Of a DNA stretch of 64,000 nt, positions 1 through 64,000 are shown piece after piece. Position numbers and translations under genes: made by a program. Source of the DNA: Vibrio hannami. GTDB taxonomy: Bacteria; Pseudomonadota; Gammaproteobacteria; Enterobacterales; Vibrionaceae. Under the pieces are notes generated by a model. That model saw only the letters and a list, made by a program, of their open reading frames with translations, did no database searches and was not told the DNA's origin. The stretch is from assembly GCF_029589055.1 (NCBI RefSeq), contig NZ_JARQZP010000003.1, forward strand, positions 1,612,001 to 1,676,000. The letters run 5' to 3'. The first letter of the stretch is position 1. Each line of letters opens with the position of its first letter.

Positions 1-302
1 TTCATTTTGTATTCGTTGGCAAGCGCTAAGAACTGCTGAGCGTTCGGCTTACTGATGGCGTTTTCCGCCAGTACCTTGTGATTGTGATAGTCGTAGACAT
101 ATGTACCGTTACAACAGATAGCAGGGGTATCGAGTTCAAGCTCTTCGTAATAGGGTTTGGCCGCCGTATGATGACGCCCTGTAACCAAAACCACATGGCA
201 CTTCTCTTTTGCCTCACGAATCGCCGCTTTCACTTCCGGGTGAATGCCGTGTTCGTTATTTAGAACTGTTCCATCCAAATCAAGAGCGAGAACTTTATAC
301 AT
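1..302 (-). CDS. HAD-superfamily (Cof-type) sugar phosphatase, partial
   Basis: The N-terminal 100 codons of a HAD hydrolase; the gene runs off the left edge. The start ATG is at 302-300. Motif I is clear at residues 8-12 (DLDGT, nucleophile Asp8 and acid/base Asp10), followed by VTGRH, which is the motif II region of Cof-type (class IIB cap) phosphatases such as YidA/YbiV. These are cytoplasmic phosphatases of sugar phosphates with broad specificity. It sits 13 bases downstream of ulaF on the same strand, so it is probably the next gene of the ula operon and may remove accumulating sugar phosphates. That role is inference from position; the family call is secure. Confidence 0.85.
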   Translation of the reverse strand, partial: MYKVLALDLDGTVLNNEHGIHPEVKAAIREAKEKCHVVLVTGRHHTAAKPYYEELELDTPAICCNGTYVYDYHNHKVLAENAISKPNAQQFLALANEYKM

Positions 303-315
303 ATGTCGTTACCTC

Positions 316-1008
316 TTAACGCTGTCCGTAGTATGCATTGGCACCGTGTTTACGGTTGTAGTGCTTATCGGATAGCTCCTGCATGATTTTGATACCGCTG
401 TTCAGCATTCTGGTGCCAAGTGCCATTACAGCCACTTCTTCCAGAACCACCGCGTTGTGTACTGCGTCGTTAGCATTCTTACCCCATGAGAATGGAGCGT
501 GTCCCGCTACGACAACACCCGGTACCGCTTTCGGGTCTAAATCACGCTTGTTGAATTCTTCGATGATCACAAAGCCAGTATTTTTCTCGTACTCACCTTC
601 GATTTCATCTTTAGTCAGGTTACGGGTACATGGGATGTCACCGTAGAAATAATCTGCATGAGTCGTTCCCAGTGCCGGAATATCCAGACCAGCCTGCGCC
701 CATGTTGTTGCGTTACGTGAGTGAGTATGTACTACCCCGCCAATGCCAGGATAAGCTTTGTATAACTCGATATGTGTTGCGGTATCGCTGGATGGATTCA
801 TCTCACCTTCAATGCGGTTACCTTCCAGATCAACTACTACAATGTCATCAACGGTCATGTCGTCGTATTCAACGCCCGATGGTTTAATAGCAATCACGCC
901 ACGCTCACGGTCGATTTCAGAAACATTACCCCAGGTAAATGTCACCAAACCGTACTTTGGTAATTGCAGATTGGCATCTAATACGCGTTGTTTAAGTTCC
1001 TGATACAT
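316..1008 (-). CDS. ulaF: L-ribulose-5-phosphate 4-epimerase UlaF
   Basis: A 230-residue class II aldolase-fold epimerase that converts L-ribulose-5-P to D-xylulose-5-P, the last step of L-ascorbate breakdown before the pentose phosphate pathway. The Zn2+ ligands match AraD/UlaF: His94 and His96 in [10 protein letters not shown] and His170 in [18 protein letters not shown]-type phosphate-binding motifs occur at 26-45 (WGNVSE, IKPSGV). Length equals the family norm (about 228-231). Sequence alone cannot separate AraD, SgbE and UlaF; the ula context (ulaC 18 bases upstream, ulaG and ulaR nearby) supports UlaF. Confidence 0.93.
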
Positions 1009-1026
1009 AATTATCTTCCTACTCTA

Positions 1027-1497
1027 TTAAGCTGGTTCAGCCAGTGCTTCATCGATTACTGCAAAAACTTCTTCGTTGGTTTTACAAGCCAGTAGCTTTT
1101 CAACATCAACACCTGTTTCGCTGTCTTCGTCATCCAGAACCTGAGTCACTTCCATCAGGCCTTCCATATGCTCATCAGAAGAGCTGCCTGCCAGCGTTAC
1201 CATTACTTTTACTTGTTCGCCTTCGATATCAATTGGGTTCGCAAGAGTAACCAGAGCGAAAGCTGTACGATTCACACCATCTTCAGGACGCGCATGTGGC
1301 ATTGCGAAATCAGGAGCGATACAGATGTACGGACCTAGCTTTTCGATGCTGTTGATGATCGCTTCGTGGTAGCTTGGCTCAACCGCGCCAGATGCAATCA
1401 GCATGTCAGTACCAACTTTGATAGCGTCACGCCATTCAGTTGCTTCTACGTTTAGCTTGATTGAGTTGTTGTCGATTAGTGATTGTTTAAAACCCAT
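1027..1497 (-). CDS. ulaC: Ascorbate-specific PTS EIIA component UlaC (copy 1)
   Basis: A 156-residue cytoplasmic EIIA domain of the mannitol/fructose type that passes phosphate from HPr to UlaB. The phospho-acceptor is His68 in APDFAMPHARPEDG, the same position as in E. coli UlaC. The gene lies between ulaA-B and ulaF in the order expected of a ula operon. It is closely similar to the second copy at 31491-31964, with long identical blocks around the active site, so the two arose by duplication or by acquiring related operons. Confidence 0.95.
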   Translation of the reverse strand: MGFKQSLIDNNSIKLNVEATEWRDAIKVGTDMLIASGAVEPSYHEAIINSIEKLGPYICIAPDFAMPHARPEDGVNRTAFALVTLANPIDIEGEQVKVMVTLAGSSSDEHMEGLMEVTQVLDDEDSETGVDVEKLLACKTNEEVFAVIDEALAEPA

Positions 1498-1593
1498 TGT
1501 GATATCTCCAGTGAGGGTGGTTGCCAGAGAAGGTCTGGCAACCGGGTAGTGCTTATTATTTTGAGAGGGACCTATTTCTGAGAAGAAACAGTC

Positions 1594-3364
1594 TTATGCT
1601 CTTTGTGCTGCGAAGTTCTTGTCGATTAGGTCGATAAGTTCATCGCCGAATGAGTTGGGGTTCAGCATGTTCTGTACACCTAGTACATACTTGCCTTCAC
1701 CTACTTCCATCTCAGCAGAAAGGTGCTTAGAGGAAACGATGATGTCAGTGTTTGCCAGCTTTGACTTGTAGTCAGATACTGCACATGAATCCATTACGTG
1801 TGGGATACCTTTCTTCTCAAGGTATTTACCGATCTTCATCTTCATCATCATTGATGAACCCTGACCGTTACCACATACCGCTAGGATGCTTACAGGACGA
1901 ACGCCGTCTGTTGCTTCAACCGCTTGTGCTACTGCCGCAGCTACTTCTGGCTCTTCAACTTCAAGGTCACCGCCTTGTGCTTGCGCATCTTCTTCAGCAC
2001 GTAGTTGCTTAGATGCGAAGAACATGTATACGCCTGCTAGTGCAACCAGAATCCAGAAGAATGCTTTAGAAGCAGAAAGACCAGCGAAGATTGGTGGGAA
2101 TACCAGTGCCCAGTCAGCCATACCCATCCAGCCGCTGAACTCAACACCGTGGTTGCTGATTAGCTGGATAGCCCATGCAGAACCAATTACTTCGATAATA
2201 CCCATCACGAAACAGATCTTCATAACTGCTTTCCAGCCACCGAAGTGGTTCGCGAATACACCGATGGTTGCGTTCGAGAAGAACATTGGGATGAATCCAG
2301 GGATAATCATGATTGGTGAGTCAGCAAGAAGTAGCAAGCCTACTGCAAGGAACTGACCGATTGCACCCCACATGAAACCGAATACCATTGCGTTTGGAGA
2401 GAACGCGTAGATAGCCGCACAGTCGATCGCTAGTACTGCGTTAGGGATAACGCGCTCAGAGATACCTTTAAATGCCTCTGAAAGTTCAGCAACGAACATA
2501 CGTACACCAGCAACGATTACCTGGATAGCTACCGCAAATTTAAGACCAGTCTCAAGGATGTAGATAGTCCAGTGTGTTTTGCCAGCCATTTCCTGAAGGT
2601 TATCAAGACCAAACGATAGAAGGATAACACCGAAGAACAGAGTCATTACGATTGCAGTTGCAGCGATACTATCAGTGGAAAATGTGTAGCCACTTAGGTA
2701 GTTCAATGTGGTCAACGCTGTCTTCTTTGTCGCCTAGTTTTGGAGCAACTTTAGTTGCGATCCATGATGCAAACTGCTGCTGGTGACCGATAGAGAAACC
2801 AGCTCCGCCAGTAACTTCTTCAGTTGGCTTGAACATGATGTTAGAAGAAATACCCCAGTACAGAGCCATAAGAACAGCTGAGTAAAGGATAGTTTCCCAC
2901 ATTGATGCGCCAAGAATGAAGTAGAACACCGCTACAAGACCTGCCTGCTGGAACATGATGTGACCAGTAAGCATGATGGTACGAATACCCGTAAAGCGAC
3001 GGAATAGTACTAGCAGGATGTTAATACCAAGCGCGATAAGTACTGCATAACCAACCCATGAGTACATGTCACCCATGTTTTCCATGGTAGCCATCATTGT
3101 TGTGTACGGGTCAATTACCGAACCGGTCAGGCCGTGGAATTCGGAAAGTTTTTCGATAACAGGTTTGAATCCCTTAACCAGAGTACCTGCACCAACTTGT
3201 ACAAGCATGAAACCAACGATGGTTTTGATTGTACCTTTGATGATTGTGGTTGGATCGCGTCGCAGTAGCCAGTAACCAATACATGTTACTAAACCAAGTA
3301 GCAACGGTGCTTTTGTCATTACCTGACTGTAAAAAATATAGAATACGTCGTATAGGAACTCCAT
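1594..3364 (-). pseudogene. ulaA: Fused ascorbate PTS EIIC-EIIB (UlaA-UlaB), copy 1, frameshifted
   Basis: The inner-membrane ascorbate permease UlaA (EIIC) fused to the cytoplasmic EIIB domain UlaB. As read, it falls into two frames: 3364-2672 encodes the N-terminal 230 residues ending HIFH then TGA, and 2715-1594 encodes the rest, including the UlaB phosphocysteine motif [12 protein letters not shown]. Against the intact paralogue (32010-33827, [10 protein letters not shown]) the break is one extra base at 2674; removing it gives one frame of 589 residues with the same domain order. UlaA and UlaB are separate genes in E. coli, so the fusion is itself notable. Both halves are well conserved, which fits a sequencing error or a very recent mutation. 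Confidence 0.85.
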
Positions 3365-3504
3365 ATTTTTACCCCTTCTATTTATGTTTTATCTGTAGGA
3401 CAGAGTTAAGTGTTCAGATTTCTGTGCTCTTAACTCACGTAATTTGCTCACGGACATAAACATAACAATCACAAACAATCATTCAATGCTCATCGGTGAC
3501 TAAA

Positions 3505-3518
3505 TTGATTTGGATCAA
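3505..3518. promoter_or_regulatory. FNR box in the ula copy 1 control region
   Basis: TTGAT-TTGG-ATCAA is an exact match to the FNR consensus TTGATNNNNATCAA. The second ula control region has its own exact match, although the flanking sequence differs, which argues against chance. Confidence 0.7.
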
Positions 3519-3685
3519 TGGTGCTCATATTTGCGTATTTGAAATGCTATTTAGATCAAAAAAAATCTGACAAAATAATCACCAAACAATAAAAATACAT
3601 TAATTACAGTCACTTATAAATAATAAAGGATCTAGTTCAAACTTTTTACCTCATGTTCTTTGACATGATTACTTGTGAGTAATAG

Positions 3686-3720
3686 AATCATCACGAATCA
3701 CACAGAATCACAATAAATCA
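3686..3720 (+). repeat. Four AATCA direct repeats with 10-bp period, candidate UlaR operator
   Basis: AATCA begins at 3686, 3696, 3706 and 3716, 36-66 bases before the probable ulaR start. A further inverted TGATT follows at 3726. The period of one helical turn suggests a protein-binding array; no binding data are implied. Confidence 0.45.
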
Positions 3721-3755
3721 TAAAGTGATTAGTAATGATAAAAGTTGGTAGCGAT

Positions 3756-4512
3756 ATGAATGAAGTACAACGACATAACAGCATTCTTTCTTTACTGGAT
3801 GAAAAGCAGAGTATTCAGGTAAGCACTATTACTGAAACCTTTAAAGTTTCTCCAGCAACAGCACGCAGAGATCTAACCAAGCTGGATGAAATGGGAAAGC
3901 TTAAAAAGGTTAGAAATGGCGCAGAAAAAGATAGAGTTCAGCCGCAAGGTCTGGTCACCGCTCAATGCTGAAAATACGGAAAACTATCGCCAAAAAACGG
4001 CAATCGCTGAAAAGGCAGCAGCTCTATGTGATAAGGGAGACAGTGTAGTAATCAACTGTGGCTCTACCGCATTTATGCTTGGTCAGGAGCTATGCGGTGA
4101 AAACATCAAAATCATTACTAATTACTTTCCATTAGCCAGTTATTTGATCGAACAGGATCATGAGTTCGTGATCATAACCGGCGGACAGTACAACAAATCT
4201 AAAAATATCTTCTTAAATCCAACACCTGAGTTCTCACGAACGTACGCTGGACACTGGATGTTTACCAGTGGTAAAGGCTTGACCGAACAGGGACTTTATA
4301 AAACAGATATGCTCACAGCGGTCGTGGAGCAACAGATGTTGGAGCAGGTAGGTAAGTTGGTTGTAGCGGTAGACAGCTCTAAGGTAGGGCAACGTTCGGG
4401 AATGATGTTCTGCCCGGCAACCAAGATAGATATTGTGATTACAGGCAAAGATGCGGATGAGAACGTAGTCAGGGGACTTCGGGAACAAGGCATCGACGTT
4501 ATTCTGGTTTAA
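3756..4512 (+). pseudogene. ulaR: DeoR-family repressor UlaR (copy 1), frameshifted
   Basis: A cytoplasmic DeoR/GlpR-type repressor expected to control the ula genes and to respond to L-ascorbate-6-phosphate. The N-terminal winged helix is intact (SVxTIxETFKVSPATARRDL type, residues about 20-45) and the C-terminal sugar-phosphate sensor domain continues in another frame (VINCGSTAFMLGQELCG; SGKGLTEQGLYKTDML). The frames separate inside the A5 run at 3925-3929; dropping one A gives a single 251-residue frame aligned to the intact 252-residue paralogue at 34207. I chose ATG 3756 over 3735 because the paralogue also begins MNExQRHN. ulaG follows 20 bases downstream. Confidence 0.85.
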
Positions 4513-4532
4513 ATAAATTAATAGGTATAGAC

Positions 4533-5600
4533 ATGAGCAAAGTAAACGAAATCACACGTGAATCCTGGATCCTGAGCACTTTCCCTGAGTGGGGTACGTG
4601 GCTAAACGAAGAAATTGAAAAAACAGAGGTTCAGCCAAATACTTTCTCTATGTGGTGGCTGGGTTGTACTGGTGTTTGGCTGAAAACTGAAGGCGGCACA
4701 AACATCTCTATGGACTTCTGGTGTGGTACTGGTAAGAAAACTCAGGCAAACCCTTACATGAAAAACCAGCATCAGATGATGCGTATGGGCGGCGTTCGTG
4801 AACTACAGCCAAACCTTCGTACAGCAATCTTCCCACTAGACCCATTTGGCATCAAAGAAATTGATGCGGTTCTGGCTTCTCACGACCACGCTGACCATAT
4901 CGACGTAAACGTTGCAGCAGCTGTTCTTCAGAACTGTGGTGACCACGTTAAATTCATCGGTCCACAAGCTTGTGTAGACCTATGGACTGGCTGGGGTGTA
5001 CCAGAAGAACGTTGTATCGTTGCTAAAGTAGGTGATGAAATTCAGGTTGGTGACGCACTAATCAAAGTACTAGACTCTTTCGACCGTACTGCTCTTGTAA
5101 CTCTGCCTGAAGGTACTTCTTCTTACGATAAAGAGATCCTTGATGGTATGGATCTTCGTGCGGTTAACTACCTAATCGAAACAACAGGTGGTTCTCTGTA
5201 CCATTCTGGTGACTCGCACTACTCTAACTACTACGCGAAACACGGTAACGACCACAAGATCGACGTAGCTCTGCTTTCTTACGGTGAGAACCCACGTGGT
5301 GTAACTGATAAGATGACTTCTTCTGACATCCTACGTGCAGCTGAGTCTCTGGACTGTGAAGTAGTGATGCCTTTCCACCACGATATCTGGGCTAACTTCC
5401 AGAACGACCCTCGTGAGATTGAAATGCTGTGGAACATGAAGAAAGATCGTCTTCAGTACAACTTCGCTCCGTTCTTCTGGCAGGTAGGTGGTAAGTACAC
5501 TTACCCAACCGATAAAGGACGCATGCACTACCAGCACTTCCGTGGCTTCCAGGACATCTACACAGATGAGCCAGAGCTACCATACAAAGCGTTCCTATAA
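4533..5600 (+). CDS. ulaG: L-ascorbate-6-phosphate lactonase UlaG
   Basis: A 355-residue metallo-beta-lactamase-fold hydrolase that opens L-ascorbate-6-P to 3-keto-L-gulonate-6-P, the first cytoplasmic step after PTS uptake. The metal motif is complete: His117, His119, Asp121 and His122 in ASHDHADH. Further metal-site candidates are His224 in YHSGDSH and the late FHHD motif. Length matches E. coli UlaG (354). It is co-oriented with ulaR as in enterobacteria. Only this ula cluster has ulaG and ulaF; the second is transport and regulation only. Confidence 0.95.
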
Positions 5601-5660
5601 CAGCAACCCCGTCCCGTCTGTTATATAAAGTTGAGCCTCTGCATTGCAGGGGCTTTTTTC
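5600..5660 (+). repeat. Terminator-bearing duplicated segment, copy A
   Basis: About 60 bases containing GTCTGTTATATAAAG and GCCTCTGCATTGCAGGGGC. Copy B lies at 6155-6213, so the VF530-like gene is bracketed by a direct repeat that spans each upstream gene's 3' end and terminator. Confidence 0.65.
5635..5659 (+). terminator. Rho-independent terminator after ulaG
   Basis: GCCTCTGC-ATT-GCAGGGGC followed by T6. The same sequence environment recurs at 6175-6213. Confidence 0.85.
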
Positions 5661-5741
5661 GTTATTCACAACGATACTAATAGGGTAAGTCAACTAACTC
5701 TGTTAGAATCCCCCACCCCACAAAAGACTTAGGTACTCGTT

Positions 5742-6155
5742 ATGATGACTGATGAAGAAAGAATCGAACTACAAAAAAACAATCCATTACACGGTCTTAA
5801 GTTAGAAACCATGATTCAGGAGCTCGTGGACTTCTATGGTTGGGATATTTTAGACACGGCAATGCGTTTTAACTGTTTCCATACGAAGCCGTCAGTAGCA
5901 AGCAGCGTGAAGTATTTGAAGAAAACCGACTGGGCGAGAGAAAAGCTAGAAAATTTTTACCTATACCGCTTTAAGCGTATGCCTCGCGCATCTGCCGAAG
6001 AGTATGAACTACCTCCACGCGCACGTACCTTCCCTCACGGACTGAAACCAAAAGAACCTATGGAATTGACCGTTGACTCAATATTGAAATCACAAGCAAA
6101 GGCTGCCTCTTCCCACAAAGCGCGATCTTCACGTGGTCGCAATTTTCGCAAATAA
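5742..6155 (+). CDS. VF530-family DNA-binding protein (DUF2132)
   Basis: A 137-residue protein. The first 75 residues (NNPLHGLKLETMIQ; FNCFHTKPSV; FLKKTDWAREK-type helix) match the VF530 family, named from Vibrio fischeri, small double-stranded-DNA-binding proteins of unknown cellular role. The C-terminal 50 residues are basic and low in complexity (KAASSHKARSSRGRNFRK), a likely non-specific nucleic-acid-binding tail absent from the shortest members. The gene is monocistronic, with a terminator-like repeat on both sides. Confidence 0.85.
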   Translation: MMTDEERIELQKNNPLHGLKLETMIQELVDFYGWDILDTAMRFNCFHTKPSVASSVKYLKKTDWAREKLENFYLYRFKRMPRASAEEYELPPRARTFPHGLKPKEPMELTVDSILKSQAKAASSHKARSSRGRNFRK

Positions 6156-6213
6156 CAAGAGTTCCCGTTCTGGTCTGTTATTTAAAGCTAAGCCTCTGCA
6201 TTGAAGGGGCTTA
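6155..6213 (+). repeat. Terminator-bearing duplicated segment, copy B (degenerate)
   Basis: Shares GTCTGTTATTTAAAG and AGCCTCTGCATTG with copy A, but the stem has a C-to-A change and the T run is lost (GGGGCTTAATC). It may act as a weak terminator between this gene and the convergent GGDEF gene. Confidence 0.6.
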
Positions 6214-7683
6214 ATCTATCGTCACTTTATCGCAGTACATGATGACGTTTCTACCTGACTCTTTTCCGATATAAAGCTGTTCATCTGCTTTCTTAAGTGC
6301 CTTACTAAGCCCATTATTGGATTGTTCAGAGGTGATTCTTTCCAGCGCTGAAGCTATTGGAGCAACACCAATAGAAACAGTGACAACGTTGTATGGGGGG
6401 TTACTGCTATGAGGAATATCGAGATTCTGTACAGCGGCCTTTATGGCTGCAACTTTCGCCTTTAGCTTGCTTTCATCTTTACCGGACAGTATGAACACGA
6501 ACTCTTCTCCACCTAACCGGCAACCAATTTCATGTGGCTCTAATACACTTATCATACTGTTCGCTACTTCAGTAAGAGCGTTGTCTCCTTCAGTATGACC
6601 ATAAGTGTCATTAAAGCGCTTAAAGTTATCGATATCGCATATCAATACATAGACTTGATCACCTTTAGTCAAGCTCCTTTGAACCAACTTCGCTCCATAT
6701 CTTTGGTATTTATAACGAGAGCCGATACCAGTCAGAGAATCAGTTTCTGTTTGGTTGTGGAGAATACGCAGTTGGTTTTTAATTTTAGTAATCAAGCTTG
6801 AATAGGAGCGAGCTAAATCGCCAATTTCATCTGCGCGCTTTATCTCAGGAATCTGTGATTGATCTATCTTCTCTATATCCTGTTTCATCGAAGCCGCTAG
6901 CTCTTTTAGCGGGCTAACCAGCCAGAATGTGATGATATAGATAAGAAGAAACGACACTATTAACGCAATAATAGCTTCCTTCAATACGTTAGCTAATAGC
7001 TCCCTTTTTATTTCTTGTAACTCAGACGCATCGACAACGGCCCAAAAATGCCCTCCATTTTCGTTCCTCAACTCTATGTGGACAAAAAGTAAATTTGCTT
7101 CTTCATCTAAAAAATAATCCGTGTTTCTCATTACTTCAGGAACTTGAGGAATAGGAAGAGATTGTAGCTGAAGGTTTTCATTGACTACTTCTAAATCTAC
7201 TTTAACTTTATTTATTAAGTGATTAAGCTTTTTTAAATGAACGGTATTGGTTGCTGGAGTTTTTGCTAACAAACTTTCTAATTGATTCAGTTTATCCGCC
7301 AGTTGCTTAGCTTCCTGTGCGGTTACATCCAACCGCCAGCCTTTACTTTTCTCTATCGAGTACCTGACCTCAACTCTGCGATTAGAATAATCACTGGTAC
7401 CGGAAACTTCCGCAAACTTTAGGTTTGGAATCGCTTTAAGGCTATCCAGTGTCGATTGCATAAGCAAATTTGCGTAGTTTCGCCCCGCAACTGAGCCGGA
7501 GAAAAAGGTGTTGTAAGCAGCGATATGGCTTGCAGACATATCAGCAAGATATTCAACTTTTGTCGTCCAATCATTTTGATACCGAGAATAGGACATACCA
7601 AAAATAATGGATAGCACAAGAACCAGATGCGAAATAAACAACATCTGGTTTATCGTTAACCAGCCCAAAAATCGGCTACTCAA
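6211..7683 (-). CDS. Membrane diguanylate cyclase with periplasmic sensor, HAMP and GGDEF
   Basis: A 490-residue protein that should make cyclic-di-GMP from two GTP. TM1 is at about 13-32, a periplasmic region of about 200 residues with no recognised fold follows, TM2 is at about 233-257, HAMP at 258-310, and GGDEF at about 320-485 with an active-site GGEEF. No RxxD inhibitory site is seen before GGEEF. The start is a TTG five bases after the stop of the upstream heme-protein gene, with GAG as a weak Shine-Dalgarno; an internal ATG at residue 14 is the alternative. Tight coupling to the cytochrome-like gene suggests that protein works with the sensor domain. Confidence 0.9.
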   Translation of the reverse strand: MSSRFLGWLTINQMLFISHLVLVLSIIFGMSYSRYQNDWTTKVEYLADMSASHIAAYNTFFSGSVAGRNYANLLMQSTLDSLKAIPNLKFAEVSGTSDYSNRRVEVRYSIEKSKGWRLDVTAQEAKQLADKLNQLESLLAKTPATNTVHLKKLNHLINKVKVDLEVVNENLQLQSLPIPQVPEVMRNTDYFLDEEANLLFVHIELRNENGGHFWAVVDASELQEIKRELLANVLKEAIIALIVSFLLIYIITFWLVSPLKELAASMKQDIEKIDQSQIPEIKRADEIGDLARSYSSLITKIKNQLRILHNQTETDSLTGIGSRYKYQRYGAKLVQRSLTKGDQVYVLICDIDNFKRFNDTYGHTEGDNALTEVANSMISVLEPHEIGCRLGGEEFVFILSGKDESKLKAKVAAIKAAVQNLDIPHSSNPPYNVVTVSIGVAPIASALERITSEQSNNGLSKALKKADEQLYIGKESGRNVIMYCDKVTID

Positions 7684-7688
7684 TACTT

Positions 7689-8222
7689 TTACTCTTTTTT
7701 ATCATCATAAGTGCTCAACACAGGTTCAGCACAGGTTCCGTTGATACAGATGTCTTTGTAGGTAGTGTGGCAACTTTCACAGAAACTAGGTTCTAGAGAA
7801 GGGTGCATAGAAGTAATGTCGTTACCCTTGCGATCATAGCTTCCATACAACGCAAGGCCTCCGATGTGCTCGGTAACCCATATAATCCCCTGGACTTCTG
7901 ATACTGCTACAACAGTAGGACCATCAGAATAGGGACCATGTGTTTTATACTGTTCGAGCTTTTCAGGGTTAACCCTAATTGTCAGCGGTGATCCTTTACC
8001 TTCGTTGATCCACGCATAGGCACGAACAGATTCTTGAATAAATAGAGATGTATCTGGGGGTAAAACCGTATCCGCCGGAAGGTTCATTGACTCTTTAACT
8101 ACAGGCCACTCTTCCCAACCCTCTGGATAACTCGCATCAGACGCAGCAACAGCCTGCCCCGCGAGTGTTAGAAAAGCCATTGCAAACATCAGAACGGCTT
8201 TAAGATATCTAAAAACTTGCAT
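7689..8222 (-). CDS. Exported monoheme cytochrome c-like protein
   Basis: About 177 residues. The signal peptide MQVFRYLKAVLMFAMAFLTL ends near AVAA, so I start at ATG 8222, not the in-frame ATG 8237. One covalent heme motif, CESCH, lies in the C-terminal third. The central part (YPEGWEEWPVVKE, GPTVVAVSE) resembles the cytochrome P460-like fold, but this assignment is tentative. The gene is co-transcribed with, and immediately upstream of, a periplasm-facing GGDEF protein. A heme-based redox or gas sensor partner is the natural inference; a stand-alone electron carrier is the alternative. Confidence 0.75.
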   Translation of the reverse strand: MQVFRYLKAVLMFAMAFLTLAGQAVAASDASYPEGWEEWPVVKESMNLPADTVLPPDTSLFIQESVRAYAWINEGKGSPLTIRVNPEKLEQYKTHGPYSDGPTVVAVSEVQGIIWVTEHIGGLALYGSYDRKGNDITSMHPSLEPSFCESCHTTYKDICINGTCAEPVLSTYDDKKE

Positions 8223-8436
8223 ATCGATCCCTGGCAATTGTTACTCAATATTTAGTAGAAAAAAACATATTAACTACATTTATTATAAGCGCAAATAATA
8301 TCACGAGTTCCATGAACATGCTCTCGTACGGGGGAGTCTGTCACTGCAATACAAACAAGATAACGAAATACTAAAGTGTTAGACCTAAGAAATTTGGATC
8401 AACCGCAGAAGGGATAGTAAGCCTTAAATTACTGTT

Positions 8437-8670
8437 TTACGCGACTATCTTGGTAATAAAATCAAACCGATGAAGATCGTACTCACTCATATTGTCTGTT
8501 ATAGAGGATATCAAAGGCAGTAAGTCAAGAGATTGTTGGCTGCTAAAGCAATAGTCGGTGATAATTGCCCAACCGTGGACCAGGCAATCACCTTCACGCT
8601 CGGCTATAAAGCTCGATATTTCCTGTGCACATTCTTTGCTATAAGTTTCAATTTTATAAACTGCACTCAT
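8437..8670 (-). CDS. Small hypothetical protein (77 aa)
   Basis: I do not recognise this protein. It is acidic, soluble and has no signal peptide or membrane span. AGGGG lies eight bases before ATG 8670, a good ribosome site that supports it being real; the in-frame TTG at 8673 is less likely. It is flanked by non-coding AT-rich DNA on both sides and may be monocistronic. Confidence 0.5.
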   Translation of the reverse strand: MSAVYKIETYSKECAQEISSFIAEREGDCLVHGWAIITDYCFSSQQSLDLLPLISSITDNMSEYDLHRFDFITKIVA

Positions 8671-8673
8671 CAA

Positions 8674-9136
8674 ATTAAACCCCTGTCATCCTAGAACACT
8701 ATATGGTGCAACCATCATCCTGACGATGTTTATATTATTTATATATAATTCAACTTCAATACATTTCATAATTAAGTTGTATGTTTGGTATCTAGATCAA
8801 GTAGTAAGTGATAAATAAAATCAGATGTAAATGTTTTGTTTTTGTATTATTTCGACAGTGTTATGCAAAATATATATAAATTTATCACCGCTTTTATGAC
8901 CAGCCAGAAGGAACAAAGTCATGCTACCTCTGGTGTTAAACGATCTGGAGTAGGATAACCAATGAACAGCTATCTACAATTCTATCTATATAGTTCTATG
9001 AAATTTATAACATTAACAAAAATACCAATTAAGAGTTATTAAAAATATTTTGGTGAACATTGTTTATTTATCCTACGCTGAATATATAAAGAATCACTTA
9101 ATTACATTAATTTAACATTTGGCTACTGGAAGTAAA
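8674..9136. other. Non-coding AT-rich gap before the NspS-like gene
   Basis: About 460 bases with long A/T tracts and no supportable ORF. It must contain the promoter of the NspS/MbaA-like operon, but I could not pick a convincing -35/-10 pair or a structured RNA. Confidence 0.5.
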
Positions 9137-10240
9137 ATGAACAATCGGATTGTAACTCTAGTCTCAACAGCTCAGCGTAGTATTGGTAGCGTGAGAACCT
9201 TCATCCTAACATCGCTACTCATGTCCGGTTTTAGCTTTGCAAACACGACTTCCCAACTCACTTTTCTAACCTGGGGAGACTATATCGATGAAGATGTTGT
9301 AGCTCAGTTCGAGAGTGAATATAACGCCAAGGTGAATTTCGTTTACTTTGAATCCGATGACGATCGAGAAGAAATCTTGACCACCTATGGTCCCTCTGGT
9401 TATGACCTGATGATGGTCGATTCCATCGCCGCCCCTTTTTATAAAAAATTAGGCTGGATACAAGAATTCGATAGTTCTCAAGCTCCAAACCTGAGACATG
9501 TGGCATTGCCTGATATAGCAGGCCTATCCGATAGAGAACAAGTGTGTAGTCCCTATTTTTGGGGAACAACCGGTATAGCCTATCGCAAAGACAAAGTAAA
9601 AGATCCGATAGAAAGCTGGAACCAGTTGTTTGAACCCGTACCAGAGCTACAAGGAAAAATTTTGATGCCAATCAGCGCAGATGAGCTTGTCGGAGCGGCA
9701 TTAAAGTACCTTGGTTACTCAATGAACAGTAACGATAAGTCACAACTTGAACAGGCTCGTAAGGCTTTATTGAAACAGGCTCCTATGATTGATAGCTATT
9801 CGCATGTCGTCGTTGATGCGAACAAATCCAAACTGGTTACCGGAGAAGTGAGTGCACTGGTCACCTACAACGGTGATGCATTAATGTTGAAGGAAGTACA
9901 ACCACAAATAGAGTATGTATTACCGAAAGAAGGGGGAGCTATTTGGGCCGATTTCATCTGTTTATCTACTGGCTCAAAAAATCCAGACCTTGCGCATAAG
10001 TTTATTGATTTTATTAATAGGGCTGAACAGGCCGCAGCAAATGCGATGTATGTCTACGGTGCAAGTCCAAACCATGAAGCGGAAAAGTTGTTGCCTTCGG
10101 ATTTTTTACAGAACCCATTGATTTATCCTGATGTTCAACGCCTTGAAAAATCGGAGTTGAGTCAGCCACTTGCTTTGCACACGATACGTAAACACAACTC
10201 GATATTAAATGAGTTAATACGCTTAAAGAAAGCGCAGTAA
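9137..10240 (+). CDS. NspS-like periplasmic polyamine-binding protein
   Basis: A 367-residue PotD/PotF-family solute-binding protein with an N-terminal signal (hydrophobic FILTSLLMSGFSFAN, cleavage near Ala/Asn). LTFLTWGDYIDEDVVAQFE is typical of the PotD first lobe. There is no ABC transporter nearby; instead the next gene, 27 bases downstream, is a membrane GGDEF-EAL protein. This is the arrangement of V. cholerae nspS-mbaA, where NspS binds norspermidine and regulates MbaA. I chose ATG 9137 over the upstream TTG 9119. Ligand identity cannot be read from the sequence. Confidence 0.85.
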   Translation: MNNRIVTLVSTAQRSIGSVRTFILTSLLMSGFSFANTTSQLTFLTWGDYIDEDVVAQFESEYNAKVNFVYFESDDDREEILTTYGPSGYDLMMVDSIAAPFYKKLGWIQEFDSSQAPNLRHVALPDIAGLSDREQVCSPYFWGTTGIAYRKDKVKDPIESWNQLFEPVPELQGKILMPISADELVGAALKYLGYSMNSNDKSQLEQARKALLKQAPMIDSYSHVVVDANKSKLVTGEVSALVTYNGDALMLKEVQPQIEYVLPKEGGAIWADFICLSTGSKNPDLAHKFIDFINRAEQAAANAMYVYGASPNHEAEKLLPSDFLQNPLIYPDVQRLEKSELSQPLALHTIRKHNSILNELIRLKKAQ

Positions 10241-10267
10241 CATTTCTTTAGGTTGGATAAGCCGCCT

Positions 10268-12787
10268 ATGAAAGTAAGAACACAGATTACCTTAAGTATT
10301 ATCCCCATCATTTTGCTTCAAATGGTGGTACTTATCGTGCCTTCAGTATGGTTTTACCAGGAGTTTATCAGTAATAAAGTCGAGGAGTATATTCAAGATT
10401 CGGTATCACAAACTCGCTCAGCTTTCGAGGTAAAGATCGACAGCGTCAAAGCCGATAGTGCAATGCTCTCCGAAAATATCATCTTAAATAGGTATCTTAA
10501 AACAGAAGATGCAGGAATAAGAGCCTATGTTATGCATAAAACGATGATAAAGGAATTCGCCTCCTTCAGGCGTATTCATCCGGAGTATGTGGAAATATCT
10601 TTACTCACTCCCGATGGTTATGAAGAAGTTTCACTGCATAAAGATGACCATCTCAACAAGACAGACGAAGAGCAATACTCTGAATACTATAAAGCAATCA
10701 CGAGCTCCCCTAATGACCATGAGATATTAGCGACGAAAGATTCGGACACAGGTGAGTGGGTACTGGTATCGGTGAGAAAATTGTACCAACAGGATCTTAC
10801 GATAGAAAAAACAAAGGATTCGCCGGGTGTTCTTAAGGGATACCTGGTGATAAAGGTGGTATTAAACTTTATCCATAGCTTCATTCATGACAATCAGTTG
10901 GGAAGCAGTGGCTTTACTGCGCTACATGATAAATGGGGAAACCTAATTGTTTCTGAGGGGAAATATTCAGAACCAAGCATCATTAAGCCATCACTCGAAT
11001 ACGCGATGAGTGCCAACCTTGAGCAACCAGTTATAAGTATTAGAAATAGCGATAGTGAGTATGTTGTAGGACACACTCATCTTGTCAGCAACCTATACTA
11101 CACCATCGGCTGGCCCGAGTCCGAGCTCAATGAAACGCTTATTTCAACTGCACTCCGGATGATTGTAAGTGGCATTTTGGTACTGACCAGTTGTGGTTTA
11201 ACCCTTTACTGGCATCTTCATAAAAAACTCATTGTTCCAATTCTGGATCTGCAATCAGCAGCAAGAAATATGGGGAATGGGAATCGAAACTGGAGCTTCC
11301 GACGCAATGCTGGTGATGAGCTGTGTTCATTGGCACAGTCCATAAGGGAAATGGGCGAAGGATTATTACGACAACAGCAAAAAATGAGAGACATCGCCTA
11401 TGTAGATAGCCTAACTCAGTTGCCAAATCGCTTATACCTTACTGAAGAACTAGAACGAAAATTTAGCCATAGTGGTAAACATGAGATCGATATTGCGCTG
11501 CTATTTATGGACCTGGATGGATTTAAGCACGTTAACGATACTGAAGGCCATGAAATGGGTGATGAGGTCTTGGTGACAGTAGCAAAACGGCTGAGATACA
11601 CTCTTCGCAGAGCGGATGTAATCGGCTACGTGGAGAATGAGAGAGTAGACTATAACGTTGCACGCCTAGGTGGCGACGAATTCACTGTTATTCTTTATGG
11701 AGTTAAGGAACGCCTTAATGTGGTTCCGGTAGTCGAACGGATATTAAGTTCTTTCAGAGATCCAATCATCATCGACAATAAAAAAATTCAAATAGGAGCG
11801 AGTATCGGTATTGCACTTAGCAATGAAAATATTAATAGCGCCTCAGATATTATTAAATGTGCTGACATAGCGATGTACGATGCAAAAATGAATGGTAAAA
11901 ATACCTATCGCTTCTTTTCTGAAGATTCAGCAAGAAAAGCGCTTAGAGTCCATGAATTGCGAGAGCTACTACAGGATGCGATAAATGACAATAAACTTTC
12001 TATTGCTTACCAACCTCAGTATTGCGCACAAACACGTAAGCTATTAAGTTGCGAAGCACTTGTACGCTGGAAGCACCCACAGGAAGGGTGGATTAGCCCT
12101 GAAGTATTCATCCCCATTGCTGAAGAAAATGGCTTAATAACTCAACTAGGCCAATGGGTACTCAATGAGGTATGCCTACAAATTACACGATGGCAAATGT
12201 CGGGGTTTGACGTCCCTCGGGTTTCTATCAATGTGTCGAATGTTCAATTTGCTTCTGTAGACGTTCATAAGCTTGTTTTAGACTATCTTGATACCTATAA
12301 ACTAAGCCCTAAGCACCTCACTATCGAAGTAACTGAATCGAGTATTATGCAAGGCAACGAAACGGTTAATCAGCTAATGAAACTACAACAAGATGGACTT
12401 CGAATTTCGCTGGATGATTTTGGCACGGGTTACTCATCCTTAAGCGCACTGAAAGGCCTGCCAATAAATGAACTTAAGATCGATAAAAGTTTTATCAGTG
12501 ACATTGATAAGGAAGGCGATGGCCAGGCTATCGTATCTGCCATTATAGCGATGGCTCAACGCTTAGGGCTGGAAGTGGTGGCCGAAGGTGTCGAAACAAA
12601 AGAAGAGTTCTCGTTCTTGCAGCAAAAAGATGCCGATATTATTCAGGGGTATTATTTCTCTAAACCGCTGATGAAGGATGCGTTTTCTAATCTGTTGTTA
12701 GAAAGTAAGACATCAAGAACCAAAAAATACTGGAAAATAGGTAACGGCATTCGTCAGTTTACGAGGCACCGCTCCCAACTGACATGA
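10268..12787 (+). CDS. MbaA-like membrane GGDEF-EAL protein
   Basis: An 839-residue inner-membrane protein: TM1 at about 8-30, periplasmic Cache-like sensor to about residue 285, TM2 at about 295-318, HAMP to about 375, GGDEF at about 380-545 and EAL at about 560-810. Both enzymatic signatures look intact (LGGDEFT; CEALVRW; DDFGTGYSSL), so either synthesis or breakdown of cyclic-di-GMP is possible. The GGDEF domain has an unusual insertion just before the motif (GYVENERVDYN). MbaA of V. cholerae acts mainly as a phosphodiesterase controlled by NspS; this pair is the equivalent here. ATG 10268 is preferred over TTG 10253. Confidence 0.88.
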   Translation: MKVRTQITLSIIPIILLQMVVLIVPSVWFYQEFISNKVEEYIQDSVSQTRSAFEVKIDSVKADSAMLSENIILNRYLKTEDAGIRAYVMHKTMIKEFASFRRIHPEYVEISLLTPDGYEEVSLHKDDHLNKTDEEQYSEYYKAITSSPNDHEILATKDSDTGEWVLVSVRKLYQQDLTIEKTKDSPGVLKGYLVIKVVLNFIHSFIHDNQLGSSGFTALHDKWGNLIVSEGKYSEPSIIKPSLEYAMSANLEQPVISIRNSDSEYVVGHTHLVSNLYYTIGWPESELNETLISTALRMIVSGILVLTSCGLTLYWHLHKKLIVPILDLQSAARNMGNGNRNWSFRRNAGDELCSLAQSIREMGEGLLRQQQKMRDIAYVDSLTQLPNRLYLTEELERKFSHSGKHEIDIALLFMDLDGFKHVNDTEGHEMGDEVLVTVAKRLRYTLRRADVIGYVENERVDYNVARLGGDEFTVILYGVKERLNVVPVVERILSSFRDPIIIDNKKIQIGASIGIALSNENINSASDIIKCADIAMYDAKMNGKNTYRFFSEDSARKALRVHELRELLQDAINDNKLSIAYQPQYCAQTRKLLSCEALVRWKHPQEGWISPEVFIPIAEENGLITQLGQWVLNEVCLQITRWQMSGFDVPRVSINVSNVQFASVDVHKLVLDYLDTYKLSPKHLTIEVTESSIMQGNETVNQLMKLQQDGLRISLDDFGTGYSSLSALKGLPINELKIDKSFISDIDKEGDGQAIVSAIIAMAQRLGLEVVAEGVETKEEFSFLQQKDADIIQGYYFSKPLMKDAFSNLLLESKTSRTKKYWKIGNGIRQFTRHRSQLT

Positions 12788-12812
12788 ATTGTGTGATTCA
12801 CGGACACCTTTT

Positions 12813-14582
12813 CTACGTCCAGCTGCGCTCTTCTTGAATAAACGGAAAATATTCCTGATCTGAGCTAAATATGTGAGAAATAACCAGCTCAGAAGAGATA
12901 AACATAAATACTTCATCGACAGTGACTTCAGATCGATTGTACTTCTCAACCAATTTGTATCCCTTTTTAAGCAAGGCCTGGTGTTCAGCAGCGTGTTTGG
13001 TTTTCCCCGGAAAATCGATCTCGTTAAAAAGTCTCTCTTCATCCTGGAAATGACTATCCATCTCCTCTAAAAACTCAACCAAAAGGTTAGATACTGGTGA
13101 TGGTTCTTCACTAGATAACCCGGCCTCCATTAGCTTGTTCGCCAGATTAAAAAGCTCTCTATGCTGAGTGTCGATCAAGGTGTTCCCACAGCAATAGTTA
13201 TCATGCCAGACTAACTGAATAAGCTTGCTCTCAGACTGACCAATCACCTTATCTGCATTTAGAAACTCAACCCGGTTTCTGCCTGACTCCTTGGCCCGAT
13301 AAAGAAGCTTATCGGCTTGTTCTACCAGCTCGTCTGCGCGCTTATCAGCAACACAATAAGACGATACGACACCTATACTAACGGTCACTATCTCGTTAGG
13401 TGATTGCTCATGAATGATACTTGCCTCACGAACCTTCTTCAGGATTCTTTGCGATACGGTAATGGAGCCTGTTCTTCCTGTTTCAGGCAATACACAGGCA
13501 AACTCTTCCCCGCCATATCTGGCAACAACGTCTCCGGGCCGAGTGTTGCACTCGGAGACAATCTTCGCGATCTGTTTTAAACACTCATCCCCTTTAACGT
13601 GTCCGTAGAGGTCGTTGTATTGTTTGAAATAATCAATATCCAGCAGAATAAGCGACAGCTTTCTTTTGGAGCGGCGATGTCGCGCATACTCCTGAGACAA
13701 AACCTGATCAAATGAACGCCTGTTAGCTACATTGGTTAAGCTATCTGTAATGCTCAGCTCTTTGAGTTCATTATTGGTTCGTTCAAAACGGGCTATAACA
13801 ACATCGTGATATCTCAGTGTAGTCAGGAAGAGCATAAAGCCATTCGCCACCAGAGCCAGAAAAGCAAAGACAAGCAGTTTTTGGTAACGAATTACCTGAA
13901 TTAAAGCATCAGACACATTGGTAGCAGTTCGGATATCGATTTCTTTAAAGAACTCATTAATTGGCGCCATGATCTCTACTTTCGCCCGGTGGTAGACCTC
14001 ACCAAATAACAAGCTTCTAGCCAATTCAGGATCCGGTTCACCGTGAACCGAAAACCGCCCATCTTCACCCTGAAATTGTCCAACCATCGCCATCATCGCC
14101 TTCTCTTCAAGCAGGACTAAATCATCTGAATTGTTTTTCGCCTTCGCGAGCAATTGAAATTCAGTATCAGTAAAACCAGCTCGGCGCATCAGTTGCTCCA
14201 GAGAGATTTGTTCTCCTGAACGAAATGGAGGATCTGGCTTATCAACAGTCATAAAATCCCAGTAGACCCTTTCGTAATGTTCAGGGCGTGCCAGCTTTCC
14301 GTCACGAATGGCAAGAATATCCCAAAAATAGTGCTGAAACTTTCGATTCTCAGAAACGGCGTAAGAGCGAACCATCCTTGTAAGGTCATCCGAGCTTTGT
14401 CTCAACTGATCGGCCAGAAGATAGGACTCAAAACGCAACTTGTTTGCTTCACCAAGCTGTTTCTGTGCGGCGGTATGCTCTTTTAATAGTACAGCAGAGC
14501 CAATCACTAACACGATCAAGAGCATTATCTCTGCAAGTATGAGCATGAAAACGCTTTTTTCGTTGTTGAAAGTTTTTAGCAC
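12813..14582 (-). CDS. Diguanylate cyclase with C-terminal bacteriohemerythrin domain
   Basis: A 589-residue protein: TM1 at about 12-34, periplasmic region to about 230, TM2 at about 233-255, GGDEF at about 275-435 (GGEEF), then a hemerythrin domain at about 455-585. The di-iron ligand pattern is complete: WHD and DTQH early, HFQDE (H-x3-E), HAAEH (H-x3-H) and HIFSSD (H-x4-D). Bacteriohemerythrins bind O2 reversibly, so cyclic-di-GMP output is probably tuned by oxygen or redox state. The known V. cholerae Bhr-DGC has the domain order reversed. It is convergent with the MbaA-like gene, 25 bases apart. Confidence 0.92.
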   Translation of the reverse strand: MLKTFNNEKSVFMLILAEIMLLIVLVIGSAVLLKEHTAAQKQLGEANKLRFESYLLADQLRQSSDDLTRMVRSYAVSENRKFQHYFWDILAIRDGKLARPEHYERVYWDFMTVDKPDPPFRSGEQISLEQLMRRAGFTDTEFQLLAKAKNNSDDLVLLEEKAMMAMVGQFQGEDGRFSVHGEPDPELARSLLFGEVYHRAKVEIMAPINEFFKEIDIRTATNVSDALIQVIRYQKLLVFAFLALVANGFMLFLTTLRYHDVVIARFERTNNELKELSITDSLTNVANRRSFDQVLSQEYARHRRSKRKLSLILLDIDYFKQYNDLYGHVKGDECLKQIAKIVSECNTRPGDVVARYGGEEFACVLPETGRTGSITVSQRILKKVREASIIHEQSPNEIVTVSIGVVSSYCVADKRADELVEQADKLLYRAKESGRNRVEFLNADKVIGQSESKLIQLVWHDNYCCGNTLIDTQHRELFNLANKLMEAGLSSEEPSPVSNLLVEFLEEMDSHFQDEERLFNEIDFPGKTKHAAEHQALLKKGYKLVEKYNRSEVTVDEVFMFISSELVISHIFSSDQEYFPFIQEERSWT

Positions 14583-14827
14583 CAGGTTAGACCACCATAT
14601 GATTAGCCAAATATCTAATATTCAAAGTTTAGTTCAAAATGTGCTTATCATCCGATAGATGCTCTATTAGAAAGATTGAGAAAGGAGTTAATATAATCGC
14701 TGAATAAAAAGGGGCTAGAGCCGATTTGGGCAATTCTAGTTGCGTCAGTACATTTGAGGACCCTGAGCTTTGGTAATATCGAACCGGATATAAGCCCCCA
14801 TGTATCAGAGGCTTATGGAAGCGCCAT

Positions 14828-15811
14828 TTATTCGCTAAAGTTGGCTTCAATTCTATGGCGCAGGTACTCCTCTGCTGTCATAGGAGCATATTTCCCTCTC
14901 GCCCCTTCGATAACCTGATCTTTGTTAGCCTGACAGAAAAACGCCATGCTATAACGCGCTTTATGGTTACCTGGTTGTTCAGGCATTTTCACTCTATGAA
15001 GCGTAGACTTTAGCTGGTCATCGCTCCACCGCATCAGCATATCACCAATATTACATGTGATAATGCCTCTTTCTGGTGCCACATCTGTCCATTGCTGAAC
15101 GCCCTGAGCATCTTTTCCCGGACACGCTTGTAGTCCACCCTCCCCGTCTCTCTGAAATACCATAGTCAAACAGTCGAAATCCGTATGCGCTCCTGCTCTC
15201 CATATCCCCTCCTGAGGAAGATAGCCCTCATCAAGTGGAAGGTAATGCAGCAATCTGAGTGTAGATTGGTAATGTTTAGATTCCCTGTTATGAGCGCTAG
15301 TAAAAAAGTCCTTTTCCATTCCTAGTTTTTCTGAAAAACAGGAGAGAATGAACATTCCTAACTGCCATGCCTTATACTCCATATTCAGAATATCGGTCTT
15401 AAAATCCTTTAGTAGGGTACGGTCTGGCCATAACGCTTCCATTTTTGGCAGCGTAACTTGATAGGACTCTTTTTGATCAGGAGTACCGGTAGAAGGACGG
15501 ACCTGCCCTTTGTACTCCCAACCCGCATTTTGTCCTTCAAGTAACGATACCGATTGCTTATCAGACTCACTAAGAGCAAAAAACTGTTCAGATTGTTCAA
15601 ACGCTTTGTCGATGGTTTCCAGGGGTATCGAATGATTCTTCAATTGAAAGAACCCCACCTCAGTCGCCGCTTTCCAAAGCGCCTCTGTTATCTCTTCTCT
15701 TCGGCTTTCAGCATCAGACAAATCGATAACCGGAATGGTTCGGCTATTATCGATTTGTCCAACCTTGCCAATGGTTGATTCGAAGTTAAGTTCGTCGAGT
15801 GCGTATGCCAT
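14828..15811 (-). CDS. 2-oxoglutarate/Fe(II)-dependent oxygenase, isopenicillin N synthase family
   Basis: A 327-residue cytoplasmic double-stranded beta-helix oxygenase. The iron triad is His209 and Asp211 (AHTDFD) and His272 (TLHRV); Arg286 and Ser288 (RYSM) form the 2-oxoglutarate carboxylate site. The N-terminal DIOX_N domain includes PVIDLSD. Substrate is unknown. Its leader carries the same conserved RNA element found before the adjacent NMT1-type ABC importer and the amidohydrolase, so a role in oxidising a purine or purine-derived compound is a reasonable inference, perhaps a non-molybdenum route. SD GGAG lies five bases before ATG. Confidence 0.9.
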   Translation of the reverse strand: MAYALDELNFESTIGKVGQIDNSRTIPVIDLSDAESRREEITEALWKAATEVGFFQLKNHSIPLETIDKAFEQSEQFFALSESDKQSVSLLEGQNAGWEYKGQVRPSTGTPDQKESYQVTLPKMEALWPDRTLLKDFKTDILNMEYKAWQLGMFILSCFSEKLGMEKDFFTSAHNRESKHYQSTLRLLHYLPLDEGYLPQEGIWRAGAHTDFDCLTMVFQRDGEGGLQACPGKDAQGVQQWTDVAPERGIITCNIGDMLMRWSDDQLKSTLHRVKMPEQPGNHKARYSMAFFCQANKDQVIEGARGKYAPMTAEEYLRHRIEANFSE

Positions 15812-15840
15812 AAAATCTCCATTTTGAAACTCAAGTTAAT

Positions 15841-15877
15841 GGAGCAATGCCAATCTACGATTTGCCGCTTCTACTCC
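15841..15877 (-). ncRNA. Xanthine (NMT1-motif) riboswitch before the 2OG oxygenase gene
   Basis: On the minus strand the aptamer reads GGAGUAGAAGCG, then the hairpin GCAAAUC-GUA-GAUUGGC, then CAUUGCUCC. GGAG/CUCC closes P1. GAGUAGAAGCG and CAUUGCUC are identical in all three copies in this window and match what I recall of the NMT1-motif xanthine-I aptamer. The expression platform is clear: AAUGGAG (15817-15823, containing the Shine-Dalgarno) is exactly complementary over 7 bases to CUCCAUU at the aptamer's 3' edge (15838-15844). P1 formation would therefore free the ribosome site, implying an ON switch (inference). Confidence 0.85.
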
Positions 15878-15888
15878 TTTTATTATTT

Positions 15889-16644
15889 TTAGCGGCCTAA
15901 ACTCCAGCTAAAAAATGTTTTTTGAATCAGTTTAATGCTGTGGAACAAAACAAGACTGATTACGGATAAAACAAACAAGGAGGCGAATGCCTGAGGAATC
16001 TTAAAGTAAGAGGTAGAGAACTGAATAAAGTATCCAAGCCCTTCTTCCGCAGCTACAAACTCCGCAATTACCGCGCCTATTATTGCAAGAGTAATAGCTA
16101 CCTTAAGTCCACTAAATATGTAAGGAATCGCATAAGGCAACCGAATCTGCCAAATCTCTCGACTCGGTTTAGCACGCAGAGATTGCGAAAGCTCTATCAA
16201 CTCCTTGGGTGTTGCTTGCATCCCGGTAGTAGCAGCAACCACCAGCGGGAAAAATGTGATTAAGAAAGTGATCGCTAACCTCGGAGCATCGCCGGTTCCC
16301 AGAATAACGATTAACAACGGGGCAATCGCGACAACAGGGGTCGACTGAATCACAACCAATAATGGATAGATGGTTTTATTCAAATATTCAGAGCGCACCA
16401 TTAAAATAGCAATTGGAATACTCACAGCTATAGAGATAACAAAGCCCAAGATTGCTATATAGAGCGTTGCCCAGAGGTGTTTTATCCAACGGGCACCATC
16501 AACACCAACAAATGCGTTAAAAACATCTGACGGAGCAGGAAGAATATAAGAGGGAATGGATGCGCCTTTGCAAACTAATTCCCAGAAGGGTATCAGCAAC
16601 AATAACGTTATAGTTGGCAAATGACGCTTAAAAAAATGCTTCAT
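15889..16644 (-). CDS. ABC transporter permease, NitT/TauT family
   Basis: A 251-residue inner-membrane permease of the BPD_transp_1 family with about six TM helices. The EAA-type loop around ELSQSLRAKPSREIWQIRLP contacts the ATPase. It is the last gene of a three-gene operon (binding protein, ATPase, permease) with an NMT1-motif riboswitch at its head. Closest by type to SsuC/TauC/ThiX permeases; the probable substrate is a purine or a purine breakdown product, judged from the riboswitch and neighbours rather than from the permease. Confidence 0.9.
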   Translation of the reverse strand: MKHFFKRHLPTITLLLLIPFWELVCKGASIPSYILPAPSDVFNAFVGVDGARWIKHLWATLYIAILGFVISIAVSIPIAILMVRSEYLNKTIYPLLVVIQSTPVVAIAPLLIVILGTGDAPRLAITFLITFFPLVVAATTGMQATPKELIELSQSLRAKPSREIWQIRLPYAIPYIFSGLKVAITLAIIGAVIAEFVAAEEGLGYFIQFSTSYFKIPQAFASLFVLSVISLVLFHSIKLIQKTFFSWSLGR

Positions 16645-16652
16645 ATTCTCAC

Positions 16653-17474
16653 CTATGCCACTGTTTTTAATCCCGCAGTTGTTTCAGGTTCAGAAGCCAC
16701 TTCTGATAACTGCGGTTGGTAAATATGCTTGCGAATACGGGTCGTGTAATCCGCAAATTTAGGCTCATGGATCGTATCGATATTTCTTGGTCGGGAAAGA
16801 TCAATATCCAGTTCTTCAGCTATGGTTCCCGGCCTTTGGCTCATGATAAGAACCTTATCCGCCAGTAAGACTGCTTCAGATATTGAGTGAGTAATGAAAA
16901 GAACGGTTTTTGGCTTTTCCTGCCAGATACGTTGAAGTTCAAATCCCATTTCTTCACGAGTTAACGCGTCCAGTGCAGAAAATGGTTCATCCATGATCAA
17001 GATGTCCGGATCAAGCAGCAAAGCCCTTGCGATGCCGATACGCTGCTGCATGCCCCCAGAAAGCTCATCTGGCCTTTGGGTCAGAAAATCCTGCAACCCA
17101 ACCATCTTAATCAGCTCTTTTGCTTTCTCTTTATCTTTATTTCCAACGTAGTTGTACTTGTGCTTTAGAGGAAACAACACGTTATCCAGTATACTTAGCC
17201 ACGGCAGTAAGGTGGGCTTTTGAAATACAATCCCTATGTCGTCTCTGGGCTCGGTAATCTGATGACCGAATACAGACACTTCACCTACCGTAGCTGGAAT
17301 CAGTCCCGACAGTAGCCTCAGTAACGTTGATTTGCCGCAGCCGGAAGGGCCAACCACAGCAATGAACTGATTCTTCTCGATACTGAAATTCACGTCGCTC
17401 AGCGCCGGAACTTCAGCGCCTTTGTCGGTAATATAGGTATGCGAAACCCCTTTAAACTCAACAAAACTCGCCAT
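16653..17474 (-). CDS. ABC transporter ATP-binding protein, NitT/TauT family
   Basis: A 273-residue ATPase. Walker A is GPSGCGKST (about 42-50), Q-loop FQKPTLLPW, signature LSGGMQQR (about 139-146), Walker B LIMDEPF with the catalytic Glu, and H-loop ITHSIS. It energises uptake through the permease encoded 8 bases downstream, and overlaps the binding-protein gene by one base at 17474, so all three are translationally coupled. Confidence 0.93.
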   Translation of the reverse strand: MASFVEFKGVSHTYITDKGAEVPALSDVNFSIEKNQFIAVVGPSGCGKSTLLRLLSGLIPATVGEVSVFGHQITEPRDDIGIVFQKPTLLPWLSILDNVLFPLKHKYNYVGNKDKEKAKELIKMVGLQDFLTQRPDELSGGMQQRIGIARALLLDPDILIMDEPFSALDALTREEMGFELQRIWQEKPKTVLFITHSISEAVLLADKVLIMSQRPGTIAEELDIDLSRPRNIDTIHEPKFADYTTRIRKHIYQPQLSEVASEPETTAGLKTVA

Positions 17475-18460
17475 TATTTTGTCTCCGGTAAGAAATCCCT
17501 GTTGAGTGTTGCTTCAGGGTTAAAACTTGCTTCATCTATCCCCTGAGCCAAAGAAGTCCATTTCCAGGTAGAGGCTAAATGTTTCGCGTCGAACTGACCT
17601 ACACTGGTTGATTTACTGATAGGGTTGTATACAAGGTCATAGATGGAGTTGATAGTGTCAGTTGCAACCTTAACATCCACTTCAGGAACCATTTTATTGA
17701 TAGACTCTGCACTTTTAACAGGGTTAGCCCAGGTGTATTCAACCGCCTCTGCATAAGCTTCGATAAAGCGTTTCGCCACTTCCGGACGCTCTTCTAGAAA
17801 CTTATCACTTGCGATAACTGAAGTCGCATATTGCTCAAGACCCGCTTCATGCCAGGGCATGACTTTTAGCTCTTTCCCAGCCTGTTTCGCCTGGCTAATC
17901 AATCGCTCTTTACTGGTTACCCAGGAAATCAATACGTCGGTATTCTCTGTTGCCAACATTGGACCTAGTGCACCCGGATCTGCTTTGATCAGTTTAATTT
18001 CGTCCTCAGAAAATCCACTTTGTTCTAGTACTAATGGAAGATAGAGATTTGAAGAAGTGAAAGGTGATGTTGCTACTCGCTTGCCTTTAATATCTGCAAT
18101 CGAATTAATCTTGCCGTTATCAACAACAAAAAAGGCATGAGGCGCCTGGCTAAAAATAGAGTAAACCGCAGAAACTGGTACACCATCTTTCGCTTTTGCA
18201 ACCATGAGTGCTGAAATATCGGCAATTCCAACATCCGAAATACCAGTAGCCAGTTTTGTGATGGCTTCTGTAGAGCCCCTGCCCTGATTGATAGTGACAT
18301 CAAGGTCGTACTTTTCAAAAATTCCTTTATCAATACCTACGTAAACAGGGGCTTTGTCTCCTCCTGGTAGCCAATCTAGCTGAAACTTAACTTTGTCCGC
18401 AGCTAGCACAGAGAAACTTAACGTTGTTAGTAATACTGTTGAGCTAAGAGTTTTAAACAT
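17474..18460 (-). CDS. NMT1/THI5-type ABC substrate-binding protein
   Basis: A 328-residue periplasmic protein with a clear signal peptide (TVLLTTLSFSVLAAD, cleavage after AxA near residue 21). The NMT1-like domain begins VKFQLDWLPGGDKAPVYVGIDKGIF and includes the hallmark GRGSTEAITKLATGISDVGIAD. NMT1 domains bind pyrimidine- or purine-like and sulfonate ligands. Expression is probably controlled by the riboswitch in its 148-base leader. The NMT1 motif RNA was named for its frequent placement before genes of exactly this family. Confidence 0.92.
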   Translation of the reverse strand: MFKTLSSTVLLTTLSFSVLAADKVKFQLDWLPGGDKAPVYVGIDKGIFEKYDLDVTINQGRGSTEAITKLATGISDVGIADISALMVAKAKDGVPVSAVYSIFSQAPHAFFVVDNGKINSIADIKGKRVATSPFTSSNLYLPLVLEQSGFSEDEIKLIKADPGALGPMLATENTDVLISWVTSKERLISQAKQAGKELKVMPWHEAGLEQYATSVIASDKFLEERPEVAKRFIEAYAEAVEYTWANPVKSAESINKMVPEVDVKVATDTINSIYDLVYNPISKSTSVGQFDAKHLASTWKWTSLAQGIDEASFNPEATLNRDFLPETK

Positions 18461-18468
18461 TATTGATT

Positions 18469-18551
18469 CCTTTCATATCTGTTTAACTAGATGGAAAGGC
18501 GCAGGCTGACATTCGTCCACCCGAGAATGTCATCAAGTTGACTTCCTTTCC
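18469..18551 (-). promoter_or_regulatory. Expression platform of the NMT1 ABC operon riboswitch
   Basis: Three short segments compete: GGAAAGG near the aptamer, CCUUUCC in the middle and GAAAGG at the Shine-Dalgarno. Only one of the two pairings can form at a time, giving a plausible translational switch. Seen in sequence; direction of control is inferred. Confidence 0.6.
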
Positions 18552-18560
18552 GGCTGTAAC

Positions 18561-18608
18561 GAGCAATGTCTCTACCTGCCAATTCTGGCGCGATAATCGC
18601 TTCTACTC
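18561..18608 (-). ncRNA. Xanthine (NMT1-motif) riboswitch before the NMT1 ABC operon
   Basis: The minus strand reads GAGUAGAAGCG, a variable region with GCCA-GAAU-UGGC hairpin, then GACAUUGCUC. Downstream, the leader has mutually exclusive pairings: GGAAAGG (18545-18551) can pair with CCUUUCC (18493-18499), which can otherwise pair with GAAAGG of the Shine-Dalgarno (18469-18474). An additional 7-bp hairpin GACAUUC/GAAUGUC lies between. This looks like an anti-SD/anti-anti-SD platform, more elaborate than those of the other two copies. Confidence 0.8.
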
Positions 18609-18929
18609 TTTGACTGTACTTTCTATTCTTATAGTGATTTGTTGTTGAACAAACTTATTGTTAATCCAAGATTGCAATCCCCGTGCCAGAAAGAAACATT
18701 TTGTTTACAACCCATATATTCCAGATATCTAGCAGCACTCCATGAGTTACCTACCAAAAGTCGACATAGTACCTGTTGTTTCATCTTGGTTCAAAGATGC
18801 ACAAATGTTGTGCTTATGTAACACGCTTGTTCTACATATCTTCTAATGAACATAGAACTATACCTAGATATGACTAGAACGACTATATGGCTCAATTATT
18901 GCTCTTAGAAATAACTACACAATATTAAA

Positions 18930-18966
18930 GAGTAGAAGCGGTTAGGGACTCCCCGGGACATTGCTC
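18930..18966 (+). ncRNA. Xanthine (NMT1-motif) riboswitch before the amidohydrolase gene
   Basis: GAGUAGAAGCG, hairpin GGG-ACUC-CCC, then GACAUUGCUC. P1 can extend to AGAG/CUCU. The 3' aptamer edge UUGCUCU (18961-18967) is complementary over 7 bases (one G-U) to GGAGCAA, which is the Shine-Dalgarno region (18978-18984) of the amidohydrolase gene. P1 and the SD-blocking hairpin share CUC, so ligand-stabilised P1 should expose the SD. Confidence 0.85.
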
Positions 18967-18975
18967 TAATAACGT

Positions 18976-18990
18976 CAGGAGCAACGAATG
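18976..18990 (+). promoter_or_regulatory. Ribosome binding site sequestered by the riboswitch hairpin
   Basis: AGGAGC ends five bases before ATG 18988 and forms the 3' arm of the UUGCUCU/GGAGCAA hairpin. Confidence 0.7.
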
Positions 18991-20337
18991 AGTTATTTGA
19001 TCAAAAATGCCACAGCAGTTCTTTTATCTAATAAGAGCGAATCAGTGGATATCAGAACGTCTAATGAATTTATCAGTGAAATAGGCATCAACCTGGCTCC
19101 TAAGGGCGAAGAGGTGATAGATGCAACTGAATGTGTTATCTATCCGGGGTTTGTAAATACTCACTATCACCTAGCTCAATCAGTTCTCAAAGGAGTGCCT
19201 GAAGGGGTAAACAAAGGATTAGGTGATTGGCTAGCCGCTGTGCCTTATCGCTTCTGGCCCAAAATCCCGCCAAAGTTGATGTACCTATCCGCTAAGTTAG
19301 GTTTATACGAACTACAGAGATCAGGGGCAACGACTTGTGCCGATCACCATTATCTCTACCATGCAAGCACGACACCTGAGCTAGAAGAAGCACTCTGGTT
19401 GGCTGTCGAAGAGATGGGTATGCGCTTTATGTTATGCAGGGGAAGTGCGACAAAAGCAGGAAGCCACAAGGGGATGAAAAGCCTTCACATCACACCCGAA
19501 ACACCGGATATGGTGATGAGCAGAATGGATAAGAGTATGCGACATCATCAAGATTCTTCTATTGGCATGAAGAAAGTCTGCATGGCACCAACCAGCCTGA
19601 TTCACTCCAATGAACCCGAACACCTAAAGGAGTTTGCCGACTATGCAAGAGCGAATAGGCTCAAACTTCACTCTCACCTGCTAGAGGTTGAATTTGATGA
19701 GCAACAAGCGCAGGCTCAGTACGGTGTAAGCGCTGTAGAGTATGCCCAACAATGTGGTTGGCTGGGTGAAGATGTTTGGTTTGCCCATCTGGTAAAAGCC
19801 GATGCAAAATCCAGGTCGATACTTGCTGAAACCAAAACTGGAATAGCGCACTGTCCAACTTCAAATTGCAGGCTAGGCAGTGGTATCGCTTCTGCTCACG
19901 AAATGGACAAGTTGGGCATGAAAGTCACGATAGGAGTTGATGGCTCAGCCTCAGCAGAATCTGGTTCAATGCTACAGGAACTCAACCTTAGCTGGTTACT
20001 TCAAAGAGCACTATATGGTGCAGATTCCGTCGAGCCAGGAAGAATATTAGACTGGGGTTCTAAAAACGGAGCGGATTTGCTGGGGTTCAAGACCGGACAA
20101 ATTAAAGTGGGGTATTTAGCCGACCTAGTTTTGTATCGAGTTGATGAGCCTCGAGTAGCAACCGTTCATACACCGCATTTGGCCCCGCTACTATGCGGTG
20201 AACCAGCAACAGTTGAGTATAGTTTTATTCATGGCAATCCCGTTATCTCAAAACAGAAGAGCACCGTTGTTAATGATCAAAAACTGATCTCCGATTTACG
20301 TCAGGAAATGAACAAATTTCTCTACACCATCACTTAG
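18988..20337 (+). CDS. Purine/pterin-deaminase-family amidohydrolase (8-oxoguanine deaminase-like)
   Basis: A 449-residue metal-dependent TIM-barrel hydrolase of the AtzB/TrzA/8-oxoguanine deaminase group. Metal and catalytic residues: NTHYH early, HSHLLE in the middle (with catalytic Glu), HCPTSNCRLGSG and the late IGVDGSAS with the metal Asp. Known members deaminate guanine, 8-oxoguanine, isoxanthopterin or s-triazines. Riboswitch control by a xanthine/urate-type aptamer favours a purine; 8-oxoguanine deamination would yield urate. Exact substrate is not readable from the sequence. Divergently transcribed from the NMT1 importer. Confidence 0.85.
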   Translation: MSYLIKNATAVLLSNKSESVDIRTSNEFISEIGINLAPKGEEVIDATECVIYPGFVNTHYHLAQSVLKGVPEGVNKGLGDWLAAVPYRFWPKIPPKLMYLSAKLGLYELQRSGATTCADHHYLYHASTTPELEEALWLAVEEMGMRFMLCRGSATKAGSHKGMKSLHITPETPDMVMSRMDKSMRHHQDSSIGMKKVCMAPTSLIHSNEPEHLKEFADYARANRLKLHSHLLEVEFDEQQAQAQYGVSAVEYAQQCGWLGEDVWFAHLVKADAKSRSILAETKTGIAHCPTSNCRLGSGIASAHEMDKLGMKVTIGVDGSASAESGSMLQELNLSWLLQRALYGADSVEPGRILDWGSKNGADLLGFKTGQIKVGYLADLVLYRVDEPRVATVHTPHLAPLLCGEPATVEYSFIHGNPVISKQKSTVVNDQKLISDLRQEMNKFLYTIT

Positions 20338-20640
20338 TACCTCAATATACAATGACCTATCTATACTTAAGTCACCTCACAACCTATATTTTTTATCAAT
20401 AATCAAAGCAGAGCCCGCAGCATTGAAAAGGGCTCTAAGAGCTGCCGAGATGCCTTGCCAAGTGTTTGTTTTAAAGATCAAATTTTAATAAAACCAAGTT
20501 ATAAATTCAAATAAATCCCGATAATACATTTATAAACAACTAGTTATAACAATAAATGCACTTTAATAAATTTGTCACGATACTGACTTATCATCACCAT
20601 CGCTCTACTAGGTTAAGTATTAGGTCGATAAGGAATTGTT
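20338..20640. other. Intergenic gap before chemoreceptor gene
   Basis: About 300 AT-rich bases. It holds a hairpin AGAGCCC...GGGCTCT (20410-20436) without a T run, possibly a weak terminator of the amidohydrolase gene. No ORF is supportable. Confidence 0.4.
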
Positions 20641-22671
20641 ATGACTAATGTCGATAAGTCACGTTTATCGCTGTCTTTAATGCAGGCGTTGATTGCTATT
20701 TTTATGGCTATCATTCTTTCTGTGATTGGCCTTGCTGTAGTCAGTAAGAAGGGCGTAGACAACATCGGCTTTGAATTTAGTACATTGTCAGATCATGCGT
20801 TGCCACTAGCGATAGATAATGCAAAGTTAACCCAAAACGTACTCGAAAACGTGAAAGTCCTTAACCAGGGTTTGCAATCAAAATCAACGGATATGCTCAA
20901 GAACACAGAAGCAACTATCCAAACCTTGAAAGATGAATCTAACGTTATCACACAAAAGTTGTTCCAAATTGCTGACGACTTTGACAGAGCCATTTCTGCT
21001 GAGGAGCAAACTCAGTTAAGTCAAAATATGGCTAAGATACAGGAACTTTCTCAGTCTATTATTCGGGCTCAGTATAAATCTATTGAGTTAAGCATTCAGA
21101 TGGATGACATGATCCCAACCTTCAGATATGGCCTGAGCTCTATTGGCCCGGAAATGGGTCGTATTGCTTCATTCCTTGTTCAGGATAATCCTGAAGCGTC
21201 AGATGCAGCCAACCGGTTTATGTCTCAGTCCAGCGAACTGGAAAGCACTTTCCTTGTGCTGTTGATGCAAAACGACCTGGATAAGGCATATGTTCAGTAT
21301 CGTGAGATGAAGAATCGCAAAGCAGGTATTGACCTTGCTTACGATGATTTTATTGAATGGCACCCGGAAACAAACGAGTTTGCCAGCCTGACTGCGCCCT
21401 ATGAGATGGTTAAAGAGGGCTTTTCTGAAACTGGCGTATTGGGTGTAATCCTAAACCGACTCGAGGTAGTTCAGGAACAAGAAGTTTTGTTGCAACAAGC
21501 TACGGATACAGCAACACAAACAATAGCAACCTTAAACTCTATTTCGGAAAAGGCTGAAAGCCTGATATCCGACAGCAAAAATATTGTAAATCGGTCGATG
21601 AGCTCCATCGTTATTACTGTTATTGCCTGTAGCCTGTTTTTAAGTGTTTTCGTCTTTATTTCAGGCCTTTATCTGCGCCACTGGATCAATAGAGGCTTAA
21701 AGAGCATAACGAAACGTCTTAGCCGCCTGACTGAGCATGATTTTTCTGATCAGGTTAACGTTAAAGGTCCTTACGAACTAAGGGTTATCGGAACCCAAAT
21801 AAATCAAGTGATCGACTCAACGAGTCTTTCGTTGAAAACAGTAACCGAAAACTGTGAAACCTTGTATACCACTGCCGGGAATAGCCATGTCGCCGCGGAG
21901 CAGACAGACAAACTACTCCTTCAACAAAATGACTCCCTGTCTGAGATGGTGACGGCCATTGAGCAACTTCAGGCTTCGATTAATGAAATATCTCAGGTAA
22001 CGTCAGAATCTTACACTGAATCTCAGTCTGCAACTGAGTTTGCAGAGAAAGGGACCAAAGTACTAGAGGCAAACACACATCACCTTGAGTCTCTGGATCA
22101 CACGTTGACCGTAAACGAAAATACGATGAACGAACTGGATCATAAAGTATCTAGCATCAGCGAAATGGTTGATGTTATCCGCGGTATAGCTGAAAGTACC
22201 AATCTACTGGCACTCAACGCAGCGATTGAAGCAGCCAGAGCCGGTGAACAAGGTCGTGGTTTTGCTGTCGTTGCTGATGAAGTTCGCAAGCTGGCAAGCG
22301 GAACGAGTGAGCAAACCGAGAAAATCCGTGAAATGATGGCCGAACTGGTAGAAGCAGCCCAAAGTTCAAAAGCATCTGTAGAGGAAAGCCGTCAGGAAAT
22401 GGCAAGTGCTATGAAATCTAACCAGCAGGTGATGACTTCGTTCACTGATATTGAGCACGCGGTAAACCATATTCGACTTCGGGTAGAGCAGGTATCTGTT
22501 GCAACCGAGGAGCAAGAGCGAGCGACAGCAAACGTTCAGGAGAGTATCGCTCATATCAACCGCCAGGGAGAACAAACCAAACATCAGCTCGGCTCCATGA
22601 TAGAGAGTTCGGAGAACGTCGCTAATATTGCAGGCGAGCAACAAGCAATGCTGCATAAATACCTATTCTGA
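20641..22671 (+). CDS. Methyl-accepting chemotaxis protein (long periplasmic helical sensor)
   Basis: A 676-residue inner-membrane chemoreceptor. TM1 is at about 14-34, a mostly helical periplasmic domain of about 285 residues with coiled-coil character follows, TM2 at about 323-345, HAMP to about 400, and the cytoplasmic signalling domain with the conserved hairpin tip [20 protein letters not shown] and [17 protein letters not shown]. No CheR-binding pentapeptide at the C terminus. Ligand unknown. It differs from the two Cache chemoreceptors at 42.5 and 51.2 kb. Confidence 0.93.
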
Positions 22672-22775
22672 TGCGGGATACATACTGAGTAGCAGGAGTA
22701 GTGACTGCTCTGCCTTGAAATGAAATCCGTAGAAAGCGGGTCTAAATAGAGACAATGCATCAAACGGATATCTCT

Positions 22776-23489
22776 ATGAAGACAAAACTTCACGCCGCAT
22801 TACCGATGTTTATTACCTTCGGGCTACAGCAACCCGCACTAGCGGATCAAATTTGGCAGCACGAAGGAAAACCGGCACAGTTGATTGAACTGTTTACCTC
22901 AGAAGGGTGTTCCAGTTGCCCACCAGCAGACAAATACCTTAGCCAATTTCAGTCAGCATCGGAACTGTGGACCGAGGTGATTCCGTTAGCCTTTCTTGTT
23001 GATTACTGGAACTACTTAGGCTGGAGCGATAAGTTTGCTCACCCTTCCTATTCTCAGCGTCAGCGGATTTATCAAAGTCTCGGTGCATCCTCATCAGTCT
23101 ACACTCCCGGGTTTATAGTCGATGGAAGAGAGTGGCGTGGATATTTTTATCGTAGCGACTTACCTAAATCGCAACAGGTAACTGCGGAAAAGTTGACGCT
23201 GAAGCAATCGGGCAACCGTTTTGAAGTTTCTTACCCTTCCGAGCAACGCTATATCGCCCATATCGTGATACTGGCAATGGATGAGGAAACCGAGGTTAAA
23301 GCTGGAGAGAACCGGGGCAGAAAGCTAGAACATGACTTTGTAGTCCTGAGAAAAGAGCAGAAAGCGGCGCAATCACAATGGACATTTAACTTGCGGTCAC
23401 TACCCGAAAACAGAGATGCGGTGGCGGTGTGGCTGACAAAAGAAGATGGATTTTTGCCGGTTCAGACGGTAGCTGGGTATTTTCATTAA
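22776..23489 (+). CDS. DUF1223 family exported thioredoxin-like protein
   Basis: A 237-residue protein with a signal peptide (MKTKLHAALPMFITFG, cleavage near ALA). The DUF1223 signature FTSEGCSSCPPAD includes a CxxC-like pair (CSSC) in a thioredoxin fold. GFIVDGREWRG follows. The function is unknown; probably periplasmic disulfide or redox related. I start at ATG 22776, which begins the signal peptide; ATG 22755 is the alternative. 104 bases after the chemoreceptor gene, so probably its own unit. Confidence 0.8.
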   Translation: MKTKLHAALPMFITFGLQQPALADQIWQHEGKPAQLIELFTSEGCSSCPPADKYLSQFQSASELWTEVIPLAFLVDYWNYLGWSDKFAHPSYSQRQRIYQSLGASSSVYTPGFIVDGREWRGYFYRSDLPKSQQVTAEKLTLKQSGNRFEVSYPSEQRYIAHIVILAMDEETEVKAGENRGRKLEHDFVVLRKEQKAAQSQWTFNLRSLPENRDAVAVWLTKEDGFLPVQTVAGYFH

Positions 23490-23513
23490 CCCCAACTAGG
23501 GATAAGAAGTCTT

Positions 23514-23660
23514 GTTCCCATGGTCCTCCGTGGGAATGCATACAAAATTCAAAGCTATCAATCGATAGTAGAAACTTTTACCAAACTTATTTCCTGTACT
23601 TTTAATGCCTTATGTGGACATTTCCACTACGATAGGCATTACCACGCAGAGCGTGGGAAC
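23514..23660. repeat. Palindromic MITE-like repeat element
   Basis: About 147 bases with terminal inverted repeats GTTCCCA (23514-23520) and TGGGAAC (23654-23660). Inside each end is a hairpin: TTCCCA...TGGGAA (23515-23536) and CCACGC-AGA-GCGTGG (23642-23656). The tail continues CGAGGAGAGAACGAGG. This kind of GTTCCCA...CCACGCAGAGCGTGGGAACGAGG element is recalled as dispersed in marine gammaproteobacteria. It codes for nothing visible and lies between convergent genes. Confidence 0.65.
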
Positions 23661-23734
23661 GAGGAGAGAACGAGGTAACCGCTCCTTGAGAAGTGGTGCT
23701 ACCCTGCCCCATTAGGAGTATCTAGAACTCAGCA

Positions 23735-25045
23735 TTAGTGAGCGACTGTTGCTTCATCACTCTTGCTGTTATATCGCTCAAGCAGTGAAACCAGATATTT
23801 AGACTTAAACTGCTCACTGGCCAACGCCTGTTTGATCGGCGGCAGTTTTAGTATCACTCCAAGTATCGCAGCCATAACCCTGTGATTCAGGTACGCCTGA
23901 TTATCAAAGATTAAGTGGTGCAGAGTGCCACGCTCTATCGCCATCAATACGGCTTTGTGATTAGAGTCCACAGGAGTAATTACACGCTTTTCTCTCGATT
24001 TCAGGGTGATGCCATCTTTACTACACACCCTCTCACAAACACCACAACCCAGACAAGCATCCTCATCAAGCAAAGCAACCTTGGCTCTTTTATACTTGTG
24101 GTCATGTTTTGAGCTTAATGTCATTGCATCTACCGGGCACACATCAATGCACTTGCCACAACCATTACAGTTGTCAAAGTCGATCACTGGCAAGAAGTTG
24201 GTTGTATGGATCGCCTGAGTAGAACCAACTCTTCTGGCTGCTATCAACGCTTCACAGCAACAGCTACAACAGTTACAGATGAAGTTAACTTTATTCTGGA
24301 TATTTTCACCAAATTGAACCAGGTTGTGTTTATATGCCTCATCTAAAAGGTCAAGGCATTCCTCTTCAGTGATCTGTCGGGCGTAACCATACTTAACCAA
24401 CGACCTTGCAGTATTATTGAAGGTCATACAGATATCCATAGGCGCATCACACGCTTCACCTAGGTGCTCTTTCTTGTGCCGGCAATAACACATTCCAACA
24501 CCGATATGGCTAGCCGTTTTAATCACCTCGCTGGCACGTTCATAATCCAGAACATGAATGGCATTGTCCTCGCTAAGCGCTTTTTCGTTTACAAAAGCAC
24601 GTCCCAGTGAGGTTTCTCCGGAACCAAACAAATGAGTGACAAACTCATCTTCTACATTGATATATTGATGAAATAGTTCACTCAATACCTTTTGATCCAG
24701 CTCTCCACCTGTACGCATCAAAGAGAATTCGAAAAAGCCAGCCATAGGAGGGGGAAGAACATAAGTTTGAGCCCCGTTATCATCTTCAAGATCCAGCAAT
24801 AGTGCTCTAGAGGCCAGGGCATTCAACTGTTCAGCCGTTTTTTCTACATCCTGATCCCAGGCTGCGGCAGCGGTTTCAACGGTGAAGGGTTTGATGGGAA
24901 GCAGAGAAACTAAACGAGCTTCTTCCTCGCTAAACATTACTTTAAGAATCTTAAAAAGCGTTTCGCTGGGTGGAACCCCCTGAGGAAACTTATTGAGACG
25001 TTCCGTTAGCTTTTCGTAGTTTCCTTTAATCGTGTTATGTGCCAT
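23735..25045 (-). CDS. 4Fe-4S dicluster ferredoxin-type protein
   Basis: A 436-residue cytoplasmic protein. The N-terminal 110 residues look like a winged-helix domain (KPFTVETAAAAWDQDVEKTAEQLNAL). A cysteine-rich middle follows (CYCRHKKEHLGEACD at 186-199; CNCCSCCC at 257-264). Two classic 4Fe-4S motifs, CNGCGKCIDVCP (293-304) and CLGCGVCERVC (331-341), follow. The Cys-rich middle probably binds additional metal or clusters. Function unknown; annotated relatives are ferredoxins of anaerobes. It may be a regulator or electron carrier rather than a simple ferredoxin, given the N-terminal domain. Confidence 0.85.
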   Translation of the reverse strand: MAHNTIKGNYEKLTERLNKFPQGVPPSETLFKILKVMFSEEEARLVSLLPIKPFTVETAAAAWDQDVEKTAEQLNALASRALLLDLEDDNGAQTYVLPPPMAGFFEFSLMRTGGELDQKVLSELFHQYINVEDEFVTHLFGSGETSLGRAFVNEKALSEDNAIHVLDYERASEVIKTASHIGVGMCYCRHKKEHLGEACDAPMDICMTFNNTARSLVKYGYARQITEEECLDLLDEAYKHNLVQFGENIQNKVNFICNCCSCCCEALIAARRVGSTQAIHTTNFLPVIDFDNCNGCGKCIDVCPVDAMTLSSKHDHKYKRAKVALLDEDACLGCGVCERVCSKDGITLKSREKRVITPVDSNHKAVLMAIERGTLHHLIFDNQAYLNHRVMAAILGVILKLPPIKQALASEQFKSKYLVSLLERYNSKSDEATVAH

Positions 25046-25341
25046 CTGACTATCCTCTCGCAGGTTTTATCCAGACCTGACAGCCTTTGTATTGGATTTT
25101 TATTGTTACCTACCGTATTTAAATTTGGCACGCTTCTGCTCCCTATTCAAGGTAGCGTGTCACTTAGCAAGCCGCGTTGTGCTGCTTTCGACAAAAATTG
25201 CCGTAAATAGAAATGATTGATTCACCAGCAGGTGGGCAATAGATATTTTCATTTATCTAAAATGTAGAAATATTGCGCTATACCTTGCATGATGGTTTCA
25301 CCTCGAACAAAAAATCATCCCCAAAAGGTTGACAGACTCAA

Positions 25342-26187
25342 GTGAATATAATCAAACAAAAGCGAAGGCATATTGCTATTTGGAGTCGTCTGTCGACTAT
25401 TCCCCACGATGATCCTGAACTAAATTCCGTTACCTGGTTTGAAAAACAACCATGTAAGGAGTACCAATTTTTTAGCAAGACTATATTAATAACCCAACCC
25501 AGCTCGACCTTTTGGGTTTATCTGTTGGGGCTGCTCACAACCGTCTTAGGAATATATTTTCTCGCTTATTGGGAAAGCCAGACTTCTCGTGCTCTATGGG
25601 GCATATCATTGGTGTTGTGGGGGTTAGGAGCATTGATAGCAGGCACCAGTTACCAGGCATTTGGGTATCAACTTAAGTGTGCAAATCGCTCTGTCGTCGC
25701 CTGGACTAGCTGGTGGGAAGTGGTCTATCTTATTTTCCAGCAGTTAAGTGTGAATGTAATGCTGGTAGCGGTCGCCTACTCCTGCTTACCCGAACAAGGG
25801 CAATACGCTTCTATCGTAATTTCTATATTAATCTCTATTGTCTACTCATTAATCGTCCTATTCGGAGCAATAAAGCCCGTTAAGTCATTAATAACGTTTG
25901 AGCTAATGGTGCATTTCTGTACACCCATCATTTTATTCTTTATAGGCTTAAATGGCTGGCGATATTTTGATTCAAAAGAGAGTTTGGATTTAGTCCTTCT
26001 CGGTACCTGGGCAGGATTGATACTCACAATGTGGTTATACGAGAAATACATGAATGCGGGTTACACACAATTGCTGTGGCAGAAAGGAAAGTGGTTCTCT
26101 GAGAATGACGTTCTTCATGTAACTTTGATTATTTGGATAATCTACATTGCTGTATTTGTAGAGCCCTTAATAAAAGATATGGGATAA
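25342..26187 (+). CDS. Uncharacterised polytopic membrane protein
   Basis: A 281-residue protein with seven to eight predicted TM helices (first at about 54-72, last at about 252-272) and a short cytoplasmic N terminus. No motif I recognise. The start is GTG 25342; no ATG is near and the AAGG at 25324-25327 is distant, so the start is uncertain. The topology loosely resembles DUF6962-type or carotenoid-rhodopsin-like membrane proteins, but no function should be inferred. Confidence 0.7.
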   Translation: MNIIKQKRRHIAIWSRLSTIPHDDPELNSVTWFEKQPCKEYQFFSKTILITQPSSTFWVYLLGLLTTVLGIYFLAYWESQTSRALWGISLVLWGLGALIAGTSYQAFGYQLKCANRSVVAWTSWWEVVYLIFQQLSVNVMLVAVAYSCLPEQGQYASIVISILISIVYSLIVLFGAIKPVKSLITFELMVHFCTPIILFFIGLNGWRYFDSKESLDLVLLGTWAGLILTMWLYEKYMNAGYTQLLWQKGKWFSENDVLHVTLIIWIIYIAVFVEPLIKDMG

Positions 26188-26219
26188 ACGCAGCTGCGCA
26201 TATCCCATAATTAATAAAG

Positions 26220-27308
26220 CTATTCGTTATGCTCAGGGATCAGTACAAATTTACCTACATGCTTCTTCTGAACAAACTCTTTCTGGGCTTCTACTATAGA
26301 TTGTAGTGGGAAGCTCTTTGCAAGCGCGGGCTGAATCTCACCTTTTTCAATGTAGGAGACTAGGTTCTGAAATACCGGTTCATCCCAGGCTGTAGTACCA
26401 ATCAGCTGAATGTCTTTCAGGTACATGTCTCGCATATCCAGGTCAACCACTGGCCCTGCAATTGCGCCTGAAGAAACTAAACGACCGCCACGTTTTAGCA
26501 CTTTCAGCATAGCTGGGAAGGCTTCACCACCAACGTTATCAACCACTAGGTCAACAGACTTTTCCCCGAGCAGTTTAACCAGATCATCATTACGATCCAG
26601 AAGCACATCGGCACCTAGCTTTTCTACCTCGGCCTGTTTATCTTTACCCGCAATAGCGACAACTTTAGCCCCTCTACGCTTGGCTAGCTGCACCGTTGCT
26701 GAGCCGACACCTCCAGAAGCACCAGCCACCAGCACCGTCTCACCTTGCGTTAACTCTGCTCGATGGAGCATATTTTCAGAGGTACCATACGCACATGGAA
26801 TCGTTCCTAGTTCAGCATCACTCCAATCACAGTCTATTGGAAAGGCTTCACTGGCGCTGATTTTTACAAACTGGGCAAAAGCGCCGTCGTAATCAGAGCC
26901 CATCCAGATATTTTCATAAGACTCATAATTATCAGTACTATTGCATGGGCGAAGCAATACTCGCTTTCCTAGAAGTTTAGCATCACCATCATCTTCAAAA
27001 TCAACCACTTCTCCACAACAGTCAGTGCCCTGAATAAAAGGAAATGGAGTGCTTTCGTTCCAGCCGCCATCTGCCTTTTCTGTCGGCTCTTTTTCGCTGG
27101 CATCGGAAGTACTATTAGTAGACTCCGTCACCGAAGATGAATACCACCCCAAACGAGTGTTGATTTCTGTGTTATTCATTCCGGTAGCCAGGACCTTAAC
27201 CAGCACTTCCCCAGCCTTTAACTCTGGAATGGGAACATCTTTATATACAAGCTTGTCGTAACCACCATTTCCAGTGGTTACAATCGCTTTCATAAACTTA
27301 AGGGGCAT
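26220..27308 (-). CDS. Zinc-independent MDR-family alcohol dehydrogenase / quinone oxidoreductase
   Basis: A 362-residue medium-chain dehydrogenase. GroES-like domain at about 15-180 and a Rossmann domain with VLVAGASGGVGSATVQLAKRRG (NADPH-binding AxxGxG). An unusual acidic, Ser/Thr-rich insertion lies at about 58-85 (SSVTESTNSTSDASEKEPTEK), absent from quinone oxidoreductases I know. Substrate unknown. Convergent with the membrane-protein gene. Confidence 0.85.
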   Translation of the reverse strand: MPLKFMKAIVTTGNGGYDKLVYKDVPIPELKAGEVLVKVLATGMNNTEINTRLGWYSSSVTESTNSTSDASEKEPTEKADGGWNESTPFPFIQGTDCCGEVVDFEDDGDAKLLGKRVLLRPCNSTDNYESYENIWMGSDYDGAFAQFVKISASEAFPIDCDWSDAELGTIPCAYGTSENMLHRAELTQGETVLVAGASGGVGSATVQLAKRRGAKVVAIAGKDKQAEVEKLGADVLLDRNDDLVKLLGEKSVDLVVDNVGGEAFPAMLKVLKRGGRLVSSGAIAGPVVDLDMRDMYLKDIQLIGTTAWDEPVFQNLVSYIEKGEIQPALAKSFPLQSIVEAQKEFVQKKHVGKFVLIPEHNE

Positions 27309-27339
27309 AATTCAGTATCCAAATATAGAGATTCTTTTA

Positions 27340-28581
27340 TTAACTTACCGGCTCTTTTTCGTCTTTGTCCTTTTTCTCTTCTTCAGAATCCGCGCTTTCT
27401 GATTTATCTGAGAATATTTCCGCAACAGACTCTCTTTCCAACGCACCTTTCAGCTCACCCTCTTCATCGATAACTGGTAACGAGTAATCGGAGGAAATAC
27501 TGTCGGTTAGCACTTCTTCAATAGCGACATCAGGAGAAACCGTTGGAACATCTTCATAAATATCTTCATGGATAGGTTCTGAAACATCGCCACCAGAAGC
27601 TTCTTCGAGGCTCTCTTCAGTAATAATCCCTTGATAGCCATCTTCAGTAACGTGATAACCATAGTCATGCTCAGTACGTTTCATCTGTTTTAGTGCTTCA
27701 GCAATGGTTGTGGCTGTAATTCGCATAGCTGGCTTCTGCATCACGGTTTCAACAGTTAATGCGCGAGCACGGTTAACATCCTTAACAAATGCCTCAACAT
27801 AATCCGTTGCTGGGTTTAGCAGGATTTCATCAGGTGTCCCTTGCTGAACTAATTCACCGTCTTTCAGAATAGCAATGCGATCACCAAGACGTAATGCTTC
27901 GTCAAGATCGTGCGTGATAAAGATAATGGTCTTATGCAGAGTTTCCTGAAGTTCAATCAACTGATCCTGCATCTCACTTCGAATAAGTGGATCGAGAGCA
28001 GAAAAGGCTTCATCCATCAACAGGATCTCAGCATCCGTACAGAGTGCTCTTGCCAAGCCGACACGCTGTTGCTGACCGCCCGACAACTGGGAAGGATATT
28101 GATCTTCATATCCTTTCAGGCCTACCGTATCTAGCCATTCGCTGGCTTTTTTCAGCCTTTCTTCTTTAGTTATACCCTGAACTTCCAGTCCATATGCCGC
28201 ATTGTCTATCACCTTACGGTGGGGGAATAACCCAAAGCGCTGGAATACCATGGACATTTTGTGCCTGCGAAACTGCTCCAATTCTGTCATGGAGTATTGC
28301 ATCACATCCGTTCCCTCCACATCAATCTGACCAGCGGTCGGGTCGATGAGTCGGTTGAAGTGACGAATCATGGTCGACTTACCAGAACCAGAAAGGCCCA
28401 TAATCACAAAGATTTCGCCTTTATGGATTTCAAGGTTGATGTCTTTTAATCCAACGGTATGGCCTGTTTTTGCAAGGACTTCATCTTTACTCAGCCCCTG
28501 CTTAACCAATGGCAAAACATCCTGAGGTTTAGGACCAAATACTTTGTAGAGGCCTGAGATTTTAATTAGCGGTTTAGTCAT
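27340..28581 (-). CDS. proV: Glycine betaine/proline ABC transporter ATPase ProV
   Basis: A 413-residue ATPase. Walker A GLSGSGKST, signature LSGGQQQR, Walker B ILLMDEAF and H-loop ITHD. The C terminus carries two CBS-type repeats (RITATTIAEALKQM; SDYSLPVIDEEGEL), which sense ionic strength in ProV/OpuA proteins, then a highly charged Glu/Lys tail. I start at ATG 28581 (MTKPLIKISGLYKVFG), which overlaps proW by 8 bases; the longer frame to 28635 has no support. Imports compatible solutes at high osmolarity. Confidence 0.94.
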   Translation of the reverse strand: MTKPLIKISGLYKVFGPKPQDVLPLVKQGLSKDEVLAKTGHTVGLKDINLEIHKGEIFVIMGLSGSGKSTMIRHFNRLIDPTAGQIDVEGTDVMQYSMTELEQFRRHKMSMVFQRFGLFPHRKVIDNAAYGLEVQGITKEERLKKASEWLDTVGLKGYEDQYPSQLSGGQQQRVGLARALCTDAEILLMDEAFSALDPLIRSEMQDQLIELQETLHKTIIFITHDLDEALRLGDRIAILKDGELVQQGTPDEILLNPATDYVEAFVKDVNRARALTVETVMQKPAMRITATTIAEALKQMKRTEHDYGYHVTEDGYQGIITEESLEEASGGDVSEPIHEDIYEDVPTVSPDVAIEEVLTDSISSDYSLPVIDEEGELKGALERESVAEIFSDKSESADSEEEKKDKDEKEPVS

Positions 28582-29473
28582 GTTTCTGATCTCCCAAGTG
28601 TGCCTGAGTACGCTTCGCATAAGCCTGAGAAGCACGGTCGATCAAAATAGCTAATGCCACAATCGCAAAACCGTTGAGAAGTCCTAATGTGAAATATTGG
28701 TTAGTGATCGATTTAAGCACTGGCTGACCAAGTCCTTTAACCCCGATCATCGACGCAATAACAACCATTGACAGCGCCATCATAATTGTCTGGTTGATAC
28801 CTGCCATTATGGTTGGCATAGCTAGCGGCAATTGAACACCAAACAGCCTTTGGCGTTTACTTGCACCGAACGCAGTAGCCGCTTCCATAACCTCTTTATC
28901 AACTAATCGGATACCAAGGTTAGTGAGTCGAATAACAGGAGGAATCGCATAGATAATAACAGCAATCAAGCCTGGGACTTTACCAATACCAAGAAGCATT
29001 ACGACAGGTATCAGATACACGAACGCAGGCATGGTCTGCATAATATCCAACATTGGCGTTACCACGGCCTGAACTCTATTTGAACGAGCCATAGCAATGC
29101 CAATAGGGATACCCAATACAATAGCAAGCAGGGTACATACCGTGATGATACTTAAGGTTCGCATGGTGTCTTCCCACATGCCGAAGTACCCAATAAGAAG
29201 CATAGATACAACACAAGCTATCGCCAGTTTTGCAGATTTACTCGCAACGTACACCAACCCGGTCAAAACTATTAGTACCAACCACCAAGGTGTGCTCAAC
29301 AAAAGTTTTTCAAACCAGATAAGAAAAGAAAGAAGGGGATCAAATAAGGATTCAATAAAGTCACCATACTCCCGTGAGAAATCTTTATAGGCTCCATCCA
29401 GAGCTTTACGTATGGCACGTAAACTTGAACGATCCATCTCCGGAAATTCGGTCAACCAACTACTATCGGCCAT
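28574..29473 (-). CDS. proW: Glycine betaine ABC transporter permease ProW
   Basis: A 299-residue inner-membrane permease with a long cytoplasmic N-terminal segment of about 45 residues, typical of ProW, then six to seven TM helices. The EAA loop is EAATAFGASKRQRLFGVQLPLA. It overlaps proV, so the two are translationally coupled. Confidence 0.94.
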   Translation of the reverse strand: MADSSWLTEFPEMDRSSLRAIRKALDGAYKDFSREYGDFIESLFDPLLSFLIWFEKLLLSTPWWLVLIVLTGLVYVASKSAKLAIACVVSMLLIGYFGMWEDTMRTLSIITVCTLLAIVLGIPIGIAMARSNRVQAVVTPMLDIMQTMPAFVYLIPVVMLLGIGKVPGLIAVIIYAIPPVIRLTNLGIRLVDKEVMEAATAFGASKRQRLFGVQLPLAMPTIMAGINQTIMMALSMVVIASMIGVKGLGQPVLKSITNQYFTLGLLNGFAIVALAILIDRASQAYAKRTQAHLGDQKHD

Positions 29474-29492
29474 TTGTTTTGTCCTTTAAAAG

Positions 29493-29521
29493 TAAAGAGT
29501 AACTTGTATCAAGTTACTCTT
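29493..29521. terminator. Intra-operon attenuator hairpin between proX and proW
   Basis: A perfect 13-bp stem AAAGAGTAACTTG / CAAGTTACTCTTT with a 3-base loop, flanked by A and T tracts on both sides. Its position inside the operon suggests it stabilises proX mRNA or partly terminates, so that binding protein exceeds permease, a common pattern in ABC operons. Confidence 0.7.
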
Positions 29522-29557
29522 TTGTATGATAAAGCGTACGGATAAGTACACAGCTAT

Positions 29558-30547
29558 TTATAGTTCAGAAGCAACCTTTTCAGCTACAGATGCTGGGAGC
29601 CAGGCTTTCCAGATGTCTGGGTGATTCTCCATAAAGTAGAACATCGCTTCTTCCGCATCTGCTTGCTCATTCTCCATCCAAGCCAGTAGTCGGTTCATAT
29701 CCGCGTTTTTAAAGCCACGCTTGGATAAATACTCGATTACGTCGGGATTAGAGTTAGAAAACTCGGTTACCGCTACGGTACTAACTGGTGAAGGTGGGTA
29801 CATGGTTGGTTTTGGGTTATCACAACCTTCCTGAGTCGTACAATTAAGGAACTCATCTTCGTCAACACCACTACCAAAGTCTACTTTCACCATCTCATAT
29901 TTACCCAGGATAGCAGTAGGAGCCCAGTAGTAACCAAACCAACCTTCCTGACGTTCATATGCTTTAGCGATAGACCCTGATAAACCAGCAGCAGAGCCCG
30001 GATCAATCAGGTCGAAACCTGCATCACCTAGCCCCATGGCTTTAAAGAGGTTTGCACCTGAAATCTGGCAGTTCCAGCCTGCAGGACAACCATAAAATCC
30101 TGCTGAGTCTGGATCTTCTGGGTGCTTAAACAACTCTGGGTGTTTTTTTACACCTTCAATCGTTTTTAACTCTGGATATTTTTCAACAAGATAAGCCGGT
30201 ACCCAGAAACCTTCCTCACCACCATCTACGAGTGAGAAACCAGCGTTGATAAGACGACCTTCCTTGATACCAGTTTCCAACGCGTCGCTGACCGCATTCG
30301 TCCAAAGCTCAGGTGCTATGTCTGGCTGGCCTTTTTCGATCATTGATGTAGCGGTGGGCATGGTATCACCAGGAACCAGTTCAGCGTCACAGCCGTAACC
30401 ATGTTCCAGAATGAATTTGTCGATATTGGCGATTAAACTGGCAGAGTTCCAGTTCATATCCGCGATGGTCACTTCCCCACACTCACTTGCCTGTGCTTGC
30501 ATTGCTACGCTGGAAAGTAATGTAACTGTGGCCAATTTCCATTTCAT
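29558..30547 (-). CDS. proX: Glycine betaine-binding protein ProX
   Basis: A 329-residue periplasmic OpuAC-family protein with a signal peptide (LATVTLLSSVAMQAQAS). IADMNWNSASLIANI and WAPTAILGKYEM carry the aromatic residues that form a cation-pi cage for quaternary ammonium in this family. First gene of the proXWV operon; the order XWV differs from the VWX of E. coli but is common in Vibrio. Ligand could be betaine, proline, choline or ectoine. Confidence 0.93.
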   Translation of the reverse strand: MKWKLATVTLLSSVAMQAQASECGEVTIADMNWNSASLIANIDKFILEHGYGCDAELVPGDTMPTATSMIEKGQPDIAPELWTNAVSDALETGIKEGRLINAGFSLVDGGEEGFWVPAYLVEKYPELKTIEGVKKHPELFKHPEDPDSAGFYGCPAGWNCQISGANLFKAMGLGDAGFDLIDPGSAAGLSGSIAKAYERQEGWFGYYWAPTAILGKYEMVKVDFGSGVDEDEFLNCTTQEGCDNPKPTMYPPSPVSTVAVTEFSNSNPDVIEYLSKRGFKNADMNRLLAWMENEQADAEEAMFYFMENHPDIWKAWLPASVAEKVASEL

Positions 30548-30902
30548 ATTAAGTCCTTTATTTACTTATATGTTCCTTTGATTCTTTTTCAGAATACACA
30601 AGATATAGTTAGAACTCAAATTATTAGAGTTATAGCTAAAAAAATCATCATTTTTAACACATCACTAACAACCGTCTAAATGTGCGACTAATATTGGGTT
30701 TTTACACTCTCAAAATAGCCTTCAGCTCTCATTTTTTTAGCAACCTGTAATTCCATCTATGTGTATTCTTCACCTTTTCAAACGCTATATGATTACTACT
30801 CAAATAATTTAAAAATCACTAAATAGCGAAAATAAAAAAGCCCGCGATCAACTACGATCACGGGCTTTAGAGGTCACTTAAGCAATAAATTTTTAGTAAC
30901 GT
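30548..30902. other. Gap between proX and MarR gene
   Basis: 355 AT-rich bases that must contain the proX promoter. A strong terminator of the MarR gene is at 30835-30868. No ORF is supportable. Confidence 0.5.
30835..30868 (-). terminator. Rho-independent terminator after the MarR gene
   Basis: Read on the minus strand: AAAGCCCG-TGATC-GTAGTT-GATCG-CGGGCTTTTTT. The T run is on the minus-strand side, so it ends the MarR gene before proX. Confidence 0.88.
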
Positions 30903-31424
30903 TTACTTAGATGTTTCGGCAGGGTCGGTAATGCTTCCTAATTCAAGAACAGGCGCTGCGTCATAAGATTCTGCATTCATCATATTCGCAATGCGCTGGA
31001 CAGAAGAAAGCAGTAAGCTCTGCTCCCAGTCTTCCAGGCTCTGAAACTTTTTAATGAAATTCTCCTGAAGTGGTAATGGTGCAGAGTCCAGTAAGCCACG
31101 CCCTTTCTCAGTAAGATTTGCGTGGACCTTTCTTTTATCAGTGGTGCTTCTTATCCTTTCGACCAAACCACTACGTTCCAACCTATCTAAGATTGTCGTC
31201 GCGGTTGCAGGACTCATATTGGTATGACTGGACAGTTGCCTTATCGTCACTTGCCCCAACTCTCGTATTGAGCGCATCAGGATAAGCTGTGGACCGGTCA
31301 ATCCAGCTTCTTTACTCAGTTTTTTTGAGTGCAGATCGATAGCACGGATGATTTGTCGGATAGAAACCAAAACTTCTTCATGTTTTTCCAATTCAAATAA
31401 CTCCAAAGGAAAGGGACGTTTCAC
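30903..31424 (-). CDS. MarR-family transcriptional regulator
   Basis: A 173-residue winged-helix regulator. The recognition helix region is MSPATATTILDRLERSGLVERIRSTTDKRKVHANLTEKG, a standard MarR beta-wing. It lies immediately upstream of, and in the same direction as, proXWV, and just after ulaC copy 2. A MarR protein of this type (CosR) controls compatible-solute genes in Vibrio, so proXWV is the likely target; this is inference from family and position. Confidence 0.85.
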   Translation of the reverse strand: MKRPFPLELFELEKHEEVLVSIRQIIRAIDLHSKKLSKEAGLTGPQLILMRSIRELGQVTIRQLSSHTNMSPATATTILDRLERSGLVERIRSTTDKRKVHANLTEKGRGLLDSAPLPLQENFIKKFQSLEDWEQSLLLSSVQRIANMMNAESYDAAPVLELGSITDPAETSK

Positions 31425-31490
31425 GATATTTTCTGGAAACTAACCGACTTCCGACATTTTTGAAAGTATTTCCGATAAAAAATGAGAGAA

Positions 31491-31964
31491 TTAGTATGCT
31501 GAATCAGTCAAAGATAAATCAATCACGGCATATATATCTTCTTTAGTGTTACATTCAAGCAGCTTATCAACATTCACACCAGTCTCACTCTCTTCATCGT
31601 CAAGCACCTGGGTAACTTGCATCAAGCCTTCCATGTGTTCATCGGAAGAGCTTCCTGCAAGCGTTATCATCACTTTCACCTGTTCACCCTCGATATCAAT
31701 TGGGTTTGCAAGTGTAACCAATGCAAAAGCAGTACGGTTTACACCATCTTCCGGGCGAGCATGTGGCATCGCAAAGTCAGGAGCAATACAGATATAAGGC
31801 CCCATTTTTTCGATGCTTTCGATAATCGCATCATAATAGGAAGGCTCTACCGCACCGGAGGCCTCCAGCATATCGGTTCCGGCTTTGATGGCTTCACGCC
31901 AATCATTTGTTTCCAACCCCAACAAAATGGACTGGTTATCTATAAGGGACTGTTTAAATTCCAT
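31491..31964 (-). CDS. ulaC: Ascorbate-specific PTS EIIA component UlaC (copy 2)
   Basis: A 157-residue EIIA with the phospho-acceptor His68 in APDFAMPHARPEDG. Nearly the same as copy 1 in the catalytic core but with different codons throughout, so the duplication is not recent. It is 45 bases after the fused ulaA-B copy 2. No ulaF follows; the next gene is the MarR regulator. Confidence 0.93.
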   Translation of the reverse strand: MEFKQSLIDNQSILLGLETNDWREAIKAGTDMLEASGAVEPSYYDAIIESIEKMGPYICIAPDFAMPHARPEDGVNRTAFALVTLANPIDIEGEQVKVMITLAGSSSDEHMEGLMQVTQVLDDEESETGVNVDKLLECNTKEDIYAVIDLSLTDSAY

Positions 31965-32009
31965 CGCAATTACTCCAACTAGCGCTTATTTTTGTTTTTA
32001 ATATTTAAC

Positions 32010-33827
32010 TTAAATTTTTCTATGATGGGCGCTTTTCTCTATTAGATTCAGTAGCTCTGTTCCGAATGAGTTCGGATTCAGCATATTCTGCACGCCCAAC
32101 ACATACTTTCCGTCCCCAACTTCCATCTCTGCGGATAGATGTTTTGAGGACACAATAATATCTATAAACTCAACTTTAGATTTATAATCAGTGATCGCAC
32201 ACGAATCTATTTCATGCAGTATACCTTTCTTTTTCAGGTAGTTACTGATCTTCATTTTCATCATCATTGAAGAGCCCTGTCCATTTCCACATACAGCAAG
32301 CAGCCTCACAGGACGAACATTGGTTGATTCATCAGGTTCTAATTCTTCAATTCGCTCACCTTCAGCACGTATGTCTAACGTCTGATGAACACACTGTTCA
32401 GCTTTTTTGTCAGTAGTAAGCTTTTTTTCAGAGGTAAGGGAAGCAGTCCCGTCTTCTTCTGCACGTAACTGCTTTGACGCAAAATACATATAGATACCTG
32501 AAGCCAGCACCAGCACCCAGAAAAACGCTTTAGACGCTGTAATTCCAGCAAATATTGGCGGGAACACCAGTGCCCAATCAGCCATACCCATCCAGCCAGA
32601 AAACTCGACACCATGTAAATTAATTAGATGAATAGCCCAGGCAGACCCTACTACCTCAATAACTCCCATGACAAAGCAGATTTTCATCACCGCTTTCCAA
32701 CCACCATAGTGATTAGCGAATACACCTATGGTGGCGTTAGAAAAAAACATCGGAATAAAGCCAGAAATGATCATGATTGGGGCATCGATAGCCAGCATGG
32801 TTAGAACAGCGGTAAATTGGCCAATTGCCCCCCAGACAAAGCCGAATACCATAGCATTTGGTGAGAATGCGTAAATTGCAGCGCAATCAATTGCAGGAAC
32901 CGCATTAGGGATAACTCGTTCTGAGATACCTTTGAAAGCCTCAGAGAGTTCAGCCACAAACATACGAACACCAGCAACAATAATCTGAATAGCCACCGCA
33001 AACTTAAGGCCGGTCTCCAGAATATAGATACTCCAGTGAGTCTGACCCGCCATTGTTTGCAGATTCTCCAGCCCAAATGAGAGAAGGATGATGCCAAAGA
33101 ATGCCGTCATTACAATTGCAGTGGCAGCGATGCTATCGTGGAAAATATGCAGCCATTGGGGAAGCTCTATTTGATCGACGTTGTCGTTTTTATCTCCCAG
33201 CTTTGGTGCAATCTTAGTCGCAATCCAGGAAGCGAACTGTTGCTGATGACCAATAGAAAACCCGGCTCCACCAGTGACCTCTTCGGTGGCCTTATACATG
33301 ATATTGGAAGATATACCCCAATATAGCGCCATGATCACCGCTGAATAGATAATGGTCTCCCACATGGATGCGCCGAGGATCAGGTAAAAAACGGCAATCA
33401 ATCCCGCTTGCTGGAACATTATATGGCCGGTAAGCATGATGGTACGAATACCGGTGTAACGACGCAATAAGACCAGTACAATATTGATAGCCAGAGCGAG
33501 AAGCACCGCATAACCAACCCATGAGTATTTGTCTCCCATGGTTTCCATAGTGGAGATCATGGCGGTGTATGGGTCAATTACTGTTCCGGTTAGGCCGTGA
33601 TAGAGCGAAAGTTTTTCGATAATTGGTTTGAAACCACTAACCAGCGTACCTGCTCCTACCTGAACCAACATAAAGCCAACAATGGTTTTGATGGTTCCCT
33701 TTACAATGGTTGTTTTATCCCGGCGCAGAAGCGAATACCCGATCAGTGTAACCAAACCAAGTAGCAAAGGCGCTTTGGTCATCACTTGAGTATAAAAAAC
33801 GTAAAACGCGTCGTAGATAAACTCCAA
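32010..33827 (-). CDS. ulaA: Fused ascorbate PTS EIIC-EIIB (UlaA-UlaB), copy 2, intact
   Basis: A 605-residue protein. The first 460 residues are the polytopic EIIC ascorbate permease (about 11 TM helices). A charged linker ([18 protein letters not shown]) of about 50 residues leads to an EIIB domain with the phosphocysteine motif [10 protein letters not shown]. The linker is longer and unrelated to that of copy 1 (Ala/Glu-rich). Probably imports L-ascorbate or a related acid as its phosphate. This copy shows that the break in copy 1 is a single inserted base. Confidence 0.93.
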
Positions 33828-34206
33828 TTTTTACCTCATGAAGTGCGCCAAAATCAAAGGGGCTTAACCTTAACAATCATCTGATGCCAATCAATGCACA
33901 TTTATGACACCTTTGATGTTTATCAAGTTTGTATAAGTTAGAAGGTCGAAATCGATGCATGGATCACCTTTTCACACAAAATCTTGAGACAAGTCTATAA
34001 TTACCAGAAAATACATCAACTTATATTATTAAATAACTCAAATCATATTTTTCTTCTTTAAATAGAATGATATGTAGCATGTAACTAAGTATCGTTATAA
34101 AATCAAAATTAGTCATAAAATAATCATATGGTGATAAAGCTACCCTCGACTGTATGATTTAAGAGATGACAAATAAGTGTTGTAACAACCGCGGTTAAAT
34201 AAAAAT
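33828..34206. promoter_or_regulatory. Divergent ula control region (copy 2)
   Basis: 379 bases between divergent ulaA-B and ulaR copy 2. It holds a perfect FNR box, CAATCA at 33874 and 33888, and AATCA at 34101 and 34122, reminiscent of the phased repeats of copy 1. Apart from these short elements the two control regions look unrelated. Confidence 0.5.
33913..33926. promoter_or_regulatory. FNR box in the ula copy 2 control region
   Basis: TTGAT-GTTT-ATCAA, exact match to TTGATNNNNATCAA, about 85 bases upstream of the ulaA-B start. Confidence 0.7.
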
Positions 34207-34965
34207 ATGAACGAGTCTCAAAGACACAACGGCATCTTATCCCTACTGGATGAAAGACATTCCATCAGCGTCGGTACAATAGTTGAAACCTTTAACGTCT
34301 CCCCGGCTACCGCCAGGCGCGATCTGACTAAGCTGGACGAACAAGGCAAACTTATTAAAGTACGAAATGGTGCAGAAAGAATCGAAACCCAAAAAGCACC
34401 TATCTGGTCACCATTAAATATGGATAACACCACGTTCTTCCAGGAAAAATCAAAAATTGCAGTTCGTGCAGCTGCGCTTTGCGATAAAGGAGACAGCGTG
34501 GTTATCAACTGCGGCTCTACTGCGTTTATGCTAGGGCAAGAGCTTTGTGGTCAGGACGTAAAAATCATTACCAACTACTTTCCCTTAGCTAGTTACCTGA
34601 TTGAACAAGACCATGAAAGCGTGATTATTACGGGCGGACAGTACAACAAATCTAAAAATATCTTCTTAAACCCGACTCCAGAATTATCTGGTGCTTATGC
34701 GGGCCACTGGATGTTTACCAGTGGCAAAGGGTTAACTGAACAAGGTCTCTATAAAACCGATATGCTAACAGCTGTGGCTGAGCAGACCATGTTGGAACAG
34801 GTCGATAAGTTAGTCGTGGTAGTAGATAGCTCGAAAGTAGGCCAGCGCACTGGCATGTTGTTTTGTACACCAACCAATATTGATACCGTAATTACGGGTA
34901 AAGATGCAGATAAAAAGGTTGTTCAGGCATTAAAAGACAAAGGCGTAAAGGTATTGTTGGTATAA
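34207..34965 (+). CDS. ulaR: DeoR-family repressor UlaR (copy 2), intact
   Basis: A 252-residue DeoR/GlpR repressor: winged helix at about 5-55 (VSPATARRDLTKLDEQGKL) and a sugar-phosphate-isomerase-like sensor domain (VINCGSTAFMLGQELCG; GGQYNKSKNIFLNP; TGKDADKKVVQALK). It diverges from ulaA-B copy 2 and probably represses it. The sensor domain is strongly conserved with copy 1, so both may respond to the same ligand and cross-regulate. Confidence 0.92.
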   Translation: MNESQRHNGILSLLDERHSISVGTIVETFNVSPATARRDLTKLDEQGKLIKVRNGAERIETQKAPIWSPLNMDNTTFFQEKSKIAVRAAALCDKGDSVVINCGSTAFMLGQELCGQDVKIITNYFPLASYLIEQDHESVIITGGQYNKSKNIFLNPTPELSGAYAGHWMFTSGKGLTEQGLYKTDMLTAVAEQTMLEQVDKLVVVVDSSKVGQRTGMLFCTPTNIDTVITGKDADKKVVQALKDKGVKVLLV

Positions 34966-34994
34966 ATGGTTCTATTGGTTATAGGGAGCAGTTA

Positions 34995-35855
34995 TCACCT
35001 AACGCTCCCAACCTTAAATCCCATATCATAGCCAGCAATCAATTTTTCCTGATCCGTGGTTAAGCGCCCAACAGAAAACGATGTATCCGGTGCAATAACA
35101 TTAATTTTGCAGTCTTGTGGTGGGTTCTCAATAAAATCGATCGCTTTGTTATAACTTACCGCCCTCCTAATCATAGCATCGGCTAATCTTGGAGTTCGTT
35201 TCAGTAATCTTCGAATCATCCAGGGAGCTTTAGGGGCACTTTTCCTATAGCCCGGAATCTGAGATAGAACTACCGTTATTTCTCTTGCCCCCATTTCATA
35301 AGCTTTAATCACAGGAATAGAATCGGCTACACCACCATCGGTCATTGGCTCGCCTTCATAAACAGGATAATCGCGATAAGCCATCGGTACAGAGCAAGAA
35401 GCTTTTAAGACAAGCTCCAGGTTTTCTGAAGTACCAGTGATGTAGCAAGCCTCCCCTGTTCTTACCAGAGTGGTTGCTATGTAAAGTGGTATTGGCTGAC
35501 TCTCAAAAGCGTCCAGATCTAGAGGATACTCTTCAGACAGAACATCCCATAACCAGTCCAGCTCGAGCCAGTGACCACCTTTGGCAAAACGAACAAAGTT
35601 TATAAACTCCGGTCGACAAGAATAGTTAGTAATCACTTCTTTGGTTCGGCCACGCTGGTTTGCCAGCCACGCAGCAAGGTTTGTTGAGCCTGCAGAAACA
35701 CCGATACAGAAATCAAATGGCCGGTACTTTTCATCAATGAAACGATCCAACACACCTGCTGCGAAAATGCCGCGCATCGCACCACCTTCAACCACAAGCG
35801 CATGTTTGCTTTCCGTGTTGACAAGGACTTCCTTTTCCATACTTTTCTTTATCAC
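34995..35855 (-). CDS. Patatin-like phospholipase (YjjU family)
   Basis: A 286-residue serine lipid hydrolase. The oxyanion glycine loop is EGGAMRGIFAAG, the nucleophile elbow GVSAGS and the catalytic Asp DGGVADSIPV, giving a complete Ser-Asp dyad. No signal peptide, so cytoplasmic like E. coli YjjU/RssA. Substrate unknown. Its 3' end overlaps a GGGAGC...GCTCCC hairpin shared with the convergent ulaR. Confidence 0.9.
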   Translation of the reverse strand: MIKKSMEKEVLVNTESKHALVVEGGAMRGIFAAGVLDRFIDEKYRPFDFCIGVSAGSTNLAAWLANQRGRTKEVITNYSCRPEFINFVRFAKGGHWLELDWLWDVLSEEYPLDLDAFESQPIPLYIATTLVRTGEACYITGTSENLELVLKASCSVPMAYRDYPVYEGEPMTDGGVADSIPVIKAYEMGAREITVVLSQIPGYRKSAPKAPWMIRRLLKRTPRLADAMIRRAVSYNKAIDFIENPPQDCKINVIAPDTSFSVGRLTTDQEKLIAGYDMGFKVGSVR

Positions 35856-36022
35856 AATGTTTTTAGAGTTATAATTCTAAAAGTATAGCACATTGAAAAA
35901 TAGGCTTTTCTGACGTGATTCTCTGGCAAAAATAAAAAAAGATTCAAGCAAATGAGGGTAGCTGGTTTTTTGTTCATATGCGATTATCTTTATCTGTATG
36001 CCATTCTGCTCAGGTAAAAATC

Positions 36023-36643
36023 ATGACCCAAAAGAAGATCCTGTTACTTTTCGCACACCCATCTCAGCATAGATCAGAAGTAAATAGCCCGCTTTTTGAT
36101 GCTGCTGAAAAGCTTGATAGTGTTACAGCCGTAGACTTATACGCCGAATATCCGACGTTTAATATCAACATTCCCAAAGAGCAACAGAGATTGCTGGAGC
36201 ATGACATCATCATCTTCCAATTTCCGCTCTACTGGTACTCCACCCCTGCCATTTTAAAGGAATGGCAAGATTTAGTTCTGGAGTATGGTTTTGCTTATGG
36301 TCATGACGGAAAGGCTCTGCACGGAAAAACCTTTATGTGCGCGCTTTCTGCTGGTGGTAAGGAAGATGCTTATCATACCGATGGCTACAATCACTACACC
36401 ATCCAGGAGCTCCTGCAGCCAATCGAACAGATGGCAACAATGACCGGCATGAACTACATATCACCTTTTGCTCTTTTTGGCTCAAGAACGGCGCTTGAGG
36501 AAGGAAGAATCGCTTTGCATGTAGATAACTGGACGCGCCTTCTTGTGGCTCTTGCCGAGGATAAGGTCAATCTGGAGCGCGCAAAAGATCTGGATAAGTT
36601 AAGCCAGAATCTGGACAAAATTGTCGAAGGAGAAGTGGCATGA
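36023..36643 (+). CDS. NAD(P)H oxidoreductase, Kef ancillary protein (KefF/KefG-like)
   Basis: A 206-residue flavodoxin-fold quinone reductase (FQFPLYWYSTPAILKEWQD; GKTFMCALSAGG) of the YheR/KefG type. It activates its cognate glutathione-gated K+ efflux antiporter. It ends in ATGA, overlapping the antiporter start by 4 bases, so the pair is translationally coupled. ATG 36023 is chosen over upstream in-frame ATG 35978, whose added residues resemble no family member. Confidence 0.9.
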   Translation: MTQKKILLLFAHPSQHRSEVNSPLFDAAEKLDSVTAVDLYAEYPTFNINIPKEQQRLLEHDIIIFQFPLYWYSTPAILKEWQDLVLEYGFAYGHDGKALHGKTFMCALSAGGKEDAYHTDGYNHYTIQELLQPIEQMATMTGMNYISPFALFGSRTALEEGRIALHVDNWTRLLVALAEDKVNLERAKDLDKLSQNLDKIVEGEVA

Positions 36644-38553
36644 CGGGTATATTTCTTCAGGCATTTATCTATTTGGTCGCTGCTGTAATCGCAGTGCCAA
36701 TAGCAAAAAGACTGGGGCTGGGATCAGTACTTGGTTATCTGATAGCAGGAGTGGTAATTGGTCCGGTAATTGGCCTGGTGGGTGAAGAAACCACAACTAT
36801 CCAGCACTTTGCCGAATTTGGTGTCGTCATGATGCTGTTCTTGGTTGGTTTGGAGCTTGAGCCTAAAATGCTCTGGTCTATGCGTAACAGACTGGTTGGA
36901 TTGGGGGGATTACAAGTAGCAGGTACCGCAGCCGCAGTTATGGCTATCGCCCTGTTCTTCGGTCTTACCTGGACGGTGGCATTAACGATCGGCTTAATTT
37001 TTTCACTCTCTTCAACCGCTATCGTATTACAGACGTTTAGTGAAAAAGGCCTTAGCAGAACCGATGGCGCTCAAAATGCATTCTCAATCCTTCTGTTCCA
37101 GGATATTGCCGTTATCCCTATGCTGGCATTTATTCCTCTGCTCGCCTTACCCGAGCTTGTGGAACAAGCGAGTAATCTGGCACACACCGCAGACCATCAT
37201 GAAGATCTAAGCCTGGTTGCTGGATTACCTGGGTGGGCTTACGCACTAGTCATCGTTGTCTCTATCGCTGCAGTAGTAATTGGAGGGCACTTCCTGAGCC
37301 GTCCGCTGTTCCGTTTCGTTGCGAAATCCGGCCTGCGTGAAATCTTTACTGCAACTGCACTTATGCTGGTTATTGGTATCGCGGCTTTAATGAGCCTGGT
37401 AGGCCTGTCTCCTGCGCTGGGTACATTCCTGGCAGGTGTGGTACTGGCAAACAGTGAGTTCAGACATGAACTGGAATCGAATATCGATCCATTTAAGGGC
37501 TTGCTGCTGGGGCTATTCTTTATCACCGTTGGTGCTGGTATCGATTTCTCTGTACTGGCTAATGATCTGGTACTGATCTTATCACTGACCTTTGGCGTTA
37601 TTGTCCTAAAAGCAATGGTCCTGTATATCCTTGCTGTTAGCTTTAAAGTCAAAGGAAGCGATCGCTGGTTATTAACTCTAAGCCTTGCTCAAGCTGGTGA
37701 ATTTGGCTTTGTTCTGCTTTCGTTCTCAGTATCCAACCACGTATTACCAACGGAAATAGCCTCAGTACTTTCTCTGGTGGTCGCGTTATCGATGTTCCTG
37801 ACACCGGCTCTGTTTATCCTGTTTGATAAAGTTATTAAGCCGAGATTTGAAAAAGCCTCCAATGATCGTGAACAAGATGATATTGATGAAACCGGTACTG
37901 TCATTGTTGCAGGCGTTGGTCGTGTGGGTCAGATAATCAACCGTATGCTGGTAGCAAATGGTATCAAAACCGTTGTCCTTGATCATAAATCTGATCAGGT
38001 GGACGCATTAAGACAACTTGGTACCAAGACATACTACGGCGACGCGACCAAACCTGACCTTCTGCATACGGCAGGCATTGAACATGCTGCTGCACTGGTT
38101 ATTGCTATCGATGATCAGGAAGCAAGTGTAGAGCTAGTTAAGTATGTGAAGCACACTTATCCTCAGGTGAAAGTGATTGCTCGTGCATTTGACCGTGGGC
38201 ATGGTTACCTGCTTCGTCGTTCAGGTGCTGATATTATCGAGTCAGAGACCTATCACACAGCGCTCGAACTTGGTGTTCACACCATGAAAGAAGTGGGCAT
38301 GCATCCATTCCATGTTGAGCAGCAGAAGGTGGCCTATAAAAATGTGGAAGATGCCAAATCAGACATTCTTTACGAAGCGTGGGCTGGTGGCTCAGAGGAA
38401 GAGCGCTACGATAACAACTACCGTAAGCTATTTATACAACTCGAGACCCATATCCTCGAAGCGATGGGATCTGATAAGCGAGGTATTCACTCTATGGCCG
38501 AAAGAGAGTGGACACCGCCACCAAAGGGATATGCCGATAAATTTTCGGAATAA
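36640..38553 (+). CDS. Glutathione-regulated K+/H+ antiporter KefB/KefC
   Basis: A 637-residue CPA2 antiporter: about 12 TM helices to residue 385, then an RCK/TrkA-N domain (GTVIVAGVGRVGQ, about 418-540) that binds nucleotide and glutathione adducts. The motifs LALPELVEQ and the QDIAVIPML membrane motif are typical. It lets K+ out during electrophile stress to acidify and protect the cell. KefB and KefC cannot be told apart confidently here. Confidence 0.93.
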   Translation: MTGIFLQAFIYLVAAVIAVPIAKRLGLGSVLGYLIAGVVIGPVIGLVGEETTTIQHFAEFGVVMMLFLVGLELEPKMLWSMRNRLVGLGGLQVAGTAAAVMAIALFFGLTWTVALTIGLIFSLSSTAIVLQTFSEKGLSRTDGAQNAFSILLFQDIAVIPMLAFIPLLALPELVEQASNLAHTADHHEDLSLVAGLPGWAYALVIVVSIAAVVIGGHFLSRPLFRFVAKSGLREIFTATALMLVIGIAALMSLVGLSPALGTFLAGVVLANSEFRHELESNIDPFKGLLLGLFFITVGAGIDFSVLANDLVLILSLTFGVIVLKAMVLYILAVSFKVKGSDRWLLTLSLAQAGEFGFVLLSFSVSNHVLPTEIASVLSLVVALSMFLTPALFILFDKVIKPRFEKASNDREQDDIDETGTVIVAGVGRVGQIINRMLVANGIKTVVLDHKSDQVDALRQLGTKTYYGDATKPDLLHTAGIEHAAALVIAIDDQEASVELVKYVKHTYPQVKVIARAFDRGHGYLLRRSGADIIESETYHTALELGVHTMKEVGMHPFHVEQQKVAYKNVEDAKSDILYEAWAGGSEEERYDNNYRKLFIQLETHILEAMGSDKRGIHSMAEREWTPPPKGYADKFSE

Positions 38554-38573
38554 GCCTATACGTTGCTAACATA

Positions 38574-38613
38574 AATCCGCCTTCCGCTAGAAAGTGCTTA
38601 AGGCGGATTTTTT
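38574..38613. terminator. Bidirectional terminator after kefB/C
   Basis: AATCCGCCTT...AAGGCGGATT (10-bp stem) followed by T5; the opposite strand also has an A/T flank toward the convergent glycosylase gene. Confidence 0.85.
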
Positions 38614-39230
38614 TATTCTGAGAACATATTTGCGTTTTTCCAAGCCCACAGATAACGGCACGCAATGGTCCGGTACGGTGCCCACGGCTTTGCCACATCT
38701 AGCAGCGCTTTTTTCAACACGCGTCCTTTTAATTCCTGATAGCCGTACAACTCCTGTATCGACTGCTGAATTATCAGGTCATCAGGGGCAAATACATCCT
38801 GCCTGGCCAGTGCAGACATCAAAAACATTTCCACTGTCCAACGGCCCACACCATATATCTCCGTTAACTCAGAAACTACCGTTTCGTTGTCGCACCCATC
38901 AAGATATTCGCGTTCAAGCCTTCCGGTTAAAGCAAACTCAGCAACAGAATGGACATACTTCACTTTTTGCCTTGAAAGGCCAGCACTTCTTAATGTTTCT
39001 TCTGAAAGGGTTGTCAACAACTCTGGAGTTGGATTGTTCTCAGGAAATAGAGATTCAAATCGGGACCAGATAGTCGCAGCTGCTTTGATAGACAACTGTT
39101 GATGCACAATCGACTCAACTAATGCGTGAAATGGCTCCCTCTCACTCCAGGCCTGTGGGCACGGTAGTGAAACAATGAGCTCTTTCATAACTGGGTCGGA
39201 TTGCTTTAAATGCTCTAGTGCTGCTTTCAT
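38613..39230 (-). CDS. DNA-3-methyladenine glycosylase II (AlkA-like, HhH-GPD)
   Basis: A 205-residue base-excision repair glycosylase. The helix-hairpin-helix is LTEIYGVGRWTVEMFLM and the catalytic Asp is in DVFAPDDLIIQQ. It lacks the N-terminal AlkA domain and the Ada-like region, so it is the short MAG/AlkA type (like yeast Mag1). Excises alkylated purines. Monocistronic. Confidence 0.9.
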   Translation of the reverse strand: MKAALEHLKQSDPVMKELIVSLPCPQAWSEREPFHALVESIVHQQLSIKAAATIWSRFESLFPENNPTPELLTTLSEETLRSAGLSRQKVKYVHSVAEFALTGRLEREYLDGCDNETVVSELTEIYGVGRWTVEMFLMSALARQDVFAPDDLIIQQSIQELYGYQELKGRVLKKALLDVAKPWAPYRTIACRYLWAWKNANMFSE

Positions 39231-39444
39231 TGTCTAATACTCTATCGTTTGGATAACTCGTTATCTTATAAATAAAATGTGTGTCCCTGCCACAAAATAT
39301 GTATAGATAGCCCTTTAGTTATCGATTGAGTTAAAAAAATAGATAGCAAAAATGGATTTTATTTGATTATCTATAGGAAACTCTGAAAAAAATTCGCTAA
39401 CATTAATGTACAACGTCCCCTTAAATGAATAAGTCTAGCCATCA

Positions 39445-40467
39445 ATGAGTAAAGAAGAATTTCAAAAGGCAACGGAAAACCTGAGAAAAGCAGTTCCTCT
39501 AATGATAAAAAATCAGGTGCCAACGACTCCGACGAACTATGCATTATGGTATACATACGTTGATCAAACGCAACCAGCCCTCAATGAAGAACTTGATGAG
39601 CTCATTGAAGAGTATGGTTTATGTTTGCCAAGCCACAATGAGTCTCTATACAAGAAATACATTGCCAGCCAAACAGAATCAGACGTTACCGAATTAAAAT
39701 CAAACCTTGAGATCCTTGTTAACGAGATCTTCCAGTCGATGAAGGATACGATGGAAGACACCAGCTCGTTTCAGGATATGATCAACAAAAGCTTTGATAC
39801 TCTGGAAAGCATAGATAAAGAGGGCATTACCTTCGATGAGGTGATGGGCTTACTTAAAGACTTTGTTGCTGAATCAAGAGAAATCAGGAGTTCAACTCAA
39901 TACTTTAATAGTCAGCTTAGTACCGCGAGCCAGGAAATCGCTAACTTAAAAAAGCAGCTTGAAGCCGTGCAAAAAGATGCACTTTACGATAGCCTTTCCA
40001 GCTTACTTAACCGTGGAGCATTTGATAAAGACATTGCTTCTTTATGCAACTCGGAAGAATCACACCCTCTTTGCCTGATCCTTATCGATATAGATCGATT
40101 CAAAGATCTCAACGACCAGTATGGCCATGTGTTCGGAGACATGGTGATCAAAGCTATTGCACGAAGGCTTCAAATTAACTGTCGTGAAGGCATCGCTGCA
40201 TATCGATATGGTGGTGAAGAGTTTGCTTTATTAGTACCAAACAAACCGCTACGTATAGCAAGACAGTTTGCAGAGCAGGTTAGACGCTCAATTGAGAAAA
40301 TCGCCGTAAAAGATAAACGTACCGGTGAATCTGTTGGCAATATCTCAGCATCATTTGGTGTTGCTGAATATCAGCCGGGAGAAAGCCCTATCTCATTGAT
40401 AGATAATGCAGATCAACAGCTTTACAAAGCTAAAAGCCTCGGAAGAAACCGCGTTTTACCTGTGTAA
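39445..40467 (+). CDS. Cytoplasmic diguanylate cyclase (GGDEF)
   Basis: A 340-residue protein without membrane spans. The N-terminal 165 residues are helical (AVPLMIKNQVPTTPTNYALWYTYVD, a motif common to a DGC subfamily in Vibrio and Pseudomonas) with a coiled coil before the GGDEF domain (about 175-338). Active site GGEEF. No inhibitory RxxD. The input is unknown. Confidence 0.92.
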   Translation: MSKEEFQKATENLRKAVPLMIKNQVPTTPTNYALWYTYVDQTQPALNEELDELIEEYGLCLPSHNESLYKKYIASQTESDVTELKSNLEILVNEIFQSMKDTMEDTSSFQDMINKSFDTLESIDKEGITFDEVMGLLKDFVAESREIRSSTQYFNSQLSTASQEIANLKKQLEAVQKDALYDSLSSLLNRGAFDKDIASLCNSEESHPLCLILIDIDRFKDLNDQYGHVFGDMVIKAIARRLQINCREGIAAYRYGGEEFALLVPNKPLRIARQFAEQVRRSIEKIAVKDKRTGESVGNISASFGVAEYQPGESPISLIDNADQQLYKAKSLGRNRVLPV

Positions 40468-40629
40468 GTATTCAAAAGAAAAATTGACAACAAACCAGCG
40501 TGCAAAATCGCGCGCTGGATCATAAATATCAAAAAATTCAATCAACTAAGCTCTTCCTCACACTTCAATGTAAATTGATTGACTACACTTTCGGTAACTT
40601 TAATTAGCAAAGGAGCCGAGAGAATATCC

Positions 40630-42067
40630 ATGACAATAAAAAGCACCCTTTTTATTTTCCTGTTTAGCCTTTTACCCACAACCGTATCTCGCCTCTTCTG
40701 GCGAACGAATTGAAGGACTGACAACATCTGCTGTTGGCTATGCCTGTATCGTCGTATTTGTCTTAGCCTACGCCTTGGTAATGGGGGAAGAGTTTCTTAA
40801 GCTAAAGAAATCAAAACCCGTGTTATTAGGTGCGGGCATTATCTGGATCATGATTGGCTTTGTATATCAAAGTCACGGACAAACGGAAGTTGCTCAGGCC
40901 GCTATTGAACACAACCTGCTTGAGTACGCAGAGTTGCTTCTCTTTCTCCTGGTTGCCATGACCTATATTAATGCAATGGAAGAACGACGGCTGTTCGATT
41001 GCCTGCGAGCCTGGATGGTCGGTAAAGGCTTCGACTTTCGTACCCTGTTCTGGTTAACCGGTATCTTATCTTTTTTTATATCCCCTATCGCCGATAACCT
41101 GACAACCGCTCTTCTTATGTGTGCTGTGGTGCTTAAAGTAGGTGGTAACAACGATAGATTTATAGGACTTGCCTGTATCAATATTGTGGTCGCTGCCAAC
41201 GCTGGAGGGGCATTCAGTCCATTTGGAGATATCACGACGCTAATGGTCTGGCAGGCGGGTATTGTAGAATTCCAGCAGTTTTTAGCGCTATTTCTGCCTT
41301 CCGTTATCAACTATCTGGTTCCTGGCTTAATCATGTCGTTCTTTATTCCGAACGATAAGCCCGAGGTCATACACGAATATGTTGAGATGAAACGTGGAGG
41401 TAAGCGTATCGCAGGGCTATTCCTGCTTACTATCGCTACAGCGGTCTGTTTCCATGGTTTCTTACACTTTCCGCCAGTTATTGGCATGATGATGGGGCTT
41501 GCTTACCTGCAATTCTTTGGTTTCTTCTTACGTAAAACGCTTCCTGCTTCTATAGCAAGAAAGCGTGCTAAAGCGATTGCAGCCCACGATGAAGCGGCAT
41601 TACAACGCTTAGGTTCTATTATTCCTTTCGACGTATTTAAACGAGTATCACACGCAGAATGGGACACCCTGCTGTTCTTCTATGGCGTGGTCATGTGTGT
41701 AGGCGGATTAAGCCTGCTTGGCTACCTGGAGCTGGTTTCTGACATCATGTATAACCAGTGGGATCCTATCTGGGCAAACGTAATGGTGGGGATTTTATCC
41801 GCCATTGTCGATAACATCCCCGTCATGTTCGCGGTATTAACCATGAACCCAGAGATGTCGTTGGGTAACTGGTTGCTTGTCACCCTTACGGCTGGTGTTG
41901 GTGGTAGTTTGCTATCAATAGGTTCAGCGGCAGGTGTAGCACTAATGGGCGCGGCTCATGGCAAGTACACCTTCTTCGGGCACCTTAAATGGATGCCAGT
42001 GATAGCGATTGGTTACGCTATCAGCATTGGCATACATTTGATGCTTAACTACGAACTTTTCTATTAG
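40630..42067 (+). pseudogene. nhaD: Na+/H+ antiporter NhaD, frameshifted in the signal region
   Basis: A Na+(Li+)/H+ antiporter of the inner membrane, important for alkaline salt tolerance in Vibrio. The long frame starts only at TTG 40775 (430 residues), but the reading continues in frame back to TCTTCTGGCGAACG and an upstream ATG at 40630 with a typical signal-like segment (MTIKSTL) is one base out of register. One T too many in the T5 run at 40649-40653 explains it; with T4 the product is 478 residues, the normal NhaD length. About 12 TM helices; conserved ISPIADNLTTALLMCAV and GGAFSPFGDITTLMVWQAG are intact. Confidence 0.85.
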
Positions 42068-42093
42068 ATAGAAGCCTTAAAGCATTAGTTCCG

Positions 42094-42127
42094 GAAGCAC
42101 TTATTTATTAAGTGCTTCTACTTTTTT
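42094..42127 (+). terminator. Terminator after nhaD, overlapping the DUF3081 gene 3' end
   Basis: GAAGCACTT-ATTTATT-AAGTGCTTC followed by T6. It includes the last codons of the convergent DUF3081 gene. Confidence 0.75.
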
Positions 42128-42352
42128 AAGAAAACTATCGCGAAGGTGTTCCTGATCGTATTCAAGATGATAAGTATTGTGGAAGCCAACTTTCAGCTCT
42201 ACGCCACTACCACGCATAAAAACGTTATAACCATCGTAATCAGAAAATGCTTCTACACCTTCATATATCTTACCAAACTCTGTAGGAGTGCCTCGCTCCA
42301 TGATCATTTCGTAGGCTCTTAAAACTTTGCCAGGATCCAGGTCATTTTTCAT
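42101..42352 (-). CDS. DUF3081 family small protein
   Basis: An 83-residue soluble protein; LDPGKVLRAYEMIMERG and the DYDGYNVFMRG segment match DUF3081, a family of unknown function limited to Vibrio and relatives. Preceded by GGGAG eight bases before ATG 42352. Confidence 0.8.
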   Translation of the reverse strand: MKNDLDPGKVLRAYEMIMERGTPTEFGKIYEGVEAFSDYDGYNVFMRGSGVELKVGFHNTYHLEYDQEHLRDSFLKKVEALNK

Positions 42353-42528
42353 AACAAGCTCCCTATCGTTTCATTGAACACATTCTAAGTATGGCTAGGT
42401 GTGTGGATATTTGCCATTTTTTACCAATCTCCGGGTAATGACCTATCCTTAAATGATAAAGATAATAATAAAAATGGCTGGGCTATAACGTTATTTACTT
42501 TGTCCTACGCTTTTAGAAGGATGCACCC

Positions 42529-44193
42529 ATGAACCTAACGATTCGCGCTCGCCTAATTATACTTGCCGTAGTGCCTGTTTTACTCATTTCTGTTTGCCTT
42601 TTGCTGCTCACCCGTTACGAGTTGAACACATTAAACACGTTACAAATCGATGCTTCGAGAACCAAATTGATGGACTCGAAGAAAGAGGAAGTTCGCTCCT
42701 ATATGGAGATAGTTAAAACTTCACTCATTCCTCTTAAAGCTAGAAACGCCTCTCTGGATGAAGTGAGGGAAACTCTGTCTAAGATTAAATATGGCGAAAC
42801 AGGTTATCTCTTTGCCTATAGCTCCGAAGGTATACGGATAGTTCAGGGGGATACTGATAAGGGGTTAGGGCAGAGCTTTTGGAACTTAAAAGATGTAAAC
42901 GGGTTCCTTTTGCTTCAGGATATTGTCAAGCAGGCCAAAAGTGGTGGTGGCTATACCACCTACTATTTCCCGAAACCGGGGGGAGAGGAACCATTACCAA
43001 AACTAAGCTATTCCATATATGAACCTCAGTGGGATCTGATTATAGGAACGGGCTTTTATATTGATGATATAGAAGAATCCTTAGCTATTATGAATCAGGC
43101 ATCACTGGATTCGATGAAACAAAGCGTACTTAACACTGCATTAATTACTCTGGTCATTACTCTATTTGTTCTGAGTATCGCAACCCTGATAAACCGCAGT
43201 ATTCTAAAGCCACTTAGCCTGTTTGACGAGTCTGTTGAAAAGTTCTCAAAGGGCGAAGCCGATCTCACAGCCAGAATAGAAGACTTCAACCTGCCTGAAT
43301 TTAACCGGCTAGGGAAAAACTTTAACGCCTTTGTTGAAAATCTTCAGAACATTATTGGCAGCGTCTCTCAGGTAAGTACTAACGTTGTATCCGAAACCAA
43401 TGACATGGCAGACAGAGCATCAGAAGTGGATTCGTTAGCAAATGGACAGCGAGAAGAAACAGAGCAAGTTGCAACCGCAATGAACGAGATGACCTCTACT
43501 GCTCAGGAAATCTCAAATAACGCAAATCAAGCCGCAGAAGCAGCGACAAATGTAGAAAATAGTACCACTCATGCAATGGAAATCGTCACCAATGCGGCAA
43601 ATTCCGTTGAAAGCCTGGCGTCCGGTGTAGCAGAAGCAGGCAGAGTTATCTCCGACCTGGAAAAAGACGTTCAGAACATATCCTCATCTCTTGGCGTTAT
43701 TCAGGAAATAGCCGAACAAACCAACCTTTTAGCGTTAAATGCCGCAATTGAAGCCGCCCGGGCAGGTGAGCAAGGGCGAGGGTTTGCTGTCGTTGCTGAT
43801 GAAGTTCGTAATCTTGCGACCCGAACCCAGGATAGCACGCTCGAAATTCATGAAATGATTGAACAACTGAAGTCTGCCTCAGACAGCGCCGTTAGCTCTA
43901 TGGAACATAGTCAGGTTCAAAGCGCTCAAACAGTAGAGGAAGCAAAAGCAGCAACGGTTGCATTAACAGATATTCAAAACTCAGTGAAAATCATCATGGA
44001 TATGAGCGACCTGATTGCTACAGCAACGGAAGAACAATCTCAGGTGGGACAAGAGATAACCGAACGAATTGTTGTTATATCCGAGCAAAGCAACAAGTCT
44101 GCCGATTTAGCTCAGGAAAACCGGGCCGGCAGCCAAAACCTAAACAGTAAAGCAGATGAACTCTATCATCTGGTAGATAGGTTTACAGTGTAA
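42529..44193 (+). CDS. Methyl-accepting chemotaxis protein with Cache_2 sensor (paralogue 1)
   Basis: A 554-residue chemoreceptor. TM1 at about 10-30, a single Cache domain at about 40-190 ([45 protein letters not shown]), TM2 at about 200-220, HAMP to about 275, signalling hairpin [20 protein letters not shown]. Family members sense organic acids. The stop codon TAA and its preceding codons (TTT ACA GTG) form a perfect parS2 site, and the paralogue at 51.2 kb ends the same way. Confidence 0.93.
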
Positions 44194-44195
44194 AC
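44181..44195. promoter_or_regulatory. parS2 centromere site A
   Basis: GTTTACAGTGTAAAC, a perfect 15-bp palindrome matching the ParB2 site NTTTACANTGTAAAN. It overlaps the stop codon of the chemoreceptor gene. Confidence 0.9.
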
Positions 44196-44231
44196 CAACA
44201 ATCAATGGCTTTAAGCCCCACCAGCAAATAG

Positions 44232-44275
44232 GAGCGTGGTTTATTTGGAATAAATAACCGCGCTCTATTTTTTTT
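44232..44275. terminator. Bidirectional terminator between chemoreceptor and MFS genes
   Basis: GAGCGTGGTTTATTT / AATAAATAACCGCGCTC, followed by T8. It serves the plus-strand chemoreceptor and possibly the convergent MFS gene. Confidence 0.82.
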
Positions 44276-45605
44276 AAAAGATCGCCTTCTTTTGATCTTT
44301 AAAATAGAAAACCACGCTGATGGAAACAAACAAGAACGTAAAATAATAGAAAAATGAAGAGAGCGAAGCTAAAAAGTCGAGGTGTTGCTCTACCTGTTGC
44401 TCCGTGTAGTTCTGAGACAGCAACTTATAGTAATAAGCATATAAAATACCTATCAAGCCGTACCCGAGGTTAAACATCAAACCCTTAAAGCTCAGTACGG
44501 TTGCTCTATTGTGTGAATCGGTCTTTTTATTAAGGTGGTAGCTGATGAAAATGTTCATAGTCATAATAATAAAAATTAGGACCAGAGCTGGTATCACCCC
44601 ATAGATCGACCACCCTAAGCTAATCCAATAGTAAGTCACCATAGTCGCCAGTCCCATGATGGCAATAAACCTCCTAGGAGCCATACGTTCCGCTAATTTA
44701 CGGCTCTGACCCGCCAGCAGTATTTGAAGCAAGCTGATCCCCGCTCCAATGAAGCCGAAATAAATAATAGGAATATCAATGGCTCGATAATACTGGCTGT
44801 TCATGGTTAAAAACATACGCGATGTATGTTCGAATAAGCTGTAATAAAGCAAAATAAACAGAACATAAGGAGTAGAAAGCACCCACTTCCCGGTATTTAA
44901 CGTTAGCTTCATGCTTGCAACTGTTGTCGCTAACCGGCTGCTATGCTCGGGTACCGTTTTCTTCCCTTCTCGCATACTGGTTGCTGAATAAATTGCAATC
45001 ATAGCAACGAGTAAGGTGGCATAGACGGGGATACGCATTATATCTTTTGTGCTTTCTGGTTCAGCCATCCCGAATAAGGAGTATACGTTAGTCATAAAGT
45101 TAACATCATACATAGCAGCCCCTATCAAAGTGACGAAAATGCCAACACTTGAGGCGATACGAAGCTGGATTTGCAATACTCTCGGCCATAGCTCTTCCTT
45201 GCCCTGCTCTTTTAGAGTGTCATAAGCGAGCGCTTCATCAGCACCACTCGCTAGAGCCATTGCCAAACCACTTAATATTCGGTTGATCAAAAATACAATG
45301 AAAACCAGTGTAGGGTTCCCCGTTGGCACAAAAGCAATCATCGCGATTTCTATAAACATGACAATCGAAGACAGGACCACGAGTTTTTTGCGTCCTAACG
45401 TATCGGCAAATGCTCCTGACGGAACCTCGGCAAGAACAATGGTCGCAGCCCAAACCACATTGAGCATAGCAAATTGAGATAAGGTTAAGCCGTAGTCCAA
45501 ATACAGTAGTGTGAAAACCGGGTAATAAAAACGCGCAAAGTAGCTACTTCGAAACATTAAGTAGTAGCGGACATTACGAACCAGAAGAATTTCTTTAAGC
45601 GTCAT
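44274..45605 (-). CDS. Major facilitator superfamily transporter
   Basis: A 443-residue inner-membrane transporter with 12 TM helices. MFS motif A at GAFADTLGRKKLV between TM2 and TM3; a cytoplasmic loop with REGKKTVPEHSSR in the middle. No subfamily signature recognised; substrate unknown. No adjacent regulator. Confidence 0.85.
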   Translation of the reverse strand: MTLKEILLVRNVRYYLMFRSSYFARFYYPVFTLLYLDYGLTLSQFAMLNVVWAATIVLAEVPSGAFADTLGRKKLVVLSSIVMFIEIAMIAFVPTGNPTLVFIVFLINRILSGLAMALASGADEALAYDTLKEQGKEELWPRVLQIQLRIASSVGIFVTLIGAAMYDVNFMTNVYSLFGMAEPESTKDIMRIPVYATLLVAMIAIYSATSMREGKKTVPEHSSRLATTVASMKLTLNTGKWVLSTPYVLFILLYYSLFEHTSRMFLTMNSQYYRAIDIPIIYFGFIGAGISLLQILLAGQSRKLAERMAPRRFIAIMGLATMVTYYWISLGWSIYGVIPALVLIFIIMTMNIFISYHLNKKTDSHNRATVLSFKGLMFNLGYGLIGILYAYYYKLLSQNYTEQQVEQHLDFLASLSSFFYYFTFLFVSISVVFYFKDQKKAIF

Positions 45606-45845
45606 TAGGCTTTCTGCATTTTTGAGAACATAAGGTTATGTATACACCTTTTTTAGCCTGATAGTAAAAGGTTCTAACCTACTCTCTTCGTTTTTACGTC
45701 GAACACATAATATTCACACCATTTAATTTATTGACTCAAAACTAAAACACCTAGGATGCAATGTTTTTCATATACTTTAGGACGAGACCACGTTGTTCAT
45801 AATAATTTGAGTTACCCATAAAAATAAACGGCTAGGGCGTAAACA

Positions 45846-47879
45846 ATGTATAACAACAAAAGTACAGATTCCTATCACGCATTATTTCAAGACTCTCGTA
45901 TTCCTATGCTTTTGATTTGCGCTGAAAGCGGCCGAATCAATCAGGCCAACCGGGCAGCAATAAAGTATTACGGTTACAGTGCAGACAAGCTGACCCAATT
46001 AAAGGTCAGTAGCATTAATCAGCTATCCACAAAAGAAGTGCATGAGGAGATGGAGAGAGCCAAATCACTCCAGAGAAACTACTTTGTTTTTCGGCATAAA
46101 CTCAAAAATGGTGAAATAAGAGATGTAGAAGTATTCTCCAGCCCTGTCACTTTTGCCGGAAAAAAGCTGCTTTTTAGTGTTATTCATGACATCACCGAAA
46201 GAGTTCGTGCTGAAAGACAGCTCAATCTATATGCCCAACTATTTACTTCGACAAATGACATGCTCGCCGTTATTGATAAAAATGAGAACTACCTAGCCGC
46301 AAACCAGCATTATTTGAATTTACTGAGTAAATCAAAACAAGAGGTACTAGGGCACACAGTAAAAGAAATACTAAAAGATGAAAGTTATCAGCAGTATAAG
46401 CCCTACTTTAAAAAAGCACTGGAGGGAAAAACCGTTCAGTATGAGAGGCAATTAGTATCACCACAAGGCCAAATCATTGATTTAGAAGTTAGATATTACC
46501 CTTTTTATAACAAGGAAGGTCATATAGAAGGGGTTATTGGTGTATTTCGTGATATTAGCGATAAGAAACAAGCTTCCGCAAGATTAGAACACCTTGCGCA
46601 CCACGATCCACTAACCAACCTACCAAACAGACTGTTATTTCATGAACAATTGCAACAATATCTGCAAAGGGCAACCCGATTCGGACATTGTGTTTACGTC
46701 GCATTTATCGACCTGGATCGGTTTAAACTGGTCAACGACAGCTTAGGCCACAACGTCGGCGATGAGTTACTACGAACAGTCGCTCAACGGCTTAGAGAGT
46801 GCACGCGTCAGTACGATATGGTGGCGCGGGTCAGCGGAGATGAGTTTGTACTGATAATGGAAGCGCTTGATGAATCTTTTGAGGTTCTTGGTGCTCTCTC
46901 AAGATTACAAGAAGTCTTTCAAGTGCCATTTATCATAGAACAACGCTCTTTGAATGTTACCGCCAGCATTGGAGTGAGCCAATTTCCTCAGGACGGCAAA
47001 GATCCTCATTCTTTGGTAACTAAAGCGGATACAGCCATGTATCGCGCAAAACAACAGGGTCGCAATCAGTTCTGTTTCTTTAGCGAGGGAGACGAGGAAC
47101 AAATACAGCGCCAGCTTGCTCTGGAGAGCTCAATGCAAAGCGCCCTTCACCGTAATGAACTTGAGGTATTCTTCCAGCCTCAGGTAAGATTAGCCGATTT
47201 AAAATGTGTTGGCCTCGAAGCATTGCTTCGCTGGAAACATCCTGATCTTGGATACATTTCTCCCGATTTGTTTATTCCAGTAGCAGAACAACAAGGGTTG
47301 ATCAGGGAAATAGGCAGTTGGGTACTAACAACTGTTTGTCATCAAGGCAGCGAATGGCTAAAGCAAGGGCTTGATTTTGGCAGGATAGCGGTAAACATTT
47401 CTGGTATTCAGATTCGTCAGCAGAACTTTGCGAAACTAATCGAGAGCACATTACAAAAATCTGGGTTACCGGCGGATAAGCTGGAGTTAGAGCTAACAGA
47501 GAGTTACATAATGAGTGATGTTGAAGATAATATCACTCAGTTATCTGCGCTTCGGGGACTAGGAGTACATGTTTCTGTTGATGACTTTGGAACTGGCTAC
47601 TCTTCTCTGGGTTATCTCAAGCAACTTCCCGTCAATAAACTCAAAATTGATCGTTCCTTTGTTAAAGATATCGATACTGATGTTGATAGCTACATCATTA
47701 CCCGATCAATTGTAGCCTTAGCCAAAGCCATGCACTTAGAAGTTATCGCAGAAGGTGTTGAAAACCAAGAGCACTCCAAACAGCTAACAGAGCTAGGTTG
47801 TGAGTTGGTGCAAGGGTTCCTTTATAGCAAGGCAATACCTGCCGAACAAGTTAAAGAATGGTTGAGCTCGAGCTCTTAG
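45846..47879 (+). CDS. PAS-PAS-GGDEF-EAL cyclic-di-GMP protein
   Basis: A 677-residue soluble protein: PAS at about 10-120, PAS/PAC at about 130-245, GGDEF at about 255-420, EAL at about 430-675. The GGDEF motif is degenerate (SGDEF) so cyclase activity is doubtful, while EAL is complete (EALLRW; ELTESYIM; DDFGTGYSSL). Probably a cyclic-di-GMP phosphodiesterase regulated by the PAS domains. No membrane span. Confidence 0.92.
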   Translation: MYNNKSTDSYHALFQDSRIPMLLICAESGRINQANRAAIKYYGYSADKLTQLKVSSINQLSTKEVHEEMERAKSLQRNYFVFRHKLKNGEIRDVEVFSSPVTFAGKKLLFSVIHDITERVRAERQLNLYAQLFTSTNDMLAVIDKNENYLAANQHYLNLLSKSKQEVLGHTVKEILKDESYQQYKPYFKKALEGKTVQYERQLVSPQGQIIDLEVRYYPFYNKEGHIEGVIGVFRDISDKKQASARLEHLAHHDPLTNLPNRLLFHEQLQQYLQRATRFGHCVYVAFIDLDRFKLVNDSLGHNVGDELLRTVAQRLRECTRQYDMVARVSGDEFVLIMEALDESFEVLGALSRLQEVFQVPFIIEQRSLNVTASIGVSQFPQDGKDPHSLVTKADTAMYRAKQQGRNQFCFFSEGDEEQIQRQLALESSMQSALHRNELEVFFQPQVRLADLKCVGLEALLRWKHPDLGYISPDLFIPVAEQQGLIREIGSWVLTTVCHQGSEWLKQGLDFGRIAVNISGIQIRQQNFAKLIESTLQKSGLPADKLELELTESYIMSDVEDNITQLSALRGLGVHVSVDDFGTGYSSLGYLKQLPVNKLKIDRSFVKDIDTDVDSYIITRSIVALAKAMHLEVIAEGVENQEHSKQLTELGCELVQGFLYSKAIPAEQVKEWLSSSS

Positions 47880-47912
47880 TCAGTAATGCTATATCTGACT
47901 AAGAGCTTTATT
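47871..47912. terminator. Bidirectional terminator after the PAS-GGDEF-EAL gene
   Basis: A 13-bp stem AGCTCTTAGTCAG / CTGACTAAGAGCT with an 11-base loop; the T-rich flank is weak. It overlaps the stop codon. Confidence 0.65.
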
Positions 47913-48183
47913 CAAATACAATCGGCTCAGCTTTTTCTTTACGTTTAACGCCCTTGCAGTCACCATCTTCCTCATAACCTTCGCAGTACCACAACCAGCC
48001 ATTGAGAGGCAGGTATTTAATACCTGGGTTTCGGTTTTTATCAAAGATGCAGGCGCACGGTATTTCCAAAGGCCCGCCTCTTAGTTCACCGAATTTATCT
48101 TTAATGTATGTTTGTTGCTTCCCTGTTGCATAAGAGAGTGTAGAAATAAACATTAAGATGAGTAGGCAAAACAGTTTTTTCAC
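47908..48183 (-). CDS. Small exported Cys-rich protein
   Basis: About 91 residues with a signal peptide (KKLFCLLILMFISTLSYATG). Four cysteines in the mature part (CACIF, WYCEGYEEDGDCKG) suggest disulfides; C-terminal KRKEKAEP is charged. GGAGG five bases before GTG 48183 fixes the start there rather than TTG 48195. Not recognised; probably periplasmic. Confidence 0.7.
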   Translation of the reverse strand: MKKLFCLLILMFISTLSYATGKQQTYIKDKFGELRGGPLEIPCACIFDKNRNPGIKYLPLNGWLWYCEGYEEDGDCKGVKRKEKAEPIVFE

Positions 48184-48371
48184 GACCACCTCCAACAGTA
48201 TTCGGCATTAAATACAAAACCATTCCCATGATTTAAATAAATTTTGCAAATAATATAAAACAGCCACTCTGCACATTTTTTGACTAGGTTCGACAAATTA
48301 GTCAAAAACCGCTATCTATATGATTTATACTCAAGTAATCAAATAATGCATTTCCAGCAATTTTTATTAGT

Positions 48372-49259
48372 GTGAACACAAATAACAGACAGATGACAAA
48401 TAAGATATCGACTACCGCACTAGCCCAATTACGTAACATCGATCCCAAAGAACTTTTTAGCCAGCTTGCAAAGTTTGGCTACATAGTTCGCCATGAGGAT
48501 AAGTGGGTGCTTACTGATATTGGTGAGAAATTTGGTGGTGAGTATGCAAAACATCACAAGTTTGGCTCATTTGTTGTCTGGCCTGAAAACCTGCTAATAG
48601 ATACCGCAAGTAGTGCAGGGAAAATGTTTACTGCTACTCAACTTGGCGAGCAACTAGGGCTCAACGCCAAAAGAATTAATCAGCTACTTAGCGAACTAGG
48701 GTGGATCAACAAACAAGAAGATGGCTGGCATATCACTCAACTAGGGCTCAAGGCCGGAGGAGAACAAAGATCAGGGAAAAATGACTCTGGCTTGTACACG
48801 ATCTGGCACGATACGGTATTAAAGAACCGTAACCTGACAAACTCTGTGAAAGAGTTTCAGGGGACAGATTCTGATACTCTTTCTACGGATAAATCCTTCT
48901 CAAGTTTCCGACAAAAGTTCGAAGCAAAACACAGAACAGCCGATGGCCATTATGTGCGTTCCAGAGGCGAGTTGTTGATCGACAACTGGCTCTATATGGC
49001 AGGGCTGGTTCACGCTTACGAAAGAAAACTGCCTATAGCAGAAGAGTTCTACAGCGACTTTTATCTTCCAGCAGGGAAAGTTTATATCCAGTATTGGGGA
49101 ACCGATACTGGTCCCACACCTGAAAAAGCGAAGGTGGAGAAGCTCGCCATTTACGAGAAGCACAACTTTAATCTGATTCAGTTAGAAGAGGCCGATCTCG
49201 ACTCTTTGGACGAAATCCTCCCTAAAGCACTCAGAAAACACAATATCAAAGCGTACTAA
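48372..49259 (+). CDS. Duplicated-domain protein with C-terminal PD-(D/E)XK nuclease-like fold
   Basis: A 295-residue cytoplasmic protein of unknown function. Two tandem repeats of about 45 residues (LxxxGxIxxxEDxWxxTxxGxKxGGExxxxxxxGxxxxW; residues about 32-75 and 106-150) precede a domain at about 190-290 of nuclease type: Glu200 (SRGE), Asp229 (FYSDFYL) and Lys252-257 (EKAKVEK). The expected catalytic Glu after the Asp is Gln240 (VYIQYWG), so cleavage activity may be lost. ATG 48393 is an alternative start. Related Vibrio proteins are often mislabelled glycerol kinase. Confidence 0.65.
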   Translation: MNTNNRQMTNKISTTALAQLRNIDPKELFSQLAKFGYIVRHEDKWVLTDIGEKFGGEYAKHHKFGSFVVWPENLLIDTASSAGKMFTATQLGEQLGLNAKRINQLLSELGWINKQEDGWHITQLGLKAGGEQRSGKNDSGLYTIWHDTVLKNRNLTNSVKEFQGTDSDTLSTDKSFSSFRQKFEAKHRTADGHYVRSRGELLIDNWLYMAGLVHAYERKLPIAEEFYSDFYLPAGKVYIQYWGTDTGPTPEKAKVEKLAIYEKHNFNLIQLEEADLDSLDEILPKALRKHNIKAY

Positions 49260-49386
49260 CCACTAACTTTGCATACCACCTCTCATTCTCAAGAATATTC
49301 AATAAACAAATGAAATATTTGACTATTCTTTAATTTGGCGTTGCGTCATATGGCCAAATATAAACAAGAACAAGCAGGTGTGAACC

Positions 49387-51015
49387 ATGAAATTTAAAAA
49401 CATCATAGCAGGGATTTTTTCCCTGCTACTGTTAAGCCTACCTCTCCAGGCATCAGAAATAGAAAAACTTACTCAATATACGGATTCTGTTGCCAAAGAA
49501 ATAGAACAACTTAAAGCATCAAAAAGCTCTGTCACATCAAGTATTTCACAGACAATGTTAATGCATCAGCTGGAATCTCTCACTACTGAAAGTAGCAATG
49601 CTGTAATCAACTATGCAAAGTCTGACGAGGCTCAAGAGAGCAAAGAGGCAACAGTAGCGCTGTTAATGAAGCAGGAGAAGCTGATTAACCGTCAGCAATC
49701 AAGTGCTACCAAAGCGCTCTCTCAGCTATTTAAAGATTTTGAAGCAACCAGCATTGAAGATCAGCCTATAGAATGGGTAACCGTATCCAATGCTATGGAT
49801 TACAGAACCAGACTATTCAAGATCGAGTTAGCTCTGATCGAAGCGCAAGAACAGCTTGGTCAAAGCAAAGAAAAGAGTAGAAGTACATTTAGTAAAAACC
49901 TGGATGGCGTGTCTTCCAACTTATACGTTGTTCTGGGATCAAGCCTGAAGCTTTCCGAAGTACTACAAAGTGAAAGAAGCAAAACACCAGCCGCACAAAG
50001 AGACAACATCGACTCCAGATTGCGAATGCAGCAAAGGATGAACCTGACATTTAGCAGCAACCTGCGAAGTATGATTCCTATGATGGAAGCCACTCAACTA
50101 GACACGGCGAAGTTTAACGAGCTCACATTCAGCGCAACCGGTGAGTTAAGCGATGCTATGGTGAGCACCGATGCCTTTATGGCTGTTGGTCATAACCTGC
50201 TTGAAAATATCACTCAGTGGATTGTAGAAAATGCGGGTAGTACGATCTCAAAGGTGATCATATTCATTCTGATCATCGTGTTGTTTAAGTACCTTTCTGG
50301 CCTGGTCAGAAAGATCATGACCAGAATCGTACGTTCGCCTCAGTCAAAACTTTCAACCCTGGTTCAGGACTTCATTGTCTCTATGTCCGCCAAAGCCGTA
50401 ATGCTGTTTGGGATCTTAATCGCACTAGCTCAGGTTGGACTAAATCTTGGCCCTCTACTTACCGGTTTAGGGGTTGCAGGTATCGTTATTGGTTTTGCAC
50501 TTCAGGATACCCTATCTAATTTTGCTTCGGGCATGATGATCCTCATTTATCGTCCATTTGATGTAGAAGACTTTGTCGAAGCTGGTGGAGTATCAGGCAA
50601 GGTTAGTCATATGAGCCTGGTAAATACCACCATTCGTACTTTTGATAACCAAATATTTATTGTTCCGAATAGCAAAATATGGGGAGATACCATCAAAAAT
50701 ATTACCGCGGAAAAAGTAAGACGTGTTGATATGACATTCGGTATCGGCTACAGCGACGATATCGACAAAGCAGAAGCTGTACTTGCCAACATATTGGAGC
50801 AACACAACAAGGTTCTTAAGTCTCCAGAACCAACCATTAAGGTTATGACTTTAAACGAATCGTCTGTCGACTTTATCGTAAGGCCCTGGGTTAACACAGC
50901 GGATTATTGGGAAGTGTATTGGGACGTAACTAAAACCGTAAAAATGCGCTTCGATCAGGAAGGTATCTCAATTCCATTTCCTCAGCGTGACGTTCGTTTA
51001 TATGAGACGAAATAA
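49387..51015 (+). CDS. MscS-family mechanosensitive channel
   Basis: A 542-residue protein with a signal peptide (MKFKNIIAGIFSLLLLSLPL), a helical periplasmic domain of about 250 residues, three TM helices (about 275-395) and the MscS pore/beta domain. The pore helix region reads GVAGIVIGFALQDTLSNFASG and the beta-domain IYRPFDVEDFVEAGGVSGKV. Opens on membrane tension to release solutes in hypo-osmotic shock. The large periplasmic region is longer than MscS itself, nearer to MscK-type. Confidence 0.92.
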   Translation: MKFKNIIAGIFSLLLLSLPLQASEIEKLTQYTDSVAKEIEQLKASKSSVTSSISQTMLMHQLESLTTESSNAVINYAKSDEAQESKEATVALLMKQEKLINRQQSSATKALSQLFKDFEATSIEDQPIEWVTVSNAMDYRTRLFKIELALIEAQEQLGQSKEKSRSTFSKNLDGVSSNLYVVLGSSLKLSEVLQSERSKTPAAQRDNIDSRLRMQQRMNLTFSSNLRSMIPMMEATQLDTAKFNELTFSATGELSDAMVSTDAFMAVGHNLLENITQWIVENAGSTISKVIIFILIIVLFKYLSGLVRKIMTRIVRSPQSKLSTLVQDFIVSMSAKAVMLFGILIALAQVGLNLGPLLTGLGVAGIVIGFALQDTLSNFASGMMILIYRPFDVEDFVEAGGVSGKVSHMSLVNTTIRTFDNQIFIVPNSKIWGDTIKNITAEKVRRVDMTFGIGYSDDIDKAEAVLANILEQHNKVLKSPEPTIKVMTLNESSVDFIVRPWVNTADYWEVYWDVTKTVKMRFDQEGISIPFPQRDVRLYETK

Positions 51016-51069
51016 GAATCAATATCAAGTTATCAAGATGTAGTCTATAAACAAAATAAATCTATCATT

Positions 51070-51112
51070 AAACCTTTCCCTATACTTACCGATATATAGG
51101 GAAAGGTTTTTT
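51070..51112 (+). terminator. Rho-independent terminator after mscS
   Basis: AACCTTTCCCTATA / TATAGGGAAAGGTT, 14-bp stem, followed by T6. Confidence 0.9.
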
Positions 51113-51232
51113 ATATATACGAACAAGATCAAAGATAACAAAACGATATACTATAATATCCATAGCATTGATATTAATAATAAACGGTTCCCCTCTTCGG
51201 AATTAGATGATTTTGTACACTAGGATGTTTTT

Positions 51233-52897
51233 ATGAATCTTTCCATCAAATCAAGACTATATATTTTGGCAGTTGTCCCTCTGCTACTGCTATCAATAAG
51301 CATGATGTATCTCACTTATAGCGAAATGCATCAAACTACTCATTCTCAAATGGAGAAGGTCGGCGATAAGCTAATGGAGCAAAAAAGGACCGAACTAAAA
51401 TCCTATATGGAGATTGTCGACTCCGCGATTGAGACTTACAAAGAACGGAATGCAACGCAGGAAGAAGTCATTGATGAACTGTCTCGTATAAAGTTTGGTT
51501 CCGACGGTTATGTTTTTGGCTATGACACCAAAGGCATGAGGGTGCTTCTAGGCTCCAGCGATAGTGGTATAGGTAAAAATTACTGGAACCTGAAGGATGT
51601 AAATGGCTTTTTGCTCATTCAGGACATCGTCAAACAAGCCAAAGGCGGTGGTGGATTTACAACCTATTATTTCCCGAAACTTGGAAGTGATGAGCCCTTA
51701 CCTAAGATGAGTTACTCCATCTATCTCCCTCAATGGGATCTGGTTATCGGCACAGGTTTCTACGTTGATGATGTAAACGAAACCGTATTGGCCATGGAAG
51801 CAGATATTGAATCCGATTTGGAAGGAAGTCTCTGGGCGATTACAACTGTTACTTTGGGAATTGTAGTTGCTGTAGGTATTTTTGCAGTAGCCGTGAACCG
51901 GAGTATTATGACTCCGCTAAATAAGTTCAAAGCTTCTATTTCATCATTTGCTAGTGGTGATGCTGATCTGACAGCAAGGATGGAAGATTTCAAGGTGGCA
52001 GAGTTTAAGCAACTAGGCAACGACTTCAACACCTTTGTAGCCAGCCTGCAGTCCATCGTTAAAAGCGTAAATAATGTTAGTTCAGAGGTTGTTTCTGAAA
52101 CCCAGGCGATGGCAGGCAGAGCAGCTCAGGTTGACGAGCTTGCTAATGGTCAAAAATCCGAGACAGAGCAAGTTGCAACGGCAATGACGGAGATGACGAC
52201 AACAGCAACAGAAATCTCCAGTAATGCCGTTCAGGCAGCGCAATCGGCGACAGAAGCTGAAAACAACACTGACGAAGCAATGAGCATTGTAATGGCAGCG
52301 GCACAATCTGTTCAGGAACTGGCATCTGATGTTGCAGAAGCAAATGAAGTTATCTCCAAACTTGAATCCGATGTACAGAATATTTCTTCCTCACTAACCG
52401 TGATTGAAGACATAGCCGAACAGACAAACCTACTGGCATTAAATGCCGCAATTGAGGCCGCCCGTGCTGGTGAACAGGGCAGAGGATTTGCTGTTGTAGC
52501 AGATGAGGTTAGAAAACTGGCTAGCAGGACTCAAGAAAGTACACTTGAGATTCATGAGATGATCCAGCAGTTGAAATCCGCTTCAGACAACGCAGTTCAA
52601 ACAATGGAAGTTAGCCAGAATCGAAGCGTTAAGACTGTCGACGAAGCCAATGCAGCGACTCAGGCACTGAACAAGATACAAGACTCCATTAAAGTGATAA
52701 TGGATATGAACTCTTTGATCGCAACAGCGACGGAAGAGCAAAACCAGGTTGGGCAGGATATCTCTCAACGTGTTGTGACTATCTCGGATCAAAGCAGCCA
52801 ATCTGCTGATTTGGCAAATGAGAACCGAGCCGGGAGCCAGCAGCTCACAGGTAAAGCCAATGAGCTATACGATCTGGTTAAACGTTTTACAGTGTAA
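51233..52897 (+). CDS. Methyl-accepting chemotaxis protein with Cache_2 sensor (paralogue 2)
   Basis: A 554-residue chemoreceptor of exactly the same length and architecture as the one at 42.5 kb; the signalling and Cache domains are highly similar ([30 protein letters not shown]). The sensor loops differ, so ligands may. The C terminus again ends FTV-stop, forming a parS2 match. Separate promoters, so the two are paralogues rather than a tandem duplication. Confidence 0.93.
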
Positions 52898-52899
52898 AT
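52885..52899. promoter_or_regulatory. parS2 centromere site B
   Basis: TTTTACAGTGTAAAT, exact core match to NTTTACANTGTAAAN, overlapping the stop codon of the second Cache chemoreceptor gene. Confidence 0.85.
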
Positions 52900-52934
52900 A
52901 CTGATTGTTAGAAAGAATTGCCAACTTAAAACTG

Positions 52935-52963
52935 AGCCCGGATTAATCAATCCGGGCTTTTTT
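52935..52963. terminator. Bidirectional terminator between chemoreceptor and dehydrogenase
   Basis: AGCCCGGATT / AATCCGGGCT followed by T6; the convergent dehydrogenase gene ends three bases on. Confidence 0.88.
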
Positions 52964-52965
52964 GA

Positions 52966-53841
52966 TCAGCATTTTGAAGATTTTTGAACAGCTTTCATTA
53001 ACACGGACGTGTCCATCCGCCCTAGCCCTTCCTCGGAAAGCTCTTTATAAGATCCTGCAGTTTTCTCAGTAAGAGGAAGCTTCACACCTAAACGCTCAGC
53101 TTCATCAAGACAGAAGCCTAGATCTTTTATCATCCAGTCGATAGCAAAACCAAAATCATACTTATCTTCAGACATGGTTACTGCGCGATTTTCCATTTGC
53201 CAGGATCCTGCTGCACCATTTTTCAGGCAATCCACCACCGTAGGCACATCCAGCCCGGCTTTTTCAGCCAGGATCAAACCTTCAGACAAACCAGAGAGCA
53301 CGCCTGCAATACAGATCTGATTAACCATTTTAGCTCGCTGTCCCTGCCCTACTTTGCCCATCAATACCGATGATTTTCCGTAAGCATCAAATACCTTTTG
53401 CATCGCATCAAAATCAGACTGCTCACCACCACACATAATAGTCAAAACACCGTTTTCAGCACCAGCCTGACCTCCGGATACTGGAGCATCCATAAAACGA
53501 ACATTGTCGTCTGCGCAGGCTAGCAACAACTCTTCAGCCAACTCAGCAGATGTCGTTGTATGATCAATAAGAATGCTGCCAGCTTTCATTGCCTTCAGAG
53601 CGCCTGTATCGCTCGTAGTAACGCTTCGAACGTCATCATCATTACCTACGCAAGTAAGTACAACATCGGCTTCCTGAACGCACTCGGGGACAGTTTCAGC
53701 CATCTTGCCACCAAACTCATCGGCCCATTTGCGAGCCTTTGCTGTGGTGCGGTTGTATACCGTTACTTCAAACCCAGCTTTCTGCAAATGACCCGCCATC
53801 GGGTAGCCCATTACACCTAAACCAACAAAACTAATTTTCAC
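52966..53841 (-). CDS. 2-hydroxy-3-oxopropionate reductase / 3-hydroxyisobutyrate dehydrogenase family
   Basis: A 291-residue beta-hydroxyacid dehydrogenase: N-terminal Rossmann domain with FVGLGVMGYPMAGHL, the substrate-binding DAPVSGGQAGAENG and a C-terminal helical domain with catalytic Lys in GQGQRAKMVNQI. It reduces tartronate semialdehyde or oxidises 3-hydroxyisobutyrate; sequence does not settle which. Start at GTG 53841 (AAGGA seven bases upstream) rather than GTG 53847. Operonic with the DUF5329 gene upstream, 10 bases apart. Confidence 0.88.
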   Translation of the reverse strand: MKISFVGLGVMGYPMAGHLQKAGFEVTVYNRTTAKARKWADEFGGKMAETVPECVQEADVVLTCVGNDDDVRSVTTSDTGALKAMKAGSILIDHTTTSAELAEELLLACADDNVRFMDAPVSGGQAGAENGVLTIMCGGEQSDFDAMQKVFDAYGKSSVLMGKVGQGQRAKMVNQICIAGVLSGLSEGLILAEKAGLDVPTVVDCLKNGAAGSWQMENRAVTMSEDKYDFGFAIDWMIKDLGFCLDEAERLGVKLPLTEKTAGSYKELSEEGLGRMDTSVLMKAVQKSSKC

Positions 53842-53851
53842 TCTCACTTCC

Positions 53852-54226
53852 TTAATGATTTTTTTGCTTTCTGTATTGGCTAAGCACTTGTTTTAGCCAC
53901 TGTTCAGAGTTTATAACTGACTCATCCGGACAATCAACCTGATAAGGCTTTCCGGAAAAATAACTTGCTGAAGCAATATTTTCTATAAATGACTCGGCTG
54001 ATTCTATTTTATCCCTGGCATAATCGTATTTGCCAGCAAGATGATCCGCAGCTTTGGCGCCACTATATCGTTTCCCATTACGAATAAACTGACAATCTGA
54101 TTGTTCCAATACGCTTAAGATATGCCGTATTTCAGTATCCTGCGTCGTTTCCAGTTCAGTAGAAGATTGTGCCGCTAATGACATTGCAACGCAGATTAGA
54201 GCAAAAGGATAAACAGATAATTTCAC
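53852..54226 (-). CDS. DUF5329 family exported protein
   Basis: A 124-residue protein with a signal peptide ending near LAAQS. The DUF5329 hallmarks are present: CQFIRNGKRY, AADHLAGKY and SGKPYQVDCP with two conserved Cys. Periplasmic, function unknown. A perfect 18-bp inverted repeat GTACACTA-AC-TAGTGTAC lies 22 bases upstream of its start, a candidate operator. Confidence 0.85.
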   Translation of the reverse strand: MKLSVYPFALICVAMSLAAQSSTELETTQDTEIRHILSVLEQSDCQFIRNGKRYSGAKAADHLAGKYDYARDKIESAESFIENIASASYFSGKPYQVDCPDESVINSEQWLKQVLSQYRKQKNH

Positions 54227-54247
54227 AAATTAGTCTCAAAATAATAA

Positions 54248-54265
54248 GTACACTAACTAGTGTAC
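54248..54265. promoter_or_regulatory. Palindromic candidate operator before the DUF5329 gene
   Basis: GTACACTA-AC-TAGTGTAC, 8-bp arms with a 2-base centre, typical in size for a TetR- or GntR-type site. Regulator unknown. Confidence 0.45.
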
Positions 54266-54281
54266 ATTTAATTTGAGCAAT

Positions 54282-54308
54282 AAAAAACCGGGCTAACTTT
54301 GCCCGGCT
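54282..54308 (-). terminator. Rho-independent terminator after the YebC-family gene
   Basis: On the minus strand GCCGGGC-AAAGTTA-GCCCGGTTTTTT. Confidence 0.88.
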
Positions 54309-54326
54309 CTCAATATTAAGCGAGTA

Positions 54327-55043
54327 TTACAGCTCAGCGTTATGGTAAACCTGCTGGACATCATCGCAATCATCCAGAAGGTCAAGGAACTTCTGGAACT
54401 TCTCTGCATCTTCACCTGTCACTGGTGTGTTTGTCTGAGGTACGAATGTAATCTCTTCTACGTCAACGGTCAGGTCAGGAAACTCTTCACCCAATGCAGT
54501 TTTTACTTTAAAGAACTCGGTATGAGGTGCAAATACAGTGATAACACCATCTTCAAGCTCGATATCAGATACATCAACATCCTGCATCATCAACGCTTCC
54601 AGCACCGCTTCTTCATCGTCGCCTTTAAACTGGAACACAGCCTGGTGATCGAACATATGCGCTACTGCACCTGGGCTACCAATTTTAGCACCAGTTTTCA
54701 CAAAGCACTGGCGAACATCCTGGAATGTACGGTTACCGTTATCCGTCAGACAGTCAACAATAACGCTAGCGCCGCCAGGGCCAAAGCCTTCGTAACGAGC
54801 TGGTTGGTAATCTTCACCGCCACCACCAGTTGCTTTGTCGATCGCTTTATCGATAACGTGGCCTGGAACCTGATCTTTCTTAGCTTTTGCAATCAGGTGC
54901 TTAAGAGAAAGGTTTGAGTCAGGATCGGCTCCACCGTTCTTGGCAGACATGTAAATTTCTTTACCGTACTTAGAATAAACTTTAATTTTTGCGCCTTGAG
55001 TTTTCGCCATAGAGGCTTTGCGCACTTCAAAACTTCTTCCCAT
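54327..55043 (-). CDS. YebC/PmpR-family regulator (YeeN-like)
   Basis: A 238-residue protein of the TACO1/YebC family: N-terminal [21 protein letters not shown], then [12 protein letters not shown] and [19 protein letters not shown]. Members were long called transcription factors and are now linked to translation of proline-rich stretches and ribosome-stall relief. The YeeN-type N terminus (MGRSFEVRK) distinguishes it from YebC. Monocistronic with its own terminator. Confidence 0.92.
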
Positions 55044-55108
55044 CGGGATGTTCTCTCTGATTCAATTTAACAGGCGGATTTTAACAAATAAGGGGGGCAA
55101 TTCAACGA

Positions 55109-55318
55109 TTACCCTACTCCCATCACGCGCTTGTACTTTTCGATTGATTGTTCGAACCACAAACGTTCGTGTTCATCTTTGATTTTATCCATCTCGGAAA
55201 TAATCTCGTCTGGTCCCGCTTTTGCCTGCTTCAACTTCCAAACCAAAAAAGAAGCCTGCTTATCAAGTTCTATTTTGTTTTTTTCTTCTGGAGGCAATAA
55301 CGAAAGATTAATAGACAT
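55109..55318 (-). CDS. DUF3283 family small protein
   Basis: A 69-residue soluble protein, MSINLSLLPPEEKNKIELDK..., matching the Vibrio-restricted DUF3283. I start at ATG 55318; the ORF extends to 55354 but the added residues are not family-like. Function unknown. Confidence 0.8.
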   Translation of the reverse strand: MSINLSLLPPEEKNKIELDKQASFLVWKLKQAKAGPDEIISEMDKIKDEHERLWFEQSIEKYKRVMGVG

Positions 55319-55471
55319 TGACGTATCCGGATGCACATTTAATTGGGGCAGCAATATAACATATACTCGCTATTTGGAAAAACGAAGAGCAGGAAAAGCT
55401 AAGATAAGAACAGAAAAACTAAGGGCGACAGTATGTCGCCCTTAATAAATGTGCATTTTGTTTAGCAATCA

Positions 55472-55669
55472 TCAGTGATGCAACAGACCTAACTCTTCGG
55501 CCTCTTCCATCGTTAATCCACTTTCCTTAATTTCTCTCAACATCTCGATCCGACGGCGAGCTTCTGCGGATTTAACCTGTTTTCTTGATTGCTTGGAGTC
55601 TTCTTCCTTGAAGTCCCAGTTCGATGCAACTTTAGTGATTTCATCATGGTCAATAGAATTAATGGACAT
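55472..55669 (-). CDS. Small hypothetical protein, coiled-coil C terminus
   Basis: A 65-residue acidic/basic protein with a helical C terminus (SAEARRRIEMLREIKESGLTMEEAEELGLL). GGAGG with five-base spacing before ATG 55669 is a near-perfect ribosome site, so it is surely expressed. Loosely resembles the PA3496 envelope-integrity family in its RRRIE helix; not assigned. Last gene before the chromosome-2 origin region. Confidence 0.75.
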   Translation of the reverse strand: MSINSIDHDEITKVASNWDFKEEDSKQSRKQVKSAEARRRIEMLREIKESGLTMEEAEELGLLHH

Positions 55670-55675
55670 ATACAC

Positions 55676-56296
55676 CTCCGATTAAAACCATGTAGGGACA
55701 AGGTTTATGTAGCAAACGGGAATCCCCTTGTTAAGGAAAATCGATCAGGAATGTGAGCTGGGATTTGTTTCTGAGGAATGACTTATAAAATTATCAATTG
55801 GGCCTTTGCACTGTCGTAATTTCACTTATATTCTTAAAAGATTACGCGGCTAAAAAACAACAAGATTCAGATCTCATTTCTTGCGTTCTCGTCCCTTTCT
55901 AAAGTATGTCCAGGTTAACAATAGTAGATACAACTTCATCCGTCACAGGAAAAATGATCAAGGTGTCCATCAATTACACTTGATCATGCTTCCGGGGCGT
56001 TATCGGAAACATGATCAAGAAGAAAATCGCTTAAGATGCCCATTATTAGGGGCACATCCGCGATAGGAAATTACGGAGTCATCACAAGCTTGCTGGAAGA
56101 ATGATCAAGGGTGTAAGAAAATTTGGGTAAAAAAGGCGAAGTAACAAGTTACTCCGCCAAATAATCCATAACAATATGAATCTAACAATATGAGCCAATC
56201 TATCAATTTCATTAGAAAGGACAAAAGGTTGTCTATTCGGTATTTATTTTATTTATAGATGACCCAACAATTGTCAGGCAAATGTCAGCATTTTGT
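55676..56296. other. Intergenic region downstream of rctB with four 12-mer sites
   Basis: About 620 bases without a gene. It contains four 12-mer RctB-site matches: 55954-55965 (+), 55976-55987 (-), 56011-56022 (+) and 56101-56112 (+). No 39-mer is recognisable. Lies 3' to rctB, outside the core origin. Confidence 0.6.
55954..56112. repeat. Cluster of four RctB 12-mer sites downstream of rctB
   Basis: TGATCA cores begin at 55955, 55981, 56012 and 56102. Each carries the ATGATCAAG signature (second inverted) and therefore a Dam GATC. The gaps (26, 31, 90) are irregular, unlike the origin array, so this cluster more likely titrates or handcuffs RctB than starts replication (inference). Confidence 0.75.
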
Positions 56297-58273
56297 TTAG
56301 ATTCCGTTTGCTACATCATCTAAAGTTCTAAGAACCTCTTCGCTTATATGACCTTCATGGATCTGTTTGCAGATCTTTTTCCGAACAGCAAGGCCTGAAA
56401 TCAACTTTTCTATCGACAGATGCTTACTCTGAGCTTGTACGTTAAACAGCTCTATGGTTTTACTCAAAGTTTCATAAGTAACAACTTCTCCACCCACTCT
56501 CAGCCAGTCAAGCTTCTCCAGAAGCTCCTGACACTCATTCTGAATAGATGCGTGTGGATGACCAGTCATAGCCGAAAGAGCCGTTATGCTGCGTTCTAGG
56601 GCCTCTGGAGAGGTATACTTAGACAGGGTGATCGTCAACTCATCTGCATTGATCTCTACCAGGTGCTTTCTAAGTTTAACTCTTCGACCTAAACGCCCTT
56701 TAGGAGAGTTTTGTTTTCGTTGTATAGGTTCAAATTCACCATCAATAATCTCCGATAACTCTTCGAGCTTCTGCTTAGACAGCATTTCATTTCTAAGTGG
56801 ATTCGGTAGGGTTGGGGCCATATTCCGCTTACCAGCGTTAGTTGTACGTGCTCTTGAGTATCTAAGCACTTCTTCAACATCACATTTAATATCAACGCGA
56901 TAGTCTTTGGTTTTTCCTTTAGTCTCTTCCAACGTCAGGCTTAAATGATAACCCCACAAGTTGACTTCGAAGTACTCCTCACTCAGTTCGCCTTCAGAAA
57001 GCTTCTTAAGCTCCCTAATCAGTTCATTAGAGAAACGTCTCCACTCGATATTCCTTGCCAACTTTTGGTTTAAATCACTTAATAACATGCTATCCGTTAG
57101 CCTTCTGGACATACGGCTACGGAAGTATGAATACAACTGGAATACCAGCGTATGCTGCTTCAGAATTTCCGGTGGAAAAAGGAAAAAATAGTCTTTGGTC
57201 AGCAGTTCTTCATAAAACGAGGGTTCCCAAACCAGGATATACAGGTTTGGTTTGATCCTGATCTCTCCGGCAGCGTCTTCAGAAGGTGCTTCTTCGGATG
57301 CTGTGATGGTTCGGGCCAAGAACCGAAAGCGATCACTTTTAAACCCTTCGGGCATGTTTTCACTCAACCACTGCCCTGTAAGTTCATGTAGTTGAAAATC
57401 GGTAAATTCGATCCGATCTATACTTTCCCGGATCGAGTCGCGAGCAGGGCCACTATCCTTTTTTCCTCTCATAGAAAGGATGTCAGTGATGTATAACGGT
57501 GTCTTGTTAGGTACTTGCTTCGCGTTGATCTGATAGTCTTCCTGATGATGATCATGGTACTGAACGGTTAGCGTAAACAACGCAAACAGTGTCATTAGAT
57601 CATCAACTGTCATAATATTTTTAGAAGATCGTGTTTCAATTATCGCTCGGGATCCAGAGATAGATACCATTGATTTCTGGTAATTTTTTCTTGTTCTGGG
57701 TGGAGCAAGAGCCTGATCAATGATCCCTGCCCAATTTGCAGGAGATACAACAAACTGTTCTGACTCATCCTTCATTGCTGGTGGAGTTTGCAGCCCATAT
57801 TCTGTCAGTAGTTGCCGATTTACCTGGTTTTGAGCAAGGGCTTTGGAACGTTTTTGTTTTTCCGTTTGTTTTGTTGACTCTGTCATCAGGCTTGTAGCCC
57901 CCATAACTGAGACTAACTGAGCCGGATTTACAAAACGATGCAACATCGTTTTGCCTGCTAAACCTTCTTCAAATCTAACTGGAATTTGAGAAAATAGTCC
58001 AACATTCACTGCTGCACGTAACCTTTGTTGGATAGCTGCCCGTGTTAAATGACGATCTGTTGCTTCAACCAGTTCGGTAGTAGAAACGAAACCATCTTTG
58101 CTACTAAATCCACGTAATGAAATTAAGTTCAGAAGCTCTAATATGCTTTTAGTTACACCTTTGAAATGTTGATACTGCTCTATCCAGTCTACTGCACTTT
58201 CTGATACTTCAAAAAGGTGTCCATCCTTATGACTTCTAGGTGCTTTGATCAGTACCTTTTCTTCTGATTTCAT
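56297..58273 (-). CDS. rctB: Chromosome 2 replication initiator RctB
   Basis: A 658-residue protein, the exact length of V. cholerae RctB. It binds 12-mers to open oriC2 and 39-/29-mers to inhibit. The N-terminal half has helix-turn-helix-type domains (about 40-200, 250-480) and the C terminus the dimerisation/inhibitory region. RctB exists only in Vibrionaceae, so it fixes this as chromosome 2. ATG 58273. Its promoter contains a 29-mer (58293-58321) for negative autoregulation. Confidence 0.97.
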   Translation of the reverse strand: MKSEEKVLIKAPRSHKDGHLFEVSESAVDWIEQYQHFKGVTKSILELLNLISLRGFSSKDGFVSTTELVEATDRHLTRAAIQQRLRAAVNVGLFSQIPVRFEEGLAGKTMLHRFVNPAQLVSVMGATSLMTESTKQTEKQKRSKALAQNQVNRQLLTEYGLQTPPAMKDESEQFVVSPANWAGIIDQALAPPRTRKNYQKSMVSISGSRAIIETRSSKNIMTVDDLMTLFALFTLTVQYHDHHQEDYQINAKQVPNKTPLYITDILSMRGKKDSGPARDSIRESIDRIEFTDFQLHELTGQWLSENMPEGFKSDRFRFLARTITASEEAPSEDAAGEIRIKPNLYILVWEPSFYEELLTKDYFFLFPPEILKQHTLVFQLYSYFRSRMSRRLTDSMLLSDLNQKLARNIEWRRFSNELIRELKKLSEGELSEEYFEVNLWGYHLSLTLEETKGKTKDYRVDIKCDVEEVLRYSRARTTNAGKRNMAPTLPNPLRNEMLSKQKLEELSEIIDGEFEPIQRKQNSPKGRLGRRVKLRKHLVEINADELTITLSKYTSPEALERSITALSAMTGHPHASIQNECQELLEKLDWLRVGGEVVTYETLSKTIELFNVQAQSKHLSIEKLISGLAVRKKICKQIHEGHISEEVLRTLDDVANGI

Positions 58274-58292
58274 CCACTATCCAATTATTGTT

Positions 58293-58321
58293 AGCCGTAA
58301 TGTTGCTATAGTTCCGAAAGC
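58293..58321 (+). promoter_or_regulatory. 29-mer RctB site in the rctB promoter
   Basis: 29 bases from AGCCGTAATG to TTCCGAAAGC. It has the 39-mer ends (CCGTAAT...GTTCCG) with 10 internal bases missing, which is how the 29-mer is known to relate to the 39-mer. It lies 20 bases upstream of the rctB start and should mediate autorepression. Confidence 0.85.
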
Positions 58322-58480
58322 CTAAAGAAAAACAGATCATAAATAAAGGAAAATTTATTGTTCTTTTTAAACTGATCTTATTGTTTATATTGATCTATAT
58401 TGATTAAGTGATCTAATGATCTGTGAAAGAAAATGGTTGTAACTGTTTGATATGTAGGTGAAATGTGTTTTGGTTATTCA
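58322..58480. other. AT-rich DNA unwinding element with ATCA repeats
   Basis: TGAT (ATCA on the other strand) occurs at 58373, 58391, 58401, 58409 and 58417, the last four spaced 10, 8 and 8. RctB is reported to bind single-stranded ATCA repeats when melting V. cholerae oriC2. The stretch from 58321 to 58400 is strongly A/T rich. Confidence 0.7.
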
Positions 58481-58485
58481 GAAGC

Positions 58486-58611
58486 ATGATCAAGGCTTTA
58501 GCGGAATGATGATCAACATAGTTCCAGAACGATGATCAAACTTTCTCGAATCAATGATCATAGAGCTCCTGAAACCTTGATCATGAAATCTCCGGAAAAA
58601 TGATCATCATG
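58486..58611. repeat. Core origin array of six phased RctB 12-mers
   Basis: TGATCA cores begin at 58487, 58510, 58533, 58555, 58578 and 58601: spacing 23, 23, 22, 23, 23, so all lie on one face of the helix. Sites 1-4 and 6 are in the plus orientation (ATGATCA...), site 5 (58573-58584) is inverted but kept in phase by its palindromic core. Six regularly spaced 12-mers is the known minimal oriC2 arrangement. Confidence 0.95.
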
Positions 58612-58621
58612 TCAACACATG

Positions 58622-58630
58622 TTATCCACA
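58622..58630 (+). promoter_or_regulatory. DnaA box of oriC2
   Basis: TTATCCACA, exact consensus, 11 bases after the last 12-mer. Confidence 0.9.
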
Positions 58631-58691
58631 ACCTGAAGTGTGCTCTTTGGATGTAACCATTAATTTTTATATCTAAAACCTCCCCGAAAGA

Positions 58692-59079
58692 ATGATCAAG
58701 GGTGCAGAAATGTAACGCTATACGCTTGTTTGTTTATTTTCCGAGCGTCAATTGTTTTAATCAACGCAAAATCAGATGTTGTGGGGTAAGCATTAAAGAA
58801 CGAAAGCATGATCAAGTATCAAGAACTGTCGTTCGAATTTATCAAATCGTTCTCTTTTGCTAGGAAAAGGAAGCCTTCCCCTTACTCCATAAGACATCCA
58901 CCGTAATTGCAGCAAGAATTTACATGCTTCCGTATCCATTTAACCTTGATCATCGATCCGATCTTTGGATCTTTTGTTATTTATGACATTGATGAAATAT
59001 CAACCTATTTATTCCCTTGATCATGCTTCCTATTTCAACAAAATCTACGGAAAGATGATCAAGGAGCACCCTTGATCAT
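58692..59079. repeat. Six dispersed RctB 12-mers in the incII-like region
   Basis: Sites at 58692-58703 (+), 58808-58819 (+), 58942-58953 (-), 59013-59024 (-), 59055-59066 (+) and 59068-59079 (-). The last two form a facing pair only two bases apart. Irregular spacing separates them from the core array. Confidence 0.85.
58899..58937 (+). promoter_or_regulatory. 39-mer RctB inhibitory site 1
   Basis: 39 bases from CACCGTAATT to GCTTCCGTATCC. Found by comparing it with the second copy and the 29-mer: CCGTAAT at position 3 and TTCCG at position 30 coincide. Confidence 0.85.
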
Positions 59080-59141
59080 CTTTCCTATGTAAACACAAAC
59101 TCTTAACCAGAATCTCTTCGTTCTAGAGTCCAACTTTCATT

Positions 59142-59180
59142 GCCCGTAATTTAACCTTCTATAAGCATAGTTCCGGTAAC
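59142..59180 (+). promoter_or_regulatory. 39-mer RctB inhibitory site 2
   Basis: 39 bases from GCCCGTAATT to AGTTCCGGTAAC; same ends and register as site 1. Confidence 0.85.
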
Positions 59181-59188
59181 GTTTAGTA

Positions 59189-59203
59189 ATTTACATTGTA
59201 AAT
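59189..59203. promoter_or_regulatory. parS2 centromere site C (origin-proximal)
   Basis: ATTTACATTGTAAAT, exact NTTTACANTGTAAAN and a near-perfect palindrome, 8 bases after 39-mer 2 and 228 bases before parA2. Confidence 0.92.
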
Positions 59204-59431
59204 ATGTGACACTGTAATAATTCAAATCTGAAGAAGTTTACAGATGAAAGCATTAGATTTTGTGTTGTAAATTTTGAGCGAAAACTGTCGCTTTTATCAT
59301 CATTGAACGCTTTTTTATACATGAGGTAAATATATATGTGATATTACTCTATATTGTATGTTCAGCTTTTTATTGTTTAATGTTTTAAGTGCTGTACAAT
59401 ATTTGTATTGAGTCTCAAAACGGAAATAAAG

Positions 59432-60649
59432 ATGAAAAGAGAACAAACGATAGACAATTTATATCAGCTGGCTGAGATGACGAAACAGGTTCAGGCCGAT
59501 CGTATCGAAATTGTTTTGGAAGAGCGTAGTGATGATCACTTTCCTCCAATGTCAAAGGCGTTGATGGAAACCCGTTCTGGGCTAACGCGTCGCAAGCTAG
59601 ATGATGCGATTAGCAAATTGGAAGCTCAAGGTCATCAATTCACTAAGAATAATGCAAACCATTATTCTATCTCGTTACAAGAAGCTCATATGCTGATGGA
59701 CGCAGCTGGTGTTGCTAAGTTCCACTGAGCGTAAACCTAACTCAAATAACAAGCCCTGGGTTATCAATGTTCAGAACCAAAAGGGGGAACTGGTAAGTCA
59801 ATGACAGCTGTTCACCTTGCGGCTTGTTTGGCTCTCAACCTGGATAAAAGGTATCGCATTTGTTTAATCGACCTCGATCCTCAGGGCTCTTTGCGTCTGT
59901 TTTTGAATCCTCAAATCAGTACAGAGGATCATGATAATATCTATTCTGCAGTCGATATTATGCTGGATAACGTTCCAGAAGGTGTGGATGTAGACAATGA
60001 GTTTTTGAAGAAAAACGTATTGTTACCGACTCAGTACCCAAACCTAAAGACTATTTCAGCATTCCCTGAAGATGCTATGTTTAATGCAGAAGCGTGGCAA
60101 GACCTATCAGAAAATCAGTCCCTTGATATTGTTCGTTTGTTGAAGGAAAAGCTGATTGATAAGATCGCTGATGATTTTGACATTATTATGATTGATACCG
60201 GTCCTCACGTTGATCCTTTGGTTTGGAATGCAATGTACGCTTCAAATGCACTTCTTATTCCTTGTGCAGCCAAACGTCTTGATTGGGCTTCTACAGTAAA
60301 CTTCTTCCAGCACTTGCCTACCGTTTACGAAATGTTCCCGGACGACTGGAAAGGGCTTGAGTTTGTTCGACTTATGCCAACGATGTTTGAAGATGACAAT
60401 AAGAAGCAGGTATCTGTTCTGACTGAAATGAACTATCTTCTGAATGATCAGGTAATGATGGCTACTATCCCAAGAAGCCGGGCTTTTGAAACCTGTGCAG
60501 ATACGTATAGTACCGTATTTGATCTTACAGTCGGTGATTTCGAAGGGGGTAAGAAGACTCTTCTAAATGCACAGGATTGTGTACAAAAAAGTGCGCTAGA
60601 ATTAGAACGCGTATTACATAGCAACTGGTCTTCACTAAATCAGGAGTAA
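59432..60649 (+). pseudogene. parA: Chromosome 2 partition ATPase ParA2, read with two compensating indels
   Basis: A 405-residue Walker-type ATPase that moves chromosome 2 origins with ParB2. The N-terminal winged helix (MKREQTIDNLYQLAEM) and the ATPase half (LIDLDPQGSLRLFLNPQIS; IIMIDTGPHVDP) are in the same frame, but a TGA/TAA-filled stretch separates them. An extra T at 59726 (after TTCCAC) and one missing G in the run at 59783-59787 explain it; corrected, the gap reads ERKPNSNNKPWVINVQNQ then KGGTGKS, the Walker A loop. Two opposing indels 60 bases apart in an important gene point to sequencing error. ATG 59432 matches known ParA2. Confidence 0.92.
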
Positions 60650-60655
60650 AGGTAG

Positions 60656-61630
60656 ATGGCAGCAATTAAAACTTCTGAGTTGAATGCAAAGTTATTTGGT
60701 AAAGCCAACAAGCGTCGCGCAACAACACCTCAGGAAGCGCAAACCGCCGCTAAAGAAAAGGCGCAAGTTATTGAACTTGCAGTAGCAGGGCAGGAGATTG
60801 TCGAGTTTGAACTGATAAAAATTCCTGCAAACGAAATTGAATCACAAACTCTTGTATTCGAAGAAAATGCTCGTGAACAGTCGTTTCTTAACGAGCATGC
60901 ATTGTCTGATGTTCTGGTAACCTTAAAAGAAAGAGGGCAGCAATATCCGGCAGTAGGGCGTCGTAATGAACAGGGGAAAATCGAAGTTCTCGACGGTTCG
61001 CGTCGAAGAATGTCCTGTATTCTGGCTCAAAAAGACTTCCTTATTTATGTTGCTGAAAACATAAACACAGAACATTCCAAGTTTTTGTCAGATGTCGCTA
61101 ACGCGCATAAACCCCTATCTCTGTACGAACGTGGCAAAGAGATGCAGGCGAAGCTTGATTCCGGTGATGCGGAAGATCAAAAAGCATTGGCCAAAATGTT
61201 TCAGTGCAGTGAAGCGTTGGTCAGTGGCGCTTTGAAAGCAGCATCGCTGCCGTTGGAACTACTTCAGGCTTATCCAAACGTTGTTGATATTGGTCGACCT
61301 ACGATTGTTAAGCTACATAAGCTTTTCAGTGAGCTATCAGACGAAGGTCGAGCCGTTGTTCTTGAAAAGTGTAGAACGGAAGGAAAAGCCGTCTGGCAGG
61401 ATAGCGAAACACAAGGTGTTGCACGAGTAACTAAAGAAGTATCAGAACATATCGAGCAATGGATTAGCGAGTTTGCTCCGGCTAAGAAGAGTGCTCCAGC
61501 CAAGAAAGATCTTGTTAAAGGTAGGGCTAGTTTTACCAGAAAAGGCAGCAACCTTGCTATTAATCTTAAGAAGGTCGATGATTCAACGATGGAAGATATT
61601 CTAAACTTTATCGAATCCAGGCTTTCTTAA
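60656..61630 (+). CDS. parB: Chromosome 2 partition protein ParB2
   Basis: A 324-residue CTP-dependent DNA-clamp protein that loads at parS2. The ParB/Srx-type core includes ENAREQSF and LDGSRRRMSCIL (CTP-binding GxxRxxA-like), and a helix-turn-helix at about 180-225 (LAKMFQCSEALVSGALKAASLP) reads parS2. The C-terminal dimer domain is preceded by a Lys-rich linker (APAKKSAPAKKDLVKG). It starts 6 bases after parA2, with SD AGGAG in the parA2 end. Confidence 0.96.
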   Translation: MAAIKTSELNAKLFGKANKRRATTPQEAQTAAKEKAQVIELAVAGQEIVEFELIKIPANEIESQTLVFEENAREQSFLNEHALSDVLVTLKERGQQYPAVGRRNEQGKIEVLDGSRRRMSCILAQKDFLIYVAENINTEHSKFLSDVANAHKPLSLYERGKEMQAKLDSGDAEDQKALAKMFQCSEALVSGALKAASLPLELLQAYPNVVDIGRPTIVKLHKLFSELSDEGRAVVLEKCRTEGKAVWQDSETQGVARVTKEVSEHIEQWISEFAPAKKSAPAKKDLVKGRASFTRKGSNLAINLKKVDDSTMEDILNFIESRLS

Positions 61631-61648
61631 GCTCAACTTTTTTAACTT

Positions 61649-61672
61649 AAAGCCGCAGTAGCGGCTTTTTTT
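61649..61672 (+). terminator. Rho-independent terminator after parB2
   Basis: AAGCCGC-AGTA-GCGGCTTTTTTT. Confidence 0.92.
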
Positions 61673-61727
61673 GTACCTTGTGATAATATTCCATAACTCC
61701 GTTTAAACCCAGAGCAACGTAATCATC

Positions 61728-63766
61728 ATGCTACAGCCAATCGAATTTCTTCTTCAACTTCGTTCCAAACTAGAATTTTCTAGGCACAGAGTTGCCATTA
61801 TTTTAGAGGGGAGTGATGAATGGAAGCTTGAGCTCATTGGTCAGTATTTGTCACGAGCAGGTATAACAAATGCGACAAAGCTGGGTGGTAATGCGTACCC
61901 TTCAATAGAGTTACTTAGCTATAAACAGGGTCATCAGCTGCTTGGAGGTGAAAGGCAAGTATTGATTTACGATGATCAAGATGGCTTTGATGCTAATAGT
62001 TTTACTGCTTCGACTGGTTGCCTTGTCGGTGGTGGCATTCTATTTTTATTTTTAGACCAAAAAGGGGCGAGCAGTAGTACCCCGTGGCTTCGGGACGCTT
62101 TTAGCACGCTTGTGCATGTCAAACAGGGAGAGCTTGTTTCTGATAATTATCCGTATTCAAACGAGCAAGCCTTGCCGGATTATTCAGAGCAGAACTACGC
62201 TGTTGAGCATATACAGCATGTTTTAAGTGGTCATCGAAAGAGGCCGCTTGTAATGACTGCTGATAGGGGAGGGGAAAAAGCAGCGCGTTAGGGATCGCGG
62301 CTGCAAAAATGCTGCGGGACAAAACTGCGAGGATTTTGGTAACAGCACCTGCCAGGAAGTCGGTCGAACCACTTTTTGAACACGCGAAACGGCTACTGCC
62401 TGAAGCGTCAGTCAAGAACAATAGCCTGGTTGAGCACGAGGATTCTAGCTTAAGTTTTATTTCTCCTGATGAATTGCTTCAGACGAAACCTGTTTGCGAT
62501 CTCTTGCTTGTCGATGAAGCTTCAGCGATCCCACTCCCTATGCTGATTGCGATTACAGAGTCTTATCACCGAGTTGTTTTTTCAACAACAGTACATGGAT
62601 ACGAGGGGTGCGGAAGAGGATTTACTCTTAAGTTTTCAGAGTGGCTTAATACGCATCGTTCGGGCTGGAACTTATGCGAACTGAAGACGCCAATTCGCTG
62701 GGCTAAACACGATCCTCTAGAACAGTGGCTATTTGATACGTTTCTTCTGAATGCCGAAGCAGAGGCCTTGCCTGCGAATATTCTGTCTGCTGAAGAAGGC
62801 CTAAAGCTGAAGCTGATTTCTAAGGTTCGATTATCACAAGATCGAAAAATGGCACAGAGTAGCTTCGCTTTATTAGTTGCGGCCCATTACCAGACATCAC
62901 CAAATGATCTGATTCAGCTTTTGGAAGATGAGTCTACTAATCTCATTAATATCGAGATTCAAGGTGTTTTAGTTGGATGCCTGTTAGTTCAACTTGAAGG
63001 AGGAATGGAAGAAAAGCTTGTCGCTGATGTGGTATCCGGAAAACGCCGACCGAAAGGGCACATGATAGCTTCAACTTTGGCGACGCAATTTGGTATAGAG
63101 AAAGCTGCGTCGGAGCGATGTCTCAGAGTCATGCGTATTGCCATTCATCCTGATGCTCAAAGGCTGGGGTTAGGTTCAAAAGCGCTTGCCAGTCTAAATA
63201 ATTTAGCTGAACTAGATTTTGATTATCTAGCGACTAGTTTTGGTGTTACTTCTGAACTGTATCGATTCTGGCTTGATGCTGGTTTTCTGCCGGTTCGTCT
63301 TGGTGCGAAGCGCGATCCTGCCAGTGGTACTCACTCTATTTTGATGGTTCAAAAGGATTGTAAATCCGATTGGTTTGACTCAGTAACTCAGCATTTTTCA
63401 GAACAATTAATATCACTGCTTCCCGAAACATTTGCCAATACAGATTCAGAGTTACTTGGAATTATTTTATCAGGAGCCAGGACAAACTTAACCTATACTC
63501 AAAGCATCAACTTTCGGTTGATACAGAATTATTGTTTCGGTGCTGTAAGCTATGAAAGTGTTTTTTGGGAACTGTACAAAGCAGTGAACCAATATGCTAT
63601 TTCAAGTGAACATTCTATTCCGGCGATTATTGTTGCGAAAGTTCTTCAGAGAGCAGGTTGGCAACAAGTAGCCTCAAGTTTTGGCTTAACTGGCCGAAAA
63701 CATGTAGAACAACAACTTAAAAATGAAATCGCTTTATGCCTAAATTTACAGTGTAAAGTGAAATAA
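61728..63766 (+). pseudogene. tmcA: tRNA(Met) cytidine acetyltransferase TmcA, frameshifted at Walker A
   Basis: TmcA forms N4-acetylcytidine at the wobble position of elongator tRNA-Met using acetyl-CoA and ATP. The first frame (187 residues) ends just inside the helicase P-loop (VMTADRGGEKAAR) and the second begins MLRDKTARILVTAPARKS. One base is missing next to 62270; restoring it gives TADRG-x-GKSSALGIAAAKM, the expected Walker A, and a single 679-residue frame. Later motifs are intact: LLLVDEASAIPL (Walker B/DEAS), FSTTVHGYEG, and the GNAT acetyltransferase part (CLRVMRIAIHPDAQRLGLGS). Most likely a sequencing error. Confidence 0.9.
63744..63758. promoter_or_regulatory. parS2 centromere site D (inside tmcA 3' end)
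   Basis: ATTTACAGTGTAAAG within the last codons of tmcA (Leu-Gln-Cys-Lys); core TTTACAGTGTAAA exact. Confidence 0.88.
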
Positions 63767-63794
63767 TTAGAGATTCCCGTTGGTTAGGTTCGTA

Positions 63795-63809
63795 GTTTAC
63801 AGTGTAAAT
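63795..63809. promoter_or_regulatory. parS2 centromere site E
   Basis: GTTTACAGTGTAAAT, exact core, intergenic. Confidence 0.9.
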
Positions 63810-63820
63810 CGACACTACAA

Positions 63821-63835
63821 ATTTACACTGTAAAT
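63821..63835. promoter_or_regulatory. parS2 centromere site F
   Basis: ATTTACACTGTAAAT, exact core, 26 bases (start to start) from site E; three sites fall within 92 bases. Confidence 0.92.
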
Positions 63836-63935
63836 CTAATGAGTGATGTATGGCTTGTTTTTAAGCAAAATATCAACAAAAAGTATCATTTATTGGATAG
63901 ACTGTTTGTGCAGCGATATACGGATTAGCAATACT

Positions 63936-64000
63936 ATGTGGAACGAACTTACTCGACTATCTGAAGATCAAAGTAGTGTTATAGCTCAGCTACCTACCAA
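63936..64000 (+). CDS. Partial unidentified CDS at the right edge
   Basis: Starts ATGTGGAACGAAC with 21 codons (MWNELTRLSEDQSSVIAQLP...) before the window ends. Too short to assign. It lies 101 bases after parS2 site F and is in the same direction as tmcA. Confidence 0.5.
   Translation, partial: MWNELTRLSEDQSSVIAQLPT

Follow-up and report, generated by a model that had tools for sequence, protein, structure and literature searches.

The five genes at positions 14828-20337 of the window, by which we mean the whole stretch analysed (64,000 nucleotides of Vibrio hannami contig NZ_JARQZP010000003.1), may form a module for the uptake, deamination and oxidation of purine- or pterin-type compounds, arranged in two operons, equipped with three xanthine riboswitches of which the oxygenase copy is an ON switch, and feeding xanthine dehydrogenase (XDH), a reading to which we give about even weight. 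All three riboswitches probably act on translation. The genes under the importer and deaminase copies would bring in and make oxidised purine, the oxygenase would be made when xanthine or urate builds up, and the products of the module would pass to a separate XDH cluster. Comparison of sequences shows the family membership of the RNAs, the conserved layout of the module and the placing of the oxygenase aptamer shortly after the permease gene in the window and six relatives. The features are listed below by their positions in the window.

14828-15811, minus strand: 2OG-Fe(II) oxygenase, 327 aa, DIOX_N and 2OG-FeII_Oxy
15817-15823, minus strand: Shine-Dalgarno region AAUGGAG of the oxygenase gene, predicted ligand-free partner of CUCCAUU
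15838-15844, minus strand: P1 3' strand with extension, CUCCAUU, complementary to the Shine-Dalgarno region
15837-15881, minus strand: xanthine (NMT1) aptamer of the oxygenase gene, core 15842-15876, RF03054 29.4 bits, 12 nt to the permease stop codon
15889-16644, minus strand: ABC importer permease, 251 aa
16653-17474, minus strand: ABC importer ATPase, 273 aa
17474-18460, minus strand: ABC importer substrate-binding protein, NMT1/THI5-like, 328 aa
18556-18613, minus strand: xanthine (NMT1) aptamer variant of the transporter operon, core 18561-18608, RF03054 23.6 bits
18925-18971, plus strand: xanthine (NMT1) aptamer of the amidohydrolase gene, core 18930-18966, consensus type, RF03054 48.6 bits
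18988-20337, plus strand: amidohydrolase, 449 aa, PRK12393-like

Three aptamers of one class

The preliminary description had proposed that the same RNA, of the NMT1 (xanthine) class, stands in three leaders, and both parts of that proposal hold. The block GAGTAGAAGCG has three exact copies in the window, at 15866-15876 (minus strand), 18598-18608 (minus) and 18930-18940 (plus), each followed by CATTGCTC; if one mismatch is allowed, GAGTAGAAGCG matches at five places, where chance predicts 0.77 (sd 0.89) and none of the shuffles gave as many as five. The exact two-block pattern occurs three times genome-wide and its reversed control not once, and the conserved J1 block and the P1-closing 3' block are exact in all three aptamers. 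The lengths from block to block, earlier given as 37, 48 and 37, are corrected to 35, 48 and 37 nt. The idea of a fixed core around a variable hairpin stands as regards the core, but the hairpin is not mere free spacer: it contains P2a/J2/P2b, where two of the three window copies deviate from the family consensus.

When the proposed covariance search is run, the deaminase-gene aptamer (48.6 bits) exceeds the 36-bit gathering score of RF03054, and the other two fall below it, the oxygenase aptamer with 29.4 bits (E 9.7e-5 for 301 bases searched) and the transporter aptamer with 23.6 bits (E 0.0053 for 401 bases searched). These two are nevertheless the second- and third-ranked RF03054 matches of the genome (E 4.1e-4 and 0.016). 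The same-place oxygenase and transporter copies of some relatives do reach the cut-off, and because of this and the common core we regard the two window copies as divergent relatives of the family; that all three RNAs belong to the RF03054 class is almost certain.

The class and its gene types have already been described (Yu and Breaker 2020, PMC7373994), and the available text of that account matches the present RNAs in conserved blocks and P1/P2 architecture, and the present genes in an isopenicillin-N-synthase-like oxygenase, an NMT1/tauA binding protein and a PRK12393 amidohydrolase. It reports that tested members bind xanthine and urate, proposes control at the ribosome binding site, and mentions neighbouring aptamers in opposing orientation in one species. 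Unlike the class as that text presents it, the block described here is a five-gene cluster with three aptamers, has an oxygenase aptamer that probably lies within an operon and a predicted ON platform for the oxygenase, and shows a changed J1/J2 in the transporter copy.

Conservation of the module and its transcription units

Of 227 genomes in the genus, 23 have the same five genes with three aptamers; these are also the 23 with at least two aptamer matches and the 23 with the oxygenase. Every one of the 69 expected aptamers (23 genomes, three genes each) was found when one mismatch per block was allowed. There is thus very little doubt that the genes and their three aptamers make up one conserved module, as had been suggested from the window. 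Eight further genomes of the genus with one weak match each (20.5-23.7 bits) were excluded from the carriers; the exact two-block core was not found in any of the seven loci fetched from them (L040-L046). Weak aptamer matches are also present at class level. The wider set of loci is a sample, 80 loci of at least 119 stretches. Rows L103, L110, L136 and L155 were taken as duplicates of L069, L075, L078 and L082 on account of identical aptamers on contigs of equal length; these four rows were left out of the shuffle, arm-swap, background-start and binding-protein-tree analyses and are inside the raw counts of the folding and of the 3'-strand comparison.

Three transcription units had been assumed, which is unlikely, since the core of the oxygenase aptamer begins only 12 nt past the permease stop codon; the aptamer is therefore probably intercistronic, and the genes would form two units. 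The gap from permease stop to aptamer is 12-21 nt in all seven group B genomes (the window and six relatives), as against 131-2165 nt in all 17 of group A. A promoter scan gave no minus-strand promoter-like match in the permease-oxygenase interval, and is undiscriminating, as the region as a whole gave 5 matches against 7.3 in shuffles.

Encoded proteins and relation to xanthine dehydrogenase

The gene set first proposed (an NMT1-domain ABC importer, a purine- or pterin-type amidohydrolase and a 2OG-Fe(II) oxygenase) is borne out by profile and structure-relative matches. The oxygenase matches PF14226 with 80.7 and PF03171 with 69.4, both above the gathering scores (27.3 and 23), and its closest solved relative is the thymine dioxygenase 5c3p. 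The amidohydrolase matches PRK12393 (NF009059) over nearly its full length with 532.1 bits, below the NCBIfam cut-off of 543, and is on this comparison a close relative standing outside formal membership; it scores 356 bits against the 8-oxoguanine deaminase model (NF006055), below the cut-off of 532. Its closest solved relative is 2paj (331 bits), which we take to be an isoxanthopterin deaminase, followed by the 8-oxoguanine deaminase 7ww2 (229 bits), and both are homologous to it over most of its length.

These relationships bear on what the module handles. The order of the two solved relatives, and the presence elsewhere on the same contig of a separate guanine deaminase that scores above its cut-off, would suit a module whose substrates are 8-oxoguanine or oxidised pterins (isoxanthopterin, pterin-6-carboxylate) and not ordinary guanine or xanthine, with the aptamer sensing a xanthine-like product. 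We find this plausible and on balance doubtful, since substrates are not readable from sequence, the ligands bound by tested class members are xanthine and urate, and isoxanthopterin and 8-hydroxyguanine, which appear among the purchased compounds, are not among the ligands named in the available text of PMC7373994. Another idea, in line with the preliminary description of a module complete without molybdenum XDH, is that a xanthine switch and an oxygenase together make a molybdenum-free substitute for that enzyme. The kinship of the oxygenase with thymine dioxygenase, a nucleobase oxidase, speaks for it, but xdhA, xdhB and xdhC are all present elsewhere on the same contig, each above cut-off, and an XDH-type domain occurs in all 23 cluster genomes and in 105 of the 204 others (Fisher p 1.5e-6, with genomes treated as unrelated). 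On these two grounds we rejected replacement of XDH; the substitute reading is very improbable, and the module in all likelihood does not take the place of the molybdenum enzyme. HpxD and HpxE of Klebsiella are Rieske-type. The hpxDE purine oxidation cited in PMC7373994 is similar to the present case in that an oxygenase-based oxidation of purines is proposed, and differs from it in that the window enzyme is, by Pfam, a 2OG-Fe(II) oxygenase in a genome that also encodes XDH.

A predicted ON switch before the oxygenase gene

The Shine-Dalgarno sequence of the oxygenase gene, GGAG, is a copy of the 5' strand of P1, and the two would hence compete for the P1 3' strand, CUCC(AUU). In the ligand-free state a CUCCAUU:AAUGGAG helix would conceal the start site, and with ligand P1 would close and the start site would be partly freed. 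The ON sign that follows from this folding model falls, in our judgement, just short of an even call; the complementarity between P1 3' strand and Shine-Dalgarno in oxygenase leaders, with its compensatory changes, is new here. The folding set comprised 141 of 184 aptamers, excluding 24 that lacked a recognised gene and 19 whose start was too far away or had no usable Shine-Dalgarno. In all 24 non-redundant Vibrio and Alginatibacterium oxygenase leaders the start is predicted to be occluded without ligand and more open with the aptamer formed, the gain in Shine-Dalgarno opening exceeding 0.15 in all 26 rows from which these 24 are drawn. Under six fold settings the window leader keeps this direction (0.01-0.06 open in the apo state, 0.27-0.52 with the aptamer constrained). 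Pairing of the Shine-Dalgarno with the P1 strand is 0.77 in real leaders and 0.17 in linker shuffles, and 29 of 41 leaders are matched by no more than 5% of their own shuffled versions. Less favourably, when closure of the Shine-Dalgarno is scored regardless of partner, only 19 of 41 beat their shuffles at 5%, and in the case of the window leader 13% of shuffles attain the pairing seen. When arms are swapped among oxygenase leaders, the own partner gives 5.47 contiguous pairs and a swapped one 4.73 (0 of 2000 permutations). In an alignment of 31 related rows, pairing holds in 98.1% of cells, where six slid controls give 56.4% at most, and four cells carry changes on both sides where shuffles give 1.0, a count of four being reached in 0 of 500 of them. 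These double changes fall at one base pair, with Gayadomonas at the adjacent pair, and counted by pairs, double changes are nothing out of the ordinary, 340 of 500 shuffles having as many.

The main competitor is that all three RNAs are ordinary OFF switches through which xanthine or urate lowers translation of importer, deaminase and oxygenase and so limits oxidised purines, the match of CUCC to GGAG being accidental; we would bet against it, and only mildly. A Hydrogenophaga leader, one class member, behaved as OFF in a reporter test described in the available text of PMC7373994. The CUC is invariant in the aptamer and a GGAG Shine-Dalgarno always pairs with CUCC, so the complementarity is partly trivial; 347 background start regions of other genes also form fairly strong duplexes, and the median Vibrio oxygenase leader lies only within the best 11% of them. 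Moreover, once the aptamer is constrained, the minimum-energy fold of the window leader contains a weaker hairpin, GAGUUUC/GAGAUUU, that pairs the Shine-Dalgarno again about half of the time or more, so that it would be about half open at best. Against accident, the pairing in oxygenase leaders runs beyond GGAG and co-varies, and predicted opening increases and never decreases across the non-redundant oxygenase leaders. Among transporter leaders that bear GGAG, 12 of the 14 unique arm pairs have an A after CUC; this prevents extension there, so that extended pairing is not automatic. If the ON reading is true, one compact aptamer gives opposite outputs merely through a start signal that mimics one stem strand, and a xanthine-activated copy before such an oxygenase, kept in Vibrio and some marine relatives, suggests that the oxygenase consumes the signal. 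The authors who validated the class left the function of the oxygenase open and remarked that genes for degrading oxidised purines, for which activation could be anticipated, were absent from those they saw under its control (PMC7373994).

Transporter and deaminase leaders

An ON architecture for the class as a whole was rejected: outside the 23 Vibrio genomes, neither the 33 oxygenase leaders (median 0.42) nor the transporter leaders (0.60) show enrichment relative to the 347 start regions, and the deaminase leaders do so weakly (0.16). For the transporter and for the deaminase, the Vibrio leaders have a value of 0.25, the arm-swap test gave no signal in deaminase (P 0.24) or transporter leaders, and folding of the two window copies leaves their sign ambiguous.

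The transporter aptamer is by its sequence a lineage-specific variant, with the 3' strand AGAGACAUUGCUC as against CGGGACAUUGCUC in 17 group A Vibrio transporter copies. Its J1/J2 has AGAGAC in place of CGGGAC, with J1 possibly one base shorter, which raises the thought of a different pocket that no longer senses xanthine. The variant precedes the transporter in seven genomes, drawn from two genera, and their binding proteins group as a single clade (support 100/100); xanthine binding is lost in G35C, C11G and C11U-G35A mutants (PMC8266621). This is unlikely all the same, as both outer blocks are intact, G12 and C34 largely tolerate change, and alternative bulge alignments place a G (G34 or G36) opposite C11. 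A G aligned with G35, the partner of C11, is present in the deaminase copy, and in the oxygenase copy given a two-pair P2a; a firm claim of its loss from the transporter copy was dropped because the bulge alignment is ambiguous. It is a long shot that one class has been given gene-specific wiring, with an ON switch for a signal-consuming oxygenase and a reshaped importer aptamer that senses another purine or pterin, making up a small RNA logic circuit carried unit-wise between Vibrio and Alginatibacterium. The crystal structure of the Ideonella xanthine riboswitch has a C33-C34-G35 bulge and a three-pair P2a (PMC8266621), unlike the window oxygenase copy, which reads two P2a pairs and a one-base bulge, and the window transporter copy, which has an A at the position that in the simplest alignment corresponds to 35; the present RNAs resemble it in the J1 and 3' AUUGCUC strand that frame xanthine.

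The aptamers and their genes

The window contains exactly three copies of the sequence GAGTAGAAGCG, each followed by an exact CATTGCTC, as the preliminary description had it; of the block-to-block lengths given there (37, 48 and 37 nt), the last two hold, and the first measures 35 nt. Genome-wide, the two-block pattern gave three matches and its reversed control none. The covariance search recommended at that stage, with the xanthine (NMT1) riboswitch model (Rfam RF03054, gathering score 36 bits), returned these same aptamers as the top three matches of the genome (E 2.0e-9, 4.1e-4 and 0.016; next E 3.55), one of them above the cut-off:

15837-15881, minus strand: xanthine aptamer, oxygenase copy; 29.4 bits, under the gathering score
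18556-18613, minus strand: xanthine aptamer, transporter copy; 23.6 bits, under the gathering score
18925-18971, plus strand: xanthine aptamer, deaminase copy; 48.6 bits, the sole copy above the gathering score

Control genomes searched at E up to 10 gave weak matches in 12 of 14, none above the cut-off, and under stricter filters and an E limit of 0.1, 0 of 14 had an aptamer match.

The minus strand encodes, in order, the NMT1/THI5-like binding protein, ATPase and permease of an ABC importer and then a 2OG-Fe(II) oxygenase, and the plus strand encodes an amidohydrolase; profile searches agree with the gene types first assigned (NMT1-domain importer, deaminase-family amidohydrolase and 2OG-Fe(II) oxygenase). 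The oxygenase had no match among NCBIfam models at E 0.001, and thymine dioxygenase is its closest PDB relative; the amidohydrolase scores slightly under the NCBIfam cut-off for PRK12393, its closest PDB relatives being 2paj and, second, 8-oxoguanine deaminase. Where three transcription units had been described we count two, with the oxygenase aptamer most likely intercistronic inside one operon, because its core starts 12 nt past the permease stop codon and this gap is 12-21 nt across group B (the window, five other Vibrio genomes and Alginatibacterium sediminis). The same gap is 131-2165 nt in the 17 Vibrio genomes of group A. A promoter scan was uninformative on the number of units.

A predicted ON switch in the oxygenase leader

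In the 23 Vibrio oxygenase leaders a C follows CUC and a G precedes GAG, so that stem P1 becomes GGAG:CUCC, and the Shine-Dalgarno sequence is GGAG, a mimic of the P1 5' strand. The complementarity reaches past this GGAG: in 16 of the 17 group A leaders CUCCAAU can pair with AUUGGAG, and the leaders of the window, of three Vibrio relatives and of Alginatibacterium match CUCCAUU to AAUGGAG; the L075, L080 and L082 leaders are in a mixed, partly unpaired state. When each leader was folded free and with P1 forced and the junction open, predicted Shine-Dalgarno opening rose by more than 0.15 in 9/9 group B and 17/17 group A rows (24 non-redundant) and, among the matches listed from other genera, for 12 of 32 rows; 2 of those 32 showed a decrease. 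Across 41 leaders, P1-strand pairing was 0.77, against 0.17 in linker shuffles; 29 reached the 5% level or better by this measure (the window leader misses it, at 13%) and 19 by Shine-Dalgarno closure. Arm swaps among 36 unique oxygenase pairs gave contiguous pairing of 5.47 for own versus 4.73 for swapped arms (0/2000 as high), and no signal in deaminase (4.61 vs 4.46, P 0.24) or transporter leaders (3.00 vs 3.00). In an alignment of 31 oxygenase leaders, 27 of them distinct, 98.1% of cells were paired, against 31-56% in slid controls; a double change affects one of six pairs (18 A-U, 4 U-A, 3 unpaired, 2 gaps), the other five being invariant. None of 500 shuffles had as many as four doubly changed cells; one doubly changed pair is not unusual (340/500 as high).

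With 347 start regions taken from other genes of the studied loci as background, the 23 Vibrio oxygenase leaders lie at a median of the best 11%, with 17 within 20%, and the 33 other oxygenase leaders among the matches listed show no enrichment. The window Shine-Dalgarno is open at 0.27-0.52 when constrained versus 0.01-0.06 unconstrained; competition from a weaker hairpin keeps it no more than about half open. The ON prediction is thus confined to this lineage and certain marine relatives, and it exceeds a fair background only moderately; we give the oxygenase copy slightly less than an even chance of acting as an ON switch. In PMC7373994 the published reporter, one Hydrogenophaga leader, was OFF, and genes for oxidised purine breakdown, where activation might be expected, were not observed; no ON version of this riboswitch is described in the available portions of that paper or of PMC8266621.

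The transporter and deaminase copies

For the window transporter and deaminase copies folding gives no consistent ON/OFF sign: the deaminase fold varies with the amount of flank, and in the transporter leader the Shine-Dalgarno is predicted to open and the start codon to close, at a cost of 8-13 kcal/mol. Another helix, CAUAGUU(A) with (U)AACUAUG across the start codon, is present in 11 group A transporter leaders; for 10 of these 11 the predicted gain in start codon opening exceeds 0.4, and Shine-Dalgarno opening goes down in 9 of all 17 group A leaders. At L098 (Rouxiella silvae), the transporter start region GAGCAAUG, 85 nt past the aptamer, matches base for base the reverse complement of the aptamer's invariant strand CAUUGCUC and may be another start-site mimic.

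The transporter copy ends 3' in AGAGACAUUGCUC in 7 group B genomes versus CGGGACAUUGCUC in 17/17 group A genomes. G35, the base that stacks on xanthine, becomes A in group B in the simplest alignment; mutations of G35 or of its partner C11 abolished xanthine binding and change was tolerated at G12 and C34 (PMC8266621). Since other registers retain a G near C11, a changed ligand of this copy is no more than a possibility. Group B oxygenase copies can be read as having a two-pair P2a and a one-base bulge in which the G is retained, and two-pair forms of similar kind occur in other marine genera among the matches listed.

Xanthine dehydrogenase

The module had been thought to lack molybdenum xanthine dehydrogenase, a view that does not survive: the same contig carries, ~1.18 Mb off, xdhA, xdhB and xdhC together with guanine deaminase, each scoring above its NCBIfam cut-off.

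G000:C3 (window genome), ~442,000-456,000 (L087 4080-17890): separate purine cluster with xdhABC and guanine deaminase

Other members of this cluster are a membrane protein that has a C-terminal CxxCH motif and resembles PuuD, and, presumably, a binding protein of the BMP type, its permeases and an ATPase; the two of these proteins compared with NCBIfam had no match, and the three strong aptamers of the genome all lie elsewhere. The molybdenum-binding domain PF02738, which is found in other enzymes too, occurs in 23/23 genomes with the riboswitch cluster versus 105/204 others (Fisher p 1.5e-6 on hand-made counts, kinship ignored). We are confident that the riboswitch cluster is no substitute for xanthine dehydrogenase.

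Distribution and evolution of the cluster

With E limited to 0.1, aptamer matches came from 31 of 227 genomes of the genus, 8 with a single weak match and 23 with at least two; the latter are the same 23 whose oxygenase match has an E of 1e-60 or lower. Gene order is identical in the window and its 22 relatives, and all 69 expected aptamers were found, one mismatch per block being permitted. The exact two-block pattern was present in 6 of 394 genomes drawn evenly across the order: three of this genus, one each that match Alginatibacterium and Gayadomonas by sequence, and G043, the last without the gene context. The binding-protein tree (45 rows) and the oxygenase tree (56 rows) both separate group A from group B, with support for group B of 100/100 and 100/99. 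Both also pair Alginatibacterium with the Vibrio row L063 (85/86 and 95/77, under the starred level), a pairing that suggests the cluster was transferred laterally. Two loci among the matches listed are on plasmid-labelled records (L091, Gayadomonas pG7; L110, a Vibrio sp. qd031 contig), which fits a module that moves laterally. Multi-aptamer clusters are not unique to Vibrio, since five loci in other genera (L106, L139, L153, L156 and L163) have two or three aptamers near oxygenase and transporter-like genes.

Four Vibrio genomes of group B (L067, L069, L075 and L082) have a second oxygenase paralogue, 28-31% identical, next to the cluster; the 11 kb of window sequence that was examined has none. 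At L064 (1444-2786 and 5902-8089), the amidohydrolase match is in two overlapping pieces, a possible frameshift, and ~2.2 kb separate the permease from the oxygenase aptamer.
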